Assembly: GCF_900215515.1 (NCBI RefSeq)
Contig: NZ_OBEI01000008.1
Location: 1-64,000, forward strand
Direction: 5' to 3'
DNA length: 64,000 nt
From: Persephonella hydrogeniphila
GTDB lineage: Bacteria; Aquificota; Aquificia; Aquificales; Hydrogenothermaceae
A program made the position numbers and the translations under genes. The number at the start of each line of letters is the position of its first letter. Position 1 is the first letter of the stretch. Below the pieces are notes generated by a model. That model ran no database searches. It saw only the letters and a list, made by a program, of their open reading frames with translations, and was not told where the DNA came from. Below are positions 1-64,000 of the stretch, piece by piece.

Positions 1-224
1 GTTATCATTTTTGCCTATCACGATTTTTTACAATTTTTGTTGTGCATTTATAATTGCTCGAAATCTTATAGTTTCGTACAGAAATTAGCAACTGTGGCTT
101 ACCTCCTTTCCTATTAATTTGGTTTTCTTTACTGTATAATTCAACTTTTTCACACGTTTTTCTTTTAACTTGCATTACAATTATTACTGCATAAATTTAA
201 GCCGAGAAATTTTGTTAAAGAGGG

Positions 225-767
225 GTGATAAAATTGCCATTGTTTATCAATCTGAAAAATGAGCTTAAGAATGAGGATTTTATAGAGAGGGATTTTTCTG
301 TACCTTTTGAAAGTCTTGATCTACCTGTTGAGTACAGCTCAAAAAACAAAAATGTTGATGTCCATATGTTTATTTTCAAAGAAAAAGATGGTTATCTGAT
401 ATCTTTAACAATAAAAAGTGGTGTACAGCTGTCCTGTGATAGATGCCTTGAACCATTTGATATGGATCTGCAGGGAACAAGCAATATTTTCCTTTCAAAG
501 AAAAAACTTGATGGAGGAGAACTCCACGAGGATGATCTTATTGCAAGATACCTTGAGGATGAAGAAAACTTTGATATTTCGGAACTTCTAAGAGAAGAAA
601 TTCTTATACAAACTCCTATGAAAGCCTTATGTGACGAGAACTGTAAGGGTATATGTCCTGTATGTGGCTCAAATAAAAATGAAAATCCATGTAACTGTGA
701 GCAGGAGCAGAAAAGGGCAGATTCTCCTTTTGCAAAACTACAGATGCTCCTGGAAAAGAAAAAGTAA
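225..767 (+). CDS. yceD: YceD/DUF177 family protein, 23S rRNA accumulation factor
   Basis: This 180-residue protein matches the YceD (DUF177) family, whose members are needed for normal 23S rRNA accumulation and are usually encoded just upstream of rpmF, as here. The first part (about 1-115) is acidic and mixed alpha/beta. The C-terminal part carries clustered cysteines (CDENCKGICPVCGSN, near 135-149), the Cys-rich motif typical of the family and probably metal binding. The GTG start follows an AAGAGG ribosome site. It heads a co-directional block with rpmF, plsX and fabH. Family assignment is by pattern and neighbourhood; the molecular mechanism is not known. Confidence 0.85.
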   Translation: MIKLPLFINLKNELKNEDFIERDFSVPFESLDLPVEYSSKNKNVDVHMFIFKEKDGYLISLTIKSGVQLSCDRCLEPFDMDLQGTSNIFLSKKKLDGGELHEDDLIARYLEDEENFDISELLREEILIQTPMKALCDENCKGICPVCGSNKNENPCNCEQEQKRADSPFAKLQMLLEKKK

Positions 768-793
768 TCTCTGTTTATAAAAATCCGTATCTC

Positions 794-802
794 TGGTATA
801 AT
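794..802 (+). promoter_or_regulatory. Extended -10 promoter for rpmF-plsX-fabH
   Basis: TGGTATAAT fits the extended -10 form TG-N-TATAAT and lies 45 bases upstream of rpmF, after the yceD stop. No good -35 box is seen at the right distance, which extended -10 promoters tolerate. It would give rpmF-plsX-fabH their own transcript in addition to read-through from yceD. This is inferred from sequence only. Confidence 0.5.
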
Positions 803-846
803 ATCTGTTTTGTATTTCTATTTTTGAAATCCAAGGAGGTTAAAAT

Positions 847-1029
847 ATGGCAGCACCTAAAAGAAAAAAATCAAAAGCTAAAACAGCTATGAGAAAAGCC
901 CACTGGCTCAAAAAAGTAAACATTCCAGGTCTGTCTTTGTGTCCTGAGTGTGGTCAACCAAAAGCACCTCATAGAGTCTGCCCCCATTGTGGATACTATA
1001 AAGATAAAGAGGTAATTGAGGTAGTTTAA
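847..1029 (+). CDS. rpmF: 50S ribosomal protein L32
   Basis: This 60-residue basic protein has the L32 layout: an N-terminal MAAPKRKKSKAK stretch, then a zinc-ribbon with two CxxC-type pairs (CPECG near 32 and CPHCG near 45). Its length is normal for the family. A strong AAGGAGG ribosome site precedes the ATG. The stop codon is followed directly by the plsX start with no spacer, so translation of the two is probably coupled. L32 is a structural component of the large subunit near the peptidyl-transferase region. The rpmF-plsX-fabH order is widely conserved in bacteria. Confidence 0.97.
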   Translation: MAAPKRKKSKAKTAMRKAHWLKKVNIPGLSLCPECGQPKAPHRVCPHCGYYKDKEVIEVV

Positions 1030-2046
1030 TTGTATATTGCTTTAGATGCGATGGGGGGTGATAATGCTCCCCGTAGCAATGTAGAAGGAGCTGTTTTATT
1101 TGCCAGAGAGTACGGAATAGGGGTTTATCTGGTAGGAGATAAAGATATATTAGAAAAAGAGCTTAAAAGAACAGGGGCAAAGAATCTTCCTATTGAGATC
1201 ATTCATGCAGAAGAAATAATAGAAATGGATGAGCCTCCCTCTACAGCTGTAAGAAGAAAAAGAAAATCTTCTATGTATTTAGCCGGTAGGCTTGTAAGAG
1301 AAGGAAGAGCACAGGCTTTTGTGTCTGCTGGAAATACAGGCGCCGCAATGGCAATATCAAAATTTGTAGTTGGAGCAGCTGAAGGAATTGAGAGACCCGG
1401 AATAGCTGTTGCATTTCCAACAAAAAAGGGAAAACCTACAGTTCTTATAGATGTAGGTGCAAATGTTGATTGTAGACCTATGCACCTTGTTTATTTTGCT
1501 GTGATGGGACATACCTATGTAAAAGAGATCCTCAAATCTTCAGAAAGTCCAAAGGTAGGAATTCTCAGTATAGGAGAAGAAGAAGGAAAAGGAAACGACC
1601 TCGTAAAAGATACATACCCACTTCTTAAAATGACAGGTCTGAATTTTGTAGGTAATGCAGAAGGAAGAGATATATTTACAGGTGATTTTGATGTGATTGT
1701 ATGTGACGGCTTTGTTGGTAATATCGTTCTGAAAACAAGTGAAAGTCTTGGTTCTATAATTGTTGAGATGATAAAACAGGAAGTGGAAAAAAGTATAATA
1801 TCCAAAATAGGAGCTGCTCTTATGCTTCCTGCTTTGAAAAGGTTCAAGAAAAAGGCAGACTATGCAGAATATGGAGGAGCTCCTCTACTTGGGACTAAAG
1901 GAACATGTATAATCACCCACGGCAGTGCAGATGCAAAAGCTATAAAAAATGCCCTCAAAGTAGCATCACAGTTTGAAGAGACACACTTTAATGATAAACT
2001 GAAAGAAAATCTTGAAAGTTTATTACCAAAAGAGCTAAGGGAATAG
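1030..2046 (+). CDS. plsX: Phosphate acyltransferase PlsX
   Basis: PlsX converts acyl-ACP to acyl-phosphate, the donor used by PlsY to acylate glycerol-3-phosphate at the start of phospholipid synthesis. The 338-residue protein begins with the family hallmark [11 protein letters not shown] and contains [15 protein letters not shown], the GNTGAAMA loop near 101-108 and the DGFVGN motif near 226-231. Length is typical. The start is a TTG immediately after the rpmF stop, and the frame is fixed by the N-terminal motif. It is followed two bases later by fabH. PlsX is a peripheral membrane protein in characterised bacteria. Confidence 0.96.
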
Positions 2047-2047
2047 G

Positions 2048-2983
2048 ATGATTAGGGCGAAAATATCTGGAATTGGGATGTATGTTCCTCCCCGTGTTAT
2101 AACGAATCAGGATCTTGAAAAAATTTTAGACACTTCAGACGAGTGGATTACAACAAGAACCGGTATAAAGGAAAGGAGAATTGCTGAGGAGTGGGAAAAG
2201 GCAAGTGATTTAGCATTACCTGCTGCAAAAGAAGCAATCGAAAATGCAGGTATTTCACCAAAAGATATAGATGCTGTTGTGGTTGCAACATCTACTCCAG
2301 ATATGACTTTTCCTTCTACAGCTTGCTTCCTTGCAGATAAATTAGGTTGCTCAAAACCTATGGCATTTGATATATCTGCCGCCTGTAGTGGCTTCATTTA
2401 TGGTCTTACCATAGGAAACTCATTTATAGTATCAGGACAGTTTGAAAATGTACTTGTGGTAGGTGCTGAAGTATTTTCGCAGATAATAGATTGGGGAGAT
2501 AGATCTACAGCTGTTATATTTGGAGATGGTGCCGGAGCGGTAGTCCTTTCAAAAACTGAAGAAGATAGTGGCATACTTTCGGCAGTTATGAAATCGGATG
2601 GTTCCCACTGGGGATCCCTGTACTGTCCTGTTGGTGAAAAGCTTAGAATGAGGGGAAGGGAAACATTTAAACTGGCAATAAAATCTATGGAAACGGCAAC
2701 TAAAAAGGCTCTTTTGCAGGCAGATGTAGAACTTGATAAGATAAAACTTGTAATTCCTCATCAGGCAAATATCAGGATAATAAATGCCCTTGCAGAGAGG
2801 CTTGATATTCCTGAAAATAAGGTCTTCAGCAATATTCATAAATACGGAAATACCAGCGCCGCTTCTATACCTATAGCGATGTATGAGGCGTATAAAGGGA
2901 AAAAATTCAAAGAGGGAGATAATATACTTCTAACGGCTTTTGGAGGAGGCTTAACGTGGGGTGCCGTTGTTCTTAAGTTTTAA
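2048..2983 (+). CDS. fabH: 3-oxoacyl-ACP synthase III (FabH)
   Basis: FabH condenses acetyl-CoA with malonyl-ACP to start fatty-acid elongation. The 311-residue sequence shows the complete Cys-His-Asn triad: Cys113 in ISAACSGF, His238 in IPHQANIRI and Asn268 in KYGNTSAAS. The N-terminal [13 protein letters not shown] and TRTGIKERR segments are family signatures. It lies two bases after plsX in the yceD-rpmF-plsX-fabH block. Its last bases overlap the end of the convergent gene on the other strand by four bases. Confidence 0.97.
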
Positions 2984-3462
2984 ATTGATGACTGCCTGCC
3001 GAAATCTTCGGGTTTAATCGATTCAAGCCAGTCCTTCAGATCTTCTTCTTTTGAGTCTGTATCTGACTCTTCAATCTGGGATTTTTCTAATACTTCCTCT
3101 GATACAAATATAGGTGCTCCACTTCTAAGAGCTATATTTATTGCATCACTAGGTCTGGAGTCAATTTTTATATGGGCATCTTTTGTTCTTATAGTTATTT
3201 CTGCATAGTATGTGTTATCTCTCAGGTCATGAATGTATATATACTCAACATTCCCGTTTAAAGAGTTTATTACGCTGTTTAAAAGGTCGTGGGTCATAGG
3301 TCTTGGTCTTGTAATTCCTTCTAACTGCATGGCGATGGCATTTGCTTCAAATACTCCTATCCATATAGGAAGAACATGTCCTGTTTCTTTGCCTTTAAGA
3401 ACAACAATCGGCATGTTTGTCATCGGGTCTAAAGTGATACCCTGCACATTCATCTCTATCAT
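2980..3462 (-). CDS. Bifunctional nuclease family protein (DUF151), copy 1
   Basis: This 160-residue protein belongs to the bifunctional nuclease (BFN, DUF151) family, shown by [20 protein letters not shown] (near 24-43), PRPMTHDLL (near 53-61) and [14 protein letters not shown] (near 100-113). Characterised relatives have combined RNase and DNase activity, but many bacterial members are untested. It is the last gene of the purB-DUF4139-miaB block, 16 bases after miaB. A second paralogue occurs at 23779-24366. The acidic C-terminal tail (near 130-160, ending [13 protein letters not shown]) is shared in kind with the paralogue, which ends in NIKPEDFAIKPEE. Confidence 0.88.
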
Positions 3463-3478
3463 AACTGAAGCCTCCTCT

Positions 3479-4795
3479 CTATACTAATTCCTGTATAAGT
3501 TCGCCTTCTAAACTGAATCTGTTTACTTTGTTTATTCTTACTTTAACTAACTCTCCTAATAAGTTATGCCCTCCATCTAAATGTACAAGTTTATTAGTCC
3601 TTGTTCTTCCTACTAATTTTCCTTCTTTTTCTTCTTCTATAAGAACTTCTACAGTTTTGTTTTCGTATACTCTATTTTTCTTAAATGTAATTTCTTTTTG
3701 GAGGTTTATCAAGTCAGAAAGCCATCTGCTTACTGTTTCTGGTTTTTCTGTCATTTTCATTTCTGCTGCAGGAGTCCCCGGTCTTGGTGAGTATTTAAAA
3801 GCAAATACCTGATCGTACTCTACCTCTTTTAGAACTTTTATTGTTTCCATATAGTCTTCGTAAGTTTCTCCCGGAAAACCAACTATAATGTCTGTAGACA
3901 GGGCTATGTCGGGGATATATTTTTTTAGTAGCTCAATCTTTTGGAGATATTCTTTTTGTGTGTATCCTCTGTCCATTGCTTCAAGTATCTTGTCTGAACC
4001 TGCCTGTATAGGTAGATGAAGATATTCGCATACCTGAGGGATGTCTGCCATTGCTTTTATTGTGTTTTCATCAAGATCCCGTGGATGCCCTGTAGTAAAT
4101 CTTATTCTTTCCACGCCTTCTACATTGCTAACGGCATAAAGAAGCTCCCAGAATTTAACATCTCCAAGGTCTTTACCGTAAGCTGTAACGTTTTGACCTA
4201 TAAGATGAATCTCTTTTACACCATCTTCAACTAAAAGCTGGACTTCCTGAATTATCTCTCCTATTCTTCTACTTCTTTCTTTTCCTCGTGTATATGGTAC
4301 TATACAGTAGGTACATCTTTTGTCGCATCCTCTAATTATTGTTACATAAGCTGTGTATTTGTTGTCTCTTACTGTTGGATACTTGTCTAACTCTGTCTCA
4401 TTTCTGTCTATATCTTCGATTATTTCTACTGCTTTGTTTCCTTCTTCGGCTTCCTTTAACAACTGGGGAAGATGATGGATATTTGTAGTTCCAAAAACCA
4501 TATCTATAAATGGGGCTTTCTGGAGTATCTCATAACCTGCTCTCTGTGCGAGGCATCCACACACTCCTATTATTGCATCTGGTTTATCATTTTTGACCTT
4601 CTTGAATTCTCCAAGTGCAGAAAGAACTTTTTGGTCTGGTTTCTCCCTTACAGAGCATGTGTTTACCAGTATTAGATCTGCCTCTTTCCAGTCTGTTGCT
4701 GGTTCGTATCCGAGACTTTTTAGTATACCGGCCATCTTTTGTGAATCATTTACGTTCATCTGACAGCCGAAAGTCCTTATATAGTATTTTTTCAA
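3479..4795 (-). CDS. miaB: tRNA-2-methylthio-N6-dimethylallyladenosine synthase MiaB
   Basis: MiaB is a radical-SAM enzyme that methylthiolates i6A37 in tRNAs. The sequence has all three expected parts: an N-terminal methylthiotransferase domain starting RTFGCQMN with further cysteines at NTCSVREK and GCLAQR, a radical-SAM core with the CDKRCTYC cluster motif, and a C-terminal TRAM domain. I chose the TTG at 4795 because it is preceded by GAGGTGG at good spacing. An ATG six codons upstream (4813) lacks a ribosome site. miaA, which makes the substrate base, is encoded far away at 50549-51484. Confidence 0.94.
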   Translation of the reverse strand: MKKYYIRTFGCQMNVNDSQKMAGILKSLGYEPATDWKEADLILVNTCSVREKPDQKVLSALGEFKKVKNDKPDAIIGVCGCLAQRAGYEILQKAPFIDMVFGTTNIHHLPQLLKEAEEGNKAVEIIEDIDRNETELDKYPTVRDNKYTAYVTIIRGCDKRCTYCIVPYTRGKERSRRIGEIIQEVQLLVEDGVKEIHLIGQNVTAYGKDLGDVKFWELLYAVSNVEGVERIRFTTGHPRDLDENTIKAMADIPQVCEYLHLPIQAGSDKILEAMDRGYTQKEYLQKIELLKKYIPDIALSTDIIVGFPGETYEDYMETIKVLKEVEYDQVFAFKYSPRPGTPAAEMKMTEKPETVSRWLSDLINLQKEITFKKNRVYENKTVEVLIEEEKEGKLVGRTRTNKLVHLDGGHNLLGELVKVRINKVNRFSLEGELIQELV

Positions 4796-4884
4796 TTTCC
4801 TGCCACCTCGCATTTTTTAATTACAAAATATACACTTTATATTATTTTTCAGTTTTGTTCAATTTCAAAGGGAGTGGATATTTA

Positions 4885-6249
4885 TTATTTCCCCTGATAG
4901 ATAACTTTATATCCATAGGTAAATATTTTTTCTTCAGTAGGGTTGAGGAAAAATTCCCAGATCACAGTTCCGTCCGGTTTTAACTCTTTCCACTTAACAG
5001 ACGAAAACGGTTCTATTTCTCTTTTTTCAGACGGGGATACTGGTATTTTGTCTTGAACTATTACTTTTATTTTTTTGGAGTGGTTGTTCTTCATCCGGTA
5101 AATCCACTTTTTTGTCGTAACTTTTTTGCCGAAAACTGTCTCTTCTGTGTAGTCTTTTATTTTTTCTTTTGAAACGTTGAAGAATATATCTTCCCCGAAA
5201 AATAAACTGTTTTTCCCCTGTGGGATAGGTTTGATTCTATCACTGCCTATGTAAATTCCGTCCACGTAAAACTCTGCCCTGTAAGAAGCAGGGAAAAATC
5301 TGTCAGAAGAAAACTCAGCTTTCAAAAATGGTGTTACAGAAGCATACCCGTCGATAAAAACATAAAAGGTCGCAGGATAGATGTTTTTGGAGAGCGTAAT
5401 CAGATTTTCCCTTCCGTTTTCAAGATCAACTTTTTCCACAACAAAGTATGCCTTTGTTGTACTCTCTACATACTTTCTTTCGGGCACACTCATCTTTACG
5501 GCTTTTTTGACAGGAAAAAAAGGATACTCAGGAGGATGGATAAAGGGCGTTCTTCTATAACTGTAGTAAATCAGGCTTATATTTTTTAAATCTATTCCTG
5601 AATCCTGCTTTACAGATATTCTGTTTATTATAGATACCTTTCTGTTTACAGTATCTGCAGAGATTGTATAGCTCTGAGAAGCTTTTGCAGGAGGTTCCAG
5701 AGTTATCCTTAGTACAGGTTTGGATGGCTCTTTGCATGATACCTGAACGATAAGCTGTTTCCCATACTTTTTCTGTATATTATCTATCTCTTTTTTTAGA
5801 TTTTTTACCATTTCTTGAGCTGTTCTTTTTTCTTGCAGTTTTTTGAAATATTTCTGGGAAAAGGTATTTATTACTTCTATTCCTGTTTTATTTATATCAA
5901 GCCTTTCAAGGAGTAAAATTTCCTTGTCTATGGTCTGTATCTGATCTTTAAAGAAGTTTATCTGTGCATTGAGTTTCTGGATTTTTTCTTTTATCTCCTT
6001 ATTTTGCTGGCTTTCCCTTATGTAATCTACAGTACAGTTTTCATCAGATATACTCATTTTTAGTTGTTTAATGTCTGTTGATAAAGGAAGCTGTACCGGA
6101 ATTTTGACTCTGTTTCTTACGTCTATCTGGATTTTTTCAACAAGAAAAGCTCTATCTGTGTAAATAAACAGTTTCTCCGGAACAGGAAAATCAGCAAAAG
6201 ACAGACCTGCCGTTATTAGAATTAGCAGACCTGTCTTTAAAATTTTCAT
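4885..6249 (-). CDS. Exported DUF4139 domain protein with coiled coil
   Basis: This 454-residue protein has a signal peptide (MKILKTGLLILITAGLSFA). A beta-rich segment follows, then a long coiled coil at about 85-160 (KEIKEKIQKLNAQINFF onward), and a large beta-rich C-terminal domain ending in WEFFLNPTEEKIFTYGYKV. This matches the DUF4140/DUF4139 family, sometimes labelled mucoidy-inhibitor MuiA-like, whose biochemical role is unknown. Export suggests a periplasmic or outer-membrane location. It lies 11 bases after purB and upstream of miaB with a gap of about 90 bases, which looks like operon convenience rather than function. Confidence 0.75.
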   Translation of the reverse strand: MKILKTGLLILITAGLSFADFPVPEKLFIYTDRAFLVEKIQIDVRNRVKIPVQLPLSTDIKQLKMSISDENCTVDYIRESQQNKEIKEKIQKLNAQINFFKDQIQTIDKEILLLERLDINKTGIEVINTFSQKYFKKLQEKRTAQEMVKNLKKEIDNIQKKYGKQLIVQVSCKEPSKPVLRITLEPPAKASQSYTISADTVNRKVSIINRISVKQDSGIDLKNISLIYYSYRRTPFIHPPEYPFFPVKKAVKMSVPERKYVESTTKAYFVVEKVDLENGRENLITLSKNIYPATFYVFIDGYASVTPFLKAEFSSDRFFPASYRAEFYVDGIYIGSDRIKPIPQGKNSLFFGEDIFFNVSKEKIKDYTEETVFGKKVTTKKWIYRMKNNHSKKIKVIVQDKIPVSPSEKREIEPFSSVKWKELKPDGTVIWEFFLNPTEEKIFTYGYKVIYQGK

Positions 6250-6260
6250 TTTTTACCCCG

Positions 6261-7571
6261 TTAATACTTTCCAAATACTCTCTCATAAATATAAGGTACA
6301 TTTTTCAAAAAGGCATTAACATCAAATATTTTTTCTATTTCTGCAGGGGATAGTCTGGATGTTACTTCAGGATCTTGAAGTAATGCATCTTTGAACATCA
6401 GTCCTGGAGTGTCCCAGGCTTTCATAGCATTTCTCTGTACTATATCGTAAGCTTCATCCCTTGATAATCCTTTCTCAACAAGGGCTACGAGAACTTTTGA
6501 TGAAAAATAAAGACCTTTAGATAGATCCATATTTCTTTTCATATTTTCAGGGTAAACAACAAGACCCTCAAGAACCTTTTTTGTAAGATGGAGTATGTAA
6601 TCAAGAGCTATTGCAGAGTCAGGCATAACAACCCTTTCAACAGATGAGTGGGATATGTCCCTTTCGTGCCAGAGGGCTATATCTTCCATGGCAGGAATAG
6701 CATTTGCTCTTATTACCCTTGCGAGTCCTGTTATTCTTTCACATGTTATAGGATTTTTCTTGTGTGGCATTGCTGAGGATCCTCTCTGACCTTTTTTGAA
6801 GGGCTCCTGAGCTTCTAAAACTTCCGTCCTCTGTAGATGTCTTATCTCAACAGCTATTTTTTCAAGAGATGAAGCTGTTATAGCCATTGCTGTCATGAAT
6901 TCTGCATGTCTGTCTCTCTGGACAACCTGATTTGAAACAGGTTCCGGTTTCAGCCCTAATTCTTCAAGGGCGTATTTTTCTACCTCAGGAGGTATGTTAG
7001 AGTATGTTCCTACAGCTCCGGATATGGCTCCTACAGAGACTACTTCTCTTGCTTTCTCAAGTCTTTCCCTGTTCCTTTTCATCTCTTCATACCAGAGGGC
7101 AAACTTTAGACCAAAAACCATAGGCTCTGCATGAACGCCGTGTGTTCTTCCCATCATTACGGTTTTTTTGTATTTAAAGGCATTTTCCATAAGGACAGGA
7201 AGAAGACCATCTATATCCTGAATAAGAATATCAATTGCTTCTCTCATCAGTAGACCCAGTGCTGTATCTATAACATCGGAAGATGTTACCCCAAGATGTA
7301 TATACCTTCCGTTTTCACCAACCTGCTCTGCAATGGCTGTAACAAATGCGAGGACATCATGGTTATAGATCTTGTCAAGCTGGTGTATTCTCTCAACTAC
7401 AGCCTCATCAACGTACGTTTTTTCTTCAATCTCCCTCAGGGCATCATCTGGAATCTTTCCTAATTTGTTCCATGCCCTGCATATTGCAATCTCAACATCA
7501 AGCCATTTTTTAAACTTATTTACCTCACTCCATACATTTCCCATTCTTTCAAGGGTGTACCTTTTTATCAT
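6261..7571 (-). CDS. purB: Adenylosuccinate lyase
   Basis: PurB acts twice in purine synthesis, cleaving SAICAR to AICAR and adenylosuccinate to AMP, each time releasing fumarate. The 436-residue protein has the superfamily loop GSSAMPHKKNP (near 266-276), the TSSDVIDTA motif and GRTHGVHAEPM with its general-acid histidine. Length is normal for the short bacterial/archaeal type. It is the promoter-proximal gene of the leftward purB-DUF4139-miaB-BFN block. A TATAAT-like box sits at 7603-7608 on the minus strand. purH and purT are elsewhere in the window. Confidence 0.96.
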   Translation of the reverse strand: MIKRYTLERMGNVWSEVNKFKKWLDVEIAICRAWNKLGKIPDDALREIEEKTYVDEAVVERIHQLDKIYNHDVLAFVTAIAEQVGENGRYIHLGVTSSDVIDTALGLLMREAIDILIQDIDGLLPVLMENAFKYKKTVMMGRTHGVHAEPMVFGLKFALWYEEMKRNRERLEKAREVVSVGAISGAVGTYSNIPPEVEKYALEELGLKPEPVSNQVVQRDRHAEFMTAMAITASSLEKIAVEIRHLQRTEVLEAQEPFKKGQRGSSAMPHKKNPITCERITGLARVIRANAIPAMEDIALWHERDISHSSVERVVMPDSAIALDYILHLTKKVLEGLVVYPENMKRNMDLSKGLYFSSKVLVALVEKGLSRDEAYDIVQRNAMKAWDTPGLMFKDALLQDPEVTSRLSPAEIEKIFDVNAFLKNVPYIYERVFGKY

Positions 7572-7620
7572 TTACATACTCCTTTATTATTTTTTGAAAA
7601 CTATTATAACAGCTTAGTAG

Positions 7621-7626
7621 TATAAT
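7621..7626 (+). promoter_or_regulatory. TATAAT box placing a likely leaderless start for yraN
   Basis: TATAAT lies seven bases before the yraN ATG at 7634, so transcription would begin at or within a base of the start codon. There is no Shine-Dalgarno sequence between the box and the ATG. A TTGAAA at 7594-7599 is too far (21-base spacer) to be a classical -35. Sequence inference only. Confidence 0.4.
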
Positions 7627-7633
7627 CTTTTTT

Positions 7634-7987
7634 ATGAAAAGTTCTGACATAGGAAAAATCTTTGAAGATAAGGCTGTAGAGTTTTTAAAGGAAAAAGGGT
7701 ACAGGATATTAGACAGAAATTTTAGAACAAGAACAGGAGAGATAGACATTGTAGCAAAAGACAAAGATACTGTTGTTTTTGTTGAGGTTAGATACAGAAA
7801 AAACCTGTCTTTTGGTTTTCCTGAGGAAACTGTGAACAGGAAAAAGATGAAAAATATCTTATCAACTGCAAATAGATATATATCAATGAAAAATTTTTCT
7901 GATTTTAATATAAGATTTGATGTTATTGCTATTGATGAGAAAGATATAAGACATATAAAAAATGCCTTTGATATGGATTGTATTTGA
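7634..7987 (+). CDS. YraN family endonuclease-like protein (UPF0102)
   Basis: This 117-residue protein fits UPF0102/YraN, a PD-(D/E)xK nuclease-fold family of unproven function. Visible motifs are GKIFEDKAVEFLKEKGY, RTRTGEIDIVAKD (the acidic core) and VVFVEVRYRK, in the normal order and length. It is divergent from purB, only 62 bases away. The start has no ribosome site and a -10 box lies directly upstream, so the mRNA may be leaderless. In many genomes yraN sits beside rnhB; here rnhB is 8 kb away. Confidence 0.85.
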   Translation: MKSSDIGKIFEDKAVEFLKEKGYRILDRNFRTRTGEIDIVAKDKDTVVFVEVRYRKNLSFGFPEETVNRKKMKNILSTANRYISMKNFSDFNIRFDVIAIDEKDIRHIKNAFDMDCI

Positions 7988-8041
7988 AAAAATTTTTCAC
8001 TGGTTGTATATTCTTACGGATATTTTTCAAGAAGGAGAAAA

Positions 8042-8914
8042 ATGGATATCAGGGAGTATTTAAAGGAACAGGCAGATCTGATAAACGATAAGATAAGGGA
8101 GTATATCCCTTCAGGAACACCTAAAAAACTGTTTGATGCTATGGCCTATTCTCTTATGGCTGGAGGGAAAAGAATAAGACCTGTTCTGATAGTAGAGTCT
8201 GCAAAAGCTGTAGGAAAAGAAAATGTTGAAGAGATTATAGATATCGCTGTTGCAGCAGAGTTTCTCCATACTTACTCATTGATACATGACGACCTTCCTG
8301 CGATGGATGATGATGATCTCAGAAGAGGAAAACCAACATGCCATAAGGTTTATGGAGAAGCGATAGCTATTCTTGCAGGGGATGGTCTCCAGTCGTATGC
8401 TTTCGAGCTTGTATCAAAAAATAAAAATATCTCCTCAGATAAACTTGTTAAAGTGATAAACATTCTTGCCCATGGAACCGGGATATACGGGATGGTTGGA
8501 GGACAGGCTGCAGATATACTTCACGAGAAAGAGAACTCATTTGATGATATACATTTTATCCATACCCATAAAACAGCGAAATTTATCCAGTCATGCTGTC
8601 AGATAGGTGCCGTTTTATCAGATGCCTCAAAGGAGGAGGAAGAAGCCCTAAAAAATTATGGTCTGTACATTGGGCTTGCATTCCAGATATGGGATGATAT
8701 TCTCGATGAGATAGGAGATGAAGAAAAGTTAGGTAAAAAAACAAAAAAAGATAGGGAGAAAAATAAACTTACATATCCATCTGTATATGGCCTTGAAAAA
8801 TCAAAAAATATAGCAAAAAATTATGTTGAAAAAGCGATTAATGAGATTAAAATATTAAAAAATCCTGAAATCCTTCAGGAGATAGCCAATTATATAATAA
8901 GCAGAGAGGTATAA
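8042..8914 (+). CDS. ispA: Polyprenyl diphosphate synthase (FPP/GGPP type)
   Basis: The enzyme condenses isopentenyl diphosphate with allylic diphosphates to give C15 or C20 chains for quinones, undecaprenol and other isoprenoids. The 290-residue protein has both aspartate motifs: first HDDLPAMDDDDLRRG (Asp83, Asp84, Asp89 onward, the bacterial DDxxxxD form) and second FQIWDDILD (near 216-224). GGKRIRP near 41-47 is also typical. The residues before the first motif do not let me decide between farnesyl and geranylgeranyl product. dxs, the first enzyme of the same supply pathway, is at 21297-23192. queF follows immediately. Confidence 0.9.
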   Translation: MDIREYLKEQADLINDKIREYIPSGTPKKLFDAMAYSLMAGGKRIRPVLIVESAKAVGKENVEEIIDIAVAAEFLHTYSLIHDDLPAMDDDDLRRGKPTCHKVYGEAIAILAGDGLQSYAFELVSKNKNISSDKLVKVINILAHGTGIYGMVGGQAADILHEKENSFDDIHFIHTHKTAKFIQSCCQIGAVLSDASKEEEEALKNYGLYIGLAFQIWDDILDEIGDEEKLGKKTKKDREKNKLTYPSVYGLEKSKNIAKNYVEKAINEIKILKNPEILQEIANYIISREV

Positions 8915-9310
8915 ATGGAACTGAAGTATGGAGAGAGAGAGATACAGGAAGCAAAATTAGAAAAATGGCCTAACCCTAACCCAGAAAAGAATTACACAAT
9001 AGATATAACTTTTCCTGAGTTTACATGTCTGTGTCCCCGTTCAGGATACCCAGACTTTGCGACTATAAAGATAACCTATATCCCTGACAAATATATAGTA
9101 GAACTGAAATCTTTGAAACTTTATCTGAACAAATATAGAAATATGTATATATCCCATGAGGAAGCAACAAATAAGATATATGATGATCTTTATGAGCTCC
9201 TCCAACCGCGGTTCCTTGAAGTAATAGGAGACTGGCACCCGAGAGGAAATGTAAAAACGATAATAAAAGTGTCTTCAGAAGATCAACAAAAGGAAGAAAA
9301 ATCTCTGTGA
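8915..9310 (+). CDS. queF: NADPH-dependent 7-cyano-7-deazaguanine reductase QueF
   Basis: QueF reduces the nitrile preQ0 to the amine preQ1 in queuosine tRNA modification. The 131-residue length fits the short unimodular type. Cys40 in [12 protein letters not shown] is the nucleophile and Asp47 the acid, with the family spacing of seven, followed by [15 protein letters not shown], the substrate and NADPH motif. The ATG begins right after the ispA stop, so the two are co-transcribed. No other queuosine gene is in the window. Confidence 0.95.
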
Positions 9311-9317
9311 GCTATTT

Positions 9318-10130
9318 TTATACCTGAAACCTGACAATCCACTGAGCTGATTTAATAAAAAGCCACACAACAAAAATTGGAATCAGTATATTCTGGAAAA
9401 CAAAAGCTATTGATAGGATTATGATGCTGTCTATTATTTTTGATGAGTAATCTTTTATTATCTGTAACTTTTTTTCTATCTGAAAGCTTTTCTGGATATT
9501 TTTAATTTTTCCTATTACTGAGTTTTCTTCCTGAAGAGAGATCTCTTCTGTTTTTAAAAGCTGTATCAATTCAGAGATATTATTTCTTGCTATCTCAACA
9601 TTTTCTCTAAAAAGGGTATTGTAAGAAATATCGCTAAAAATAGCAGAAATCGGGAGAAAAAATCTCACAAGAACAGATAGAAATATAACTTTTAGGCTCA
9701 GAATATAGAACAGCTTTTTTCCTGTAAGTATGTATACTCCTAACACTGCAAGCCCAGCAGAAAACAGCTTGAAGAATATATCTACTCCTATAATCAGAAC
9801 TGTTTTCTGGATTCCCAGAGAGATTATGCTTATAAGAATTATGTATGAAAATCTTTCTACAATATCATCGATAGGATCAACAATCTCTCCTGCAGCTATT
9901 GTAGCTCCAACTCCGCCGGGAGCTATGTCTATTTCACTATCTTTTATAACAGATATACCTGCATTAAGCCCCCTTACTACAGCATAAGTTGCTGCTAATT
10001 TTTTCAAATTCTCCTGAAAATAGCTTTCTCCCTTTTTATCTAAAAGGGAAATCTTAAAAGAAGGAATAAAAAAAAGAACAACTGATAGAAGAATTAAGGC
10101 TGCCCCAAGGGCAAGCCTTCTTTTATCCAT
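9318..10130 (-). CDS. Multi-pass membrane protein of unknown function
   Basis: I do not recognise this family. The protein of about 270 residues starts with a membrane segment (LALGAALILLSVVLFFI) and has several more hydrophobic stretches in the middle and near the C-terminus. Residues about 165-215 form a polar, probably coiled cytoplasmic or periplasmic segment (ENVEIARNNISELIQLL). A loop near 65-80 is rich in Gly, Ile and Asp (APGGVGATIAAGEIVDP). I chose the ATG at 10130 because GGTGGTGG precedes it; an ATG six codons upstream would overlap thiS. It is the last gene of the mtnB-to-thiS operon. Confidence 0.6.
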   Translation of the reverse strand: MDKRRLALGAALILLSVVLFFIPSFKISLLDKKGESYFQENLKKLAATYAVVRGLNAGISVIKDSEIDIAPGGVGATIAAGEIVDPIDDIVERFSYIILISIISLGIQKTVLIIGVDIFFKLFSAGLAVLGVYILTGKKLFYILSLKVIFLSVLVRFFLPISAIFSDISYNTLFRENVEIARNNISELIQLLKTEEISLQEENSVIGKIKNIQKSFQIEKKLQIIKDYSSKIIDSIIILSIAFVFQNILIPIFVVWLFIKSAQWIVRFQV

Positions 10131-10131
10131 C

Positions 10132-10335
10132 TTAACCACCACCGACAAAAGTAACGATCTCTACTTTGTCACCGTCCTTTAACCTGTACGTTTTGTACTC
10201 ACTTTTTGGTATCACTTCCATACCGACAGCTACAGCATAATTAGGAACTTTTATACCAAGCTCTTTAACAAGCTCTTCTATGGTCATACTCTCTTTATCA
10301 AATTCTTTTATCTCTCCGTTTACTGTCAACCTCAT
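10132..10335 (-). CDS. thiS: Sulfur carrier protein ThiS
   Basis: ThiS is the ubiquitin-like carrier whose C-terminal glycine is thiocarboxylated to deliver sulfur for thiamine thiazole synthesis. The 67-residue protein begins MRLTVNGEIKEF and ends EIVTFVGGG, giving the required Gly-Gly terminus. I chose ATG 10335 because CGGAGAG lies eight bases upstream. A longer reading starting at 10356 would overlap fabI. No thiG, thiF or thiH is adjacent, so its partners must be elsewhere. It lies 17 bases after fabI. Confidence 0.9.
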   Translation of the reverse strand: MRLTVNGEIKEFDKESMTIEELVKELGIKVPNYAVAVGMEVIPKSEYKTYRLKDGDKVEIVTFVGGG

Positions 10336-10352
10336 TTTTTCTCTCCGTTTTA

Positions 10353-11123
10353 TCACATACCGATTATGTTATAACCGGCATCTACGTAAAGTATCTCGCC
10401 TGTTACTCCTGAACCAAGCTCGCTACATAGGAAAACAGCTGCGTTTCCTACTTCATCGATTGTTACCGTTCTTTTTAGTGGAGCTCTCTCTGCTGCAATT
10501 TTTTGAATCTCGCTGAACTGGGATATTCCAGAAGCAGCGAGTGTTTTAATTGGTCCAGCAGATATAGCGTTTACCCTTATATTTTTCAGTTCTCCCAGGT
10601 CTCTTGCAAGATATTTTACAGAAGCTTCGAGAGCTGCCTTTGCTACACCCATTACATTGTAATTATAAACAACCTTTTCTGCCCCGTAATATGATAGAGT
10701 TAATAAATTTCCTCCCTCATTCATCATATCCATAAATTCCCGTGCTATAGCTGTAAAGGAGTACACACTGATGTCCATAGCCTCTAAAAAGGACTTCCTG
10801 TCAACCTTATAGTAGTAGTCTTTTAAAAATTCCTTGTTTGCGTAGGCTATGGAGTGAACAATTATATCTAAAGTTCCCCATTTTTCCCTTACAGTCTCAG
10901 CTAAATTTTTGATCTCTTCATCTGAAGACACATCACATTTTGTTATTATTTCTGCGTTAAACTCCTCTGCTATAGGTCTTACTCTTTTTTCTATCTTTTC
11001 ATTCAGGTAATTAAAACCCAGAGTAGCCCCTTCCCTGTGGAATGCCTTGGCTATGCCGTAAGCTATACTCTTATTGTTTGCAACTCCTAAAATTAACGCT
11101 TTCTTCCCCTCTAATAAACCCAT
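10353..11123 (-). CDS. fabI: Enoyl-ACP reductase FabI
   Basis: FabI carries out the last reduction of each fatty-acid elongation cycle using NAD(P)H. The 256-residue short-chain dehydrogenase has the FabI-type glycine motif GVANNKSIAYGIAKAF instead of the ordinary TGxxxGIG. It also has HSIAYANKE and the Tyr-x6-Lys catalytic pair in the YNYNVMGVAKAALEASV region. C-terminal NAISAGPIKTLAASGI is diagnostic. It is followed by thiS and preceded by mtnD in a tightly spaced operon. fabH and plsX are in a separate block at 1-3 kb. Confidence 0.96.
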   Translation of the reverse strand: MGLLEGKKALILGVANNKSIAYGIAKAFHREGATLGFNYLNEKIEKRVRPIAEEFNAEIITKCDVSSDEEIKNLAETVREKWGTLDIIVHSIAYANKEFLKDYYYKVDRKSFLEAMDISVYSFTAIAREFMDMMNEGGNLLTLSYYGAEKVVYNYNVMGVAKAALEASVKYLARDLGELKNIRVNAISAGPIKTLAASGISQFSEIQKIAAERAPLKRTVTIDEVGNAAVFLCSELGSGVTGEILYVDAGYNIIGM

Positions 11124-11133
11124 TTATTCCTCC

Positions 11134-11673
11134 TTAATCATTCATAGTCGCTTTTTCATTTTCGTTGTATATAGCTTCCCAGCCTGCTGGTGTTTTGAAA
11201 ACTCTAATGCACTTTATTTTCCTCTGTTCATCTAACTCAAACCAGTGTCTTGCACCTGCCGGAACAACTATAAGATCTCCAGCACCTACGTGTATTTCCA
11301 CTATCTCTCCCTCAATCTTTACAGGAAATATACCGCTCCCATCCACTACAAACCTTACCTCATCATCTGTATGATGGTGTTCCCTTTTAAATTTTGTCAT
11401 TAACTGCTCTAAGTTTGGCGTTTTTTCTGAGAGGACAACTATATCTTCGGTTATGTAGCCTTTCTCTTTTTTCAACTTTTCAAGCTCTTCTCTGTATGCA
11501 TCTATAATTGCTCTTTGTTCTTCTTCAGAAAGCTCATAATTTTCCCTCAGATTTTCCGGAAGTCTCTCAACTCCCCATCTGTCATAGATAACTCCGTATT
11601 TTTTGAGAAATTTTTTTATTTCTTCAGGATTTTCTATTACTTTACCACTTCCTCTAAAAACTAATTTTGCCAT
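11134..11673 (-). CDS. mtnD: Acireductone dioxygenase
   Basis: This cupin enzyme oxidises acireductone in the methionine salvage pathway; with Fe it gives the methionine precursor, with Ni an off-pathway product. The 179-residue protein has the metal-binding cluster EHHHTDDEVRFVVDG (near 90-104) and the second motif GARHWFELDE (near 140-149). Length is normal. It is preceded by a Uma2-type gene and mtnB and followed by fabI, all with gaps of 8-12 bases. The other methionine salvage enzymes are not in this window. Confidence 0.93.
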   Translation of the reverse strand: MAKLVFRGSGKVIENPEEIKKFLKKYGVIYDRWGVERLPENLRENYELSEEEQRAIIDAYREELEKLKKEKGYITEDIVVLSEKTPNLEQLMTKFKREHHHTDDEVRFVVDGSGIFPVKIEGEIVEIHVGAGDLIVVPAGARHWFELDEQRKIKCIRVFKTPAGWEAIYNENEKATMND

Positions 11674-11685
11674 CTGTCTTTCCTC

Positions 11686-12285
11686 CTAAATCTTTATTCC
11701 TTCATCTTTAATAAGCTTTTGAATGTTCAGTTTTATTTTATCAATAACGTCAATAGTATCATCCCAATCTGTTATAAACCATCTTTTTCCTTGTTCAGCG
11801 AGCCATACTTTCTTTTCTTTTGTGAAAATCCAGATAACTTTTTTTACTCCGATATCTAATAAATCCTGAGTTTTTCTGTGGAAATAATCCTGAGGGTTTT
11901 CAAATTTCCTCAAATCTGCCTTTGTATCAACTTCTATTACAACTTCTGGAAAAATCTCAAGGAATTTTCCTGTTAATTTTTTTACTTTTGTCTTGTCTAC
12001 GATAACAATATCAAGGTTGTACCAGCTTCTTGGAGCAAATTTATATCCTACTTTGTTTGAAAAGATAATGAATCTGTTCCTGTCTAAGTTATTATGTAAA
12101 AAAGTTACTATTAGGCTAACCAATAAAGCCTGTAAATCACTGCTTCCTATAATTTTCTCCGGTTTTTTCTCCCCCGAAAGTACTTTGTCGTAATCTCTAT
12201 AATAGATAGGAGAGCCGTATCTCATCTCGTATATAAGTTCTTTATGAACTCTTTTTGCCCTTTTTTTCTTTTGTACTACAGCCAT
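11686..12285 (-). CDS. Uma2-like PD-(D/E)xK nuclease domain protein
   Basis: This 199-residue protein resembles the Uma2 (DUF820) family of restriction-endonuclease-fold proteins. The pattern is YNLDIVIVDK (Asp), then FPEVVIEVDTKADLRKF (Glu), then a Lys-containing FHRKTQDLLDIGVKKVIWIF helix-strand. The N-terminus is very basic (MAVVQKKKRAKRVHK). Uma2 proteins are abundant in cyanobacteria and some thermophiles and their role is unclear. It sits between mtnB and mtnD with short gaps, an insertion into a metabolic operon with no obvious functional link. Confidence 0.75.
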   Translation of the reverse strand: MAVVQKKKRAKRVHKELIYEMRYGSPIYYRDYDKVLSGEKKPEKIIGSSDLQALLVSLIVTFLHNNLDRNRFIIFSNKVGYKFAPRSWYNLDIVIVDKTKVKKLTGKFLEIFPEVVIEVDTKADLRKFENPQDYFHRKTQDLLDIGVKKVIWIFTKEKKVWLAEQGKRWFITDWDDTIDVIDKIKLNIQKLIKDEGIKI

Positions 12286-12293
12286 AATTTTCC

Positions 12294-12941
12294 CTAAAAA
12301 ATATCCTTACTACCTTTAAAAATAATCATATCCTTCATATACTCAAACATAAACTCAAAGGCTTCTATATGTCTTTTTGCTTCAAATTCGTTTCTTCCCC
12401 ATGCATATATGCCGTGGTTCTTTATCAACAATCCCGGAACTTCCGGATTTACAGCTTTACCTGCTTCTACTGCTAACTTTTCAAGATCAAAAAAATTTTC
12501 GATGATAGGTATTTTTACAAAGGCATCTTCTTTCCATATATCGAGGGCTTTTATCATTTCCATATTTTTTAAAGGAACAAATCCGTCCTCGAAATAAACC
12601 TGTGACACAAAGTTATTGTTTACAGTATGGATATGGATAACACACCCTGCATCTGTTTTCTGGTATATCTGGGAGTGGATCTTTGTTTCTGCTGAAGGTT
12701 TCAGTCTTGTTTTTTCAATTGGTTTTGCATCTTTATCAACAAATATAACATCTTCGTGGGTTACTGTTCCTTTATCTTTTCCACTGCTTGTAATGGCAAA
12801 ATAGAGAGGGTCATCATGTAATTTGTAAGAAAGATTTCCACTCGTTGCAGGAAACCATCCTCTGCTGTACAGTTTTACTTTTATATCATTCAGTATATTA
12901 ACAGCTTTTTGTTTTTCTTCTTGATAAAGTCTGTAGGGCAT
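12294..12941 (-). CDS. mtnB: Methylthioribulose-1-phosphate dehydratase
   Basis: MtnB dehydrates methylthioribulose 1-phosphate in methionine salvage. It belongs to the class II aldolase family. The 215-residue sequence shows RGWFPATSGNLSYKL at the start, the zinc-binding CVIHIHTVNNN motif and the C-terminal LIKNHGIYAWG with the third histidine. These distinguish it from fuculose aldolase only moderately, but co-occurrence with mtnD in the same operon supports the call. A good AGGAGG site precedes the ATG. It is the first gene of the leftward operon. Confidence 0.88.
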   Translation of the reverse strand: MPYRLYQEEKQKAVNILNDIKVKLYSRGWFPATSGNLSYKLHDDPLYFAITSSGKDKGTVTHEDVIFVDKDAKPIEKTRLKPSAETKIHSQIYQKTDAGCVIHIHTVNNNFVSQVYFEDGFVPLKNMEMIKALDIWKEDAFVKIPIIENFFDLEKLAVEAGKAVNPEVPGLLIKNHGIYAWGRNEFEAKRHIEAFEFMFEYMKDMIIFKGSKDIF

Positions 12942-12990
12942 TGTTCCTCCTGAGATTTAGAATAATTACCATTAATTTTATCAAAATTGG

Positions 12991-12999
12991 TGTTAAAAT
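12991..12999 (+). promoter_or_regulatory. Extended -10 promoter for the 13031 gene
   Basis: TGTTAAAAT matches TG-N-TAnAAT and is 31 bases upstream of the ATG at 13031. The same short gap must also hold the leftward mtnB promoter, so the two control regions overlap. No clear -35 box is seen. Confidence 0.35.
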
Positions 13000-13030
13000 T
13001 TATCCCTGACAAAAACAAATGAGGTCTGTT

Positions 13031-13315
13031 ATGGAAAAAGAGCTATACGGAACACTTACAATGTATGGAGATCCGGTTGAAGAAGTTGTTGACGAACTGA
13101 GACTTGCAATCCATGATGCTGAAGGAAATCTAATCTTTGCCACATACTGGGAAACATCTGTAATGGAAAAAGAGGAGATAATAAAATCTATAAATGTGCT
13201 GTGTAGCCAGTACGGTATAAAAGAACTACATACAATAGAGGATATACTTCCTCCAGAGTTTGAAGAAGTTAATGGCCAAAAAATGAGGGTTTTCAGAACA
13301 AAGGTTTATAAATAA
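13031..13315 (+). CDS. Small conserved-looking protein of unknown function
   Basis: I do not recognise this 94-residue acidic protein. It has no signal peptide or membrane segment. The composition is that of a small mixed alpha/beta domain (MEKELYGTLTMYGDPVEEV, then VDELRLAIHDAEGNLIFATYW). The ATG at 13031 is preferred over one four codons upstream because GAGG lies six bases before it. The gene stands alone, divergent from mtnB and convergent with bioC, ending two bases before it. Confidence 0.7.
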   Translation: MEKELYGTLTMYGDPVEEVVDELRLAIHDAEGNLIFATYWETSVMEKEEIIKSINVLCSQYGIKELHTIEDILPPEFEEVNGQKMRVFRTKVYK

Positions 13316-13316
13316 C

Positions 13317-14018
13317 TTATAGGTATGCTTTTACAAATAGGAGTTTGAAGTTTAGTTGAACAGGGGTTTTGTTCTCTTTGAATTTTTGGACTATTTTTCT
13401 TTTTTCTCCGATAGATTTGCTTTCTGTGTTTATAGCTACTCCTGTTTTGTGTAGATGCATCAAAAGTTCGTACCCATTCTCGAACTCTTTTTCTAAATTT
13501 TCCACAAAGAAATCTTCTATCCTGAATCCATTTTCTCTTAAAATATCTAAAATCTCAGGAACACATAGAAAGTCAAATGTTGTATCTCCCAAGATTTTTT
13601 CTACTGCTTTTAGACTTCCCCCTACAGGTATATTAAAAACAAAACACCCATCTTTTTTTAATACATGTCTGACCTGAGAAACTGTTGTTCCAAAGTCTGC
13701 CCAGTGTAGAGAAAAATTAGAGACGACATTGTCAAATGAGTTTTCCTGAAAGGGAAGTTTTTCCATATCTCCAAGAATAACACTCCGGTTAAATTTTTTG
13801 TAAAATCTGACCATATCTTCGGCTATATCTATTCCGACGGTATTTTTCCATTCTGAATATCTGTACAGGAAGCCTGTCCCACAGCCTATGTCCAATATTT
13901 TTCCTTTAAGTCGACCTGCAAATTCTATAAGAATTTTTGCTGCTTCTTTCTGCAAAACTGCTTCTTTATCGTAGCTTTCAGAAAATCTTGAAAAAGAGAA
14001 TTTTACAAGGGTTTTCAA
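13317..14018 (-). CDS. bioC: Malonyl-ACP O-methyltransferase BioC
   Basis: BioC methylates malonyl-ACP so that fatty-acid enzymes can build the pimeloyl chain of biotin. This 233-residue class I SAM methyltransferase has ILDIGCGTGF at 41-50, VGIDIAEDM, and VVSNFSLHWADF, the last resembling the BioC S-N-x-x-L-x-W pattern. The N-terminal VKFSFSRFSESYDKEA is also characteristic of BioC. It lies 11 bases after the bioH-like hydrolase, the usual partner, at the end of a block that also contains bioW. A general methyltransferase cannot be ruled out by sequence alone, but context favours BioC. Confidence 0.85.
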   Translation of the reverse strand: MKTLVKFSFSRFSESYDKEAVLQKEAAKILIEFAGRLKGKILDIGCGTGFLYRYSEWKNTVGIDIAEDMVRFYKKFNRSVILGDMEKLPFQENSFDNVVSNFSLHWADFGTTVSQVRHVLKKDGCFVFNIPVGGSLKAVEKILGDTTFDFLCVPEILDILRENGFRIEDFFVENLEKEFENGYELLMHLHKTGVAINTESKSIGEKRKIVQKFKENKTPVQLNFKLLFVKAYL

Positions 14019-14029
14019 ATTAACTCCTT

Positions 14030-14713
14030 TTAAAATTTTTGGGGGAATATTATAACATCATTGATATTTTGTTGATTTTTACACATAAAAGGGGCGTGGT
14101 GGCAGTCTGTCAGGATAAGCTCTGAGTTCTTTATTTTTTTGTGAGAGTAGACTGATGCTTGGTAGTTTATGATCTTGTCTTTTTTTCCGTGTATCAATAT
14201 TGTTGGTAGATCTATTTCTTTTAATCTGCCTGTGATATCTGTGTTTATAAATTCTTTTAACAGATGTATGCTTCCTTCTTTTTCTGGGAGGGGGATATTT
14301 TTAAAAAAATCCCCCACTGCCGTTTTCCTGAAGTTATAAACTGTATCCTTAAAATCTATTTTCAAGGCAAGCATAAAGGCCTTTATCATAACAGGATTAT
14401 GCCCTATCTCTTTGTCCTTGAATTTTGGAGAAAAACCGATAAGTATCAATTTTTTCAGATTTTTTGGTTTTTTTAGAGACGTTAATACAGAAACCGTAGC
14501 TCCAAGCGACCATCCTATCAGGGTTACATCTTCATTAACACTTTCTATCAGACTGCACAGCTCTTCGGAAAAGTTTTCTATTACTGGAAGATTGTATTTT
14601 TTCTGATTTTCTCCATGGAAAGGAAGATCAACGAATATACTTTCTTCTGATTTATAAGTGTTTTCCCATATTTTTGATGAAAAGCTCCAGCCGTGTACAA
14701 ATACTTTTTTAAT
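14030..14713 (-). CDS. BioH-like alpha/beta hydrolase (ATT start)
   Basis: Read from an ATT at 14713 this is an intact alpha/beta hydrolase of 227 residues. It begins with the oxyanion strand KKVFVHGW, then FVDLPFHG, the nucleophile elbow IGWSLGAT (Ser69), the acid IHGKKDKI (Asp179) and the histidine CHHAP (His206). There is no ATG, GTG or TTG ahead of the nucleophile. The first conventional start (TTG 14449) would remove the whole N-terminal half. The ATT overlaps the stop of the preceding gene and is preceded by GGGAG at seven bases. Next to bioC, the likely role is pimeloyl-ACP methyl ester hydrolase, but hydrolases of this type are diverse. Confidence 0.8.
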   Translation of the reverse strand: MKKVFVHGWSFSSKIWENTYKSEESIFVDLPFHGENQKKYNLPVIENFSEELCSLIESVNEDVTLIGWSLGATVSVLTSLKKPKNLKKLILIGFSPKFKDKEIGHNPVMIKAFMLALKIDFKDTVYNFRKTAVGDFFKNIPLPEKEGSIHLLKEFINTDITGRLKEIDLPTILIHGKKDKIINYQASVYSHKKIKNSELILTDCHHAPFMCKNQQNINDVIIFPQKF

Positions 14714-15062
14714 TTTTTAACTCCCTGAACACTTTTTTTATCTCATTTTGCCAGAATTTTCTTTTTTCTTCATCCGTTTTCAGATCTATGCTGTACAGTT
14801 CCTGTGCAAATCTGAAAAACCCATCTGATGGGATACCTGATTTTTTATTTACAACTATTGAACCTAACATCCCTTTTCCTTCTCTGTAATACTTTTCACA
14901 TATTTTATGGAGATGTCTTGAGAGAGTTACACCTAAGAACCTACCTGTAGGTATCTTTTTTTCTGATAATCTGTTTATCTCTTCAGCAAGTTCTCTGTAG
15001 GAAATGGTCTCCTTTTTCTTTGCTTTCTCAATAAGGATTTTTTCTATTATTTCACTCAACAT
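14709..15062 (-). CDS. Small protein of unknown function in the biotin cluster
   Basis: This 117-residue protein has a helical N-terminus containing ETISYRELAEEI, then GRFLGVTLSRHLHKI, KGMLGSIVVNKKSGIPSDGFF and a C-terminal FWQNEIKKVF. I recall a widespread family of small uncharacterised proteins with the same order (a YxELA helix, a P-M-L-S-x-x-V-V-x-K segment, a G-F-F motif, a final Trp/Phe helix), but I cannot name a function. Its start overlaps the end of bioW by 11 bases and its stop overlaps the ATT start of the bioH-like gene, so it is translated within the biotin block. Confidence 0.65.
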   Translation of the reverse strand: MLSEIIEKILIEKAKKKETISYRELAEEINRLSEKKIPTGRFLGVTLSRHLHKICEKYYREGKGMLGSIVVNKKSGIPSDGFFRFAQELYSIDLKTDEEKRKFWQNEIKKVFRELKN

Positions 15063-15792
15063 CTTTTATCAAAACTGGTTTTTCTTCTAAGAATCTGTAG
15101 AGCTCGTCTATGTCTGTACTGTTTTTTATAAAGTATATCCTTCCTCCATTTTTATTTCCAAATTCTTTAAGAGGTGTAAATCTGTAGTATTTTTCTTTTG
15201 TGGAGATATAGCCTGTTAGATAGTCCGGTTCGTCGGATATACAATATTCTGCTATGATATCTGGATGGTGCATATTTTTTGTTGTTAGTGCAAGGGCATC
15301 TGCAGTCCTTTCTGTAAAACCTTTTTCTAATAGTTTTTTTATCACTTTTTCTCGGTCTAAAAAATCGACATCTGTTGTCCTTACTCCCCTGAATCTGTCT
15401 TTTTCTACTCTTTTTCCTGTTAGATTTACAATCATAGCTCCCCTCATATTTTTCTTCTCAGGAGAAGCTCCTGTGTGAATGAGAGCTATCAGTTCTTTTA
15501 TCCTCTCTGTTGGAATTCCTGTTATTCTATGAAGGATTTTTACAGCTTTAAGGTTTGCATCTTCATGATTTTTAAATTTTATATCAACGATAGGGAGAGA
15601 TTTTTCTATTAGAATAGGTTTTTCTTTTATCAGTTCTACTTTTATATTCAGACTGTCAAAATTTTTCTTTTCTACCTTTTTTTCAATCCATCTTATTGTC
15701 TCAAAGACTCTTTCTTCCGGAACTATTCTTTCTGCTCCTGATATATGTTTTCCGTTTAGGGAAGCCCTTGCCTTTATACTGTACAGTTTCAT
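15052..15792 (-). CDS. bioW: 6-carboxyhexanoate-CoA ligase (pimeloyl-CoA synthetase) BioW
   Basis: BioW activates free pimelate to pimeloyl-CoA with ATP and CoA. The 246-residue protein carries the family N-terminus YSIKARASLNGKHISGAERI, then LIHTGASPEKKNMRGAMIV and RFRGVRTTDVDF, and TERTADALALTTKNMHHPD near 160-178, all typical of BioW. BioW is known from Bacillus and from Aquifex. It overlaps the start of the next gene and shares an ATGA overlap with the preceding rnhB. Having BioW and BioC in one operon is unusual because they serve alternative pimeloyl routes. Confidence 0.93.
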   Translation of the reverse strand: MKLYSIKARASLNGKHISGAERIVPEERVFETIRWIEKKVEKKNFDSLNIKVELIKEKPILIEKSLPIVDIKFKNHEDANLKAVKILHRITGIPTERIKELIALIHTGASPEKKNMRGAMIVNLTGKRVEKDRFRGVRTTDVDFLDREKVIKKLLEKGFTERTADALALTTKNMHHPDIIAEYCISDEPDYLTGYISTKEKYYRFTPLKEFGNKNGGRIYFIKNSTDIDELYRFLEEKPVLIKDVE

Positions 15793-16385
15793 AACTCAAG
15801 TTTATGCTGGACTTGTAGATTGAAAGATTTTCTGTGAATAGGAGTAAGACCGTATCTCTTAATCTCTTCTCTGTGTAGTTTGGTAGGATATCCTTTATGT
15901 TTTTCAAATGAGTGGGGATAAATCTTTGAGAACTCAACCATTATTCTATCCCTGATTACCTTTGCAATAATAGATGCAGCAGCTACAGAGAGACTTTTTT
16001 CATCTGCTTTTGCTATAGATATATGTGGGTGAGGTTCAAACTTTACGTAGTCTGTGATTATAAATTCGTATTCTGTTTTTAGATCCTGAAGAGCTCTTTC
16101 CATAGCAAGTTTTGTAGCATTGTATATATTTATTCTGTCTATCACTGTACTGTCTACAATACCTACACCCACAGAGATCGCTTTTTCTTTTATCTGAATA
16201 AAAAGTTCTTCTCTCTGTTTTTCTGTCAGTTTTTTTGAGTCTTTTGAGATAAAAGATTTTATATCAGGGGGAAATATAACAGCAGCAGCAACTACAGGAC
16301 CCGCAAGGGGTCCTCTTCCTGCTTCATCAATGCCTACTATTTTTGTATAGCCTTTTTTATAAAGGGATTTCTCAATTTCAAGCAT
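15789..16385 (-). CDS. rnhB: Ribonuclease HII
   Basis: RNase HII removes ribonucleotides from RNA-DNA hybrids. The 198-residue protein has GIDEAGRGPLAGPVVAAAV (first Asp and Glu of the active site), then EFIITDYVKFEPHPH with the third acidic residue, and KADEKSLSVAAASIIAKVIRD. Length is normal. It lies four bases after rplS and overlaps bioW by four bases. The rplS-rnhB pairing is common in bacteria. Confidence 0.96.
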   Translation of the reverse strand: MLEIEKSLYKKGYTKIVGIDEAGRGPLAGPVVAAAVIFPPDIKSFISKDSKKLTEKQREELFIQIKEKAISVGVGIVDSTVIDRINIYNATKLAMERALQDLKTEYEFIITDYVKFEPHPHISIAKADEKSLSVAAASIIAKVIRDRIMVEFSKIYPHSFEKHKGYPTKLHREEIKRYGLTPIHRKSFNLQVQHKLEL

Positions 16386-16389
16386 AAAC

Positions 16390-16791
16390 CTACTGATTTT
16401 CTTCTTTAGCAGCAGCAGATTCAGCAGCTCTTTTTCTGAGCTCCCACTCTTTGATTTCTCTGATTTTAGCAGCTTTACCTCTTCTTTCTCTGAGGTAGTA
16501 GAGTTTAGCTCTTCTGACTTTACCTCTTTTAGAGAGTTCTACTTTGGCTATTGAAGGACACGCAAAAGGAAAAGTTCTCTCTATTCCTACACCGTAAGAC
16601 TCTTTTCTCACAGTAAAAGATTTTCCTGTTCCACTTCCTTTGATTCTTATAACAACACCCTCGAAAACCTGAATTCTTTCTTTGTTTCTCTCTTTTACTT
16701 TTACATGAACCTTAACAGTATCTCCTACTCTGAATTCTGGAAATTCTGCAGGCATATATTTTTGTTCTATTTCTCTTATTAACTGGTGCAT
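16390..16791 (-). CDS. rplS: 50S ribosomal protein L19
   Basis: L19 lies at the subunit interface of the ribosome. The 133-residue sequence contains [40 protein letters not shown] and [20 protein letters not shown], which define the family. The C-terminal tail is extended and rich in Lys, Arg, Ala and Glu. AGGAGG precedes the ATG. It is the first gene of the rplS-rnhB-bioW-bioC block, so biotin precursor genes would be transcribed from a ribosomal promoter unless an internal one exists. trmD and rimM, common neighbours, are absent. Confidence 0.97.
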
Positions 16792-16848
16792 CTTTTCCTC
16801 CTAAATGAATTTAGCAAAACAATAGTTTACTATAAGCGGTAATTATTT

Positions 16849-17334
16849 TCAATTTTGTAATAATTTTTCTAATTCCTCTACTACTTTTTGTACATGTCCT
16901 TTAGCTTTTACATTTTTCCATTTTTTTACCACTTTTCCATCTGGTGATATTATGTATGTAGATCTTATAACTCCTTTTGTTACTTTTCCGTACATCTTTT
17001 TCTCACCGTAAGCATCATATACCTCTAATACCTTTTTCTCTGGATCAGACAGGAGATAAAAGTTCAGATTGTACTTTTCTTTAAATTTTTTATGGCTGTT
17101 AATACTGTCAGGGCTTACTCCAGCAACCACAGCTTTTTCTCCAATTATATTTAGATTATCCCTGAAATCGCAGGCCTCTGTTGTGCATCCTGGAGTGTTA
17201 TCTTTTGGATAAAAATATAAAATCAGGTACTTACCTTCTGATAAAAGATCTTTAAGACATATCTTTTCTTCTTCCCCTTCTGGTGTCAAACCTTCAAGGC
17301 AAAAATCAGGTGCTTTGTCTCCTTCTTTAAGCAT
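16849..17334 (-). CDS. bcp: Thioredoxin-dependent peroxiredoxin (Bcp/PrxQ)
   Basis: Bcp reduces hydrogen peroxide and organic peroxides. The 161-residue protein has the PrxQ motif YPKDNTPGCTTEACDFRD, with peroxidatic Cys50 and resolving Cys55 five residues apart. APDFCLEG at the start and VIRSTYIISPDGKVVKKW near the end are also typical. It is a stand-alone gene with a ribosome site (AGGAGG) before the ATG. A terminator of the upstream gene separates them. Confidence 0.95.
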   Translation of the reverse strand: MLKEGDKAPDFCLEGLTPEGEEEKICLKDLLSEGKYLILYFYPKDNTPGCTTEACDFRDNLNIIGEKAVVAGVSPDSINSHKKFKEKYNLNFYLLSDPEKKVLEVYDAYGEKKMYGKVTKGVIRSTYIISPDGKVVKKWKNVKAKGHVQKVVEELEKLLQN

Positions 17335-17398
17335 AAAATTTTCCTCCTTTTATTCTGAATTTTCTTTAGGATTTTATCAGAAATCTCATTGAGAAAAC

Positions 17399-17414
17399 AG
17401 GGGCTAAAGCCCCT
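17399..17414 (-). terminator. Rho-independent terminator after the FG-GAP gene
   Basis: A GC-rich hairpin (AGGGGC, loop of four, GCCCCT) lies seven bases after the stop at 17421. On the minus strand it is followed by GTTTTCTC. It should separate the FG-GAP gene from bcp. Confidence 0.75.
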
Positions 17415-17420
17415 ATAGAC

Positions 17421-19505
17421 TTAAAAATTGTGTTTGAAAAAAGTTCCTTTTGGTATATGCTGGAGATTTTTTATCATCAGGTTGGGTTTGATAATTTTTC
17501 CTGATTTATCAAGGATGAAAGGTTTGACTGGAATTTTTACTTTTGGTGGTTTGTAATAATCTCCCCTTCTTGGAACGTAATAATCAAGAACAAGATGTCC
17601 ATCTATACTGTCATAATACAGGACAGCTCCTACAGTGTACTGTCTGTTTGCCTGATTACATCCTTCAAAGCTTCCTTTATACTGGACGCTTATACTTGTA
17701 GACTCTTCAAAGCTTATTTTATGGGTAGATATGCTTGTGTTTTCGTAATCTCCGCTAAAATCTGATTTTACCTTTCCGAATATAGCTCCTCCCTCTCCTC
17801 CGAATTTAATTCCTATCTTGTGGGTTGTTTTAGATTTTGAGATAGATACAGTCCCTTCTTTTTGGGCAAAGAACACACCAGAAGGGGCACAGGTGATATC
17901 AATCTGCCAGCTGGCTATCTCATTATTTGATGAGTAATGGTATAGTTCGCTTTTTCTCTGTGGATAAGAAGCTACATATCCGTTTATATGTTTATTTGAT
18001 TTATAAGTCCCTATATTCTTTGTGTTTATAGATACAGGAACAGAAACTAAGACGTACTGCTGTTTTCCGTTTATTTTTGATAAATGTTTGGGGCTTACTA
18101 TTGGATACTCATAAAGATGGTATGTTGTGGTAAGAGTAAATGCTCTATCTTCATATACATCTGCGTTCATATTCTGTCCGATAGTTATAGAAAGAGTTTT
18201 CCCTGATTTTTTTTCACTGTAAAGGTTCATCTGATAGTTTAGTTTCATATATGCAGAAGCCACTTTTGGAATACCGCTTTTTACAGATAGCTGGGAAGAA
18301 AATGTAAAGCTGTTTATGGCTGTTACTGTTTGTTCGGTAGTTTTGTGTTCTTTATTTTCATATGAAGCGTAGAAATTACCGAGGGAGGATGGATTATCAG
18401 GTTCTCCGAAGATGGACCTTTCTTTAGGAGGTTCATTTATTACTGCTATAATCTGGTTCTGAATAACAAGAGGTTTTGGACCTTTAGGTTTTCCCACGAC
18501 AAGAGAATCACCATCTATATCTACAAGAGCTATTCTATCATATCTTTCTATTCCTGCATTTACCGACCCAATCTCATCTCCCATCATATTGTAAATATGA
18601 ATTTTGTCGTCTGAAGCATAGGCTACAATGATTTCGTCTTTTCCGTCTGAATTTATATCTCCAACGGCAACATGACTGTATCTGTCGTATTTAACTTTTA
18701 AAGGTCTTATCTTCTCATTGGCATTTGAATCCTGACTACTTCCTAACATAAGAAATCTAACTGTCCCGTCATTATTGAAAAATACAATCTCATCTACTCC
18801 ATCTCCATCTATATCTCCTGCTGCTACATCATCGGCCCTATCAAAACTTCCTTCAGATTTTAAGGTTGCGATTTCTGTTAGTTTATTTTTACCTGTAAGT
18901 TTGAACACTCTAATTGTATCTAACGATGCATCTCCAAGTATGACTTCATCATAACCATCTCCATCTACATCTCCTGTTGCTATTCTGTCGTATCTTTCGT
19001 AATCTACATCTGTACTTGCAACCTTTCTGCCTGAACCTGTGTATATCTCAAGGGTATCTCTGGATGCACTCCCGATTACTATTTCGTCGTAACCTCCTCT
19101 ATCTGGATAAACATTTCCTACTGCAAGATCGTCGTATCCCTTAAATCCAACATTGAAAGATTTTATTATCCTGAAATTTCTCGGAGAGATTATCGCAATG
19201 TATCCCCTCAGTTTTTTTGGACCTCTGTCTTTACCAAATCCGATAACGATCTCATCTCTATAATTTCCTACGATATTACCTCCTCCAATCTCATCATGTC
19301 TGTCATACTTTTCCCGTAAGTATGCAGAAATTCCCCTTTTTATACCTCGATTGTAATTAAAGATAGCTACTGCGTCTTTTGAAGCGTCTCCTACAATTAT
19401 TTCAAGATCAGAAACGAGAGTTCTGTCAATAATGGGGTCAGGACTACCTATGGAACTTAAAGAAAAAGCCATTAAACTACTTAGAGATAGGATAAATTTT
19501 CGCAT
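17421..19505 (-). CDS. Exported FG-GAP/VCBS repeat protein with unknown C-terminal domain
   Basis: This 694-residue protein has a signal peptide (MRKFILSLSSLMAFSLSSIG). Residues about 30-345 contain about six FG-GAP-like blades of some 50 residues, each with a YDRxxxGDxDGDGxDEI type core. Clear calcium-loop forms are at 179-186, 231-238, 283-290 and 329-333. This should fold as a beta-propeller. The C-terminal half (about 350-694) has no family I recognise; it is rich in Ser/Thr and alternating beta strands and has only two cysteines (near 545 and 616). Location is probably cell surface or periplasm. It is 82 bases after the recombinase gene and ends at a terminator. Confidence 0.75.
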   Translation of the reverse strand: MRKFILSLSSLMAFSLSSIGSPDPIIDRTLVSDLEIIVGDASKDAVAIFNYNRGIKRGISAYLREKYDRHDEIGGGNIVGNYRDEIVIGFGKDRGPKKLRGYIAIISPRNFRIIKSFNVGFKGYDDLAVGNVYPDRGGYDEIVIGSASRDTLEIYTGSGRKVASTDVDYERYDRIATGDVDGDGYDEVILGDASLDTIRVFKLTGKNKLTEIATLKSEGSFDRADDVAAGDIDGDGVDEIVFFNNDGTVRFLMLGSSQDSNANEKIRPLKVKYDRYSHVAVGDINSDGKDEIIVAYASDDKIHIYNMMGDEIGSVNAGIERYDRIALVDIDGDSLVVGKPKGPKPLVIQNQIIAVINEPPKERSIFGEPDNPSSLGNFYASYENKEHKTTEQTVTAINSFTFSSQLSVKSGIPKVASAYMKLNYQMNLYSEKKSGKTLSITIGQNMNADVYEDRAFTLTTTYHLYEYPIVSPKHLSKINGKQQYVLVSVPVSINTKNIGTYKSNKHINGYVASYPQRKSELYHYSSNNEIASWQIDITCAPSGVFFAQKEGTVSISKSKTTHKIGIKFGGEGGAIFGKVKSDFSGDYENTSISTHKISFEESTSISVQYKGSFEGCNQANRQYTVGAVLYYDSIDGHLVLDYYVPRRGDYYKPPKVKIPVKPFILDKSGKIIKPNLMIKNLQHIPKGTFFKHNF

Positions 19506-19587
19506 CCCTGTACTCCTTTTTTCTTTGAATTTGCAAGGAATACTTTTAGGTGCAATTCTGCAGAATTTTTATTAAACGAAGTGGAAT

Positions 19588-20577
19588 TTATCTGAATATA
19601 AGGAGATCAGGGATATGTTCGGTAAAATTGAGATAAAATCCGTATTTATTTTTGAACTGGGCTTTTTTTATGCCAATTACTTTTCTGATCAATTCTGGGT
19701 TGACGTTTCTATCAATAAGATGGGCTACGAAGGAATCCCTTAGAGATTTAAATGAAAGGTCTCTTTTAATGCCTGCTTTCTTTAGAGATTTTTTGAATAT
19801 ATCTTCTGCAGCTCGGGGAGTGATATGTTTTTCTGGATTTCTTTCAGAAAAGAATAAAAACTCAGATTTTATTTTTTTACTGTAACTCTGGAGTTTTTTT
19901 ATCAGAGAAGAAGGTATGGGAACTTTTCTATAGCTGTGATTTGTTTTTATAACAAATATTTTGTTATGGAAATCTATATCATTTTTTGTAATCTTTATTA
20001 CTTCATGTAGTTTCAGTCCACATCCATAGGCTACTTCTATTAATAATTTGTGTTTTTCATTTTTTATACTGCTAATAATTTTTTTTAATTCTTCTCTGGA
20101 TAAGGAACTTGTTATAGGAATTTCAGGATAGGGTCTTGTGATCTCTCTAAAATCAATTTTTCCAAGTACAGAAGAATAAAAATACTTAAGTGCACTGTAA
20201 GATACACTCAGGGTGCTGGTAGATTTTCCTCTCCTTTTCAGTATAGACAAAAATCTTTCAATATCTTCTTTTTTTACTGTGTCTGGAGTTTTATTTATGG
20301 TTTCTAAAAATCTCAGATTTATGGAAAAGTATGTTTTTTTTGTATTTGATTGGAGATCTGAGTTGTTAAGCTTATTCTGTAACTGGTACAGATAACATTT
20401 TTTATCTATTTCTCTATCTTCTATGTAGTTTTTAATTTTCTCTAAGTTAATTTTGCTGGCTTCTATATAGAAAAATTTTTCTCCAGTAGAATATCTGTAA
20501 AAATTTTTTATGTATTTTTTTCCTTTTATCTTATCTAAGAGAAAATAGCCATTTTTACTCAGAAAAACAATAGGCAA
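19588..20577 (-). CDS. Degenerate tyrosine recombinase/integrase-like protein
   Basis: This 329-residue protein has the fold pattern of XerC/D-type recombinases: an N-terminal core-binding region (about 62-140) and a catalytic domain (about 155-325). Aligned by eye to XerD, Tyr312, Arg280 and Lys211 are kept. The first Arg is Lys189, the His before the second Arg is Lys277, the residue after that Arg is Asp281, and the LGH histidine is Ile303. Standard strand-transfer chemistry is therefore doubtful. It lies 13 bases after hisIE and is not flanked by recognisable integration ends. It may be a decayed or repurposed integrase. Confidence 0.75.
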   Translation of the reverse strand: MPIVFLSKNGYFLLDKIKGKKYIKNFYRYSTGEKFFYIEASKINLEKIKNYIEDREIDKKCYLYQLQNKLNNSDLQSNTKKTYFSINLRFLETINKTPDTVKKEDIERFLSILKRRGKSTSTLSVSYSALKYFYSSVLGKIDFREITRPYPEIPITSSLSREELKKIISSIKNEKHKLLIEVAYGCGLKLHEVIKITKNDIDFHNKIFVIKTNHSYRKVPIPSSLIKKLQSYSKKIKSEFLFFSERNPEKHITPRAAEDIFKKSLKKAGIKRDLSFKSLRDSFVAHLIDRNVNPELIRKVIGIKKAQFKNKYGFYLNFTEHIPDLLIFR

Positions 20578-20590
20578 ACCTTTTCTCCAT

Positions 20591-21220
20591 TTATTTGTAT
20601 CTTTTCAACAGTTCCTCCTGTATATCTTCTAATTTAATGTCTGCATCTATAAGAGCAACTATGAGATGGAATATCAGGTCAGAAACCTCATAGATAATCT
20701 CATTTTTATCTTTGTTTTTTAATGCGATCACAGTCTCTACAGCCTCTTCACCGACTTTCTGTATTATTTTGTCAGAGCCTTTCTCAAATAGTTTTGCTAC
20801 ATAAGAGCCTTCCGGTTTTTCTATTTTTCTCTGGAGGAGTTTTTCATAAAGAGCGTGGAAAATCTCGTAGGCATCTGGTTTTTCTGCTTTTCTTAGATTT
20901 ATATCTCTGTAAAAACAGCTTTCTTCTCCTGTATGACAGGCAACTCCGTAGTCTTTAACAAGGTAAAGTATGCTGTCTTCATCACAATCTACCTTTATTT
21001 TTACTACTTTTTGTTTATTCCCTGAAGTTTCTCCCTTTACCCAGAGAGACTTTCTTGAACGTGAGTAATATGTGGCGTATCCTGTTTCTATAGTTTTTTT
21101 TATAGCCTCTTTATTTGCGTAAGCCTGCATAAGAACTTTTCCAGTGTAGTAGCTCTGGGTTATTACAGGAACGAGACCTTCAGAGTTGAATTTTATCTTT
21201 TCCAGAATAGATTTATCCAA
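20591..21220 (-). CDS. hisIE: Bifunctional phosphoribosyl-AMP cyclohydrolase/phosphoribosyl-ATP diphosphatase
   Basis: This fusion performs the second and third steps of histidine synthesis. Residues about 1-115 are HisI, with [27 protein letters not shown] and the metal site [13 protein letters not shown]. Residues about 118-209 are HisE, with [31 protein letters not shown] and [10 protein letters not shown]. The 209-residue length is normal for the fusion. It is the first gene of a short block with the recombinase-like gene, and divergent from dxs. hisB is encoded separately at 54378-54965. Confidence 0.96.
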
Positions 21221-21296
21221 TGAAAGTTTACCTCTAATAGTTTATTATAATATTTTAACATTTAATTATATTTCTAAAACCTGAATAGGTGGAAAG

Positions 21297-23192
21297 ATGA
21301 AAAACTACAAAATTTTAAGCAGGATAGACGATTACAGAGCTCTTAAAAATCTTTCAGAAGATGAAATAAATACTCTTATAGATGAAATCAGAGATTACAT
21401 AATAGATGTAACTTCAAAAAATGGAGGACATATAGGACCCTCCCTTGGAGTTGTTGAGCTTACAGTTGCTATCCTGAAGGTATTTGATCCGGAAATAGAT
21501 AGAATAGTATGGGATATAGGACATCAGGCATATTCGTGGAAGATACTTACAGGAAGAAAAGAGCAGTTTAGAACTTTAAGACAGTACAGGGGAATATCAG
21601 GATTCCTGAAAAGAAAAGAAAGTAGATACGACCATTTTGGAGCAGGACACAGCAGTACTTCTATTTCAGCTTCTCTTGGAATGAGAAAAGCTAAAGACCT
21701 TCTTAGAAAAGAAGGATGGACTGTGGCTATCATAGGAGATGGTGCAATGACAGCGGGTCAGGCTTTTGAAGGGTTGAACCATGCAGGATGGCTTGATCCT
21801 GAGAAGTTTATAGTTATACTGAATGATAATCAGATGTCTATTTCTCCAAATGTAGGTGCTCTTTATACATACTTCAACAGAATTATAACAAATGAGGTTT
21901 TCCAAAAATCCAGACAGAAGTTGAAAGATATAATAAAGAAAGTTTTTGGGGAATCGGGAGCTAAAATAGCGAGAAAGTTTGAGGAGTATGTGAAAGGACT
22001 TTTCGCCCCAGGGATAATTTTTGAAGAGCTTGGCTTTACTTATGTTGGGACAATAGACGGGCACAATTTATTAGAACTGGAAAAAACACTGGAAAATGTC
22101 AAAAAAATGAGAGGCCCTGTTATTGTTCATGTTCTAACACAAAAAGGAAGAGGATATGCACCTGCAGAACAAAATCCAACACCTTTTCATGGTATATCTC
22201 CATTTGACAAAATAACAGGAACTCCACTTAAAAAAGTCGGTACTCCTCCATCATGGAGTAAAGTTTTTGGAGATGCACTTGTAGAGCTTGCAGAAAAAGA
22301 TGAGAAAATTGTTGCTATAACTCCTGCGATGAAGGAAGGCTCAGGTCTTACAAAGTTTGCCGATAGATTTCCAGAAAGATTTTTTGATGTAGGAATCGCA
22401 GAACAGCATGCTGCAACGTTTGCTGCAGGATTTTCGGTAGAGGGGATGAAACCTGTTTTATCCTACTATTCGACCTTCTTACAAAGAGGTTATGATCAGG
22501 TAATACACGATATAGCACTTCAGCATCTTCCTGTTGTGATAGCTATAGATAGGGCCGGCCTTGTAGGTGAGGATGGTCCAACACACCACGGAGTATACGA
22601 TATAGCTTTTTTGAGGGCTATTCCTGACATAGTGATCTCGGCACCAAAAGATCAGCAAGAGTTGAGGAATCTGCTTTACACCGGTCTGAAATCAGGAAAA
22701 GTATTTGCAATAAGATATCCAAGGGGATCTGCGATAGGAGATAAAGCTGATGGATTTGAAGAAATAGAGATAGGAAGCTGGGAAATAATAGATGAAGGAA
22801 AAGATATATCTATACTTGCAGTTGGTAAGTATGTAAGCAGAGCTATTGAGGTTAAAAAACTCCTTAAAAAATATGGCTTTAATCCAACTATTGTAAATGC
22901 AAGATTTATAAAACCTATGGATGAGGAACTGCTGAAAGAGATTCTTAAAACCCATAAATATATAGTTACAATGGAAGATGGGGCTCTTAATGGGGGTTTT
23001 GGTTCTGCTGTTGCAGAGTATATTTTAGATAATAGATATATGAATGAACTGTTGAGATTTGGTATTCCTGACAGATTTGTCCAGCATGGAAAAATTAATC
23101 AGTTAGAGGAAGAGTTAGGATTGCTTCCTGAACAGATGGTAGAAAAGATAAAAGATTTTGTAAGACTAGAAGATTATAAAGTGGTAGGTTAA
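21297..23192 (+). CDS. dxs: 1-deoxy-D-xylulose-5-phosphate synthase
   Basis: Dxs joins pyruvate and glyceraldehyde 3-phosphate with thiamine diphosphate to begin the MEP isoprenoid pathway. The 631-residue protein shows GHIGPSLGVVELTVAI, the ThDP motif from VAIIGDGAMTAGQAFEGLNHAG to LNDNQMSIS, then FDVGIAEQHAATFAAG with the catalytic Glu, and DRAGLVGEDGPTHHGVYD. Length and domain order are complete. GGTGG lies before the ATG. A palindromic terminator spans its stop codon. The prenyl synthase at 8042-8914 works downstream of it. Confidence 0.97.
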   Translation: MKNYKILSRIDDYRALKNLSEDEINTLIDEIRDYIIDVTSKNGGHIGPSLGVVELTVAILKVFDPEIDRIVWDIGHQAYSWKILTGRKEQFRTLRQYRGISGFLKRKESRYDHFGAGHSSTSISASLGMRKAKDLLRKEGWTVAIIGDGAMTAGQAFEGLNHAGWLDPEKFIVILNDNQMSISPNVGALYTYFNRIITNEVFQKSRQKLKDIIKKVFGESGAKIARKFEEYVKGLFAPGIIFEELGFTYVGTIDGHNLLELEKTLENVKKMRGPVIVHVLTQKGRGYAPAEQNPTPFHGISPFDKITGTPLKKVGTPPSWSKVFGDALVELAEKDEKIVAITPAMKEGSGLTKFADRFPERFFDVGIAEQHAATFAAGFSVEGMKPVLSYYSTFLQRGYDQVIHDIALQHLPVVIAIDRAGLVGEDGPTHHGVYDIAFLRAIPDIVISAPKDQQELRNLLYTGLKSGKVFAIRYPRGSAIGDKADGFEEIEIGSWEIIDEGKDISILAVGKYVSRAIEVKKLLKKYGFNPTIVNARFIKPMDEELLKEILKTHKYIVTMEDGALNGGFGSAVAEYILDNRYMNELLRFGIPDRFVQHGKINQLEEELGLLPEQMVEKIKDFVRLEDYKVVG

Positions 23193-23202
23193 TTAACCTA
23201 CC
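23183..23202. terminator. Palindromic bidirectional terminator between dxs and DUF2203
   Basis: A perfect 20-base palindrome, built on GGTAGGTTAA and its complement, spans the dxs stop and ends four bases before the convergent DUF2203 gene. GATTTTAT follows on the plus strand. It probably serves both converging transcripts. Confidence 0.6.
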
Positions 23203-23206
23203 GATT

Positions 23207-23632
23207 TTATATTCCTGTTCTGTTTTTTTCATCAGGAATTATTTTTTCTTCAAGGAGAGATACATGCTTTCTTCCTGCATACCCTTCAGAAACCCGATGC
23301 CAGTACTCTATGCAGCTTTCGCCTTCTCTCCAGCACAGAAAAATTTCTTCTCCATTGTGAAGGGCTGGAAAATCAACTAAAAACGGATCTATACCTTTTA
23401 CGTAAGTACCAAAACTTTCTATTATTTCTATCAGCTCATTTATCTCTTCATTGGTTTCATTTATCTCTGTTTTCAGAAACATTATCTCAAGTTCATCGTT
23501 ATTTCCTTCTATTTCGTCTTCGTAAGAATCTATTACTTTGTATAGCTTTTCTCTTTTTTCCTTTATTTCGTCAACTAACAGCTTTATCTGCGGAAGTATA
23601 TTGTTTGCTTCTGATAATGTAAAGTATTTCAT
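23207..23632 (-). CDS. DUF2203 family protein
   Basis: This 141-residue protein matches the DUF2203 pattern: N-terminal FTLSEANNILPQIKLLV, a helical coiled region at about 18-70, and the conserved end GTYVKGIDPFLVDFPAL followed by EIFLCWREGESCIEYWH. The function is unknown; no catalytic motif is obvious. It stands alone, convergent with dxs and divergent from the second bifunctional-nuclease gene. A CTGGAGG-like ribosome site lies before the ATG. Confidence 0.8.
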   Translation of the reverse strand: MKYFTLSEANNILPQIKLLVDEIKEKREKLYKVIDSYEDEIEGNNDELEIMFLKTEINETNEEINELIEIIESFGTYVKGIDPFLVDFPALHNGEEIFLCWREGESCIEYWHRVSEGYAGRKHVSLLEEKIIPDEKNRTGI

Positions 23633-23702
23633 ATTATCCTCCAGTTAAATCCTTCAATTATCAATTATATAAAAAAATATAACTTTGGCAACTCTTCCGT
23701 AC

Positions 23703-23730
23703 TTGAAAATTTATTGTATATTTATATTAT
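23703..23730 (+). promoter_or_regulatory. Probable sigma70-type promoter for the second BFN gene
   Basis: TTGAAA at 23703-23708 and TATTAT at 23725-23730 are separated by 16 bases and lie about 50 bases ahead of the ATG at 23779. The surrounding 145-base gap is very AT-rich, so chance matches are possible. Confidence 0.4.
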
Positions 23731-23778
23731 ATAGTGTAGAAAATTTTATAACAGCTATATAAAATTGGAGGTATAAAA

Positions 23779-24366
23779 ATGATACAGGTAAAAGTTAGGA
23801 ATATAGGTCTTGATTCTATAACAGGTTCTCCGATAGTAATGCTTTCTAATATAGAAAATGAAGATGAAATCTTTCCTATCTGGATTGGTGTTTCTGAGGC
23901 AGAGGGAATTATAATTAGCCAAAGCGGTGTTCAGACTCCAAGACCTCTTACTTATGATCTTATGAAAGATATTATTGAAAGTTTAGGTGGGGAAGTTGAG
24001 TATGTAGCTATTGTAGATAAAAAAGAAAATGCTTATATTGCTGAAATAGTTATCAAGAAAGATGGAGAAGAGATACATATCGATTCCAGACCAAGCGATG
24101 CAATTAATATCGCACTCAGATTTAATGCTCCGATATACCTTGAAGAAAATGTTGTACAGAAGGTTAATCTGAAGGATATTCAGGAGGCATCAGAAAAACA
24201 GGAAAACACTCAAGCTGAGAAAGCAGAAAAGCCTCAGGAGATAAAAACAGAGGTTATTGAAGCTGAACCTGAGGTTGATAAGGAACTTGAAGAATTCAGA
24301 AAAATGCTTGAAAACATTAAACCGGAAGATTTCGCTATTAAACCTGAAGAAAAAAAGGAGGAGTAA
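23779..24366 (+). CDS. Bifunctional nuclease family protein (DUF151), copy 2
   Basis: This 195-residue protein is a paralogue of the one at 2980-3462. It shares EIFPIWIGVSEAEGI, TPRPLTYDLMKDI and [20 protein letters not shown] in the same order. After residue 130 it has a longer acidic, Glu/Lys/Pro-rich linker. It then ends with FRKMLENIKPEDFAIK, a motif also found at the end of copy 1, so the short tail is probably a conserved functional element. Family members can act as DNases and RNases, but this copy is untested. It is convergent with the ankyrin cluster and shares a terminator with it. Confidence 0.88.
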   Translation: MIQVKVRNIGLDSITGSPIVMLSNIENEDEIFPIWIGVSEAEGIIISQSGVQTPRPLTYDLMKDIIESLGGEVEYVAIVDKKENAYIAEIVIKKDGEEIHIDSRPSDAINIALRFNAPIYLEENVVQKVNLKDIQEASEKQENTQAEKAEKPQEIKTEVIEAEPEVDKELEEFRKMLENIKPEDFAIKPEEKKEE

Positions 24367-24377
24367 TATCTCCTCCT
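24356..24377. terminator. Bidirectional terminator between BFN copy 2 and the ankyrin cluster
   Basis: An eight-base stem, AGGAGGAG with CTCCTCCT, encloses a six-base loop and spans both convergent stop codons. On the plus strand it runs into ATATATTTTTT. On the minus strand it is preceded by the end of the last ankyrin gene and followed by TTTTTT from the Lys-rich end of the BFN gene. Confidence 0.7.
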
Positions 24378-25725
24378 ATATATTTTTTGCTTTTGCTTTA
24401 AGCAGTAACTCTTTTATTTGAGGAACTCTAGCGTAATCTAATGGAGTTCTTCCTCTGAGATCTTTTGCATTCGGATCAGCACCATGCTCTAACAAAAATC
24501 TTACCATCTCTGTCTGTCTTCTTAAAACAGCAAGATGGAGAGGAGTTTCTTTGTATTTACCTTTTATATTTACATCAGCTCCATTTTTAATTAGCAGTTT
24601 TGCAACTTCTATTTTTCCTGCCATAGCAGCTTTGAACAGAGGAGTCCATCCTTTGTTATTTCTGGCACATACGTCTGCTCCGTTTTTTATCAGGATTTCT
24701 GCAACTTTTGTATGTCCTTCAAGAGCAGCGACATGTAAGGGTGTATCACCATACTCATCTTTTACATTTACTTTTGCTCCGTTTTTAATTAGCAATTCTG
24801 TTATATGCCAGTCTCCATTTCTTGCAGCAACATGAAGAACATAGTCTCCATATCTATTTTCCCTCGCATTTACGTTTGCATTTTTATCGACTAACAGTTT
24901 TACAATCTCAAGTTTCCCTCTAAATGTTGCTTCATGGAGGGGAGTCCAGCCTTCATTATCCTGAGCATTTACATCTGCTCCTTTCTCAAGTAAGAATTTT
25001 ATAGTTTTTGTATCGCTTCCAGCTATTGCGAGATGCAACGGAGTTTTTCCTTTACTGTTTCTTGCATTTATATATGAACCTTTTTCAACAAGTAGTTTTA
25101 CAAGATTGAACTTTCTCTGGACTACAGCTTTATGGAGAGGTATATCACCATCTTTGTCTTTTATGTTTGGATCAGCACCGTTTTCAAGAAGTATTTTTGC
25201 AACCTCGTATTCTCCTCTATATGCTGCATGATGTAAAGGAGTCCATCCATCACTGTTCTGTGCATTTATAGGTGAACCTGCCTCTATTAGTATCTGAACG
25301 ACTGTTGGATGTCCACCGAGAGCGGCAAGATGAAGTGCTGTATTCCCTTCTCTGTTCTTTATAAAAATATCGGCTCCGTGATCTATAAGGTATTTTACTA
25401 TCTCGTCAAATCCTAAAAAAGCTGCTTCGTGGAGGGGAGTCCAGCCTTCAAGGTTTTGGGCGTTGATATTTGCACCTTTTTCTATCAGGGTTTTGACTAA
25501 TTCTATATCTCCTTTCATGGTGGCGATATGTAGGGGTGTGTTTCCCAGTATGTTTTTAACGTTTATTCCAGCTCCTTTTTTGATTAACTGTTTTATATTG
25601 CTAACATCTTCATGAGATATGGCTTCCGTAAGCCTTTTGTTCAGTTCTGCTTTTGTTTCTGCAATAGCTGGATAAACCAGTATACTGAAAGCTATCCAGC
25701 CCTTAAAAATCAAACTTTTTTTCAA
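24376..25725 (-). CDS. Exported ankyrin-repeat protein, about 13 repeats
   Basis: This 449-residue protein has a signal sequence (MKKSLIFKGWIAFSILVYPAIAE), a short helix KAELNKRLTEAI, then ankyrin repeats of 33 residues filling the rest. Twelve TPLH-type tetrapeptide starts are visible, plus a partial first repeat. Repeats alternate between WTPLHEA and DTPLH/ETPLHLA versions. The array ends with RTPLDYARVPQIKELL, a cap shared with the next protein. Export suggests periplasmic protein binding. It is the last of three tandem ankyrin genes, 12 bases after its neighbour. Partners are unknown. Confidence 0.9.
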   Translation of the reverse strand: MKKSLIFKGWIAFSILVYPAIAETKAELNKRLTEAISHEDVSNIKQLIKKGAGINVKNILGNTPLHIATMKGDIELVKTLIEKGANINAQNLEGWTPLHEAAFLGFDEIVKYLIDHGADIFIKNREGNTALHLAALGGHPTVVQILIEAGSPINAQNSDGWTPLHHAAYRGEYEVAKILLENGADPNIKDKDGDIPLHKAVVQRKFNLVKLLVEKGSYINARNSKGKTPLHLAIAGSDTKTIKFLLEKGADVNAQDNEGWTPLHEATFRGKLEIVKLLVDKNANVNARENRYGDYVLHVAARNGDWHITELLIKNGAKVNVKDEYGDTPLHVAALEGHTKVAEILIKNGADVCARNNKGWTPLFKAAMAGKIEVAKLLIKNGADVNIKGKYKETPLHLAVLRRQTEMVRFLLEHGADPNAKDLRGRTPLDYARVPQIKELLLKAKAKNI

Positions 25726-25737
25726 CTCTTCTCCTCC

Positions 25738-26541
25738 TTAATTGATTTCACTTCCCCTTTTCCCTCCCAGTTCCTCAAGTAGTTTCTTTATCTCTTCGAC
25801 TTTTGCATAGTCAAGGGGGGTTCGTTTCCTTATATCTTTTGCGTTAATGTTTGCTCCTCTTTTTATTAGAAAAAGAACCATTTTTTTATGTTTTCTCATC
25901 ACAGCAAGATGGAGCGGTGTCTCTCTTGATCTTCCACATGCATTGACGTTAGCTCCATGTTCAAGAAGTATTTTAGCAACATTTATTTTACCTGTTAAGG
26001 CAGCTTTGTGCAGCGGTGTCCATCTTCTTGCATTCAGTGCGTTTACATCTGCACCGTATTTTATCAGTATTTTTACAACATCTTCATGTCCCTCCAATGC
26101 AGCAAGATGAAGAGGTGTGTCTCCATATTTATCCTTTGCATTTACATCAGCTCCGTGGTTAATCAGGTATATCGCTATCTCTGTGTATCCTTTCATAGCT
26201 GCTATATGTAGAGGGGTATATCCAAAAAACTTTTCTTTTACGTTAACATCGGCTCCATGCTCAAGAAGGATTTTTACGATTTCAATATTTCCTTTTGAAA
26301 CAGCTCTGAGGAGAGGTGTGTAATCGTATCTATCTCTGGCATTTATATCTGCTCCTTTTTCAATCAACTCTTTCACAAGCTCTACATCTCCGTACTGGAT
26401 TGCTTTAAACAGTTTCCTGTTTAGCTTTTCTCTGGATTCAGCCAGTGCTCTTGGTAAATATATGTCGTTTTTGTATGTGAATAGAAAGGATGTGTGTGAT
26501 ATTATAAGTAGTAAGATTATCAGATTTCTTAACAGGTGCAT
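25738..26541 (-). CDS. Exported ankyrin-repeat protein, about 7 repeats
   Basis: This 267-residue protein starts with a hydrophobic export segment (LRNLIILLLIISHTSFLF). A helix ESREKLNRKLFKAIQ follows, then about seven ankyrin repeats from residue 45 to 260. The final repeat, RTPLDYAKVEEIKKLLEE, matches the cap of the larger neighbour. The shared post-signal helix and cap indicate that the three genes arose by duplication with repeat gain or loss. It lies one base after the third member and 12 bases before the largest. Confidence 0.9.
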   Translation of the reverse strand: MHLLRNLIILLLIISHTSFLFTYKNDIYLPRALAESREKLNRKLFKAIQYGDVELVKELIEKGADINARDRYDYTPLLRAVSKGNIEIVKILLEHGADVNVKEKFFGYTPLHIAAMKGYTEIAIYLINHGADVNAKDKYGDTPLHLAALEGHEDVVKILIKYGADVNALNARRWTPLHKAALTGKINVAKILLEHGANVNACGRSRETPLHLAVMRKHKKMVLFLIKRGANINAKDIRKRTPLDYAKVEEIKKLLEELGGKRGSEIN

Positions 26542-26542
26542 C

Positions 26543-27223
26543 TTATTTCCTTTTTTTCAAAATTTCTAAAAATTCAGGATCCTGTGTGTAGTCTCTGGGA
26601 GCATACCCGTATTTATCTTTAATATCAGGATCTGCACCTAATTCAATTAAAACTTTTGCAGCATCTTTATGATTCCAGAATACAGCTTCGTGAAGGGGGG
26701 TATCTCCATCTTCATCCATTGCGTTTATTTCTGCTCCATGTTTTACAAGAAGCTTTATTATTTCCACATTGCCGTGTCTTGCTGCGTAATGTAGTGGGGT
26801 AGAACCATTTTTTGTTCTTGCATTTACGTCAGCTCCGTTTTCTATCAGGACTTTTACTGTATTTAGATTTCCCCTACCTGCAGCAAGATGAAGAGGTGTT
26901 TCCCAGTTATCGTCTTTTGCGTTTACATCTGCACCATGTTTAATAAGGTATTTTACGATCTCAACATTTCCTCTAAATGCTGCTTCATGGAGAGGAGTCC
27001 AGCCAATAGCATCTTTGCTGTTTACATCTGTACCTTCAGATATCAGTTTTTTTATTAGCTCTATATTTCCTTCCTCAACGGCTTTGTTCAGGGGAGGTTT
27101 TCTTTCTTTTTTCTTAAGTCTTTCCTTTAGCTCTTCTACTGTGTGGGGTCTTTTTTCATCGGACTGGGAGGACGGTGTATAAGTAAAAAATAATAAAACA
27201 ATAAATATATAAAAAATTCTCAT
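26543..27223 (-). CDS. Exported ankyrin-repeat protein, about 6 repeats
   Basis: The ATG at 27223 is chosen because GGAGG lies seven bases before it and it opens a signal peptide (MRIFYIFIVLLFFTYTPSSQ). A start 16 codons upstream would bury that signal. The mature part has a helix VEELKERLKKKERKPPLNKA and about six ankyrin repeats, ending YAPRDYTQDPEFLEIL, a diverged version of the cap seen in the other two. It is the first gene of the ankyrin block, 69 bases after asd. Likely periplasmic; partners unknown. Confidence 0.88.
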   Translation of the reverse strand: MRIFYIFIVLLFFTYTPSSQSDEKRPHTVEELKERLKKKERKPPLNKAVEEGNIELIKKLISEGTDVNSKDAIGWTPLHEAAFRGNVEIVKYLIKHGADVNAKDDNWETPLHLAAGRGNLNTVKVLIENGADVNARTKNGSTPLHYAARHGNVEIIKLLVKHGAEINAMDEDGDTPLHEAVFWNHKDAAKVLIELGADPDIKDKYGYAPRDYTQDPEFLEILKKRK

Positions 27224-27292
27224 CTCCCGTCCTCCCTTTGAAACGGTTTTATATTTATTATATATTATCATCTTTTTTACTGCTACATATTC

Positions 27293-28306
27293 TTATACAA
27301 GTCCATATTCCACAAGAAGCTCTGCTATCTGGACTGCATTTGTTGCTGCTCCTTTTCTCAGATTATCTGCAACAACCCACATAGAAAGACCATTATCAAA
27401 GGCAAGATCCTTTCTTATTCTTCCTACAAATACCTCATCTTTTCCTGCTACTTCGATAGGCATAGGATATACGTTATTTTGAGGATCATCTTCGAGTATG
27501 ACACCAGGAGCATTTTTTAGAATTTCTCTTGCCTCCTCAGGGGAGATAGGTTCTTCTGTTTCTATGGTAACAGCCTCGCTGTGTCCGTAAAAGACCGGAA
27601 CTCTGGCACAGGTTGCAGAAACTTTTATCTCAGGAGCATGCATTATCTTCCTTGTTTCGTTAAACATTTTCATCTCTTCTTTTGTGTAATCGTTATCTAA
27701 GAAAACATCTATATGCGGAATTACATTAAAAGCTATATGGTTTGGTAATGCTTCTGGATAGTAGTATTTGCCTTCAAAAAAAGCTTTTGTTTCTTCTTCA
27801 AGATCTTTTATTGCTGTTGCTCCTGCTCCAGAGACAGCCTGATAGGTGGAAACTATAACTCTTTTAATTTTTTTTGATTTATGAATGGGATTTAAAGCTA
27901 CAACCATTTGAATTGTAGAACAGTTAGGATTTGCTATTATTCCTTTATGCCATTTAACATCTTCCGGGTTTACCTCTGGAACTACAAGGGGAACATCGTC
28001 ATCCATTCTGAATGCAGAGCTGTTATCAATAACTATTGCACCCTTTTCAACAGCTACTGGAGCCCACTCTTTACTTCTTGAGCCTCCTGCTGAGAAAAGA
28101 GCTATATCTATACCTTCAAATGCTTCTGGGGATACAGGCTGTACTTTATATTTTATCCCCATAAACTCAAGCTCTTTTCCTGCTGATCTTTCTGAAGCAA
28201 GGAGTCTTATCTCATCAACAGGAAAGTTTCTCTCTTCAAGAACTCTGAGCATAGTCTGACCTACAGCACCTGTTGCTCCTAATATTGCGATGTTATAATT
28301 TTTCAT
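27293..28306 (-). CDS. asd: Aspartate-semialdehyde dehydrogenase
   Basis: Asd makes aspartate semialdehyde for lysine/diaminopimelate, threonine and methionine. The 337-residue protein has the nucleotide motif GATGAVGQTML, FSAGGSRSKEWAP, the nucleophile in IANPNCSTIQMV (Cys near 129) and YQAVSGAGATAI. Length is typical of the shorter bacterial form. A ribosome site AGGAGG precedes the ATG. The gene is divergent from a small membrane protein and purH, with 55 bases between. Confidence 0.96.
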   Translation of the reverse strand: MKNYNIAILGATGAVGQTMLRVLEERNFPVDEIRLLASERSAGKELEFMGIKYKVQPVSPEAFEGIDIALFSAGGSRSKEWAPVAVEKGAIVIDNSSAFRMDDDVPLVVPEVNPEDVKWHKGIIANPNCSTIQMVVALNPIHKSKKIKRVIVSTYQAVSGAGATAIKDLEEETKAFFEGKYYYPEALPNHIAFNVIPHIDVFLDNDYTKEEMKMFNETRKIMHAPEIKVSATCARVPVFYGHSEAVTIETEEPISPEEAREILKNAPGVILEDDPQNNVYPMPIEVAGKDEVFVGRIRKDLAFDNGLSMWVVADNLRKGAATNAVQIAELLVEYGLV

Positions 28307-28361
28307 TGATACCTCCTAAGATTTTTGAATTAACAATATTTTACAATAACGAGGTCGTGTG

Positions 28362-28571
28362 ATGGAGAAAACACAGCCTAAAAAGAAAAAAAACCCTTTT
28401 ATTGTTATTCTTATCTTGACAGGTCTTATGTTTTTACCTTTTCTGGCGTTCTTATTTGATAAATTATTACTTAAGATGGATAACACCCTCTTATTTTTTG
28501 GAGAAATCGTAATTGTTTCTATAGGACTGTTATCAGGTTTTCTAATATACTATTTCTTTTTCAAAAATTAA
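28362..28571 (+). CDS. Small two-helix membrane protein
   Basis: This 69-residue protein has a basic, polar N-terminus (KTQPKKKKNPF) and two hydrophobic segments (about 13-32 and 41-66), ending in YYFFFKN. It would insert as a hairpin in the inner membrane. The ATG at 28362 is preferred since GAGG lies seven bases upstream; a GTG one codon earlier is closer than ideal. It is 15 bases ahead of purH and probably co-transcribed. I do not recognise a family. Confidence 0.65.
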   Translation: MEKTQPKKKKNPFIVILILTGLMFLPFLAFLFDKLLLKMDNTLLFFGEIVIVSIGLLSGFLIYYFFFKN

Positions 28572-28586
28572 AAAGAGGAGGATTTT

Positions 28587-30134
28587 ATGAAAAAAAGGGC
28601 GCTTTTATCTGTATCGGATAAAAGGGGAATTGTTGACTTCGGTAAGGCACTGGTTGAACTTGGCTTTGAGATAATATCTTCTTCAGGAACAGCAAAGGTT
28701 CTTAAAGAAAATGGAGTTCCGGTAGTTGAGGTGTCTCAGATAACCGGATTTCCTGAAATAATGGGTGGAAGAGTAAAAACACTCCATCCTAAAATACATG
28801 GAGCTCTTCTCGCTGTAAGGGATAACCCGGATTATATGAAACAGATTCAAGAGCTTGGTATACAACCTATAGATATAGTTGCGATAAATCTTTATCCTTT
28901 TGAAGAAACAGTTAAAAAAGGTGCAGGCCTTGATGAGATAATAGAAAATATAGATATTGGCGGTCCTGCAATGGTAAGGGCATCAGCTAAAAACCATAAA
29001 TTTGTCACTATCATTGTTGACCCTGATGATTATGATTTTGTTCTATCAGAACTGAGGGAAAATGGAGAGACAACCCTTGAGACAAGAAGAAAGCTTGCAC
29101 TTAAGGCTTTCAGACATACAGCATTTTATGATAGTGTTATATCTGCTGTTCTAAATGAGAAATTTGGTATTAATGAAAAGTTCCCTGATGAACTTTCTAT
29201 TCCTGTAAGAAAACGCTCTACCCTCAGATACGGTGAAAACCCACATCAGGAAGGAGCCGTTTATACTTCTCCTGTAGAGTACAGAGGTTTATCTGTTGCA
29301 CAGAGTGATGTTCTCCATGGAAAAGAGATGTCTTACAATAATTTTCTTGATGTTGAAGCTGCTGTTAATCTGATCAAAGAGTTTGATGAGACAGCCTGTG
29401 TTATAGTCAAACATAACAACCCCTGTGGTGTTGCAGTCAGAGAAAAACAGGTAGACGCTTACAGAGAAGCTCTTTCAAGAGATCCTAAATCTGCATTTGG
29501 AGGTATCGTTGCTTTTAACAGGTCTGTAGATATGGAAACTGCACAGGCATTAACAGAGATATTTCTGGAAGTGGTTATAGCTCCTGATTTTGATGAAGAA
29601 GCCTTTAAATTCTTAACAGAAAAGAAAAAAAATCTCAGACTTGTGAAAATTAAAAATTTCAGTAAAGAGCCGGCAGGACTTGATTATAGAAGAATAAGTG
29701 GTGGATTGCTAATTCAGGACAGAGATTTAAGACTTTATAAAGAATGGAAGGTTGTTACAGATAGGGAGCCTTCTCCTGAAGAAGTAAAGGATCTTCTTTT
29801 TGCATGGAAGGTGGTAAAACACGTAAAATCAAATTCTGTTGTAATAGCTAAAAATAATGCAACGGTAGGAATTGGACCCGGTCAGACATCCCGGGTTGAT
29901 AGTCTTGAGACAGCAGTAAAAAAAGCAAAGGAGTTTGGACTATCAACGGAAGGGGCTGTGCTTGCGTCAGAGGCATTTTTCCCTTTTAGGGACAGTGTTG
30001 ATGAAGCTGCGAAGCACGGCATCACTGCTATAATTCAGCCTGGAGGTTCTATAAGAGATCCTGAAGTAATAGAGGCTGCTAATGAACATAAAATAGCCAT
30101 GGTGTTTACAGGTATGAGACATTTCAAACATTGA
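28587..30134 (+). CDS. purH: Bifunctional AICAR formyltransferase/IMP cyclohydrolase
   Basis: PurH carries out the last two steps to IMP. The 515-residue protein has the IMP cyclohydrolase (MGS-like) domain at about 1-195, with SVSDKRGIVDFGKALVELGF, SSSGTAK and GGRVKTLHPKIHGALL. The AICAR transformylase domain follows, with CVIVKHNNPCGVAV, SAFGGIVAFN and the C-terminal GMRHFKH. The order and length are normal. AGAGGAGG lies before the ATG. purB and purT are also in the window but in other operons. Confidence 0.97.
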   Translation: MKKRALLSVSDKRGIVDFGKALVELGFEIISSSGTAKVLKENGVPVVEVSQITGFPEIMGGRVKTLHPKIHGALLAVRDNPDYMKQIQELGIQPIDIVAINLYPFEETVKKGAGLDEIIENIDIGGPAMVRASAKNHKFVTIIVDPDDYDFVLSELRENGETTLETRRKLALKAFRHTAFYDSVISAVLNEKFGINEKFPDELSIPVRKRSTLRYGENPHQEGAVYTSPVEYRGLSVAQSDVLHGKEMSYNNFLDVEAAVNLIKEFDETACVIVKHNNPCGVAVREKQVDAYREALSRDPKSAFGGIVAFNRSVDMETAQALTEIFLEVVIAPDFDEEAFKFLTEKKKNLRLVKIKNFSKEPAGLDYRRISGGLLIQDRDLRLYKEWKVVTDREPSPEEVKDLLFAWKVVKHVKSNSVVIAKNNATVGIGPGQTSRVDSLETAVKKAKEFGLSTEGAVLASEAFFPFRDSVDEAAKHGITAIIQPGGSIRDPEVIEAANEHKIAMVFTGMRHFKH

Positions 30135-30204
30135 TTTATGTTAAGGAAATAGGAAAATTTTAAAACTACCTTTATGTAAGTAATTACTAACCAAGGAGTT
30201 AATC

Positions 30205-30558
30205 ATGAAAAAAATAGCATTTGCTGTTTTTTCCCTCTCTTTTCTGTTTTTCTCATGTGCTACAACAGGAAAACAGGTTCAAAAGGTAGAAAGTAAGCCT
30301 GTTCAGAAAGAAGTAAAGATAAAAAAAGAGTGTAAAAATTATGTAAACAGAATGGAAAAATGTCTTAGAGAAGCAAAAGGCAAAGATTACAGGAAAGTCT
30401 GGAGCCAGTGTGAAGGTCAGGTTATGTGGGATATGCTTAAAGAGTATCAGGACAATGGCTTTTGTTTTGATGAAGAAGAGTGTAAACAGAAAGTTCTTGA
30501 TGAGATTAATAAATGTAAAGAAGAAAGGACATACCTGTTCAGAAAGTACTACAGGTAA
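30205..30558 (+). CDS. Putative lipoprotein with conserved-looking cysteines
   Basis: The N-terminus (MKKIAFAVFSLSFLFFSCA) ends in a lipobox, LFFSC with Cys18, so the protein is probably lipid-anchored. The mature part is charged. Its cysteine pairs (KKECKNYVNRMEKCLRE, SQCEG, GFCFDEEECK and NKCKEE) are spaced as in helical hairpins stabilised by disulfides. I do not recognise a family. It follows purH by 70 bases with its own AAGGAG site and converges on the 30559 gene, whose stop abuts its own. Confidence 0.65.
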   Translation: MKKIAFAVFSLSFLFFSCATTGKQVQKVESKPVQKEVKIKKECKNYVNRMEKCLREAKGKDYRKVWSQCEGQVMWDMLKEYQDNGFCFDEEECKQKVLDEINKCKEERTYLFRKYYR

Positions 30559-30942
30559 TCACTCTTCTGGAATAAACTTTGCGTCATAGTATATGTAGTC
30601 TCTCTGGGAAGGAATCTCAAAATAAACCTTCCCTTTCTCTTTTTCATTTTTATTCAGGATACCATCGAGATTTATATCTATATAACCAAAGCCAAATCTG
30701 TAAGGTCTGGTCTGTTTCTCGTAAGTACCTTTTGCTGTAGTGAGTTTTTCCACTTTTAAAAATCTTTTTATAAGCTTTCCACAGCTGTAGAACTCAACAA
30801 TACCATTTTCAAAACCAAGTGTTGTTTCTATAGTTCTACCTAAAATATTTATCCTCTCTGGTGAGAAAAAGAGCCTGTATACATAAAAAAGACCAATCCC
30901 TACAACGATGAGAACTATCACCAGTATGACAGCTTTTTTCAT
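30559..30942 (-). CDS. Single-pass membrane-anchored protein with EF-hand-like loop
   Basis: This 127-residue protein has one N-terminal membrane segment ([18 protein letters not shown]) and a small outer domain. [14 protein letters not shown] near 94-107 resembles a calcium-binding EF-hand loop, though one loop alone is weak evidence. Its ATG overlaps the purT stop in ATGA form, so it is translationally coupled to purT. I do not recognise a family and see no functional link to purine synthesis. Confidence 0.6.
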
Positions 30943-32120
30943 ATCACGACCTTCATATGTTGAGCGGCAGTTTTGGCTCTTTCCCTTGCCTCTTCTACTG
31001 TATCACCTGTAGCAAGAGCTACACCCATTCTCCTTTTTGGTCTTGTTGTCGGTTTACCAAATATTCTTACCTTTGTATCAGGTATGGAAAGGGCTTTTTC
31101 CAGTCCCTCATAGTAAGGAGCTACTCCCCAGTCTGGAGCGTGGAAACAGTAAGATGCCCCTGCAGGAGCTACCATTTTTATATCTATTGGAAGCCCTAAT
31201 ATAGCCCTCAGGTGTATCTCAAACTCAGACATATTCTGGGATATCATCGTCACCATCCCTGTATCATGAGGTCTTGGAGATATCTCATTAAAGTAAACAT
31301 CATCCCCTTTAACAAACAGCTCACACCCGAAAATACCGTACCCTCCAAGTGCATCTGTTATTTTCTTTGCAATATCCTTTGCTTTTTCAAGGGCAACAGG
31401 ACTCATAGGTTGTGGCTGCCAGCTTTCCCAGTAATCTCCTTCCACCTGAATATGTCCTATAGGCTCACAGAAAAGAGTTCCCTGATTTTGCGTTCTTACT
31501 GTAAGAAGTGTTATCTCAAAATCAAAGTCTATAAACTCTTCTATGATAACTTCTCCACCTTTTCCCCTTGCATTTTCCTGAGCGTAATACCATGCCTTTT
31601 CTATCTGCTCTTCAGATCTTACGATACTCTGACCTTTACCTGAGGAACTCATTACCGGTTTGACAACGGCAGGAAGGCCTATCTCCTTTATGGCTTTTTT
31701 GTAGGTATCTATGTCAGATGCAAACCTGTAAGATGAAGTTTTTAAACCTACTTCTTCAGCAGCAAGTCTCCTTATACCTATTCTGTTCATTGTATAGTTT
31801 GTGGCTTTTGCCGAAGGTATCACAGTAAAACCTTCTTTTTCAAGCTCAAGAAGCATAAGAGTATCGATAGCTTCGATTTCTGGAACTATAAAATCTGGTT
31901 TTTCCCTGTAAACGATATTTTTTATCTGCTGACCATTTTTCATATCTATTACATAAGATCTCTGTGCTACCTGCTGGGCAGGAGCAAACTCGTAGCTGTC
32001 TACAGCTATCACCTCTACACCAAGCCTTAAAGCCTCTATAGCAAACTCTTTTCCAAGCTCTCCACTCCCAAGAAGTAAAATCTTTGTAGCGTTATGGGAT
32101 AAAGGGGTGCCTATTACCAT
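30939..32120 (-). CDS. purT: Formate-dependent phosphoribosylglycinamide formyltransferase PurT
   Basis: PurT formylates GAR with formate and ATP, independent of folate. The 393-residue ATP-grasp protein shows [20 protein letters not shown], the A-loop [33 protein letters not shown] and the metal-binding [15 protein letters not shown]. Length is normal. It is the first gene of a two-gene block with the 30559 gene and divergent from the DUF1538 gene. Use of PurT fits an organism with formate available. Confidence 0.96.
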
Positions 32121-32194
32121 TTTGAATCTCCTCTGGGTTATAATTTTGGTATAAAAAGATTATAAACAATCTGAGACGAAAAGGAAAAATACAT

Positions 32195-33706
32195 TTGACA
32201 GATATAAAACTTTTCTTAAGGCTACTAAAAGACTCTGTAAGAGATTTAATTCCTATTATCCTTGTAATAGTTGTTTTCCAGTTTTTAATTCTCCAACAGA
32301 TTCCAGATAATATTTTTTCCATTATTTTAGGTCTTTCTATTGTAGTTTTTGGACTTGCAATTTTTATACAGGGTTTAGAAGTCGGTATATTTCCATTAGG
32401 AGAAAATCTTGCAAATGAGTTTGCAAAAAAAGGCTCCCTTTTCTGGCTTCTTCTGTTTTCGTTTTTTATTGGATTTTCAACAACAATAGCAGAACCTGCT
32501 TTAATAGCAATAGCAGATAAGGCAGAAATAATATCTTTTGGAAAGATTGATGCGTTCTGGTTGAGATTTACTGTTGCTTTGTCTGTTGGTTTGGCAATTG
32601 CATTAGGAGTGTTGAGAATTATTTTAGGGCATCCTATTCAGTGGTACATAATTGTCGGTTACATAATTGTAGTTCTTATAACTTTTTTTGCCCCTCCAGA
32701 GATTGTTGGGCTTGCTTACGATAGTGGAGGAGTAACAACATCGACAGTTACTGTTCCCCTTGTTACAGCTCTCGGAATAGGACTTGCATCAAGTATAAGA
32801 GGGAGAAATCCTGTAATAGATGGATTTGGGCTTATAGCTTTTGCTTCCTTGACACCTATGATATTCGTCCAGATTTATGGGATATTAGTTTATGTAATAT
32901 CTGGGGAACCAGCCCAAATACAGATAAAATCGGAGCTTTCTTTACCAGAAGTTACCTACTCAGAACACAAACCTCACTGGATTTTAGAGATTGTAATTGA
33001 TTTTTTAGGCATTATAAAGGATGTTGCCCCAATTCTTGGTGTTATCTTTTTTTTCCAGTATTTTATAATAAAAAAATCTATTCCCCATCCAAAAAAGATA
33101 TTTATCGGTGTTCTCTTTGTTATTTTTGGGCTGTATGCCTTCATTGTAGGTCTTGAGATGGGTCTTTTTCCTCTTGGGGAAGGTATGGCTTTTCAACTGA
33201 CACAAAAGGGAACTGTTTTCTTAATTTATCTGTTCGGCTTTCTCATTGGTTTTTCTACAACAATGGCTGAGCCTGCCTTGATTGCCGTTGCACTGAAAGC
33301 TAAAGAGGTGAGTGCTGGAAGAATAAATGATTTCATACTAAGAATATTTGTTGCTTTAGGGGTTGCTGTAGGTATAGCTCTTGGATGTTATAGGATTGTT
33401 GCCGGTGATTCTATACATTACTATATAATTGTTGGGTATGTAATTGTGATAATAATGACATATTTTGCTCCCAGATATATTATTCCTATAGCTTACGATA
33501 GCGGTGGTGTTACTACATCAACAGTCACAGTTCCACTCGTTGCTGCTTTAGGGCTTGGACTTGCAACAAATATCCCCGGAAGAGACCCTCTTATAGATGG
33601 GTTCGGGCTTATAGCCTTTGCATCATTATTTCCAATAATAACAGTTATGGGGTATGGGATTTTAGCTGAAACTATATTAAAAAGAGCAAAGGAGGGAAAA
33701 AGATGA
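32195..33706 (+). CDS. DUF1538 integral membrane protein, internally duplicated
   Basis: This 503-residue protein is very hydrophobic and made of two homologous halves (about 1-245 and 255-503). Each half carries the same signature series: [11 protein letters not shown] or [11 protein letters not shown], then [13 protein letters not shown] or [13 protein letters not shown], then [16 protein letters not shown], then [12 protein letters not shown]. This matches DUF1538 proteins, which behave like transporters or channels of unknown substrate. The start is a TTG with an AAAGGAAA-type site. The PII-like gene overlaps its stop in ATGA form and a CBS protein follows, suggesting nucleotide control of transport. 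Confidence 0.88.
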
Positions 33707-34050
33707 AATTCTCCGTTCTCGTTGCAATAGTGAGTGAAGAACTTGAAGATAAAGCTATAGATATAGCAAGAAAAGAAGGAGCAGGAGGTGTAACTATACT
33801 GCATGGTACCGGGATAGGACTTAAGGAGAAAAAAATATTTTTTGGTCTTACCTATGAAGGAAGAGAAAGCATTCTGCTATTTGTTCTTGAAAAAAAATTA
33901 GCTTTAAAGGTTCTGAAAGCATTAAACAGGGAGTTAGATTTGGAAAAAGAAGAGCATGGTATAGCATTTACTATACCTATTGAACATCTTGGGGGAATTA
34001 ATAAGGAAGAATTATCAAAATTTCAGGAAGAAATAGAAGAAGAAATATAG
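33703..34050 (+). CDS. PII-like regulatory protein
   Basis: This 115-residue protein has the ferredoxin-like pattern of the PII/PII-like superfamily. [39 protein letters not shown] includes the glycine-rich nucleotide loop; [17 protein letters not shown] and [14 protein letters not shown] follow. The classical T-loop uridylylation Tyr region is not recognisable, so it is not GlnB or GlnK proper. It is translationally coupled to the DUF1538 membrane gene and followed by a CBS protein. The likely role is to bind an adenine nucleotide and gate the transporter; that is inference. Confidence 0.8.
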
Positions 34051-34064
34051 GAGGAGAAGAAAAA

Positions 34065-34454
34065 ATGCTTGTGAAAGATATTATGAAAAGAGAAGTGTGT
34101 ACTATATCTCCTATGGCAAGTATAAAGGATGCTCTTAAGGTAATGAAAGAAAAAGATGTTAAAGCACTTATTGTGGATAAACAACATCCACATGATGCAT
34201 ACGGTATTATAACCTATACAAGTATACTAAAAGCTGTTTATGCTGAAGAAGGAGATATAGAACTTCTAAATGTATATGATATCGCTGTTAAACCTGCAAT
34301 TTCTATATCTGGAGAAGTCGATATAAAATACGCTGCAAGAATGATGGTTAATTTTAATATTAAAAGAGTTTTAGTTATTGAAAATAATCAATTACAGGGA
34401 ATTATATCAATGACTGATATAATAGAGTCATTATTCAGAGAAATTGGGGAATAA
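34065..34454 (+). CDS. CBS-domain pair protein
   Basis: This 129-residue protein is almost entirely two CBS domains: VKDIMKREVCTISPMASIKDALKVMKEKDVKALIV (about 2-40) and VDIKYAARMMVNFNIKRVLVIENNQLQGIISMTDII (about 86-122). CBS pairs bind adenosine nucleotides and act as energy sensors. AGGAGAAG precedes the ATG. It lies 14 bases after the PII-like gene, forming a membrane protein-PII-CBS trio. The next gene, an ABC permease, starts five bases later, so all may be one transcript. Confidence 0.88.
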   Translation: MLVKDIMKREVCTISPMASIKDALKVMKEKDVKALIVDKQHPHDAYGIITYTSILKAVYAEEGDIELLNVYDIAVKPAISISGEVDIKYAARMMVNFNIKRVLVIENNQLQGIISMTDIIESLFREIGE

Positions 34455-34459
34455 AAAGA

Positions 34460-35671
34460 ATGCCTCTTTATATAAAGATAGCTCTGAAGTACCTACTCTC
34501 TTTAAAGTCAAAAGCCCTCTCTTTTATGACAGTTATTTCTTTTATTGGCATTACAGTAGGAGTTTCGGCTCTCCTTATAACTCTTGCTGTTATGAGCGGT
34601 TTCCAGTGGGGGCTAAAAGAAAAGATACTTGAGACATCTCCCCATATAGTTATATTCAAGATGACCGGAAGATTTACAGAGTACAGTTCTTTATACGACT
34701 ATTTTACCGATATTAAAGATATAGAAGCATACCAGCCGTTTATATATTCTCAGGCTCTGGCTTCAAAAGGAGAAAATGTAAAATCTGTGAATATCAGAGG
34801 AGTTGATCCTGACAAAGATAAAAAGATAATGAAAGTGAACACAAAGCTTATAGCAGGAAACTACGATGATTTGAAGAAAAGAAACCATGTTCTTATAGGC
34901 AAAGATGTTGCCGTTGCTCTTGATATCTGGGTTGGAGATTCTTTTAAAATTATGTCTCCGTTTGGGAGAAAAACTCCTTTAGGTTATCTTCCAAAAATCA
35001 AAAAGGTGTACGTGGCAGGTATTGTTGATTTTGGCATGTATGAATATGACTCAACCTATATACAGATGAGGCTGGATGAGGCTCAGAATTTTTTTGATAT
35101 GAAAGATGCTGTGACAGGGATACAGATAAAGCTAAGGAATCCATACAGGGCAGATACAGTGAAAAAACAGTTAGAAAGATATATATCCTATCCCTACATA
35201 ATAAGGACGTGGATGGATCTGAATAAAAGTTTATTTCAGGCTTTACAGCTTGAAAAACTTGCTATGTTTCTTGTAATAGCTCTTATAGTGCTTGTTGCTT
35301 CATTTAATGTTTCCAGTCTTTTAATTACAAAAGCCAGGGAAAAAAGAAAGGATATAGCTATTCTTAAAACCATAGGTGCAGACAGCAGTTTTATTCTGAA
35401 AACATTTTTATGGCAGGGAATGCTTATAGGAATAGCCGGTACAGTCTTTGGAACAATAATTGGCCTATCTGTTATATATTTTGGAGATACTTATCATCTT
35501 GTAAAACTTAACCCAGAGGTCTATATGATAGATTATCTTCCACTGAAAACATCAATTTTTGATATAACTGCGGTTTTCTTATCGTCTCTGTTTATATGCT
35601 TTGTATCTTCAGTGCTTCCAGCTTACTTTGCTTCACGGGATGTTCCTGCAGAGGTTCTTAGATATGAGTGA
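34460..35671 (+). CDS. LolC/LolE-type lipoprotein-releasing ABC permease
   Basis: This 403-residue protein has the LolC/E (FtsX-like) architecture: one membrane helix near 18-45, a large periplasmic domain, and three more helices at about 268-400. The N-terminal ALKYLLSLKSKALSFMTVISFIGITVGVSALL and TKAREKRKDIAILKTIGA are typical. Only one permease gene is present, so the exporter may be a homodimer or use a partner elsewhere. The following lolD gene starts inside its last codons. Likely role: extraction of lipoproteins from the inner membrane for transport to the outer membrane. Confidence 0.85.
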   Translation: MPLYIKIALKYLLSLKSKALSFMTVISFIGITVGVSALLITLAVMSGFQWGLKEKILETSPHIVIFKMTGRFTEYSSLYDYFTDIKDIEAYQPFIYSQALASKGENVKSVNIRGVDPDKDKKIMKVNTKLIAGNYDDLKKRNHVLIGKDVAVALDIWVGDSFKIMSPFGRKTPLGYLPKIKKVYVAGIVDFGMYEYDSTYIQMRLDEAQNFFDMKDAVTGIQIKLRNPYRADTVKKQLERYISYPYIIRTWMDLNKSLFQALQLEKLAMFLVIALIVLVASFNVSSLLITKAREKRKDIAILKTIGADSSFILKTFLWQGMLIGIAGTVFGTIIGLSVIYFGDTYHLVKLNPEVYMIDYLPLKTSIFDITAVFLSSLFICFVSSVLPAYFASRDVPAEVLRYE

Positions 35672-36332
35672 TATTGTCAAAACAGAAAATTTAGTAAAAA
35701 GATACTCCCTTGATGGAACTTACATAGAAGCCCTTAAGGGGGTAAGTCTTAATATAAAAGAAGGAGAAATGGTCGCACTTATGGGTCCTTCTGGTTCAGG
35801 AAAGAGTACACTTCTTCATATAATAGGTGGAATAGATTTACCTACACAAGGAAAAGTTCTTATAAAAAATGAAGATATATTTTCCCTTTCGGAAAAGAAA
35901 CTGGCAAAGTTCAGAAACAGAAATATAGGTTTTGTCTTCCAGTTCCATTACCTGCTTCCAGAATTCACAGCACTTGAAAATGTAATGATACCTGTTCAAA
36001 TTTATAATAAAGGTGAAGCCAGAGAAAAAGCAGAAGATATACTTGTTAGATTAGGACTGAGAGAAAGACTTTATCACAAGCCGTCCCAGATGTCTGGAGG
36101 AGAACAGCAGAGAGTTGCAATAGCAAGGGCTGTGGTGAATAATCCTGCCCTTCTACTTGCTGATGAACCGACGGGAAATTTGGACAGCGTGAATACACAG
36201 ATTGTTATGGAGCTTTTAAAGGAACTGAACGAAAAGAATAATGTGACGATGGTCATTGCAACGCATGATAAGGAAGTGGCAGAATTTTGTGATAGGATAA
36301 TATTTTTAAAAGACGGAAAGCTTTATACTTGA
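35664..36332 (+). CDS. lolD: LolD-type ABC transporter ATP-binding protein
   Basis: This is a 222-residue ATPase with Walker A GPSGSGKST, the Q-loop VFQFHYLLPEFTALENV (the LolD/MacB type), signature MSGGEQQRVAIARA and Walker B LLLADEPTGNLDS. I chose ATG 35664, inside the end of the permease gene, because the N-terminal domain begins there. A longer frame from 35601 adds unrelated sequence. It powers the LolC/E-like permease. A MacB-type assignment is the main alternative, but the partner resembles LolC/E. Confidence 0.88.
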   Translation: MSDIVKTENLVKRYSLDGTYIEALKGVSLNIKEGEMVALMGPSGSGKSTLLHIIGGIDLPTQGKVLIKNEDIFSLSEKKLAKFRNRNIGFVFQFHYLLPEFTALENVMIPVQIYNKGEAREKAEDILVRLGLRERLYHKPSQMSGGEQQRVAIARAVVNNPALLLADEPTGNLDSVNTQIVMELLKELNEKNNVTMVIATHDKEVAEFCDRIIFLKDGKLYT

Positions 36333-36395
36333 AAAATATTCAACAAGTATATATTTATTGGGCTAAAATCTGAAAGGAAAAAGAGGTGTTTAGAT

Positions 36396-38843
36396 ATGTT
36401 TGAAAAGTTTACAGAAAGAGCAAGGAAAGTAATCCTTAATGCAAGGGAAAAGGCTTTAGAATACAGAAGCAACTATCTGGGAAGTGAGCATCTACTTTTA
36501 TCTCTTCTTGAAGAAGAGGACATTCCTGTTCTCGTTCTATCCAGATTTGGACTTACTGTAGATAAAGTAAAAAGAACTCTTACATCCCAGATGGTTCACG
36601 GAAGCCATTCAGGAGAAGTTCTGTTTGCTCCTGATGCAAAAAGGGTTTTAGAATTTGCTGTTGAGGAAGCAAGAATACTGCATCATCAATTTGTTGGGCC
36701 AGAACATCTGCTAATTGGAATTGTTAGAGAGAAAACAGGGCTTGGAGGAAGAATACTTAGAGGATTTGGTATAGATGAGTACTCAATAAGAAAAGAGATA
36801 CTCCAGATTCTTGGTGAGATACCACCTCAGGAACAGGTAAAACAGGTTCCTACTCCTAATATAGATAGATTTTCCAGAGATCTTACGGCTCTTGCCAGAG
36901 AAGGAAAACTTGATCCTGTAATAGGAAGAGATAAAGAGATAGATAGGGTGATACAGATACTATCAAGAAGAAGAAAAAATAATCCTGTTCTCATAGGTGA
37001 ACCGGGGGTGGGTAAAACATCTATCGTAGAAGGGCTTGCCCAGAGAATAGCCAATAAAGAAGTTCCTGAACCTCTACAATCCAAAAGGATAGTAGCCCTT
37101 GATCTTGTTGCACTGGTGGCTGGGACAAAATACAGGGGACAGTTTGAAGAGAGACTTAAAAATATACTGAAAGAGTTAGAAAAAGCTCCTTATATTATTC
37201 TGTTTATTGATGAGCTTCACACCCTTGTAGGTGCCGGAGCTGCTGAAGGTTCTATAGATGCCTCAAATATGCTAAAACCTGCTCTTGCCAGAGGAGAAAT
37301 ACAGGTAATAGGGGCTACAACAATAGATGAGTACAGAAAGTATATAGAGAAAGATGGTGCACTTGAAAGAAGGTTCCAGCCTGTTTTAGTTGAACCTCCA
37401 ACTCCAGAAGATACGATAAAAATACTTATGGGATTGAAAAAGAGATTTGAAGAGTTCCATGAAGTTGAATACACAAAGTCTGCAATCGAAAAAGCCGTTG
37501 ATTATTCGGTTAAATATATCACAGACAGGCAGCTTCCCGATAAAGCTATAGACCTTATAGATGAAGCGGGAGCATGGGTAAGAATAAGGGAGATGGCTCT
37601 TCCACCAAAACTGAGAAAGATTGAAGAGAGAATAAAAAAGATAGAAGAAGAAAAGGCTATTGCAGCTAAAGATCAGGATTATGAAAGAGCGGCAAGGCTT
37701 AGAGATGAAGAACTGAAACTGAGGGCAAAATTTGAGACATTAAAAGCCGAGTGGAAAGAGAAGAAAAAGGTCAGAAAACCAAAGGTAAAGGATGAAGATA
37801 TAGCCCTTGTTGTTGCAAAATGGACAGGAATACCTGTAGCAAGACTTACAGAATCTCAGGCAGAAAAACTTCTGCATATAGAAGAAGAGCTTCATAAGAG
37901 GGTTGTTGACCAGAACGAAGCTATAGAAGCAATATCAAAAGCCATAAGAAGAAACAGTGTCGGTCTAAAAGGAACACACAGACCTATTGGAGTATTTATG
38001 TTCTTAGGGCCTACAGGTGTTGGTAAGACGGAAACAGCAAAAGCCCTTGCAGAGTACCTTTTTGGAACAGAAGATGCCCTTATAAGATTTGATATGTCTG
38101 AGTACATGGAAAAACACACAGTTTCAAGGCTTGTTGGTGCACCTCCAGGATATGTTGGTTATGAAGAAGGAGGGCAGCTTACCGAGGCTGTTAGAAGAAG
38201 ACCTTACTCTGTAATTCTTTTTGATGAGATAGAGAAAGCCCATCCAGATGTGTTTAATATATTCCTCCAGATATTTGACGACGGAAGACTTACAGACTCA
38301 TTTGGAAGAGTTGTTGACTTTAGTAACACAATTATAATCATGACGTCCAATCTTGGAGCCAGACTTATACTTGAGTCTGGAAGAATGGGATTTGAACAAA
38401 AGTCAGGAATGCTTGATTATGAGGAGATGAAGAAAAATGTTCTACAGCAGGTAAGAAAACATTTCAGCCCAGAGTTCCTAAATAGACTTGATGAAGTTAT
38501 TGTGTTTAAACCATTGGACAAAGAGGTAATGAAAGGTATAATTGATATACAACTCAAAGAGATTAACAAAAGGCTAAAAGAATGGGGAATAACTGTAAAA
38601 CTTTCCAAGAAGTTCGTAGATCACCTGATAGAGAAGGAGTTCAGGCCAGAATTTGGAGCGAGGTCTATAAAAAGAGCTCTTCAATCTCTGGTAGAAGATT
38701 TACTGGCAGAAGAGATACTGAAAGGAAAACTTCCTCCAGGTTCTACAGCAGAAGTGATTATAAAGAAAGACGGTTCTGTTGGAATAAAGGTGAAAAAACC
38801 AAAACAAAAATCCAAGAAAAAGGAAGAAGTAGCTGCTACATAA
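36396..38843 (+). CDS. clpC: ATP-dependent Clp protease ATP-binding subunit ClpC
   Basis: ClpC unfolds proteins and feeds them to ClpP. The 815-residue protein has the double Clp_N domain (about 1-145), AAA domain 1 with GEPGVGKTS, and a short middle region with a UVR-like helix ([18 protein letters not shown], near 429-446). AAA domain 2 follows, with GPTGVGKTE and the D2-small domain. The UVR motif and short middle domain fit ClpC rather than ClpB or ClpA. It starts after a 63-base gap and ends at a strong hairpin. bamA follows without a normal start. Confidence 0.95.
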
Positions 38844-41203
38844 ATACTGTCAGGGGGATTCTCCCCCTGTTTCTACTTTTCTTCTTTTTTATCTCATCTC
38901 CATCTATATCCCAAGAAAACACCCAGATAAAAGCCGGGAAAATCTCGGAAGAAGTTAAAAAAATCTATAGATTAAGAAAAATAGAGATAAAAGGTCTAAA
39001 ATATGTGAGTCCACAGCTTATATACCCCCTTATCCCCCTCGGAAAAGGAGCAATAGTAACGAGAGACAATATAGTAAATATCCTTAGAGACCTTTATAAA
39101 CTTGGTTATTTCAGAGATATAGAAACATACACCAGATATACAGAAAACGGGATTGACCTTGTATTTGTATTTAAAGAACTTCCTGTTGTCCAGAAAATAG
39201 AGTTTGAAGGAAATGAAGAGATCTCTGACGAGGATCTTTTTCAGGTATTAGGCATCCAGACTAAAGAAAGGCTTGAGTCAGGAGGAGCGTTACCTTTTTC
39301 TACGATAGGACCAGAGTTAGCTGAGAAGATGGCATCTATCAAAAAGGGGCTTGGCAGAGTTTTTTCTTTAGATGAGATAAACAAAATGGTCAAGGCTATT
39401 AAAGACAAATACGAGAAAGAAGGATTTTACAACGTAAAGGTGAGTTATTACTTCAAAGGAAATACTCTTGTTTTTAAGATAAACGAGGGTCAGAGGGCAT
39501 ACGTAAAGGAGATCAGAATTGTAGGGAATAAACAGATAGATGAGGATGAGATAGAAGATGTAATGGAAACAAAAGAGAGAAGCATATGGAAGCTAAGATT
39601 TCATCCAAGACTAAAGAAAGATGTACTGTTTGAGGATATAGAAAGAATAAGAGATCTATATATAAAAAAGGGTTTCTTTGAAGTTCAGATAGATAAACCA
39701 GAAATAGAATTAAAAGATGGAGAAGAGTACTACATAACGATAAAAATAAAGGAGGGGCCCCGTTATAAACTTTCAGGAGTAGATTTTAAAAACAATAAGT
39801 ACTACACAGAAGATGAACTTCTCAAAAGATTTAAGGATGATCTGAAAATCGGAGAGTATTACAATGGAGAAATAGTAGAAAGAGTCAAAAAAGAAACCCT
39901 TGATAAGTATACAGAATTAGGTTTTATATTTGCGATGGTTTATGTAGATAAAATACTTGATAAACAGAACAAGACTGTAAAAGTAGTTTACGATATTCAA
40001 CCGGGAGAAATATTTTATGTAGACAAGATAGATATATCTGGTAATTATGAATCAAGGGATTATGTAATTAGAAGAGAACTGAGATTTGCTCCAGGGGATC
40101 TCTTTAAAAGACAGGATCTTTTCAGATCACAATCAAGACTTTACGCTCTTGGCTTTTATGACATGATAGGATTTGATCCTCATGTGAAGGAAGAAGGAAA
40201 AATAGATGTTGATGTTAAAGTGCAGGAAAGGTTTACAGGTCAGATATCTATTGGAGCAGGATATAGCCAGCTTACAGGTCTTTCATTTTTCTTATCTTTA
40301 AGGAAAGGAAATTTCTTAGGAACAGGAGACACAGCAGGCATATCCTTTACGGTAGGGTCAAGCTACAGGAATAATGAGATATCATATCTTCACAGATGGG
40401 CTTTTTACAAACCGGTAAATCTTGGTTTTAGCCTTTATGACAGGTATGTCGATTACACAACATTCGTTTCTGAGAAACAGGGCTTTTCTCCTACCCTTTC
40501 CTGGGAGCTTTCTGAGTACTGGAGAGTAGGAACAGGTTTTACAATAGAAAAAGGAAAATACAAAGATATAACAGAAGATGCCCCCCAAAGAATAAAAGAT
40601 CAGGCTGGTTCTTACAGCCTTATTTCTACATTCCTTAATTTTACAAGATCTGATATTGATAATCCTATCCTTCCTACAAGGGGAAGTAATTTTAGCATAA
40701 CATTTAAAGTGGGATATGGAACAAGGGGATTTTACAAAACCAGCTTCAGCTACTCTAAATTTATACCTGATAAACTGTTCTACACAGACTGGGTTTTATC
40801 ATTTAAAGGTAGATACGGTATCGTTGAAAAAATGACAGATAAGATACCACTTGATGAGTACTTTTTTGTAGGGGGAGATTTTTCTATAAGGGGATTTGAT
40901 TACGGTATGGCAGGCCCGTACGATACAAACAAGGATCCTATAGGTTCAAAGCAACAGATAGTCTTTAATTTTCAAGCATCTCATCCTATAGCAGAAAGAT
41001 TCCTGTGGGGATATATATTCACAGATATGGGAAAAGGTTATAACTCGGGAAATCCGTTTAAGGATATGTATTACTCTGCAGGTATAGGGCTAAAAATTGT
41101 AACACCAATGGCTCCTATAGATATTTACTACGGTAAAGTCCTTAATCCTCCGGAAGGAGTTAGTGGTTCAAGGATAGGTTTTGTTTTAGGAACATTTTTC
41201 TAA
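38840..41203 (+). CDS. bamA: Outer-membrane protein assembly factor BamA (non-standard start)
   Basis: BamA inserts beta-barrels into the outer membrane. The sequence has a signal peptide (LPLFLLFFFFISSPSIS), about five POTRA domains (about 45-440) and a C-terminal 16-strand barrel including the VGGDFSIRGFDYGMAGP segment and a final Phe. The start is a problem: between the clpC stop and GTG 39005, which is inside POTRA1, there is no ATG, GTG or TTG in frame. Candidates are ATA 38840 overlapping the clpC stop, ATT 38858, or CTG 38867 nine bases after AGGGGG. A far upstream ATG (38582) would add 86 nonsense residues. The start given is the outer limit. skp and lpxD follow. Confidence 0.88.
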   Translation: MNTVRGILPLFLLFFFFISSPSISQENTQIKAGKISEEVKKIYRLRKIEIKGLKYVSPQLIYPLIPLGKGAIVTRDNIVNILRDLYKLGYFRDIETYTRYTENGIDLVFVFKELPVVQKIEFEGNEEISDEDLFQVLGIQTKERLESGGALPFSTIGPELAEKMASIKKGLGRVFSLDEINKMVKAIKDKYEKEGFYNVKVSYYFKGNTLVFKINEGQRAYVKEIRIVGNKQIDEDEIEDVMETKERSIWKLRFHPRLKKDVLFEDIERIRDLYIKKGFFEVQIDKPEIELKDGEEYYITIKIKEGPRYKLSGVDFKNNKYYTEDELLKRFKDDLKIGEYYNGEIVERVKKETLDKYTELGFIFAMVYVDKILDKQNKTVKVVYDIQPGEIFYVDKIDISGNYESRDYVIRRELRFAPGDLFKRQDLFRSQSRLYALGFYDMIGFDPHVKEEGKIDVDVKVQERFTGQISIGAGYSQLTGLSFFLSLRKGNFLGTGDTAGISFTVGSSYRNNEISYLHRWAFYKPVNLGFSLYDRYVDYTTFVSEKQGFSPTLSWELSEYWRVGTGFTIEKGKYKDITEDAPQRIKDQAGSYSLISTFLNFTRSDIDNPILPTRGSNFSITFKVGYGTRGFYKTSFSYSKFIPDKLFYTDWVLSFKGRYGIVEKMTDKIPLDEYFFVGGDFSIRGFDYGMAGPYDTNKDPIGSKQQIVFNFQASHPIAERFLWGYIFTDMGKGYNSGNPFKDMYYSAGIGLKIVTPMAPIDIYYGKVLNPPEGVSGSRIGFVLGTFF
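38851..38869 (+). terminator. Hairpin after clpC, overlapping the bamA signal-peptide region
   Basis: CAGGGGGA and TCCCCCTG form a perfect eight-base stem with a three-base loop, eight bases after the clpC stop. The strand continues TTTCTACTTTTCTTC, a pyrimidine-rich run. It has the form of an intrinsic terminator. It lies inside the reading frame that encodes the bamA signal peptide, so read-through, attenuation or a downstream CTG start may control bamA. Confidence 0.65.
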
Positions 41204-41215
41204 AAGGAGGTAATT

Positions 41216-41716
41216 ATGAAAAAAAGTTTGGTTTTTGTTTTATTCTTTTTTCTGACAGGATATGTTTTCGCCCAGAATATAGCTTATGTTGACATACAAA
41301 AGGTTATGAATCAATCTAAAAAAGGACAGGAATACAAAAAAGAGATAGAGAGTAAAGTAAAGTACTATCAGAAAAAACTTGAAGAGATAGATAAGAAAAT
41401 ATCCCAGATAGAGAAGCAGCTTGAAAGTCCTGTTTTAAGCGATGAAGCAAAGAAGAAGAAAAGAAAAGAATTAGAAGAGCTTAAAGAAAAAGGAAGAAAT
41501 ATACAGCAAAATGCTGAAGAAGAACTTTCCAAAATGAAAGCAAAAGCAGAAAGGGAGCTGGTTCTGAAAATCAAAGAGATAACAGAAAAATATGCAAAAG
41601 AAAAAAATTTAGATCTTGTTTTTATAGGTGGAGCTATTGGGGGTGTTGTTTATCACGATAAAACTGTAGATATCACTGAAGAAATACTTAAAAGATTAGA
41701 CGGAGAGAAAAATTGA
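41216..41716 (+). CDS. skp: Periplasmic chaperone Skp/OmpH
   Basis: Skp holds unfolded outer-membrane proteins on the way to BamA. The 166-residue protein has a signal peptide (MKKSLVFVLFFFLTGYVFA), then QNIAYVDIQKVMNQSKKGQEY, the family start. A long charged coiled coil (about 40-120) forms the chaperone arms, and the C-terminal EKNLDLVFIGGAIGGVVYHD strand forms the trimer core. AAGGAGG precedes the ATG. It lies 12 bases after bamA and its last codon overlaps lpxD. Confidence 0.92.
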   Translation: MKKSLVFVLFFFLTGYVFAQNIAYVDIQKVMNQSKKGQEYKKEIESKVKYYQKKLEEIDKKISQIEKQLESPVLSDEAKKKKRKELEELKEKGRNIQQNAEEELSKMKAKAERELVLKIKEITEKYAKEKNLDLVFIGGAIGGVVYHDKTVDITEEILKRLDGEKN

Positions 41717-42693
41717 AACTTTCGGAAATAGCAAAGAGGTTTGATGGGGAACTGTACAGAGTAAAAGAAGATACAGATATAAAAGGTCTAAAGAGTCTAT
41801 CTTCTGCAAAAAAAGGAGATATTTCATTTATTGCAGACAGAAAATATATAGATGATGCAAAAAATACTTCAGCCTCTGCTGTTCTCACTTCAGAAAAGTT
41901 AGATATAGACGTACCCCAGATTATAGTAAAAAATCCGCAGACTGTTTTCTATCAGCTTATAGAACTTCTTTTTCCTGAAAAGGAAAGGACAGGTATCTCC
42001 GAAAAGAGCTCTATATCCGGTGATGTAAAGATAGGCAAGGATGTTTATATAGGAGATTTTTCTGTTATTGAAGATGGTGTAGAAATCGGAGATAACGTAA
42101 AGATTTACCCTAATTGTTACATAGGGAGTAACGTAAAAATAGGAAACAATACTGTAATATACCCAAATGTTACTATTTATAAGGATACAGAAATAGGAAA
42201 AAATGTGATAATTCATTCAGGAGCTGTTATCGCAGCAGATGGTTTTGGTTACTATAAGGAAAAGGGAATTCACAAAAAAATAAAACATATAGGGAAAGTT
42301 GTTATAGAAGATAACGTTGAAATAGGTGCAAACACAACAATAGATAGGGCTATGGTAGACGAAACAGTTATCAAAAGAGGAACAAAGATTGATAACCTTG
42401 TGATGATTGCCCATAACTGTTGTGTAGGAGAAAATACAATTCTTGTTTCTCAGGTGGGAATAGCAGGAAGTAGTAAAGTAGGAAATAATGTTATTCTTGC
42501 AGGTCAGGTGGGAGTTGCTGACCATATAACAATCGGGGACAACGTTATTGTTACTGCCAAATCTGGCGTTGGGAAAGATTTAGAGCCTAACAAGGTTTAT
42601 GGTTCAGGTATACAGGCGATAGAATGGTCTAAATGGAAAAAAGTACTATTTTATCTGTATAAACTTCCTGAGATAATAAAAAAGCTGAAATAA
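41713..42693 (+). CDS. lpxD: UDP-3-O-acylglucosamine N-acyltransferase LpxD
   Basis: LpxD adds the second acyl chain in lipid A synthesis. The 326-residue protein has an N-terminal uridine-binding domain (about 1-100) and a left-handed beta-helix of hexapeptide repeats (about 100-280). The catalytic segment is NLVMIAHNCCVGENTI, with a His near 235. A C-terminal helix follows. The start is TTG in a TTGA overlap with the skp stop. It indicates an LPS-bearing outer membrane. lpxA and fabZ, its usual neighbours, are not here. Confidence 0.94.
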   Translation: MKLSEIAKRFDGELYRVKEDTDIKGLKSLSSAKKGDISFIADRKYIDDAKNTSASAVLTSEKLDIDVPQIIVKNPQTVFYQLIELLFPEKERTGISEKSSISGDVKIGKDVYIGDFSVIEDGVEIGDNVKIYPNCYIGSNVKIGNNTVIYPNVTIYKDTEIGKNVIIHSGAVIAADGFGYYKEKGIHKKIKHIGKVVIEDNVEIGANTTIDRAMVDETVIKRGTKIDNLVMIAHNCCVGENTILVSQVGIAGSSKVGNNVILAGQVGVADHITIGDNVIVTAKSGVGKDLEPNKVYGSGIQAIEWSKWKKVLFYLYKLPEIIKKLK

Positions 42694-42724
42694 TAATCGC
42701 CATCTACATAATATATCGGATTTA

Positions 42725-42733
42725 TGATATAAT
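42725..42733 (+). promoter_or_regulatory. Extended -10 promoter for rpsO-pnp
   Basis: TGATATAAT is a perfect TG-N-TATAAT extended -10, 47 bases ahead of rpsO and after lpxD ends. TCTACA about 19 bases upstream is a weak -35 candidate. The intervening leader includes AGGAGG before the ATG and could hold the S15 autoregulation site, though I see no clear fold. Confidence 0.55.
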
Positions 42734-42779
42734 TCTTTTTTGTTAAAAATCAAAAACTGTAATCAGGAGGTTTTCATTA

Positions 42780-43064
42780 ATGTCAATCACTCAGGAGAAA
42801 AAGCAAGAACTTATAAAGAAATTTGGAAGGTTCGAAGGAGATACAGGTTCTCCAGAAGTTCAAATAGCTATTTTGACAGAAAGAATTAAAAATCTAACAG
42901 AGCACATAAAAGCAAACAAAAAAGATCTCCACTCAAGGAGAGGTCTTATAGGAATGGTTAACAAGAGGAGGAAGCTTCTGAACTATCTTAGAAGAACAAA
43001 TCCTGAAAGATATCAACAGATAGTTCAGGAACTGGGAATAAGAGAAGCAACTGGAGAGAGATGA
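42780..43064 (+). CDS. rpsO: 30S ribosomal protein S15
   Basis: This 94-residue protein has the S15 core: [48 protein letters not shown] and [16 protein letters not shown]15 binds 16S rRNA early in small-subunit assembly. AGGAGG lies before the ATG. The pnp ATG overlaps its stop (ATGA). The rpsO-pnp order is conserved across many bacteria. Confidence 0.97.
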
Positions 43065-45196
43065 TGGGAGAAGTAGGGGAAATTACCGTACACAAAGTAG
43101 AAACCACTGTTAATGGGACACCTTTATCTATAGAAACTGATTATTTTGCAAAACAAGCAAGTGGAGCTGTTATAGTAAGGCAGGGAGAAACTGCTGTTCT
43201 TGTAGCTGCTGTGGTATCTGAAGAGCCACAAGCAGATATAGATTTCTTTCCATTAACAGTGGAATACAGAGAAAAAACTTACGCTTACGGTAAAATCCCC
43301 GGAGGTTTTGTAAAAAGAGAAGGAAAACCATCTGTAAGGGAGATACTTGTATCAAGGTTGATAGATAGACCTATCAGACCTATGTTCCCAAAAGGTTTCT
43401 TTAATGATGTTGTGATTACCGCCATGACTTTATCTGCTGATGATAAATATGATCCAGATGTTCTTGCTATAGTTGGAGCATCTGCAGCTCTGCATATATC
43501 TGAAGCTCCTTTTGAAGGCCCTATTGCAGGGGTAAGAGTTGCAAGGGTAGACGGTCAGTTTGTGGTAAACCCTACATATCAGCAGAGGAACCTGTCGGAT
43601 ATAGATATCGTAGTTGCTGGTTCAAAAGATGCAATAGTTATGGTCGAAGGAGGAAGCGAAGAGGTTTCTGAAGAGGTTATATTAGATGCAATAATGTTTG
43701 CCCATAATGAGATTAAAAAACTTATTGATATACAGGAAGAGCTAAGAGCAAAAGTTGGTGGTAAAGAGAAAATTGTTGTTGAAATAGATGAGATAGATAC
43801 AAAACTTCAGAAAGAGCTTGAAAGCATCGTAAAAGAAAAAGTAAGAGAAGCACTGAATATTCTTGATAAAAAAGAGAGAAGAAAAAAACTATCACAGATA
43901 TTTGAAGAGGCTGTTTCCCAGATAGAGATTCCTGAAGGAAAAGAAAAAAAGGTAGAAACTATTTATAAGGATATTGTATCCTCTGTAATGAGGGAAAAAG
44001 TTCTTAAAGAAAAAGTAAGAATAGACGGTAGAAAACCAGATGAGATAAGACCTATATGGATAAGAACAGGTGTATTTCCGAGAATCCATGGTTCTGCTAT
44101 ATTTACAAGAGGTCAAACACAGGCATTTGTCGCTACAACTCTTGGAGCTCCCGGAGAAGAGCAGATAGAAGAAAGTATAGAAGAAGGCGAAGAGAAAAAG
44201 AGATTTATGCTCCATTACAACTTTCCTCCATTTAGTGTAGGAGAAGCACGTCCACCAAGAGCTCCCTCAAGAAGAGAGATAGGACATGGAAATCTTGCTG
44301 AAAGGGCAGTAGAGCCTCTTATTCCTCCAGAGGAGGAATTCCCGTACGTTATAAGAGTTGTATCTGAAATACTTGAGTCTAATGGTTCTACTTCTATGGC
44401 AACAGTATGCGGTGCGTCCCTTTCTCTGTTTGACGCCGGAGTACCGATGAAAAAGCATGTGGCTGGAATAGCTATGGGATTACTTAAAGAAGAAGATGAT
44501 TATGTAATACTCACAGATATACTGGGAGATGAAGATCATCTTGGGGATATGGACTTTAAAGTTGCAGGAACAAGGGATGGTGTAACATCTATACAGATGG
44601 ATATTAAGATAAAGGGACTTACTAAAGAGATACTTGAGGAAGCTCTGGAACAGGCAAAAAAAGCAAGACTTTATATACTTGATCTTATGTATCAGGCTAT
44701 GCCTGAACCAAGAAAAGAACTTTCTCCCCATGCTCCTAAGATAATTACAATGAGAGTTCTCCCTGAAAAAATACCTGTCATTATAGGACCTTCAGGAAAA
44801 AATATAAAGAAAATAATAGAGGAAACAGGTGTAAAAATAGACCTGCAGCCTGATGGTCTTGTCAGAATTTATGCTGTAGATGGAGAAAGTGGAGAAAAAG
44901 CCAGACAGATGATAGAAGAACTGATTATGGATATAGAGCTTGGTGAAGTATATATGGGTAAAGTAACAAGGGTAGAAGATTACGGAGCTTTTGTTGAACT
45001 TCTGCCAGGTAAACTGTCTTTACTCCATGTAAGCCAGATATCTCCTGAAAGGGTTAGATCAGCTAAAGACAAAATAAAAGTAGGGGATATACTTACTGTA
45101 AAAGTGATAGATATAGACGAACAGGGAAGAGCAAAAGTTTCCCTTAAAGAAGTGAAAGAGGGTGAAGAACCTAAAAATAAATTCCTCTATGAGTAG
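43061..45196 (+). CDS. pnp: Polyribonucleotide nucleotidyltransferase (PNPase)
   Basis: PNPase degrades RNA from the 3' end using phosphate. The 711-residue protein has two RNase PH domains (about 10-240 and 330-560) joined by a helical region. Then come a KH domain ([21 protein letters not shown]) and an S1 domain ([18 protein letters not shown]). Motifs [18 protein letters not shown] and [15 protein letters not shown] mark the active second PH domain. Two adjacent ATG codons are possible at the start. It is coupled to rpsO and ends at a terminator hairpin. Confidence 0.97.
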
Positions 45197-45223
45197 ATAT
45201 AAGGGGCTCTAAAGCCCCTATAT
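45197..45223. terminator. Bidirectional terminator between pnp and dprA
   Basis: AGGGGCT and AGCCCCT form a seven-base stem with a four-base loop, extended by ATAT pairs with one bulged base. It begins right after the pnp stop and covers the dprA stop. TGTTTCTT follows on the plus strand. It should serve both convergent genes. Confidence 0.75.
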
Positions 45224-46276
45224 GTTTCTTACAACAATACCATTTTCAACAGTTAATAAACCTTTTATTTCCATCTCAAACAGAATAACAATAATCTGTT
45301 CTGTATCTATATTTGTTTTCTCTGAAAGCAGATCTATATGAACAGGCTGGTTTATACTGTCTAAGATTAATTTTTCTACATCTGAGATATCCATATATGC
45401 CGGACTTTCCTTTTTATCTAAGTAAGGAAGATTTTCAAATACATCCTCTATACCGGTTAAAGGAATAGCACCTTCTTTTAATAAGATATTACATCCTTTT
45501 CCGTAGGGATTGTTTATATTAGATGGAACAGAAAATACTACCCTTCCGTATTCGTTTGCAGTCCTTGCTGTAATTAAAGCACCCGAACGTTCAGAGGCTT
45601 CTGTAACAATTACCCCTGCAGAAAGACCTGCTATAATTCTGTTTCTTATAGGAAATGTGTATCTGGTGGGTTTTTGTCCTATAGGGAACTCTGAGATCAA
45701 AACCCCCTCTTTTTTTATTTTTGTGTAAATATCCCTGTTCTCATAGGGAAATATTCTGTCTATACCTCCCCCTAAAACTGCGATTGTAAAACCGTTATTT
45801 TCCAGTGCTGTTTCATGTGCTATCCTATCAATTCCAGATGCAAGACCTGATACTATCCCAATGCCATTTTCTACAAGTTTTTTTACAATCTCCCTTGTGA
45901 CACTTTTTCCATAATATGTATGTTTTCTGCTTCCTACCACAGAGATCAAAGGTACATCAGGTATTTCTGATGATGCATACAAAAAAGAAGGAGGATCAGG
46001 TATCTCTTTTAGCATAGATGGATAGTTCTCATCCTGAAGAGTAAGTATCTTTATATCCTTTTTGGAGGCTTTTCTGTATTCCTCCTCTGCTTTTTTCCTT
46101 AAAGAAGAGTCTCTGTTTTTTATTGACAGATACACCTTTTGACCGAACTGTTCTTTTAACAGTTCAGGATTTTTTAAGACAGCTCCAATATCTGCAAATT
46201 CTTCATATATCTGTTTAATTGTGCTTTTGCCTATTCCTTTTATGAAAGATATTTCTATATAGTCTATAATAGACAT
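45218..46276 (-). CDS. dprA: DNA-processing protein DprA
   Basis: DprA binds incoming single-stranded DNA in natural transformation and loads RecA. The protein of about 352 residues has a short N-terminal helical region and a Rossmann-like core. The core carries ISVVGSRKHTYYGKSVTREI, GIGIVSGLASGIDRIAHETAL, IAVLGGGIDRIFPYEN and SGALITARTANEYGR. A small winged-helix tail with VHIDLLSEKTNIDTEQI follows. I chose ATG 46276 because GGAGG precedes it; a start 16 codons upstream would overlap the divergent PilZ gene. Confidence 0.94.
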   Translation of the reverse strand: MSIIDYIEISFIKGIGKSTIKQIYEEFADIGAVLKNPELLKEQFGQKVYLSIKNRDSSLRKKAEEEYRKASKKDIKILTLQDENYPSMLKEIPDPPSFLYASSEIPDVPLISVVGSRKHTYYGKSVTREIVKKLVENGIGIVSGLASGIDRIAHETALENNGFTIAVLGGGIDRIFPYENRDIYTKIKKEGVLISEFPIGQKPTRYTFPIRNRIIAGLSAGVIVTEASERSGALITARTANEYGRVVFSVPSNINNPYGKGCNILLKEGAIPLTGIEDVFENLPYLDKKESPAYMDISDVEKLILDSINQPVHIDLLSEKTNIDTEQIIVILFEMEIKGLLTVENGIVVRNI

Positions 46277-46304
46277 TATTTTCCTCCGAAAATAAGTATA
46301 AGAG

Positions 46305-46961
46305 ATGAAGGTGGAAGAAAACAAATCTATATGGAAGCTTATTGGCTGGTTAAAAAAGATAAAAAATCTTGATGTTGTGGCTTTTTATCAGGAAGTTCCT
46401 ATAAAAGGAAGGATAGAGATATCTGATATTGATGAAAAATTAGAGCAGATTATATGGAAAGCGGATAAAACTCTCATCCCTCCTTTAAAGGAAACAAGAC
46501 ATCTGTATTTCAAGTATAACGATGAAGTGTTTATCCTCACTGTTATAGCGTATGACAGTAAAGAGATAGCTACATCTTTTCCTACTCTGGCTCTTGATAA
46601 AAAGTTAAATAGGTCTTATGTTCGTGTTAAAACTTCCCATGAAAATCCTGTCACAGTTCAGATTAACGATTTGAAATTTAATGCAGATGATATAAGTGAG
46701 GCAGGTGTGGGGATTATTACTCCCAAAAAAGATACAAAAGAGCTACAGGAAGGAGCAGAGTATGACCTGAAGCTATCTATTAAAGGTGAGGAATTGCCTG
46801 CAAAAGGAGTTATTGTTTATATAAGGGATGCAGGTAGTGATTTTGTGAGGATAGGAATTAAATTTACACAGTTAAAGCCCAGAGTTCAGGATAAGATAGT
46901 TAAGTATATAATGGATAGGCAGAGGGAGATAGCAAAAAAGATATTTCTTTTCAAGTCTTAA
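46305..46961 (+). CDS. PilZ-domain protein, probable c-di-GMP receptor
   Basis: This 218-residue protein has an N-terminal beta domain (about 1-95) of the type found before PilZ in YcgR-like proteins and a C-terminal PilZ domain (about 98-215). The c-di-GMP binding residues are present: RSYVR (RxxxR) followed by DDISEAGVG (DxSxxG), with FVRIGIKFTQL at the end. It probably senses c-di-GMP to adjust motility or surface behaviour. It is divergent from dprA with only 28 bases between the starts. It converges on the GTPase gene, overlapping by four bases. Confidence 0.85.
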   Translation: MKVEENKSIWKLIGWLKKIKNLDVVAFYQEVPIKGRIEISDIDEKLEQIIWKADKTLIPPLKETRHLYFKYNDEVFILTVIAYDSKEIATSFPTLALDKKLNRSYVRVKTSHENPVTVQINDLKFNADDISEAGVGIITPKKDTKELQEGAEYDLKLSIKGEELPAKGVIVYIRDAGSDFVRIGIKFTQLKPRVQDKIVKYIMDRQREIAKKIFLFKS

Positions 46962-47737
46962 AGCCAGTACGCTTTTATATTTCCTTTTATCCAGTCCCAC
47001 AGGATTTTTTTGGCTGTTCTTTCTATATCTATGGTTCCACCTGATATCCTGTAGTTTAGTTTCTCTCCAATCTTCTCAAGGGTTTTAAAAGGGTCATCTA
47101 CAGGTTTTACCCCGTATGCCTCTTCTATAGCTTCAGGTCTGTTCTGAATTATTTTCTCAAGGAGTTTTACAGCGACATCGACAGGATCCTCAAGTTTATC
47201 TGGAATCCATGAGCCTTTTATTGCAAGTTCATCCTGAAACTCTAATGTTATTATTCCTGGAGTATCTATTAAATAAACATTTTTATCTAATTTTATAAGT
47301 TTTTCCCCTCTTGTCATTCCTGGTTTTGGAGAAGTTGTTGCCACTTTTTTTCTTTTTAATGTATTTATCAGGGAAGATTTTCCAACATTTGGATATCCTA
47401 AAACACCTATCTTTATTACTTTTTTTTCTTTTGAGAGTTCTTTTATTATTTTTTCTATCTCTTTTTTCCCGGTTTTTCTGTGAGCTGAAAATAGGACTAC
47501 AGGATGTTCCTTCTCTATAATATTTTTTGCCTTTTGTACAAAACTCTCAGGAACAAGATCAGTCTTATTTATAATGATGAATACCTTTTTATTTCTCTCT
47601 TTTGCCAGTTGTTCTACAACTTTATTCCTTGTTTTTAGAGGGATTCTTGCGTCTACAACCTCAAAAATAACGTTGGCTTCTGACAGAATCTTTTTTGCTA
47701 TACTTTTTTCTCTGAGCCATTCCCTTGGTTTTTCCAT
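46958..47737 (-). CDS. Circularly permuted GTPase of the YlqF/RbgA-YjeQ-like group
   Basis: The GTPase motifs occur in permuted order: G4 NKTDLVP first (near 57-63), then G1 GYPNVGKSSLIN (near 119-130) and G3 DTPGI. This is the YlqF/RbgA/YawG class involved in ribosome assembly. The N-terminal ANVIFEVVDARIPLKTRN is also typical. At 259 residues it is somewhat shorter than RbgA but includes the C-terminal helical tail. Most likely it helps large-subunit maturation. It is convergent with the PilZ gene and divergent from lptD. Confidence 0.9.
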   Translation of the reverse strand: MEKPREWLREKSIAKKILSEANVIFEVVDARIPLKTRNKVVEQLAKERNKKVFIIINKTDLVPESFVQKAKNIIEKEHPVVLFSAHRKTGKKEIEKIIKELSKEKKVIKIGVLGYPNVGKSSLINTLKRKKVATTSPKPGMTRGEKLIKLDKNVYLIDTPGIITLEFQDELAIKGSWIPDKLEDPVDVAVKLLEKIIQNRPEAIEEAYGVKPVDDPFKTLEKIGEKLNYRISGGTIDIERTAKKILWDWIKGNIKAYWL

Positions 47738-47787
47738 CTTAAACTCCGATATAATATTTATCCTATAAAATTAAACGGGGAATTTAT

Positions 47788-49821
47788 TTGGGCAGATATA
47801 TAATAACAGTTTTTCTTGTACTGGGAATACTGTTCTTTTCTTTTGGCAAAGTCCCTGTATCAATTGAGGCAGAAAGTATACATAAAAAACCTACAGGAGA
47901 GATTATTGCTGAAGGAAACGTTATCGTAAAGTATAAGGGAAAGATTCTCCAAGCAGACAGAATAGTGTATGATCAAAAAAACAAAAAGATATATCTGTAC
48001 GGTAATATAAAACTAAAAACAGAAAAATTTGATATTACTGCCCAGAGGGGATGGATAGACGAAGAGGGAGTAAATGGTGATTTTTATGATGTGAGTGGTA
48101 TTTTAGAAAAACATTACTACATCAAAGCTGAAAAGATAAAAAAAAGGGGAGATAAGTACACATTTTATGATGGGGAATTTTCGACATGTTCTTTTGATCA
48201 GTACGACTGGTATATAAAAACTAAAAAGGGTGTATTTATAAAGGACAAACAGGTAGATTTTTTTAATGTGTCTATGAGATTTTGCGGTGTTCCTGTTTTG
48301 TTTTCTCCATATTTTTCTTATCCTGCAAGTAGCAGAAAAACAGGTTTTTTGTTTCCTCAACTTGGTCAGGATAGCTATAATGATTTCAGATATGTCCAGC
48401 CATTTTTTCTTATACTTACGAGACATTCAGATATGACTTTTACATACGATTATAGAAATATTCAGGGGAATGGTCTGGATATAGAGTACAGGAATAAGCT
48501 GTCCTCAGATAGTTTTTACAGAACTAATTTTACTGTTTTTACTGAAAAATCAGGAAAATGGTGGGAGGGAAGAGATCTTCCTCCTTTAGAAAATAGATGG
48601 AGAGTTTACGGAGAATCTGAACTTCACTATGAGGATTTTGATATATCCCTTATTTATGATTTTCCAAGTGATCCTTACTTTTTTGAAGATATATACAACT
48701 CGACAGACCTCAGATATAAATCATATACAAAATCACAGTTGATAGCTCTGTTAGACAGGAGACTATTTACAGTTGAGATAAACTTTGATTTTCTTTATGA
48801 TCTTACAAAAACAAACAACGAACAAACTCTCCAGAGACTTCCAGAACTGAGGTTTTATTTTAAGAAATTAAAACCCTTTAGAGAAATCCCTTTTTATATA
48901 GATTTTCTGTCTGTAAATACAAACTTCTACAGAGAAAAGGGTACTTCAGGTTTAAGATCTGATAACATTCTTGATTTTGAACTTTACAACAACTTTTCTG
49001 GTTTTTCAAACCTGTTAAGATTCTCCCCAAGGGGTACATATTACTACCTGTATTCTTACTACCAGAATAAAAAAAATCCAACACGGAATATCTTTTCCTT
49101 CGAAGACAGGTTGAGATATACATTTTACAGAAGCTTCTCAGATTTCACCCATTCTGTAATTCCAGAAATTACTTTCAAGAGGGTATCTAAAGTTAATCAG
49201 GAGGATCTACCCTATTTTGATAGGGAGGACAGAATAAAAGATGCATACGATATAGATTACTCTCTGTTTAATATTCTTAACTTTGAAAGCTCGGAATTTT
49301 TATCATGGGAAATATCCTCAGGGTATACTTTCAACGATTACTACTACCTTGGGAATAACAGATTAAAAGGAAATCAAAAACCTTTAAAAAACAGATTTTA
49401 TTTTTATGTAAAAGGTTTTTCAGGAGAGAATACTCTGTACTATGATTTCAAATTTAACCAGATAGTGAGATCTATAACTACTTTTTCTATTCCTGTTTTT
49501 AGCTGGTTTAGATACTCTGTATCCCATTCTTATGACAAGGGAATTTTTAGTTCAATATCAACGATAAATCAGATAAATCAAACTGGTACATTGACCTATA
49601 AAAATATCTCTCTTTCTGCATCGGTCTTAAGTAATATAAAGTTCGGTTATGTACAGAGGAAATCTCTAAATTTTTCCCTGAACAGAAAGTGCTGGAGGTT
49701 AAATATATCTTACAAAGAAGATTACAACAGGGTAACAGGTAAATCTTTTAGATCTATCGTTGTTTATATAAACATACTGAAGACAGATATAAAACTTCCT
49801 TTTGTAAGCAGAACCTTATAA
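47788..49821 (+). CDS. lptD: LPS-assembly protein LptD
   Basis: LptD is the outer-membrane barrel that inserts LPS. The 677-residue protein has a signal segment (ITVFLVLGILFFSFG). An OstA/LptA-like beta-jellyroll domain follows (about 25-150, with AEGNVIVKYKGKILQADRIVYD). The barrel begins at ASSRKTGFLFPQLGQDS, a conserved LptD stretch. Cysteines near 131, 167 and 632 could form the disulfides seen in other LptD proteins. It is shorter than the E. coli protein. The start is a TTG with GGGG upstream. Its end overlaps the convergent iclR-type gene by six bases. Confidence 0.9.
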   Translation: MGRYIITVFLVLGILFFSFGKVPVSIEAESIHKKPTGEIIAEGNVIVKYKGKILQADRIVYDQKNKKIYLYGNIKLKTEKFDITAQRGWIDEEGVNGDFYDVSGILEKHYYIKAEKIKKRGDKYTFYDGEFSTCSFDQYDWYIKTKKGVFIKDKQVDFFNVSMRFCGVPVLFSPYFSYPASSRKTGFLFPQLGQDSYNDFRYVQPFFLILTRHSDMTFTYDYRNIQGNGLDIEYRNKLSSDSFYRTNFTVFTEKSGKWWEGRDLPPLENRWRVYGESELHYEDFDISLIYDFPSDPYFFEDIYNSTDLRYKSYTKSQLIALLDRRLFTVEINFDFLYDLTKTNNEQTLQRLPELRFYFKKLKPFREIPFYIDFLSVNTNFYREKGTSGLRSDNILDFELYNNFSGFSNLLRFSPRGTYYYLYSYYQNKKNPTRNIFSFEDRLRYTFYRSFSDFTHSVIPEITFKRVSKVNQEDLPYFDREDRIKDAYDIDYSLFNILNFESSEFLSWEISSGYTFNDYYYLGNNRLKGNQKPLKNRFYFYVKGFSGENTLYYDFKFNQIVRSITTFSIPVFSWFRYSVSHSYDKGIFSSISTINQINQTGTLTYKNISLSASVLSNIKFGYVQRKSLNFSLNRKCWRLNISYKEDYNRVTGKSFRSIVVYINILKTDIKLPFVSRTL

Positions 49822-50475
49822 GCTTAATTTTTCTGATATAGCTCTACCGGTTTCTATAAGCATACTTCTCATAAACTCACGATCTTCTTTTTTGTATCTT
49901 TCTGATGGTGCTATAATCGAAAGCGCAGCTATAGGGTGGTTTGTCTCATCTTTTATTACAGTTGCCAGTTCAACTACTTCAGGTTCTGCTCCTTCTATAT
50001 CTTCCTCTACTATAAACTCTGTTGATTTTTTACTTTTAAGTATAGCTTTACCTGCTGCTGTTTCTTCTGCGAGATATCTTTTACCTATTCTGGAATTAAC
50101 CAAGACAGATCTTTTTGTCTCTTCTGAGTATATATAAACTACAGAGTTTTTATGGAGTACTGATATGTATACACTTTCAAGAGTTCTATTTCTTAGATGC
50201 CTCATAAAAGGCTTTGCTTTTTTCAGAAAAGGAAGGTTTTTTATATAGGCATACTCTAAAGATAGAAGTTTCATTCCCAGTCTGTAATGACCTGTATCTT
50301 TATCCTGTTCAACAATACCCTTTACTTCAAGAGTTGCTAATATTCTAAAAACATTATTTTTATTCAGCCCCAGTATACCACTGAGTTCTGTAACTCCCAG
50401 ATTGTCTTTTTCTTTTAGTGTCTCTATAAGATCAAGTGCTTTTTCTATAGAAGTTTTGGCGCCTTTCTTTTTCAT
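49816..50475 (-). CDS. IclR-family transcriptional regulator
   Basis: This 219-residue protein has an N-terminal winged helix (SIEKALDLIETLKEKDNLGVTELSGILGLNKNNVFRIL) and a C-terminal effector domain with SVYISVLHKNSVVYIYSEE, the IclR layout. These regulators sense small organic acids or aromatic compounds; no target is evident here. It is divergent from miaA with 73 bases between. It may control itself, but I see no clear operator. Confidence 0.88.
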   Translation of the reverse strand: MKKKGAKTSIEKALDLIETLKEKDNLGVTELSGILGLNKNNVFRILATLEVKGIVEQDKDTGHYRLGMKLLSLEYAYIKNLPFLKKAKPFMRHLRNRTLESVYISVLHKNSVVYIYSEETKRSVLVNSRIGKRYLAEETAAGKAILKSKKSTEFIVEEDIEGAEPEVVELATVIKDETNHPIAALSIIAPSERYKKEDREFMRSMLIETGRAISEKLSL

Positions 50476-50548
50476 AATATTCCTTCTTGTGAAAATTTTA
50501 TATTTTTTCGTATATTTTATACCAAAATTAAAATCTATAAGGCTTAAT

Positions 50549-51484
50549 ATGAAAATATTGGTGATTACAGGGACTACAGCTACAGGTAAAACAGAGCTGT
50601 CTATACAGCTTGCTGAAAGATTAAACGGTGAGATAATAAGTGCAGACTCTATGATGGTGTACAGATATATGGATATAGGAACAGCAAAACCTACAGAAGA
50701 GGAAAGGAGAGGAATTCCCCATTATCTTATTGATGTTGTCAATCCAGATGAGGAGTTTTCTGTAAAGGATTTTTTAGAAATGGCAGATAGGAAAATAAGA
50801 GAGATCTCTTTAAAGGGAAAAGTTCCTATAGTTGTTGGAGGGACGTGGTTATACATTCAGGCTCTTTTATACGGACTGACAGATGCTCCACCAACAGACT
50901 GGAAGTTAAGGAAAAAGCTATATGAAAAGGATAATAAAGAGCTCTACAGATTGTTAGAAAATATAGATCCTGAGTATTCTTCAAAGATACATATTAACGA
51001 TAAGAAAAGGATTGTAAGAGCGTTAGAAGTTTATTACATAGCAGGAATCCCTTTTTCTGATTACCACAAAAAACACCAGTTTAGGGAAAAAAGATACAAT
51101 TTTTCAGGTTTTGTTTTACACAGACCTAAAGATGAGATAATGCATAGAGTAGAGCAAAGGGTTGATGATATGCTTAAAAAGGGTCTTGTAGATGAAGTAA
51201 AAAAACTTTTAGATATGGGATATGAAAAATCACTAACAGCCAAACAGGCGATTGGCTATAAAGAGCTAATCCCTTATATGAAGGGAAAAATATCTCTTAA
51301 TCAGGCAAGAGATGCTATAATCAAAAACACAAAGAATTTTGCAAAAAGACAGATAAGAACATTTAGATCAAAATTTAAAGACTGGAATAATATAGATGTT
51401 TCCTCCTATACAAAACAGGAAGTTTTAGATACAATTATAAAAAAATATAACAGTGGAGGAATAAAAAATGAACATACAGGATGA
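50549..51484 (+). CDS. miaA: tRNA dimethylallyltransferase MiaA
   Basis: MiaA adds the dimethylallyl group to A37 of tRNAs reading UNN codons; MiaB (3479-4795) then methylthiolates it. The 311-residue protein has the P-loop ITGTTATGKTELSI, EIISADSMMVYRYMDIGTAKP, VVGGTWLYIQALLYG and LTAKQAIGYKEL. I chose the ATG at 50549 because the P-loop begins six residues later; an open frame upstream lacks family features. hfq starts inside its last 17 bases. Confidence 0.95.
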   Translation: MKILVITGTTATGKTELSIQLAERLNGEIISADSMMVYRYMDIGTAKPTEEERRGIPHYLIDVVNPDEEFSVKDFLEMADRKIREISLKGKVPIVVGGTWLYIQALLYGLTDAPPTDWKLRKKLYEKDNKELYRLLENIDPEYSSKIHINDKKRIVRALEVYYIAGIPFSDYHKKHQFREKRYNFSGFVLHRPKDEIMHRVEQRVDDMLKKGLVDEVKKLLDMGYEKSLTAKQAIGYKELIPYMKGKISLNQARDAIIKNTKNFAKRQIRTFRSKFKDWNNIDVSSYTKQEVLDTIIKKYNSGGIKNEHTG

Positions 51485-51659
51485 ACTTCTTCAGGAGCTA
51501 AAGGAAGAAGGGAGAGAAGTTGTTATATACCTGACAAGAGGAACCAGGATAACAGGAAAGATACTTGAGGCAGATCAGTTTACTATACTTTTAGATGTAA
51601 ACGGAGAAAAACAGCTTGTGTATAAACATGCTATAAGCACAATAGTTGCAGAAACTTAA
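51468..51659 (+). CDS. hfq: RNA chaperone Hfq
   Basis: Hfq pairs small RNAs with mRNAs. The 63-residue protein has Sm motif 1 (VVIYLTRGTRITGKILEADQFTILL) and Sm motif 2 with LVYKHAISTI, matching the YKHAI signature. It lacks the long flexible tail of enteric Hfq. Its ATG lies within the miaA coding end after AGTGGAGG, giving translational coupling. The miaA-hfq-hflX order is the same as in E. coli. Confidence 0.96.
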   Translation: MNIQDELLQELKEEGREVVIYLTRGTRITGKILEADQFTILLDVNGEKQLVYKHAISTIVAET

Positions 51660-51680
51660 AATTAAGATATATTTAGCCGT

Positions 51681-52808
51681 ATGAGGTGTATATTAGTAGG
51701 TGTAAAAACAAAGGATAAAACAGAAAAAGAGTTAAAAAACTCGTTATCAGAGCTTGAAGGTCTTGTTGAAGCTCTTAACGGTAAAACACTGGGTAAGCTT
51801 TACCAGAAAAAGGAAGTTCCTGATCCTGCTACTTTTATAGGAAAGGGAAAAGCGTATCAGCTTAAGGAACTTGCAGAAGGAATTGAAGCTGATACTATTG
51901 TTTTTGATACAGATCTATCTCCTGTTCAGATAACAAATATAGAAAATATTACAAAAACAAGGGTTATTGATAGAACAGACCTTATCCTCTCTATATTCTC
52001 AGAAAGAGCAAAAACCAGACAGGCTAAACTTCAGGTAGAACTGGCCACTCTCCAGCATCAGCTTCCAAGGGTGTACGGTCAAAAGGGAAAAGCGTTATCG
52101 AGAATAGGTGGTGGTATGAAAACAAAAGGAGCTGGAGAGAAACTCGGGGAGATAAAGGTAAGAAGGATAAAAGACAGGATATCAAAGATAAAAAAAGAGC
52201 TTGAGCAGATAAAAAAGCAGAGAAAACAGCAGAGAAAATGGAGGAGTAAAGACCCTAATATCCTGAAAGTAGCCCTTGTCGGATACACAAATGCAGGAAA
52301 ATCAAGTCTTTTAAATAGACTTACAAAAAGAGATACCTTTATATCTGATCAGCTATTTGCAACCCTTGACACAAAAACATCTTATATAGTTTTTCCTGAT
52401 ACAGGTAAAAAAGTTGTTCTTACAGACACTGTAGGGTTTGTTAAAGATATGCCTCAGGAAATAATGGAAGCCTTTATGGCAACATTAGAGGAGGTTGAAG
52501 AGGCAGATTTATTACTCCATGTTGTTGATGTTTCAGACGAAAACTGGCTGGAAAAACTTGAATCTGTAGAAAAGATACTCAAAAAGATAAATGTGATTGA
52601 CAAGCCTTCTATTGTTGTTTTAAACAAAGTAGATAAAATAATCCCATCACCTGAGTTTTTAGACGAATCAGAGGAAGAAATCTTAACAGGACATAGAGAT
52701 TCTGTTATTATATCTACTGAGATGGGATGGAATTTAGATAAACTGAGAGAAAAAATAAAAGAGTACTCTTTATTGTTAAAAGAACCCAGTTATTACGGAG
52801 GGGAATAG
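51681..52808 (+). CDS. hflX: GTPase HflX
   Basis: HflX splits stalled ribosomes, notably after heat stress. The 375-residue protein has the N-terminal HflX domain with ADTIVFDTDLSPVQITNIE and VIDRTDLILSIFSERAKTRQAKLQVELA. A coiled linker follows, then the G domain with GYTNAGKSSLLNRL, DTVGFVKDMP and NKVDKI. The layout is complete. It lies 21 bases after hfq and abuts the HIT gene directly. Confidence 0.95.
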   Translation: MRCILVGVKTKDKTEKELKNSLSELEGLVEALNGKTLGKLYQKKEVPDPATFIGKGKAYQLKELAEGIEADTIVFDTDLSPVQITNIENITKTRVIDRTDLILSIFSERAKTRQAKLQVELATLQHQLPRVYGQKGKALSRIGGGMKTKGAGEKLGEIKVRRIKDRISKIKKELEQIKKQRKQQRKWRSKDPNILKVALVGYTNAGKSSLLNRLTKRDTFISDQLFATLDTKTSYIVFPDTGKKVVLTDTVGFVKDMPQEIMEAFMATLEEVEEADLLLHVVDVSDENWLEKLESVEKILKKINVIDKPSIVVLNKVDKIIPSPEFLDESEEEILTGHRDSVIISTEMGWNLDKLREKIKEYSLLLKEPSYYGGE

Positions 52809-53156
52809 ATGGAAAACTGTGTATTCTGCAAAATAATAAATAGAGAAATCCCAGCTGATATAGTATACGAAGACGATATTATGATAGCTTTTAAAGATAT
52901 TGCTCCTCAGGCAAAAGTGCATATTTTACTGGTTCCAAAAGAACATATACCAAATAATCTATATCTTGAAGGAAGACATAAATCAGTTATAGGACATATA
53001 ATACTTAAGGCAAACGAGATAGCAAAACAACTGGGGATAGCTGAAACAGGTTTCAGACTAATCGTAAATACAGGTCCACACTCAGGACAGGAAGTTCCAC
53101 ATATCCACTGGCATTTACTTGGAGGAGAACCACTGGGAAGGTTGATATGCAAGTAG
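52809..53156 (+). CDS. HIT-family purine nucleoside phosphoramidase-like protein
   Basis: This 115-residue Hint-type protein starts CVFCKIINREIPADIVYEDD, a zinc-HIT start. It has FKDIAPQAKVHILLVPKEHI and ends with the histidine triad HIHWHLLGG. Hint proteins hydrolyse adenosine phosphoramidates; the biological substrate is often unclear. It is joined to hflX without a gap and its end overlaps the TusA-DUF3343 gene by ten bases. Confidence 0.93.
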   Translation: MENCVFCKIINREIPADIVYEDDIMIAFKDIAPQAKVHILLVPKEHIPNNLYLEGRHKSVIGHIILKANEIAKQLGIAETGFRLIVNTGPHSGQEVPHIHWHLLGGEPLGRLICK

Positions 53157-53758
53157 TTGAAAGGGAAGACAACAAAATAGTTAAAGAGGTAGATACAAGG
53201 GGGATGTTCTGTCCCACTCCTTTAATATTTGTATCAAAAGAGCTCAAAAATATACCTGTAGGCAAAAGGTTGAAAGCTCTTGCAGATGATAAAGCCTTTA
53301 AAAAAGATATAAAGATATGGTGCCACGATACAGGAAATAAACTTGTGTCTTTAGAGGAGAAAGATGGTGTTATAACAGCAGTTATAGAAAGAGGTAAAGG
53401 CTGGCACGGTGATACGCTTTTTGAAAAACTTAGATTCTATGCTATAGGTGTAAAGCTTCACCTTTATGATTACTTTTTTAGAATATTTAAGTCTGCAGGT
53501 CCAAAATACATAATAACTTTTATGTCAATTCCTGAGGGCTTTAGAGCGATAGAGTTTTTAGAGAAAAGAGGAATAACAGATTTTGTTACATTACCTGTTC
53601 CGGATGAAATTTATGAGTTTTGTGGGGTTGTTATTGGATTTAAAGATAAAAACAGGGCTGTTGAGATTTACAATCTCCTAAAAGAGAATAAATTTGGTGT
53701 AGAAAATATCCATATAGTAGATAGAAACAGAAAGTATCCTGTTCTTAAAGACTTTTAA
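53147..53758 (+). CDS. TusA-DUF3343 fusion, putative sulfur/selenium carrier
   Basis: The N-terminal 80 residues are a TusA-like sulfurtransferase domain with the persulfide motif RGMFCPTP (Cys22). After a linker (about 84-117), residues 118-200 match DUF3343: KYIITFMSIPEGFRAIEFLEKRG, LPVPDEIYEFCGVVIGF (Cys159) and a final helix. DUF3343 is annotated in some databases as a putative Se/S carrier. The fusion suggests direct persulfide or selenide transfer between Cys22 and Cys159. It closes the miaA-hfq-hflX-HIT block and its stop overlaps the convergent gene by four bases. Confidence 0.82.
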   Translation: MQVVEREDNKIVKEVDTRGMFCPTPLIFVSKELKNIPVGKRLKALADDKAFKKDIKIWCHDTGNKLVSLEEKDGVITAVIERGKGWHGDTLFEKLRFYAIGVKLHLYDYFFRIFKSAGPKYIITFMSIPEGFRAIEFLEKRGITDFVTLPVPDEIYEFCGVVIGFKDKNRAVEIYNLLKENKFGVENIHIVDRNRKYPVLKDF

Positions 53759-54366
53759 GATTTCTTAAGCTGGTCTATCCTGAATGTAGTGTTCTGTGGA
53801 TGGCAGCAGCTTTTTATATTTATATTCATATTATTGACTATTGTATTGTAGGCATCTATAAAATTCATTACCTCACCACCGAATCCTTTTTTGAACCTTT
53901 CTGCATCCTCTTTTGATGCAAAAGGAATTACACTGGGACTACAGCAGGGAACTGCCGAACTACCAACAACATACCATGCATTCAGGGCACTAATGGGATT
54001 TTCTGTGATGAAATCGTAAGTGATGGCAGACACCGGTTTGTCTTCATATTTGCTGTGGAGTAGGAATCCACAGTGTTCACAGCATGCTTCAATCACTTTA
54101 TACTCTTCTACAGTTATTCTGTAAGGGTAAGCCCTTGTTATCGGTTTATCGCATATAGGACATGTATCTACAAGTAGGGATTCAGAGTTTTCCTTTTCGT
54201 TAAGTAGGACAGCTCCGTGTTTTCTTTTTATCTCTCCTTCTTTTTCAAGCTCCCTGATATCTCTGTAAATTGTCATCTCTGATACATTAAAAATTTTACT
54301 GAGCTCTTTTACCGAGATCTCTTTTTTTTCTTTTAATATTTCCAGAATTTTTTCCTTTCTTTCCAT
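53755..54366 (-). CDS. HTH regulator fused to a NosL-like Cys-rich domain
   Basis: Residues 1-55 form a DeoR-type winged helix (ILEILKEKKEISVKELSKIF, MTIYRDIRELEKEGEIKRKHGA). The rest resembles NosL, the copper-binding accessory protein of nitrous oxide reductase, in AWYVVGSSAVPCCSPSVIPF followed by ASKEDAERFKKGFGGEVMNF. It has many cysteines: Cys69/Cys72, Cys95/Cys96/Cys99, Cys141/Cys142 and Cys187/Cys188. No signal peptide is present, so the domain is cytoplasmic. A metal-responsive repressor is the simplest reading. It follows hisB by 11 bases; no nos genes are visible here. Confidence 0.72.
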   Translation of the reverse strand: MERKEKILEILKEKKEISVKELSKIFNVSEMTIYRDIRELEKEGEIKRKHGAVLLNEKENSESLLVDTCPICDKPITRAYPYRITVEEYKVIEACCEHCGFLLHSKYEDKPVSAITYDFITENPISALNAWYVVGSSAVPCCSPSVIPFASKEDAERFKKGFGGEVMNFIDAYNTIVNNMNINIKSCCHPQNTTFRIDQLKKS

Positions 54367-54377
54367 TAAAAAACCTC

Positions 54378-54965
54378 CTATTCCAGTGTACCTTTTGTTG
54401 ATGGAGTTCCTTCTCTCCTTGGATCTATTTCAACAGCCTGTCTTAAAGCAACAGCAAAGGCTTTAGTCAGCGATTCTGCTATATGGTGGAGATTTTTTCC
54501 TGCAAGGGCTTTCAGATGCACAGTGATCCCTGCAGAGAGTGTAAGACCTTTAAAAAACTCCTCCATCAATTCAAAATCAAAGTTCGTTATTTTACCTCTC
54601 AAACCCATATCATCATAAAAAAGCAAAGGTCTACCTGATAGATCTATTGAACATAGAGCAAGAGCTTCATCCATAGGCAGTATAGAATATCCAAATCTTC
54701 TTATATTTTTCTTATTTCCTAATGCTTCTTTTATAGCTGTTCCTAAAACTATACCTACATCCTCAACAGTATGGTGATGACTGACATGGACATCACCTGT
54801 AGCCATTATTTCAAGGTCAATAAGGGAGTGTTTAGAGAATGTTTCAAGCATATGTGTCAAAAACCCTACAGGAGTATCTACAGAGTATTTACCTTTTCCA
54901 TCTAAGTTAATGCTCAGCTCAATCTGTGTTTCTTTTGTCTCTCTCTTAACTGTGGCTTTTCTCAT
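54378..54965 (-). CDS. hisB: Imidazoleglycerol-phosphate dehydratase
   Basis: HisB dehydrates imidazole glycerol phosphate in histidine synthesis. The 195-residue monofunctional enzyme has [14 protein letters not shown], the metal-binding [13 protein letters not shown] (near 64-76), [14 protein letters not shown] and [18 protein letters not shown]. Length is normal. It is in a leftward block with a DnaC-like ATPase upstream and an HTH/NosL-like regulator downstream, away from hisIE at 20.6 kb. Confidence 0.97.
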
Positions 54966-54977
54966 TTTACGCTCCTT

Positions 54978-55685
54978 TTATTCTGTAAGACTACTTCCCC
55001 TTTTGTCTTTACCTTTTACTGGAAGAACCTCACATATCTCAGATAATCTTGAGGCTATAGACTGACCCATCCTTTCTTCTAATGTGTTTTCCAGTATGTC
55101 TCCTTCTAACTTTTTCCCTGTTTTTAACTCGATATTTGAAGTAATTATTATCGGTTTCATGTCGTTGTATCTGTTTATTATTATAAAGTGAAGTATATCC
55201 CTTGCCCAGTCTGACAGTCTTTCTGAACCAAGATCGTCAAGAACAAGTAAAGGTGCATCTACAACTTCCTCTAATATCTCTCTTGCCGAGGATGAACCAT
55301 CAAACGAACTTTTCAATCTAAAAAGGAGAGATCTTGTATCATAAAAAAGACCTACTATACCTTTTCTCCTGAAAAACTCTTTAAGTATTCCTACAGCCAG
55401 ATGAGTTTTACCAACTCCAGGGGGGCCTACAAAAAACAGGCCTTTTCCCTTTTTAAAATCATCTGAGTTTATATAATCTTCAATTCTCATCAGTATGAAA
55501 TTATGTCCTGCTTTCTTTTCTGGGATAAAGTTAGACAGATCTTTATCTCTATATCTTTTAGGGATATTCATCCTGCGATAGATAGTTTCAGAAATATCAG
55601 AGTATTTGCATACACATTTGACAACACCTTTATCTTTAACGATCCATCCTATACCATTGCATATAGAACACACATTTTCTTCCAT
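54978..55685 (-). CDS. DnaC/IstB-like AAA ATPase with N-terminal zinc-finger
   Basis: The protein of about 235 residues begins with a Cys cluster (ENVCSICNGIGW, then KCVCKY), a likely zinc knuckle. A DnaC/DnaI-type AAA domain follows, with FFVGPPGVGKTHLAVGIL, LLVLDDLGSERLSDW and IITSNIELK. This arrangement is that of chromosomal helicase loaders rather than transposon IstB, and no transposase is adjacent. I chose ATG 55685, since the Cys motif follows immediately and a GGGG stretch precedes it. The likely role is loading of DnaB; a phage-derived origin is possible. Confidence 0.82.
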   Translation of the reverse strand: MEENVCSICNGIGWIVKDKGVVKCVCKYSDISETIYRRMNIPKRYRDKDLSNFIPEKKAGHNFILMRIEDYINSDDFKKGKGLFFVGPPGVGKTHLAVGILKEFFRRKGIVGLFYDTRSLLFRLKSSFDGSSSAREILEEVVDAPLLVLDDLGSERLSDWARDILHFIIINRYNDMKPIIITSNIELKTGKKLEGDILENTLEERMGQSIASRLSEICEVLPVKGKDKRGSSLTE

Positions 55686-55775
55686 ATAAAACCCCAAAGA
55701 CATTTGAAAATAAGATATACTTTTTGTGTGAAATTAACAAGATTTTTAAACAGGTAAGAAGGGAAAGGTAAAAAA

Positions 55776-56375
55776 TTACCTCTCCATAATTCCGTAGAAT
55801 ATAACAGATATAAACTGGTCTGGATCCTCTATTATTCTGCCTTCTTTTCCTGATATAACATATGCAAACACTTTAGCCTGGATAGAGCCTATAAAAAACA
55901 TAGCTATTTCTTCTGGATCGAGATTTTTCTTTATACTGCCTTCTTTTTGTCCTTCTTCTATAATTCTTGAGATCTTTTCTTTGTAATTTTCAACGAATTC
56001 ACTGAGTATATGTTTGAATTTCAGTTCTTCTGATCTGGAAAGCTCAAAGCACAGAACAGGGACTGCTCCTCTTGTTTCCTCGAGAACTTCAATGTGAGAC
56101 TTTAACAGCAGTTCTAATTTTTCTTTAACGGTATGACCCTTTTCTACCGCTTCAATAGCACTTTGTGAACATTTAGATACATACTTCTGAATTATTTCTA
56201 ATATAATCTCGTCCATAGATTTAAAATGTTTGAAAATAGCAGCATCTGTTATTCCTAACTTGTCGGCTATATTCTTTGCTGTAAATTTCCTCAGCCCTTC
56301 CTTTACTATTATCTCTGCTCCTATTCTTATTATTTTTTCTCTTGTTGAAAGTTTTTCGATCTTCTGTGTGACCAT
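55776..56375 (-). CDS. TetR-family transcriptional regulator
   Basis: This protein of about 199 residues has a TetR DNA-binding domain (TREKIIRIGAEIIVKEGLRKF, then AKNIADKLGITDAAIFKHF) and an all-helical ligand domain. ATG 56375 is preferred because GAGGAGG lies upstream. A start six codons earlier would read through that site. It follows the DHH gene with almost no gap. Its ligand and targets are unknown. Confidence 0.87.
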   Translation of the reverse strand: MVTQKIEKLSTREKIIRIGAEIIVKEGLRKFTAKNIADKLGITDAAIFKHFKSMDEIILEIIQKYVSKCSQSAIEAVEKGHTVKEKLELLLKSHIEVLEETRGAVPVLCFELSRSEELKFKHILSEFVENYKEKISRIIEEGQKEGSIKKNLDPEEIAMFFIGSIQAKVFAYVISGKEGRIIEDPDQFISVIFYGIMER

Positions 56376-56376
56376 C

Positions 56377-57249
56377 TTATTTTTCCTCCTCAAACTGAAT
56401 CATTTTGATAAATTTATGTAGCGGCACAAGTGCGCCTGCAGCATTTCTATGACCTCCACCCCCTAAAATAGTTGCCAGTTCCAGAGCATCCGGTTTATGG
56501 CCTGTGTTGCTTCTGAAACTCATCTTTACATCTAACCCCTGAATGTTAAAAAGTAGAACTGCCTGATTATGCTTGGTTGCCAGTATATTCCCGATCTCTG
56601 ATTGAAAGTAGTTTGTATTAAATGCTTTTACAGTGTACTGTCCTATCTTTACAGGAGTCTCTTTTGCCCTTTCAATATATCTGTTTATAAGATAATCAGT
56701 AAAAGATGCTATTATTTTGCCTTTGTTGATAATTTCTTCTACAGGTTCGTCAAAAAGTTTTACTACCTTTTCAGGTTGATTAGTTATGGGAAGTAGATAT
56801 AGATTGACATATTTTGTATTCTCTCCGTACTCCCATTTCCATAGATCCTGATCTTCAACGTATTTTATTATCCAGGGTGGCTCTCCACCAAATATATATT
56901 CCCAGCTTAAAGATGCACCTGATTTGTTATTATCAAAAACAAACTTAAAATTTGAATACTCTTTCTCAATCTTTTTTAGATAATCTTTTGCACTGATGTG
57001 ATGATCTATATTTATTACTTCTTTTGCTTTGCTTAAAAGTCTTTTGAGATCTTCTTCTTTTAGAGAAAAATCAACTATGTAAACAGTTGTATCTTTATCT
57101 ACATTCTTTAAAATTTCCCCGAAAATATCTTCTTTGTACCCGTGTTCCATAGGATACAGAATACAGTCTGGGTATTTCTTTAAAAGAACTGCGGCAGCTG
57201 TAGTCCCATCAGTACAGTTTCCGTGATATATACAGACCACTTTCCCCAT
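56377..57249 (-). CDS. DHH-family phosphoesterase
   Basis: This 290-residue protein has the DHH motif set: IYHGNCTDGTTAAAV (metal site, near 7-21), VYIVDFSLKEEDL, NIDHHISAKDY (the DHH core) and the C-terminal DHHA1 motif GGGGHRNAAGA. Relatives include nanoRNases and cyclic-dinucleotide phosphodiesterases. There is no membrane, GGDEF or RecJ-type extension, so the substrate cannot be told. It heads the leftward block ending in the HTH/NosL-like gene. Confidence 0.85.
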   Translation of the reverse strand: MGKVVCIYHGNCTDGTTAAAVLLKKYPDCILYPMEHGYKEDIFGEILKNVDKDTTVYIVDFSLKEEDLKRLLSKAKEVINIDHHISAKDYLKKIEKEYSNFKFVFDNNKSGASLSWEYIFGGEPPWIIKYVEDQDLWKWEYGENTKYVNLYLLPITNQPEKVVKLFDEPVEEIINKGKIIASFTDYLINRYIERAKETPVKIGQYTVKAFNTNYFQSEIGNILATKHNQAVLLFNIQGLDVKMSFRSNTGHKPDALELATILGGGGHRNAAGALVPLHKFIKMIQFEEEK

Positions 57250-57372
57250 TATCTCTCCTGTTTTAGGTTAGGTATAACTAACTTAAATAACTTTAAAAAA
57301 ATTTTTTATAAATTTCAATACATTCCGAAAAATAAATCAGGAAGTATTTCAAAAATATAAACTTTTTCTTTG

Positions 57373-57401
57373 TTGACATACACAATATACAGTGGTATTT
57401 T
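57373..57401 (+). promoter_or_regulatory. Promoter of nrdB-nrdA
   Basis: TTGACA (57373-57378) and TATTTT (57396-57401) are separated by exactly 17 bases. This is the best classical promoter in the window. Transcription would start near 57407, leaving a leader of about 40 bases before the ATG at 57448. An NrdR-box-like sequence fills the spacer. Confidence 0.75.
57380..57395 (+). promoter_or_regulatory. NrdR box 1
   Basis: ACACAATATACAGTGG is close to the 16-base NrdR-box consensus (ACAC-N-ATATAT-N-G-N-GT type). It lies between -35 and -10 of the nrd promoter, where repressor binding would block polymerase. nrdR itself is not in the window. Confidence 0.7.
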
Positions 57402-57410
57402 TAATTAGCA

Positions 57411-57426
57411 GTACAATATATAGTAT
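57411..57426 (+). promoter_or_regulatory. NrdR box 2
   Basis: GTACAATATATAGTAT is a second NrdR-box-like site, 31 bases downstream of box 1 (start to start), about three helical turns, which is the usual spacing for paired NrdR boxes. It lies just after the predicted transcription start. Confidence 0.7.
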
Positions 57427-57447
57427 GTCAGAGTAAGGAGGAGAGCC

Positions 57448-58437
57448 ATGAAAAAGCTTCAGTTCATAGGTAAAACGTCTGTAAGAGATAACATCAGGCT
57501 AACAGAGAATCCAAGATATCCGGTGTTCAAAGATATATACACAAAGCAGAAAAAAGCTGTCTGGTTTCCAGAGGAACTCAATATCCAACAGGATGTTTTA
57601 GACTACAAATCTTTAACTCCTACAGAGAAAGATCTGTTTGATACTTCTGTAGGTTATTTTGCTTCTTCAGAACTCCTTGTCCAGAACGTTTTAGGAAATG
57701 GGTTTTTCCCTGTCCTGACAGATCCCTATGCCAAAATGAGCTTTTCAACACAGATGTTTATGGAAAATATACACTCAGACTTCTTTGAGATAATACTGAA
57801 CACATTCGAGATGGACAGAAAGAGAATCTATAACATAACACTTGAAGATAAACTTCTTATGGAAAAACAGGAGCTTATAATAAGAGCTGTTGATAGAATT
57901 ACCTATGGAAAGGCAGATCCTGATTCCCTTGAAGGAAAAAAACAGATACTTACTGCTATTCTTCTTAATAACATAATACAGGAGGGTATGTTCTTTTACT
58001 CGGCATTTGCCCATTTCTTTGCTATGAAAGATACAGGAAAGATGAAAAATGTTGTCTCTGGTGTAGAGCTTATTCTTATAGATGAGTCCCTCCATCTCCA
58101 GAATGGAATAGAAGCTATCCTTACGATTGTTGAGGAGAATCCGGAAATAGTTGATGATGAAAAGTTTGTTGATAACATAAGGGAGACTATTATCGATGCT
58201 GTAGAGTTAGAGCTTAACTATCTGAAAACAAAATTTGGTGGAACTACAATATTCGGAGTTTCCTATAAAGAGCTTGAGAAATATATGAAGTACATAGCAG
58301 ATAGAAGACTTGAGGAGCTTGGATTTGATCCGCAGTTCAAAATACAAGAAAACCCCCTTAAGTTTCTTCAAAAAGAGGATGTGAAAAAGTTGGTTAACTT
58401 TTTTGAAGTATCATCGACAGAGTATACGAACTTCTAA
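57448..58437 (+). CDS. nrdB: Ribonucleotide reductase small subunit, class Ic-like
   Basis: This R2 protein (329 residues) has metal ligands Glu75, Glu106, His109, Glu179, Glu213 and His216, with the standard spacings (31, 3, 70, 34, 3). The residue at the radical-tyrosine position, four after His109 in ENIHSDFFEI, is Phe113, and the first ligand is Glu rather than Asp. Both are hallmarks of class Ic enzymes, which use a Mn/Fe cofactor in place of a tyrosyl radical. The C-terminal EYTNF keeps the Tyr used in radical transfer to NrdA. It is 25 bases ahead of nrdA and under a promoter with two NrdR-like boxes. Confidence 0.93.
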   Translation: MKKLQFIGKTSVRDNIRLTENPRYPVFKDIYTKQKKAVWFPEELNIQQDVLDYKSLTPTEKDLFDTSVGYFASSELLVQNVLGNGFFPVLTDPYAKMSFSTQMFMENIHSDFFEIILNTFEMDRKRIYNITLEDKLLMEKQELIIRAVDRITYGKADPDSLEGKKQILTAILLNNIIQEGMFFYSAFAHFFAMKDTGKMKNVVSGVELILIDESLHLQNGIEAILTIVEENPEIVDDEKFVDNIRETIIDAVELELNYLKTKFGGTTIFGVSYKELEKYMKYIADRRLEELGFDPQFKIQENPLKFLQKEDVKKLVNFFEVSSTEYTNF

Positions 58438-58462
58438 AACATACATAAGAGGAGGTTTTTAG

Positions 58463-61400
58463 ATGCAAAGAACAGTCGTCAAGAGGGATGGCACAGAAGA
58501 AAAATTCCAGATGAAAAAACTGATAAATGCTATTTTTGCTCTTTTTGAGGGAATGGACTTACCTGATGACTGGGAGATTGCCTTTAAGATTGCGAAAGAG
58601 CTTGATCTGAAAATACCAGAAAGAGTTACAACCCATGAGCTTGATACACTTGTTCTGAAAGCTATAGAACAGTTAATCCCCACCCACTATATATACGATA
58701 CCCTTGCAGCAAGACAGCTTCTAAAATTAATAAATAGAGAGATAGACAAAAGATTCTCATCCTTTAAAGAGGCTGTTGAGTTTGGTGTTAGAGAAGGTCT
58801 CTACAAAGAAGAGCTTTTAAATTTTGACCTTGACAGGTTAGAAGATGCAATTGTTTATCAGAGAGATAGAAATTTAGACTATTTTGGTCTTACAACTCTA
58901 AAGGACAGATATTTTACAAGGGATAGAGAAGACAAAATTATAGAGAAACCCCAGTGGTTCTTTATGCGTGTGGCAATGGGAATAGGAAATAATGAAGAAG
59001 AGGTAATAAGGATATACGATAAGATATCAAAACTTGAGTATCTCCACTCAACACCGACACTTTACAACTCAGGAACTACAACGAACCAGTATAGCAGTTG
59101 TTACGTAAATGTAGTTGAGGATTCCCTTGAGTCTATTATGGATAAAGCAAAAGAAACAGCATTTTTAGCAAAGTATGCAGGAGGAGTAGGAACAGATATT
59201 ACAAGACTGAGAGCAACAGGTTCAAAAATCCACTCCCTCAATGCAAAATCATCGGGACCAATCCCATTTATAAAAATCTTTGACACTATCGTAAACGCAA
59301 TTCAGCAGGGAGGAAGAAGAAGAAGTTCTCAGGTTATGTATATGCAGCCATGGCATGTAGATATTGACTCTTTCCTTGATCTCAGAGAAACTACAGGAAA
59401 TCCATACTTCAGAACACCATCCCTCAACACTGCTCTGTGGATGCCGGATGAGATGATGAGAAGAATAAAAGAAGGAGAACCTCTGTATTTCTTTGATCCG
59501 GCAGAATGTCCAGAACTGATAACAAGCTGGGGAGAGGAATTCAAGAAAAAATATGAGGAATGTATTAAAAAAGCTGAAGAAGGAAAGCTAAAAATATGGA
59601 AAAAGGAGGAAGACAGCAAAGGCTGGTTTAATAGATACCTGTTTAAGCTCGCTAAAACCGGACATCCTTGGCTGACATTTAAAGACAGACATAATGAACA
59701 TAATCCGTGTCCTGAGTATAGTGTTATAAACTCTTCTAATCTCTGTGTTACAGGAGATACAAGACTTGCTACACAGTGGGGACTTGTTACTGCCAAAGAG
59801 CTATATGAAAAAGGGGAACCTATAGTAGCGACTTATGATAAAAGAACTGATGGAAACTGGAGAGAAAAAGGCGTTTCAACAGCACAGTGCTTAAAAATGT
59901 TTAAAACCAAGGAAAATGCAGATGTTTACGAAGTAATAACAAAAGAAGGATACAGGATAAAAGCAACAGACTGGCATGAGTTTTATAGGGTAGTTCCTAA
60001 CAAATTAGAAAAAGGAAAATATGCCAGAGATTATAAAATAGAAAAAGTAAAACTCTCAGAGCTTAAACCGGGAGATAAACTTCTTATACAATCAGGAGAA
60101 GGACAATTTGGAAATGAAGGTTACTATGAAGTTGGACTATTAACTGGACTGATAGCTGGAGATGGGACGTTTGCAGAAAGGAATGGGCATAAAACGGTTT
60201 ATATAGATCTTTATGACGAAGAAATATCTCTTTCTGAAATGATTTTAGAATCTATCAATGAAATTATTGAAAGGGAAAACTACACATCAGGTAATAATAG
60301 AATTTACACTAACACCCTGCCTAAAGTTATTAACCATACTAAGAACAGTAAAAAGGTAAGATTTGCAAATAACAGACTTGCAAAGATTTTAGAAAAAAAA
60401 TACAGATTTAATAAAGAAAATAAACTTTCTGTGCCTGAGTTTGTGTTTAAAGGAGCAAGAGAGACAATCATTGGATATTTACAGGGATTATTCACAGCAG
60501 ATGCTACTGTAAATATTATCAAAAATAATGGAATACCTACATTTTCAATTCAGCTTGCAAGTAAAAGTAAAAAACTATTGGAAGAAGTTCAGATTTTACT
60601 TGCAAACTTTGGAATTAAATCTTCTATCTCAAAAATGAGAGATAAAGAAGAAGCCCACTTTAGCTATATTACAAAATCTGGGGAAGAAAAAGTTTATGAT
60701 GCAAATCCTTTATACAGACTTTTAATAAACGGAAACAATGCTATAAAATTTATTGAGAAAATTGGATTTTTAGGAAGTAAGCAGCGAAAAGCACTAAAAA
60801 TATTGGAAGAGAGAGAAAGCCTCGGTTATCCAAGATATAGTAGAAAAGATGAACATTTCTTTGCAATAATAGATGAGATAAGATACGCAGGAAAAGAAGA
60901 TGTTTACGATACAACACAACTTTATAACCACTCGTTAATCTTTAACGGAATTGTAACAGGAAACTGTACCGAGATTAGCATTCCTAACTCTCCTGAATCT
61001 ACAGCTGTATGTACCCTTGCATCTGTCAATCTTGCAAAACACGTAAGAAGAGATAAAACAGATATAAACTGGGATAAGCTAAAAGACACCATAGAAACAA
61101 TGGTTGTTGCCCTGGATAATATCCTTGATAAAAATTTCTACCCATCTGAAGAATCAAGAAAAAACACAATGGATTTAAGACCTCTTGGTATCGGACTGAT
61201 GGGTTTTGCAGAAACACTTGTAGAGCTTGGTATTCCTTATGACAGTGATGAAGCAGTTAAGTTCGCAGAAAAAGTTGCAAAATTTATGAGAGAAACTGCC
61301 TATAAAAAATCTGAAGAACTTGCGAAAGAAAGGGGAGCATTCCCTCACTATGAAGAGATGAAAAAAGCAGGAAAGCCTTACCCATACCCTCCAAGAAGAA

Positions 61401-62083
61401 ATGCCGTTCTCCTTGCTGTTGCTCCAACAGCTTCAATATCAATAATTGCAGGAACGACATCATCAATAGACAGCTATTTCTCAAATGTTTACTCAAGGGA
61501 CACTCTTTCAGGAAAGTTTATAGTTGTAAACAAACAGCTTATGAAAAAGCTTGAAGAGATAGATATGTGGAATGAAGAGATGTCCCAGAAGATAAAGGCA
61601 AATGGAGGCTCTATCCAGTATATAGAAGAGCTTGATGGAAAAATAAACAAAGAATTGTTTAAAGGGGCGTACGAAATACATCCAAAAAGACAGATAGAAA
61701 TTGCCGCAGCATTCCAGAAATACATAGATCAGGCTGTGTCTAAATCTATCTACATAGAAGAAGACCTCAGAGATGATATGTTTGATATTTACATGTATGC
61801 ATGGGAGAAGGGACTGAAATCAACTTATTACTGCTTTATAGACAAAACTGTTAAAGGAGAAAAATACACCCAAAAAGTAAACAAGAGAGGAACAAGAAGA
61901 GGGTTTGGTCTAAGGAAATCTTCAGAAACTGCAAAAACAAAAGCAGAAGAGGATATAGAGCAGATAGAAAAAATGGCAAGGGAAAAGTACGGGGATGAGG
62001 TTGTAGATAAGGTAAAGTCTGGAGATATTGAAGGATGTCCAACAGATCCTCTTTTAAATAAAATCTGTCCGAGTTGCGAATGA
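58463..62083 (+). CDS. nrdA: Ribonucleotide reductase large subunit with intein
   Basis: The 1206-residue precursor contains a 407-residue intein (residues 428-834); the spliced enzyme would be 799 residues. The exteins have an N-terminal ATP cone (VVKRDGTEEKF, about 1-90), the redox Cys in YSSCYVNV, and the active-site loop SSNL-C-TEISIP formed only after splicing. The partner Cys lies in STAVCTLASVNL, the radical-path pair in TYYCFID, and the C-terminal thiol pair in ICPSCE. It needs NrdB for radical generation. GGAGG precedes the ATG. A strong terminator follows. Confidence 0.96.
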   Translation: MQRTVVKRDGTEEKFQMKKLINAIFALFEGMDLPDDWEIAFKIAKELDLKIPERVTTHELDTLVLKAIEQLIPTHYIYDTLAARQLLKLINREIDKRFSSFKEAVEFGVREGLYKEELLNFDLDRLEDAIVYQRDRNLDYFGLTTLKDRYFTRDREDKIIEKPQWFFMRVAMGIGNNEEEVIRIYDKISKLEYLHSTPTLYNSGTTTNQYSSCYVNVVEDSLESIMDKAKETAFLAKYAGGVGTDITRLRATGSKIHSLNAKSSGPIPFIKIFDTIVNAIQQGGRRRSSQVMYMQPWHVDIDSFLDLRETTGNPYFRTPSLNTALWMPDEMMRRIKEGEPLYFFDPAECPELITSWGEEFKKKYEECIKKAEEGKLKIWKKEEDSKGWFNRYLFKLAKTGHPWLTFKDRHNEHNPCPEYSVINSSNLCVTGDTRLATQWGLVTAKELYEKGEPIVATYDKRTDGNWREKGVSTAQCLKMFKTKENADVYEVITKEGYRIKATDWHEFYRVVPNKLEKGKYARDYKIEKVKLSELKPGDKLLIQSGEGQFGNEGYYEVGLLTGLIAGDGTFAERNGHKTVYIDLYDEEISLSEMILESINEIIERENYTSGNNRIYTNTLPKVINHTKNSKKVRFANNRLAKILEKKYRFNKENKLSVPEFVFKGARETIIGYLQGLFTADATVNIIKNNGIPTFSIQLASKSKKLLEEVQILLANFGIKSSISKMRDKEEAHFSYITKSGEEKVYDANPLYRLLINGNNAIKFIEKIGFLGSKQRKALKILEERESLGYPRYSRKDEHFFAIIDEIRYAGKEDVYDTTQLYNHSLIFNGIVTGNCTEISIPNSPESTAVCTLASVNLAKHVRRDKTDINWDKLKDTIETMVVALDNILDKNFYPSEESRKNTMDLRPLGIGLMGFAETLVELGIPYDSDEAVKFAEKVAKFMRETAYKKSEELAKERGAFPHYEEMKKAGKPYPYPPRRNAVLLAVAPTASISIIAGTTSSIDSYFSNVYSRDTLSGKFIVVNKQLMKKLEEIDMWNEEMSQKIKANGGSIQYIEELDGKINKELFKGAYEIHPKRQIEIAAAFQKYIDQAVSKSIYIEEDLRDDMFDIYMYAWEKGLKSTYYCFIDKTVKGEKYTQKVNKRGTRRGFGLRKSSETAKTKAEEDIEQIEKMAREKYGDEVVDKVKSGDIEGCPTDPLLNKICPSCE
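59744..60964 (+). mobile_element. LAGLIDADG intein within NrdA
   Basis: The intein begins with Cys1 (CVTGDTRLAT), has the block B TDWH motif at 75-78, and two endonuclease motifs: LTGLIAGDG at 133-141 and LQGLFTADA at 246-254. Both keep the catalytic Asp (140 and 253). It ends VYDTTQLYNHSLIFNGIVTGN with terminal Asn407, followed by the extein Cys. The residue before the last Asn is Gly instead of the usual His. The insertion point is directly before the thiyl-radical Cys of the reductase. Confidence 0.93.
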
Positions 62084-62084
62084 T

Positions 62085-62106
62085 AAGGGGCTTTTGCCCC
62101 TTTTTT
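62085..62106 (+). terminator. Rho-independent terminator after nrdA
   Basis: AAGGGGC and GCCCCTT form a stem with a TTTT loop, starting two bases after the nrdA stop and followed by six T residues in total. It ends the nrdB-nrdA transcript just ahead of the small Cys-protein gene. Confidence 0.85.
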
Positions 62107-62116
62107 GAGGTAAAAG

Positions 62117-62311
62117 ATGGGGAAGGCATACAATCCAGAGGATTACCTGTGTCAGGTATGTGCTTATAAATCCTGTTTACACAAAAATAAAGGTAGAGAT
62201 ATTTTCCGTAAAAAAATTCTTGAGATCTCTAAAAAAAGGGAAAATTCGTCAGATTTAAAAGAAGAAGTTTTTAATTTTTGCAAAACTGCAGACTCTTCAG
62301 AATCAGAGTAA
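62117..62311 (+). CDS. Small Cys-rich protein of unknown function
   Basis: This 64-residue protein has a Cys cluster near its start (YLCQVCAYKSCLHKNKG: Cys12, Cys15, Cys20) and one more Cys (FNFCK, near 55). The middle is basic and helical. Four Cys could bind a metal. The ATG is preceded by GAGG. It follows the nrdA terminator by ten bases, so it needs read-through or its own promoter. I do not recognise a family, and a chance open frame cannot be excluded. Confidence 0.5.
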   Translation: MGKAYNPEDYLCQVCAYKSCLHKNKGRDIFRKKILEISKKRENSSDLKEEVFNFCKTADSSESE

Positions 62312-62408
62312 AATCAAAATTTCCCAGAAAATCTGTATTTAAACCGAAATTTAATATCGAGATAAAATTGGCATGAAAATTTCCTATTAAACTTGTAATA
62401 AAAGAATA

Positions 62409-62429
62409 TTAATCTTTTTTAAAGATTAA
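62409..62429. repeat. Perfect inverted repeat upstream of the porin gene
   Basis: TTAATCTTT and AAAGATTAA, separated by TTT, form a nine-base inverted repeat about 107 bases ahead of the porin ATG. It sits in an AT-rich gap of 224 bases (62312-62535) that otherwise shows only the ribosome site. It could be an operator, a leader hairpin, or a weak terminator of the preceding gene. Confidence 0.45.
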
Positions 62430-62535
62430 CCGAATAAGTATAAGAGAATATAGACAGTTTTTTTAAGGGATGTTAAAATATCTTAATATATACAAAAAAA
62501 ATATAAAAATAAAATCAAATCAAGGAGGTTACAGC

Positions 62536-63591
62536 ATGAAGAAAGTATTAAGCTTAGCAGCAGCAGGATTATTGGCAGCAGGTGCTGCTCAGGCAGGAAC
62601 ACTCACAGTTGCCAACTCTGACATTGTTCTCTATGGAGGGGTATCAGCAGGTTACGACTGGCAAGATAACGATTTTACAGCAGTGAATAGTAACAATGAT
62701 AATTTCAGAGTTAACACATTTGCTATCGGTTTAATGAAAAAAGCTGATGCTAACAGCCCTATTGGATTTAATGCTGCATTTGCGTCATTTAATGTTCCAA
62801 CAGTTGTAGCTTCAACTGATGTTGTTAACAATGGATCTGGATTATTAAACGCAGGAACAACTACTACTTTTAAACCATGGCTTGCTTATGTAACAATCGC
62901 TCCAGTAGAAGGTCTTTCTGTTGATGCTGGTCTTCTCTGGGCAAAATACGGAGAAGCTCCTCTTACTATTCTTAACCCACACATAAACAGAGGTGCTCTT
63001 TTTGTAGCATTTGATCCTGTTCTTTTTGCAGGTGCAAGAGTTAACTACGACGCAGGAGTTGCAAAAGTTTATGTAGGATACAACCAGGGTGGTGGACTTT
63101 ACTTCCCTTACAATTTATCTAACAGAGATGCTGTAGAAGCTGGTGCTTTAGCAGATCTCGGAATGGCTAAAGTTGGAATTCATATGTATGATGAATCGGC
63201 AGGAAGAAATATATACACACTCTGTGCTAAAACTGATCTCGGAGTGGCAAAAGCTGGACTCCAGATATCTTATCTGAAAGAGGATGATGCTATCCAAAAT
63301 AACACAACAGACGATTCAAGCTACGGAGTTGCTTTAAATGTTGATCCAGTAGTAACAGACCAGATCTCTATACCTGTAAGAGTTGAGTATGTTAACACAG
63401 ATGCAAAAAATGATGACACTTACTGGACATTTACAATTACTCCAACTTACAAACCAACCAAAAACACATTTGTAAGAGCAGAGCTTTCTTACGTAACAGC
63501 TGATGCTAATATGTTTGTTGATGTAGATGACAGTACTTCAACAAAAGATAACAGAACAACTCTCGGTGTTGAAGCAGGTTTCCTCTTCTAA
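62536..63591 (+). CDS. Outer-membrane porin-like beta-barrel protein
   Basis: This 351-residue protein has a classic signal peptide (MKKVLSLAAAGLLAAGAAQA). A beta-barrel pattern follows, with alternating strands such as GVSAGYDWQD, AYVTIAPVEGLSVDAGLLW, ARVNYDAGVAKVYVGY and YWTFTITPTYKP, ending GVEAGFLF with a terminal Phe. I chose ATG 62536 because AAGGAGG precedes it; the frame extends 22 codons upstream without features. Aquificota genomes have similar abundant porins. It has a long leader and a strong terminator, suggesting high expression. Substrate is unknown. Confidence 0.82.
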   Translation: MKKVLSLAAAGLLAAGAAQAGTLTVANSDIVLYGGVSAGYDWQDNDFTAVNSNNDNFRVNTFAIGLMKKADANSPIGFNAAFASFNVPTVVASTDVVNNGSGLLNAGTTTTFKPWLAYVTIAPVEGLSVDAGLLWAKYGEAPLTILNPHINRGALFVAFDPVLFAGARVNYDAGVAKVYVGYNQGGGLYFPYNLSNRDAVEAGALADLGMAKVGIHMYDESAGRNIYTLCAKTDLGVAKAGLQISYLKEDDAIQNNTTDDSSYGVALNVDPVVTDQISIPVRVEYVNTDAKNDDTYWTFTITPTYKPTKNTFVRAELSYVTADANMFVDVDDSTSTKDNRTTLGVEAGFLF

Positions 63592-63616
63592 CAGAGTCTA
63601 AAAACTATTTTTCCAG

Positions 63617-63650
63617 AGCCCTGGAGGTTTAAAGCCTGCAGGGCTTTTTT
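63617..63650 (+). terminator. Rho-independent terminator after the porin gene
   Basis: AGCCCTG and CAGGGCT form a seven-base outer stem around a 15-base region that can pair partly (AGG with CCT). A run of T residues follows. It lies 25 bases after the porin stop. Confidence 0.8.
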
Positions 63651-63713
63651 ATTTGCAATACTTATTTTTTAAGCATAAAATTATTTCTACAATTCAACAA
63701 TTTAAGGTAAAGG

Positions 63714-64000
63714 ATGAGGATTTTTGTTTTTTACTTACTTTTTGCAATTTTCATAAGTTATTTTATCCCTGCAGATGCCCAGCAGGTTAAGATTACAAAT
63801 GAGATGATATATCAAAAACTGATAGAAATCGAAAAAAGACAAGCAATTTTTGAAGAAAGATTTGAACAAATAGATAAAAGATTAGAATTCATGCAAGATT
63901 ATATGGATGAAAGATTTAAAGCAGTAGATAAAAGGTTTGAGTCAATTGATAAAAGATTTATGGAATTAAGAAGCGATATAAATGCAAGATTTGATCAGCT
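63714..64000 (+). CDS. Exported coiled-coil protein, 3' end outside the window
   Basis: An open frame starts at ATG 63714 after AAGG and runs off the window end (at least 95 residues). It has a signal peptide (MRIFVFYLLFAIFISYFIPADAQ) and then a charged helix with repeating units: EERFEQIDKRLEF, DERFKAVDKRFESIDKRF, NARFDQ. The Phe/Ile spacing of about seven residues marks a coiled coil. Similar proteins are annotated as t-SNARE-like or coiled-coil proteins without function. It is probably periplasmic or membrane-associated. Confidence 0.75.
   Translation, partial: MRIFVFYLLFAIFISYFIPADAQQVKITNEMIYQKLIEIEKRQAIFEERFEQIDKRLEFMQDYMDERFKAVDKRFESIDKRFMELRSDINARFDQ

Follow-up and report, generated by a model that had tools for sequence, protein, structure and literature searches.

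The nrdB gene analysed here lies in a window of 64,000 nucleotides, the whole stretch of Persephonella hydrogeniphila DNA that was studied, and raises the question of whether its product, the small subunit (R2) of a class I ribonucleotide reductase (RNR), works without a tyrosyl radical and, if so, with which metals. The original prediction, made from the letters alone, had read NrdB as a class Ic enzyme that has Phe in place of the radical tyrosine and Glu as the first metal ligand, after the pattern of the Mn(IV)/Fe(III) R2 of Chlamydia trachomatis (Ct), and had remarked that a thermophilic Mn/Fe enzyme would be of structural and evolutionary interest.

The metal site of NrdB and its conservation

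The nrdB reading frame is complete, with a stop-free translation of 329 aa (Table 1), and matched the Pfam family PF00268 (E=3.8e-65); the curated NCBIfam R2 models also matched NrdB, but under their cut-offs. In the translation, the ligands Glu75, Glu106, His109, Glu179, Glu213 and His216 were found exactly where they had been predicted, and translation and alignment together confirmed Phe113, four residues after His109, at the position of the radical tyrosine and Glu, not Asp, as the first ligand. The ligand intervals (31/3/4/34/3), claimed to be those of C. trachomatis R2, proved the same when the numberings were compared, and the step from F113 to E179 (66 residues) equals that from F127 to E193 in C. 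trachomatis. Alignment with the C. trachomatis and E. coli R2 proteins placed Phe and no Tyr at the radical position.

Table 1. Positions in the window of the nrdBA operon, its upstream boxes and the residues discussed.
Feature	Position	Strand	Basis or remark
NrdR box 1 (ACACAATATACAGTGG)	57380..57395	+	overlaps promoter-like site 57373-57401
NrdR box 2 (GTACAATATATAGTAT)	57411..57426	+	31 bp from box 1
nrdB, gene of the R2 of a class I RNR, Phe/Glu type	57448..58437	+	329 aa
W39, electron relay (E. coli W48, Ct W51)	57562..57564	+	alignment; invariant
E75, first ligand, with Glu in place of Asp (Ct E89, E. coli D84)	57670..57672	+	alignment, codon comparison
E106, metal ligand (Ct E120)	57763..57765	+	alignment, codon comparison
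H109, metal ligand (Ct H123)	57772..57774	+	alignment, codon comparison
F113, position of the radical Tyr (Ct F127, E. coli Y122)	57784..57786	+	alignment, codon comparison
E179, metal ligand (Ct E193)	57982..57984	+	alignment, codon comparison
L208, place of Ct Y222 (activation relay)	58069..58071	+	Leu in all clade members
I211, aligned with Ct R225 and E. coli R236	58078..58080	+	alignment of gathered R2s
D212, radical-transfer path (Ct D226, E. coli D237)	58081..58083	+	alignment; invariant
E213, metal ligand (Ct E227)	58084..58086	+	alignment, codon comparison
H216, metal ligand (Ct H230)	58093..58095	+	alignment, codon comparison
Y326, C-terminal Tyr of radical transfer (Ct Y338, E. coli Y356)	58423..58425	+	alignment, codon comparison
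nrdA, R1 (large subunit), with an ATP cone and an intein	58463..62083	+	domain matches, residue alignment
Intein, 407 aa, LAGLIDADG, inside nrdA	59744..60964	+	directly before thiyl-radical Cys codon

Conservation of the site was followed in a clade of 50 NrdB sequences, 16 of them from Bacteroidota loci and the others from about 34 genomes of Hydrogenothermaceae. Across 47 clade genomes residues 75, 106, 109, 113, 179, 213 and 216 were constant with codons that vary synonymously, so the Phe/Glu site is not a matter of chance; W39, D212 and Y326 were likewise kept in the clade. Among all the R2s gathered, a first-ligand Glu was paired with Phe or Leu in the 50 clade sequences and in 17 others, and a first-ligand Asp was paired with Tyr in 79, with Tyr/Glu in the phage immuto of Flavobacterium (L199) as the sole exception. 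A further redox-inert variant was seen in two Bacteroidota R2s (L186 and L187), where Leu occupies the place of the radical Tyr and the first ligand is Glu.

These data bear on the possibility that NrdB is an ordinary class Ia R2 in which Phe results from an alignment slip or a sequencing error, or else a degenerate, inactive R2. The R2 fold and the W/D/Y relay are common to class Ia, and L208 is the residue that E. coli R2 has at that position. However, the motif is gap-free and retains all ligands throughout the clade, and Tyr occupies exactly the F113 column in 79 of the 79 Asp-type R2s gathered, which makes this explanation very improbable. An artefactual Phe is refuted by the codon variation around fixed residues.

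In the published pairing rule, Phe/Glu denotes class Ic, Tyr/Asp class Ia or Ib and Tyr/Glu class Id (PMC8463856). NrdB carries the residues by which class Ic is defined (F113/E75, six metal ligands and the C-terminal Y326) and has Phe/Glu instead of the Tyr/Asp of class Ia/Ib. Membership of class Id was rejected, as that class requires Tyr/Glu, the pairing seen in immuto; class Id also has, in helix 1, a Lys close to the metals (Lys71 in F. johnsoniae; PMC8463856).

The NrdA partner, NrdR boxes and genome setting

The nrdA gene starts 25 bp downstream of nrdB. When NrdA was joined across its intein, the equivalents of C225, N437, C439, E441, C462, Y730, Y731, C754 and C759 (E. coli numbering) were all found to be kept, and nrdBA is accordingly an R2 gene with an adjacent, functional-looking R1 gene. 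Upstream of nrdB, the pair of NrdR boxes in the window deviates at 5 of 32 positions, compared with a 0.1% quantile of 8 mismatches among shuffles. Tandem boxes with a spacing of 30-31 bp and 2-7 mismatches in 32 were present in nearly all Hydrogenothermaceae examined, and an NrdR protein is encoded in the same genome; NrdR occupies pairs of boxes with a spacing of about three turns of the helix (PMC9110341). The intact NrdA, the conserved boxes and the genomic NrdR together argue for a working, regulated RNR, and the Hydrogenothermaceae promoter is predicted to be under NrdR control. NrdR boxes were not found upstream of the examined Bacteroidota nrdBA operons of about 70% identity.

The operon also helps to decide whether NrdB may be an R2-like ligand-binding oxidase (R2lox) rather than an RNR subunit, an idea that we find hardly credible. 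The first ligand of R2lox is Glu, as in NrdB. A Mn/Fe centre and the absence of the radical Tyr have also been described for R2lox (PMC3824934). However, the C-terminal Tyr that is missing in R2lox is present in NrdB as Y326, the three NCBIfam R2lox models, whose cut-offs are 194, 315 and 274 bits, gave scores of only 47, 43 and 22, and nrdB shares an operon with nrdA that is preceded by NrdR boxes. Furthermore, NrdB has N174 at the position of the Tyr of the R2lox Tyr-Val cross-link, which we take to lie five residues before a Glu ligand (MtR2lox numbering).

The codon of the thiyl-radical Cys of nrdA (E. coli C439) occupies positions 60965-60967, and since the intein is inserted directly before it (SSNL/C...N/CTEI, with slashes at the junctions), the radical Cys of the enzyme is also the +1 splicing nucleophile. 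The nrdA intein occurs in some Hydrogenothermaceae (for example, L138, L147 and L156) and is absent from the close relatives L137, L141 and L143. In L151 the nrdA reading frame encodes 1235 aa despite an uninterrupted catalytic-Cys site, which suggests an insertion, possibly an intein, at another site. On three viral contigs (L106, L107 and L117) NrdA reads QSNLC/CLVGDT, which appears to mark an intein inserted at the corresponding catalytic Cys or adjacent to it.

Elsewhere in the genome, an NrdJ-like class II RNR lies beside an ORF resembling a cobalamin (corrinoid) adenosyltransferase, and a class III NrdD is also present (L053 and L055); thus this 2-Mb genome encodes RNRs of three classes, class I among them. 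NrdI was not found in the genome, which argues against class Ib. A transporter of the Nramp type is encoded, and is weakly suggestive in being compatible with manganese uptake. In the window itself, positions 53755-54366 (minus strand) encode a small protein that joins DeoR-type HTH and NosL-like domains, an unusual combination.

Departures from chlamydial R2c and the predicted mechanism

The best sequence matches of NrdB in PDB were 6y2n (E=1.6e-35) and C. trachomatis R2, at about 30% identity, and in a fold search with the AF2 model (mean pLDDT 82) the top 14 hits were C. trachomatis R2 chains and 6y2n, before the R2s of E. coli and Aquifex. With C. trachomatis R2c (PDB 1syy, 4d8f and 4m1i) NrdB shares Phe/Glu, the ligand spacing including the 66-residue gap, the fold and the equivalents of W51, D226 and Y338, but identity is 29-32%, Y222, R225 and Y188 are replaced by Leu208, Ile211 and N174, and the two are separated by a deep branch. 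The 6y2n protein, also Phe/Glu, is the best match and yet differs from NrdB (30% identity) in having its own Tyr at the Y222 position and in grouping with Phe/Glu R2s of proteobacterial plasmids.

The replacements of Y222 and R225 lie in a gap-free part of the NrdB-R2c alignment and are characteristic of the clade. At the position of Ct Y222, all 50 clade sequences have Leu208, and the 17 Phe/Glu (or Leu/Glu) R2s from outside the clade have Tyr (82%), Trp (12%) or Phe (6%). At the position of Ct R225, Ile211 is found in 50 of the 50 clade sequences and Arg/Lys in 17 of the 17 other Phe/Glu R2s, as well as in about 97% of Tyr R2s. Ct Y222 has been called conserved among R2c and, together with W51, has been shown to relay the electron needed to reduce Mn(IV)/Fe(IV) (PMC4118035). 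As this mark of the R2c group is replaced by L208 throughout the clade, we treat NrdB as a candidate member of the group only. By its residues, the NrdB clade is not an ordinary R2c, a point that the earlier reading had missed. The class Ic Mn/Fe assignment thus held in part: the Phe/Glu signature, the R2c proteins as nearest fold and a predicted metal-centred oxidant speak for it, and the loss of Tyr222 (Leu208), the change of Arg/Lys to Ile and a deep branch about 30% identical to Ct R2c speak against it. NrdB is class Ic-type by residue definition and probably also by mechanism.

With Phe in place of the radical Tyr, the chemistry would probably be started from the metal pair, with manganese/iron as the best guess. 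Given the conservation of W39, D212, Y326 and the full set of catalytic residues in NrdA, a tyrosine-free enzyme with a metal-centred oxidant is the best reading; the published Phe/Glu pairing of class Ic and the presence of chlamydial R2c among the nearest solved relatives make both of these features well supported as a prediction. We therefore favour, with a probability of roughly 0.7, that NrdB is the R2 of a working class I RNR that would use, in place of a tyrosyl radical, a high-valent metal pair, most likely Mn(IV)/Fe(III), and the W39/D212/Y326 path.

In the proposed mechanism, O2 or peroxide would react with the two metals bound by E75, E106, H109, E179, E213 and H216, and the oxidising equivalent would be stored in the resulting high-valent centre, probably Mn(IV)/Fe(III). 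The hole would pass by way of W39/D212 and Y326 to two Tyr of NrdA and on to the equivalent of E. coli C439, the catalytic Cys, where nucleotide reduction would start. The extra electron of activation would probably enter via W39 alone, with no Tyr222 step, as in class Ia, because Y222 of R2c is Leu in NrdB as in E. coli R2. We infer the absence of the Tyr radical and the radical path from homology with the characterised enzymes, and the Mn/Fe identity and the activation route less surely. Manganese itself is not readable from sequence, and the Mn/Fe assignment draws on two residues and fold similarity, not on close kinship, since the clade falls outside the Ct-like assemblage. The R2c group is marked by a Mn(IV)/Fe(III) cofactor that has Mn in site 1. 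As of 2014, Mn/Fe had been demonstrated in vivo for no R2c (PMC4118035).

Distribution and origin of the nrdBA lineage

A search of Aquificota found NrdB to be near-universal in Hydrogenothermaceae, at 85-98% identity, and every R2 of its type that was read in the family carries Phe/Glu. The R2s of Aquificaceae are about 28-32% identical to NrdB, thus not its vertical counterpart, and nearly all of those read are of the Tyr type. Among them, the class Ia R2 of Aquifex aeolicus (PDB 7ail) is a class I R2 of the same phylum, but with Tyr, and its tyrosyl radical and di-iron site have been measured (PMC8772380). As the Aquifex R2 is already characterised, the split in Aquificota between Aquificaceae (mostly Tyr) and Hydrogenothermaceae (Phe/Glu) offers a matched thermophilic pair.

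The closest sequences elsewhere were found in Bacteroidota, where 13 of 395 sampled genomes (about 3%) encode an NrdB at 68-71% identity and the next best matches reach at most 31%. A scan of genome contigs showed that Fodinibius and Mariniphaga (L157, L158 and L159), which are not known as thermophile genera, have an NrdB 69-70% identical to that of the window, the same gene order and the same Phe/Glu/Leu/Ile signature, but their nrdA is intein-free and the upstream NrdR boxes are absent. Since the partner NrdA is also 67-70% identical, nrdBA is shared with Bacteroidota as a whole unit. Therefore a distinct nrdBA lineage is common to Hydrogenothermaceae and some Bacteroidota; its membership was drawn from genomes of these two phyla, and members in other phyla may exist. 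In the tree, Hydrogenothermaceae formed one branch beside or inside the Bacteroidota sequences, and an AU test on the direction of transfer between the two gave p=0.51; the patchy occurrence in Bacteroidota and the near-universality in Hydrogenothermaceae were also considered for this question. A viral or plasmid origin was rejected, as the R2s among the matches listed for viral contigs, phages and plasmids reached about 33% identity at most.

In NrdB trees the clade forms a long, deep and isolated branch outside the Ct-like assemblage. A single clade of all Phe/Glu R2s was not rejected for NrdB (AU test, p=0.20), and for NrdA a grouping of the partners of every Phe/Glu R2 was disfavoured (p=0.014), in part because the other Phe/Glu rows do not themselves form a clade (control, p=0.069). 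One tentative proposal is that Phe/Glu may have arisen independently in the Bacteroidota/Hydrogenothermaceae nrdBA, with activation that would do without the Tyr222 relay and without Arg/Lys beside the key Asp, and perhaps with a different metal pair; if so, the lineage would represent a subclass of metal-radical R2s separate from R2c.

A related but unlikely explanation is that NrdB is a metal-centred radical R2 using other metals, either Mn/Mn, with chemistry like that of class Id, or high-valent Fe/Fe, in a Phe/Glu site that arose apart from chlamydial R2c. The deep separate branch, the NrdA grouping result (with the reservation just given) and the differences of L208, I211 and N174, all near the metal ligands, from R2c agree with it. 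However, the Tyr/Glu pairing of class Id (PMC8463856) is not that of NrdB, a single Phe/Glu clade was not rejected for NrdB, and the nearest solved folds are those of Mn/Fe enzymes.

The tyrosine-free RNR mechanism, as reviewed in the literature, is known almost entirely from one pathogen enzyme. The nrdBA lineage, with Phe/Glu and the radical path but without Tyr222 and the adjoining Arg/Lys, offers a natural system, probably heat-stable, in which to learn what residues the enzyme truly requires. It could reveal whether a Mn/Fe cofactor can assemble and undergo reduction when the Tyr222 relay is missing, and if Tyr loss with the Asp-to-Glu change evolved repeatedly. Thermophily alone, which the original prediction had linked with the interest of a Mn/Fe enzyme, is not the novelty, as class Ic in extremophiles has already been remarked on (PMC4118035); halophilic archaeal R2c are also present in published trees (PMC3824934). 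Literature searches found nothing on RNR with Persephonella and, among the papers listed for other Hydrogenothermaceae names, no dedicated study. What is new, as far as these searches reach, is the defined Bacteroidota/Hydrogenothermaceae lineage, its absent Tyr222 and Arg225, and its NrdR wiring.

Two further observations concern Aquificota. In one Hydrogenothermaceae genome (G077, 96% complete; L048), only an E. coli-like Tyr R2 was found and the Phe/Glu type was absent, reflecting either a real replacement or a contaminating contig. In the Aquificaceae genus g14 (L036 and L037), a second, unrelated Phe/Glu R2 of Aquificota is present, with Trp at the position of Ct Y222.
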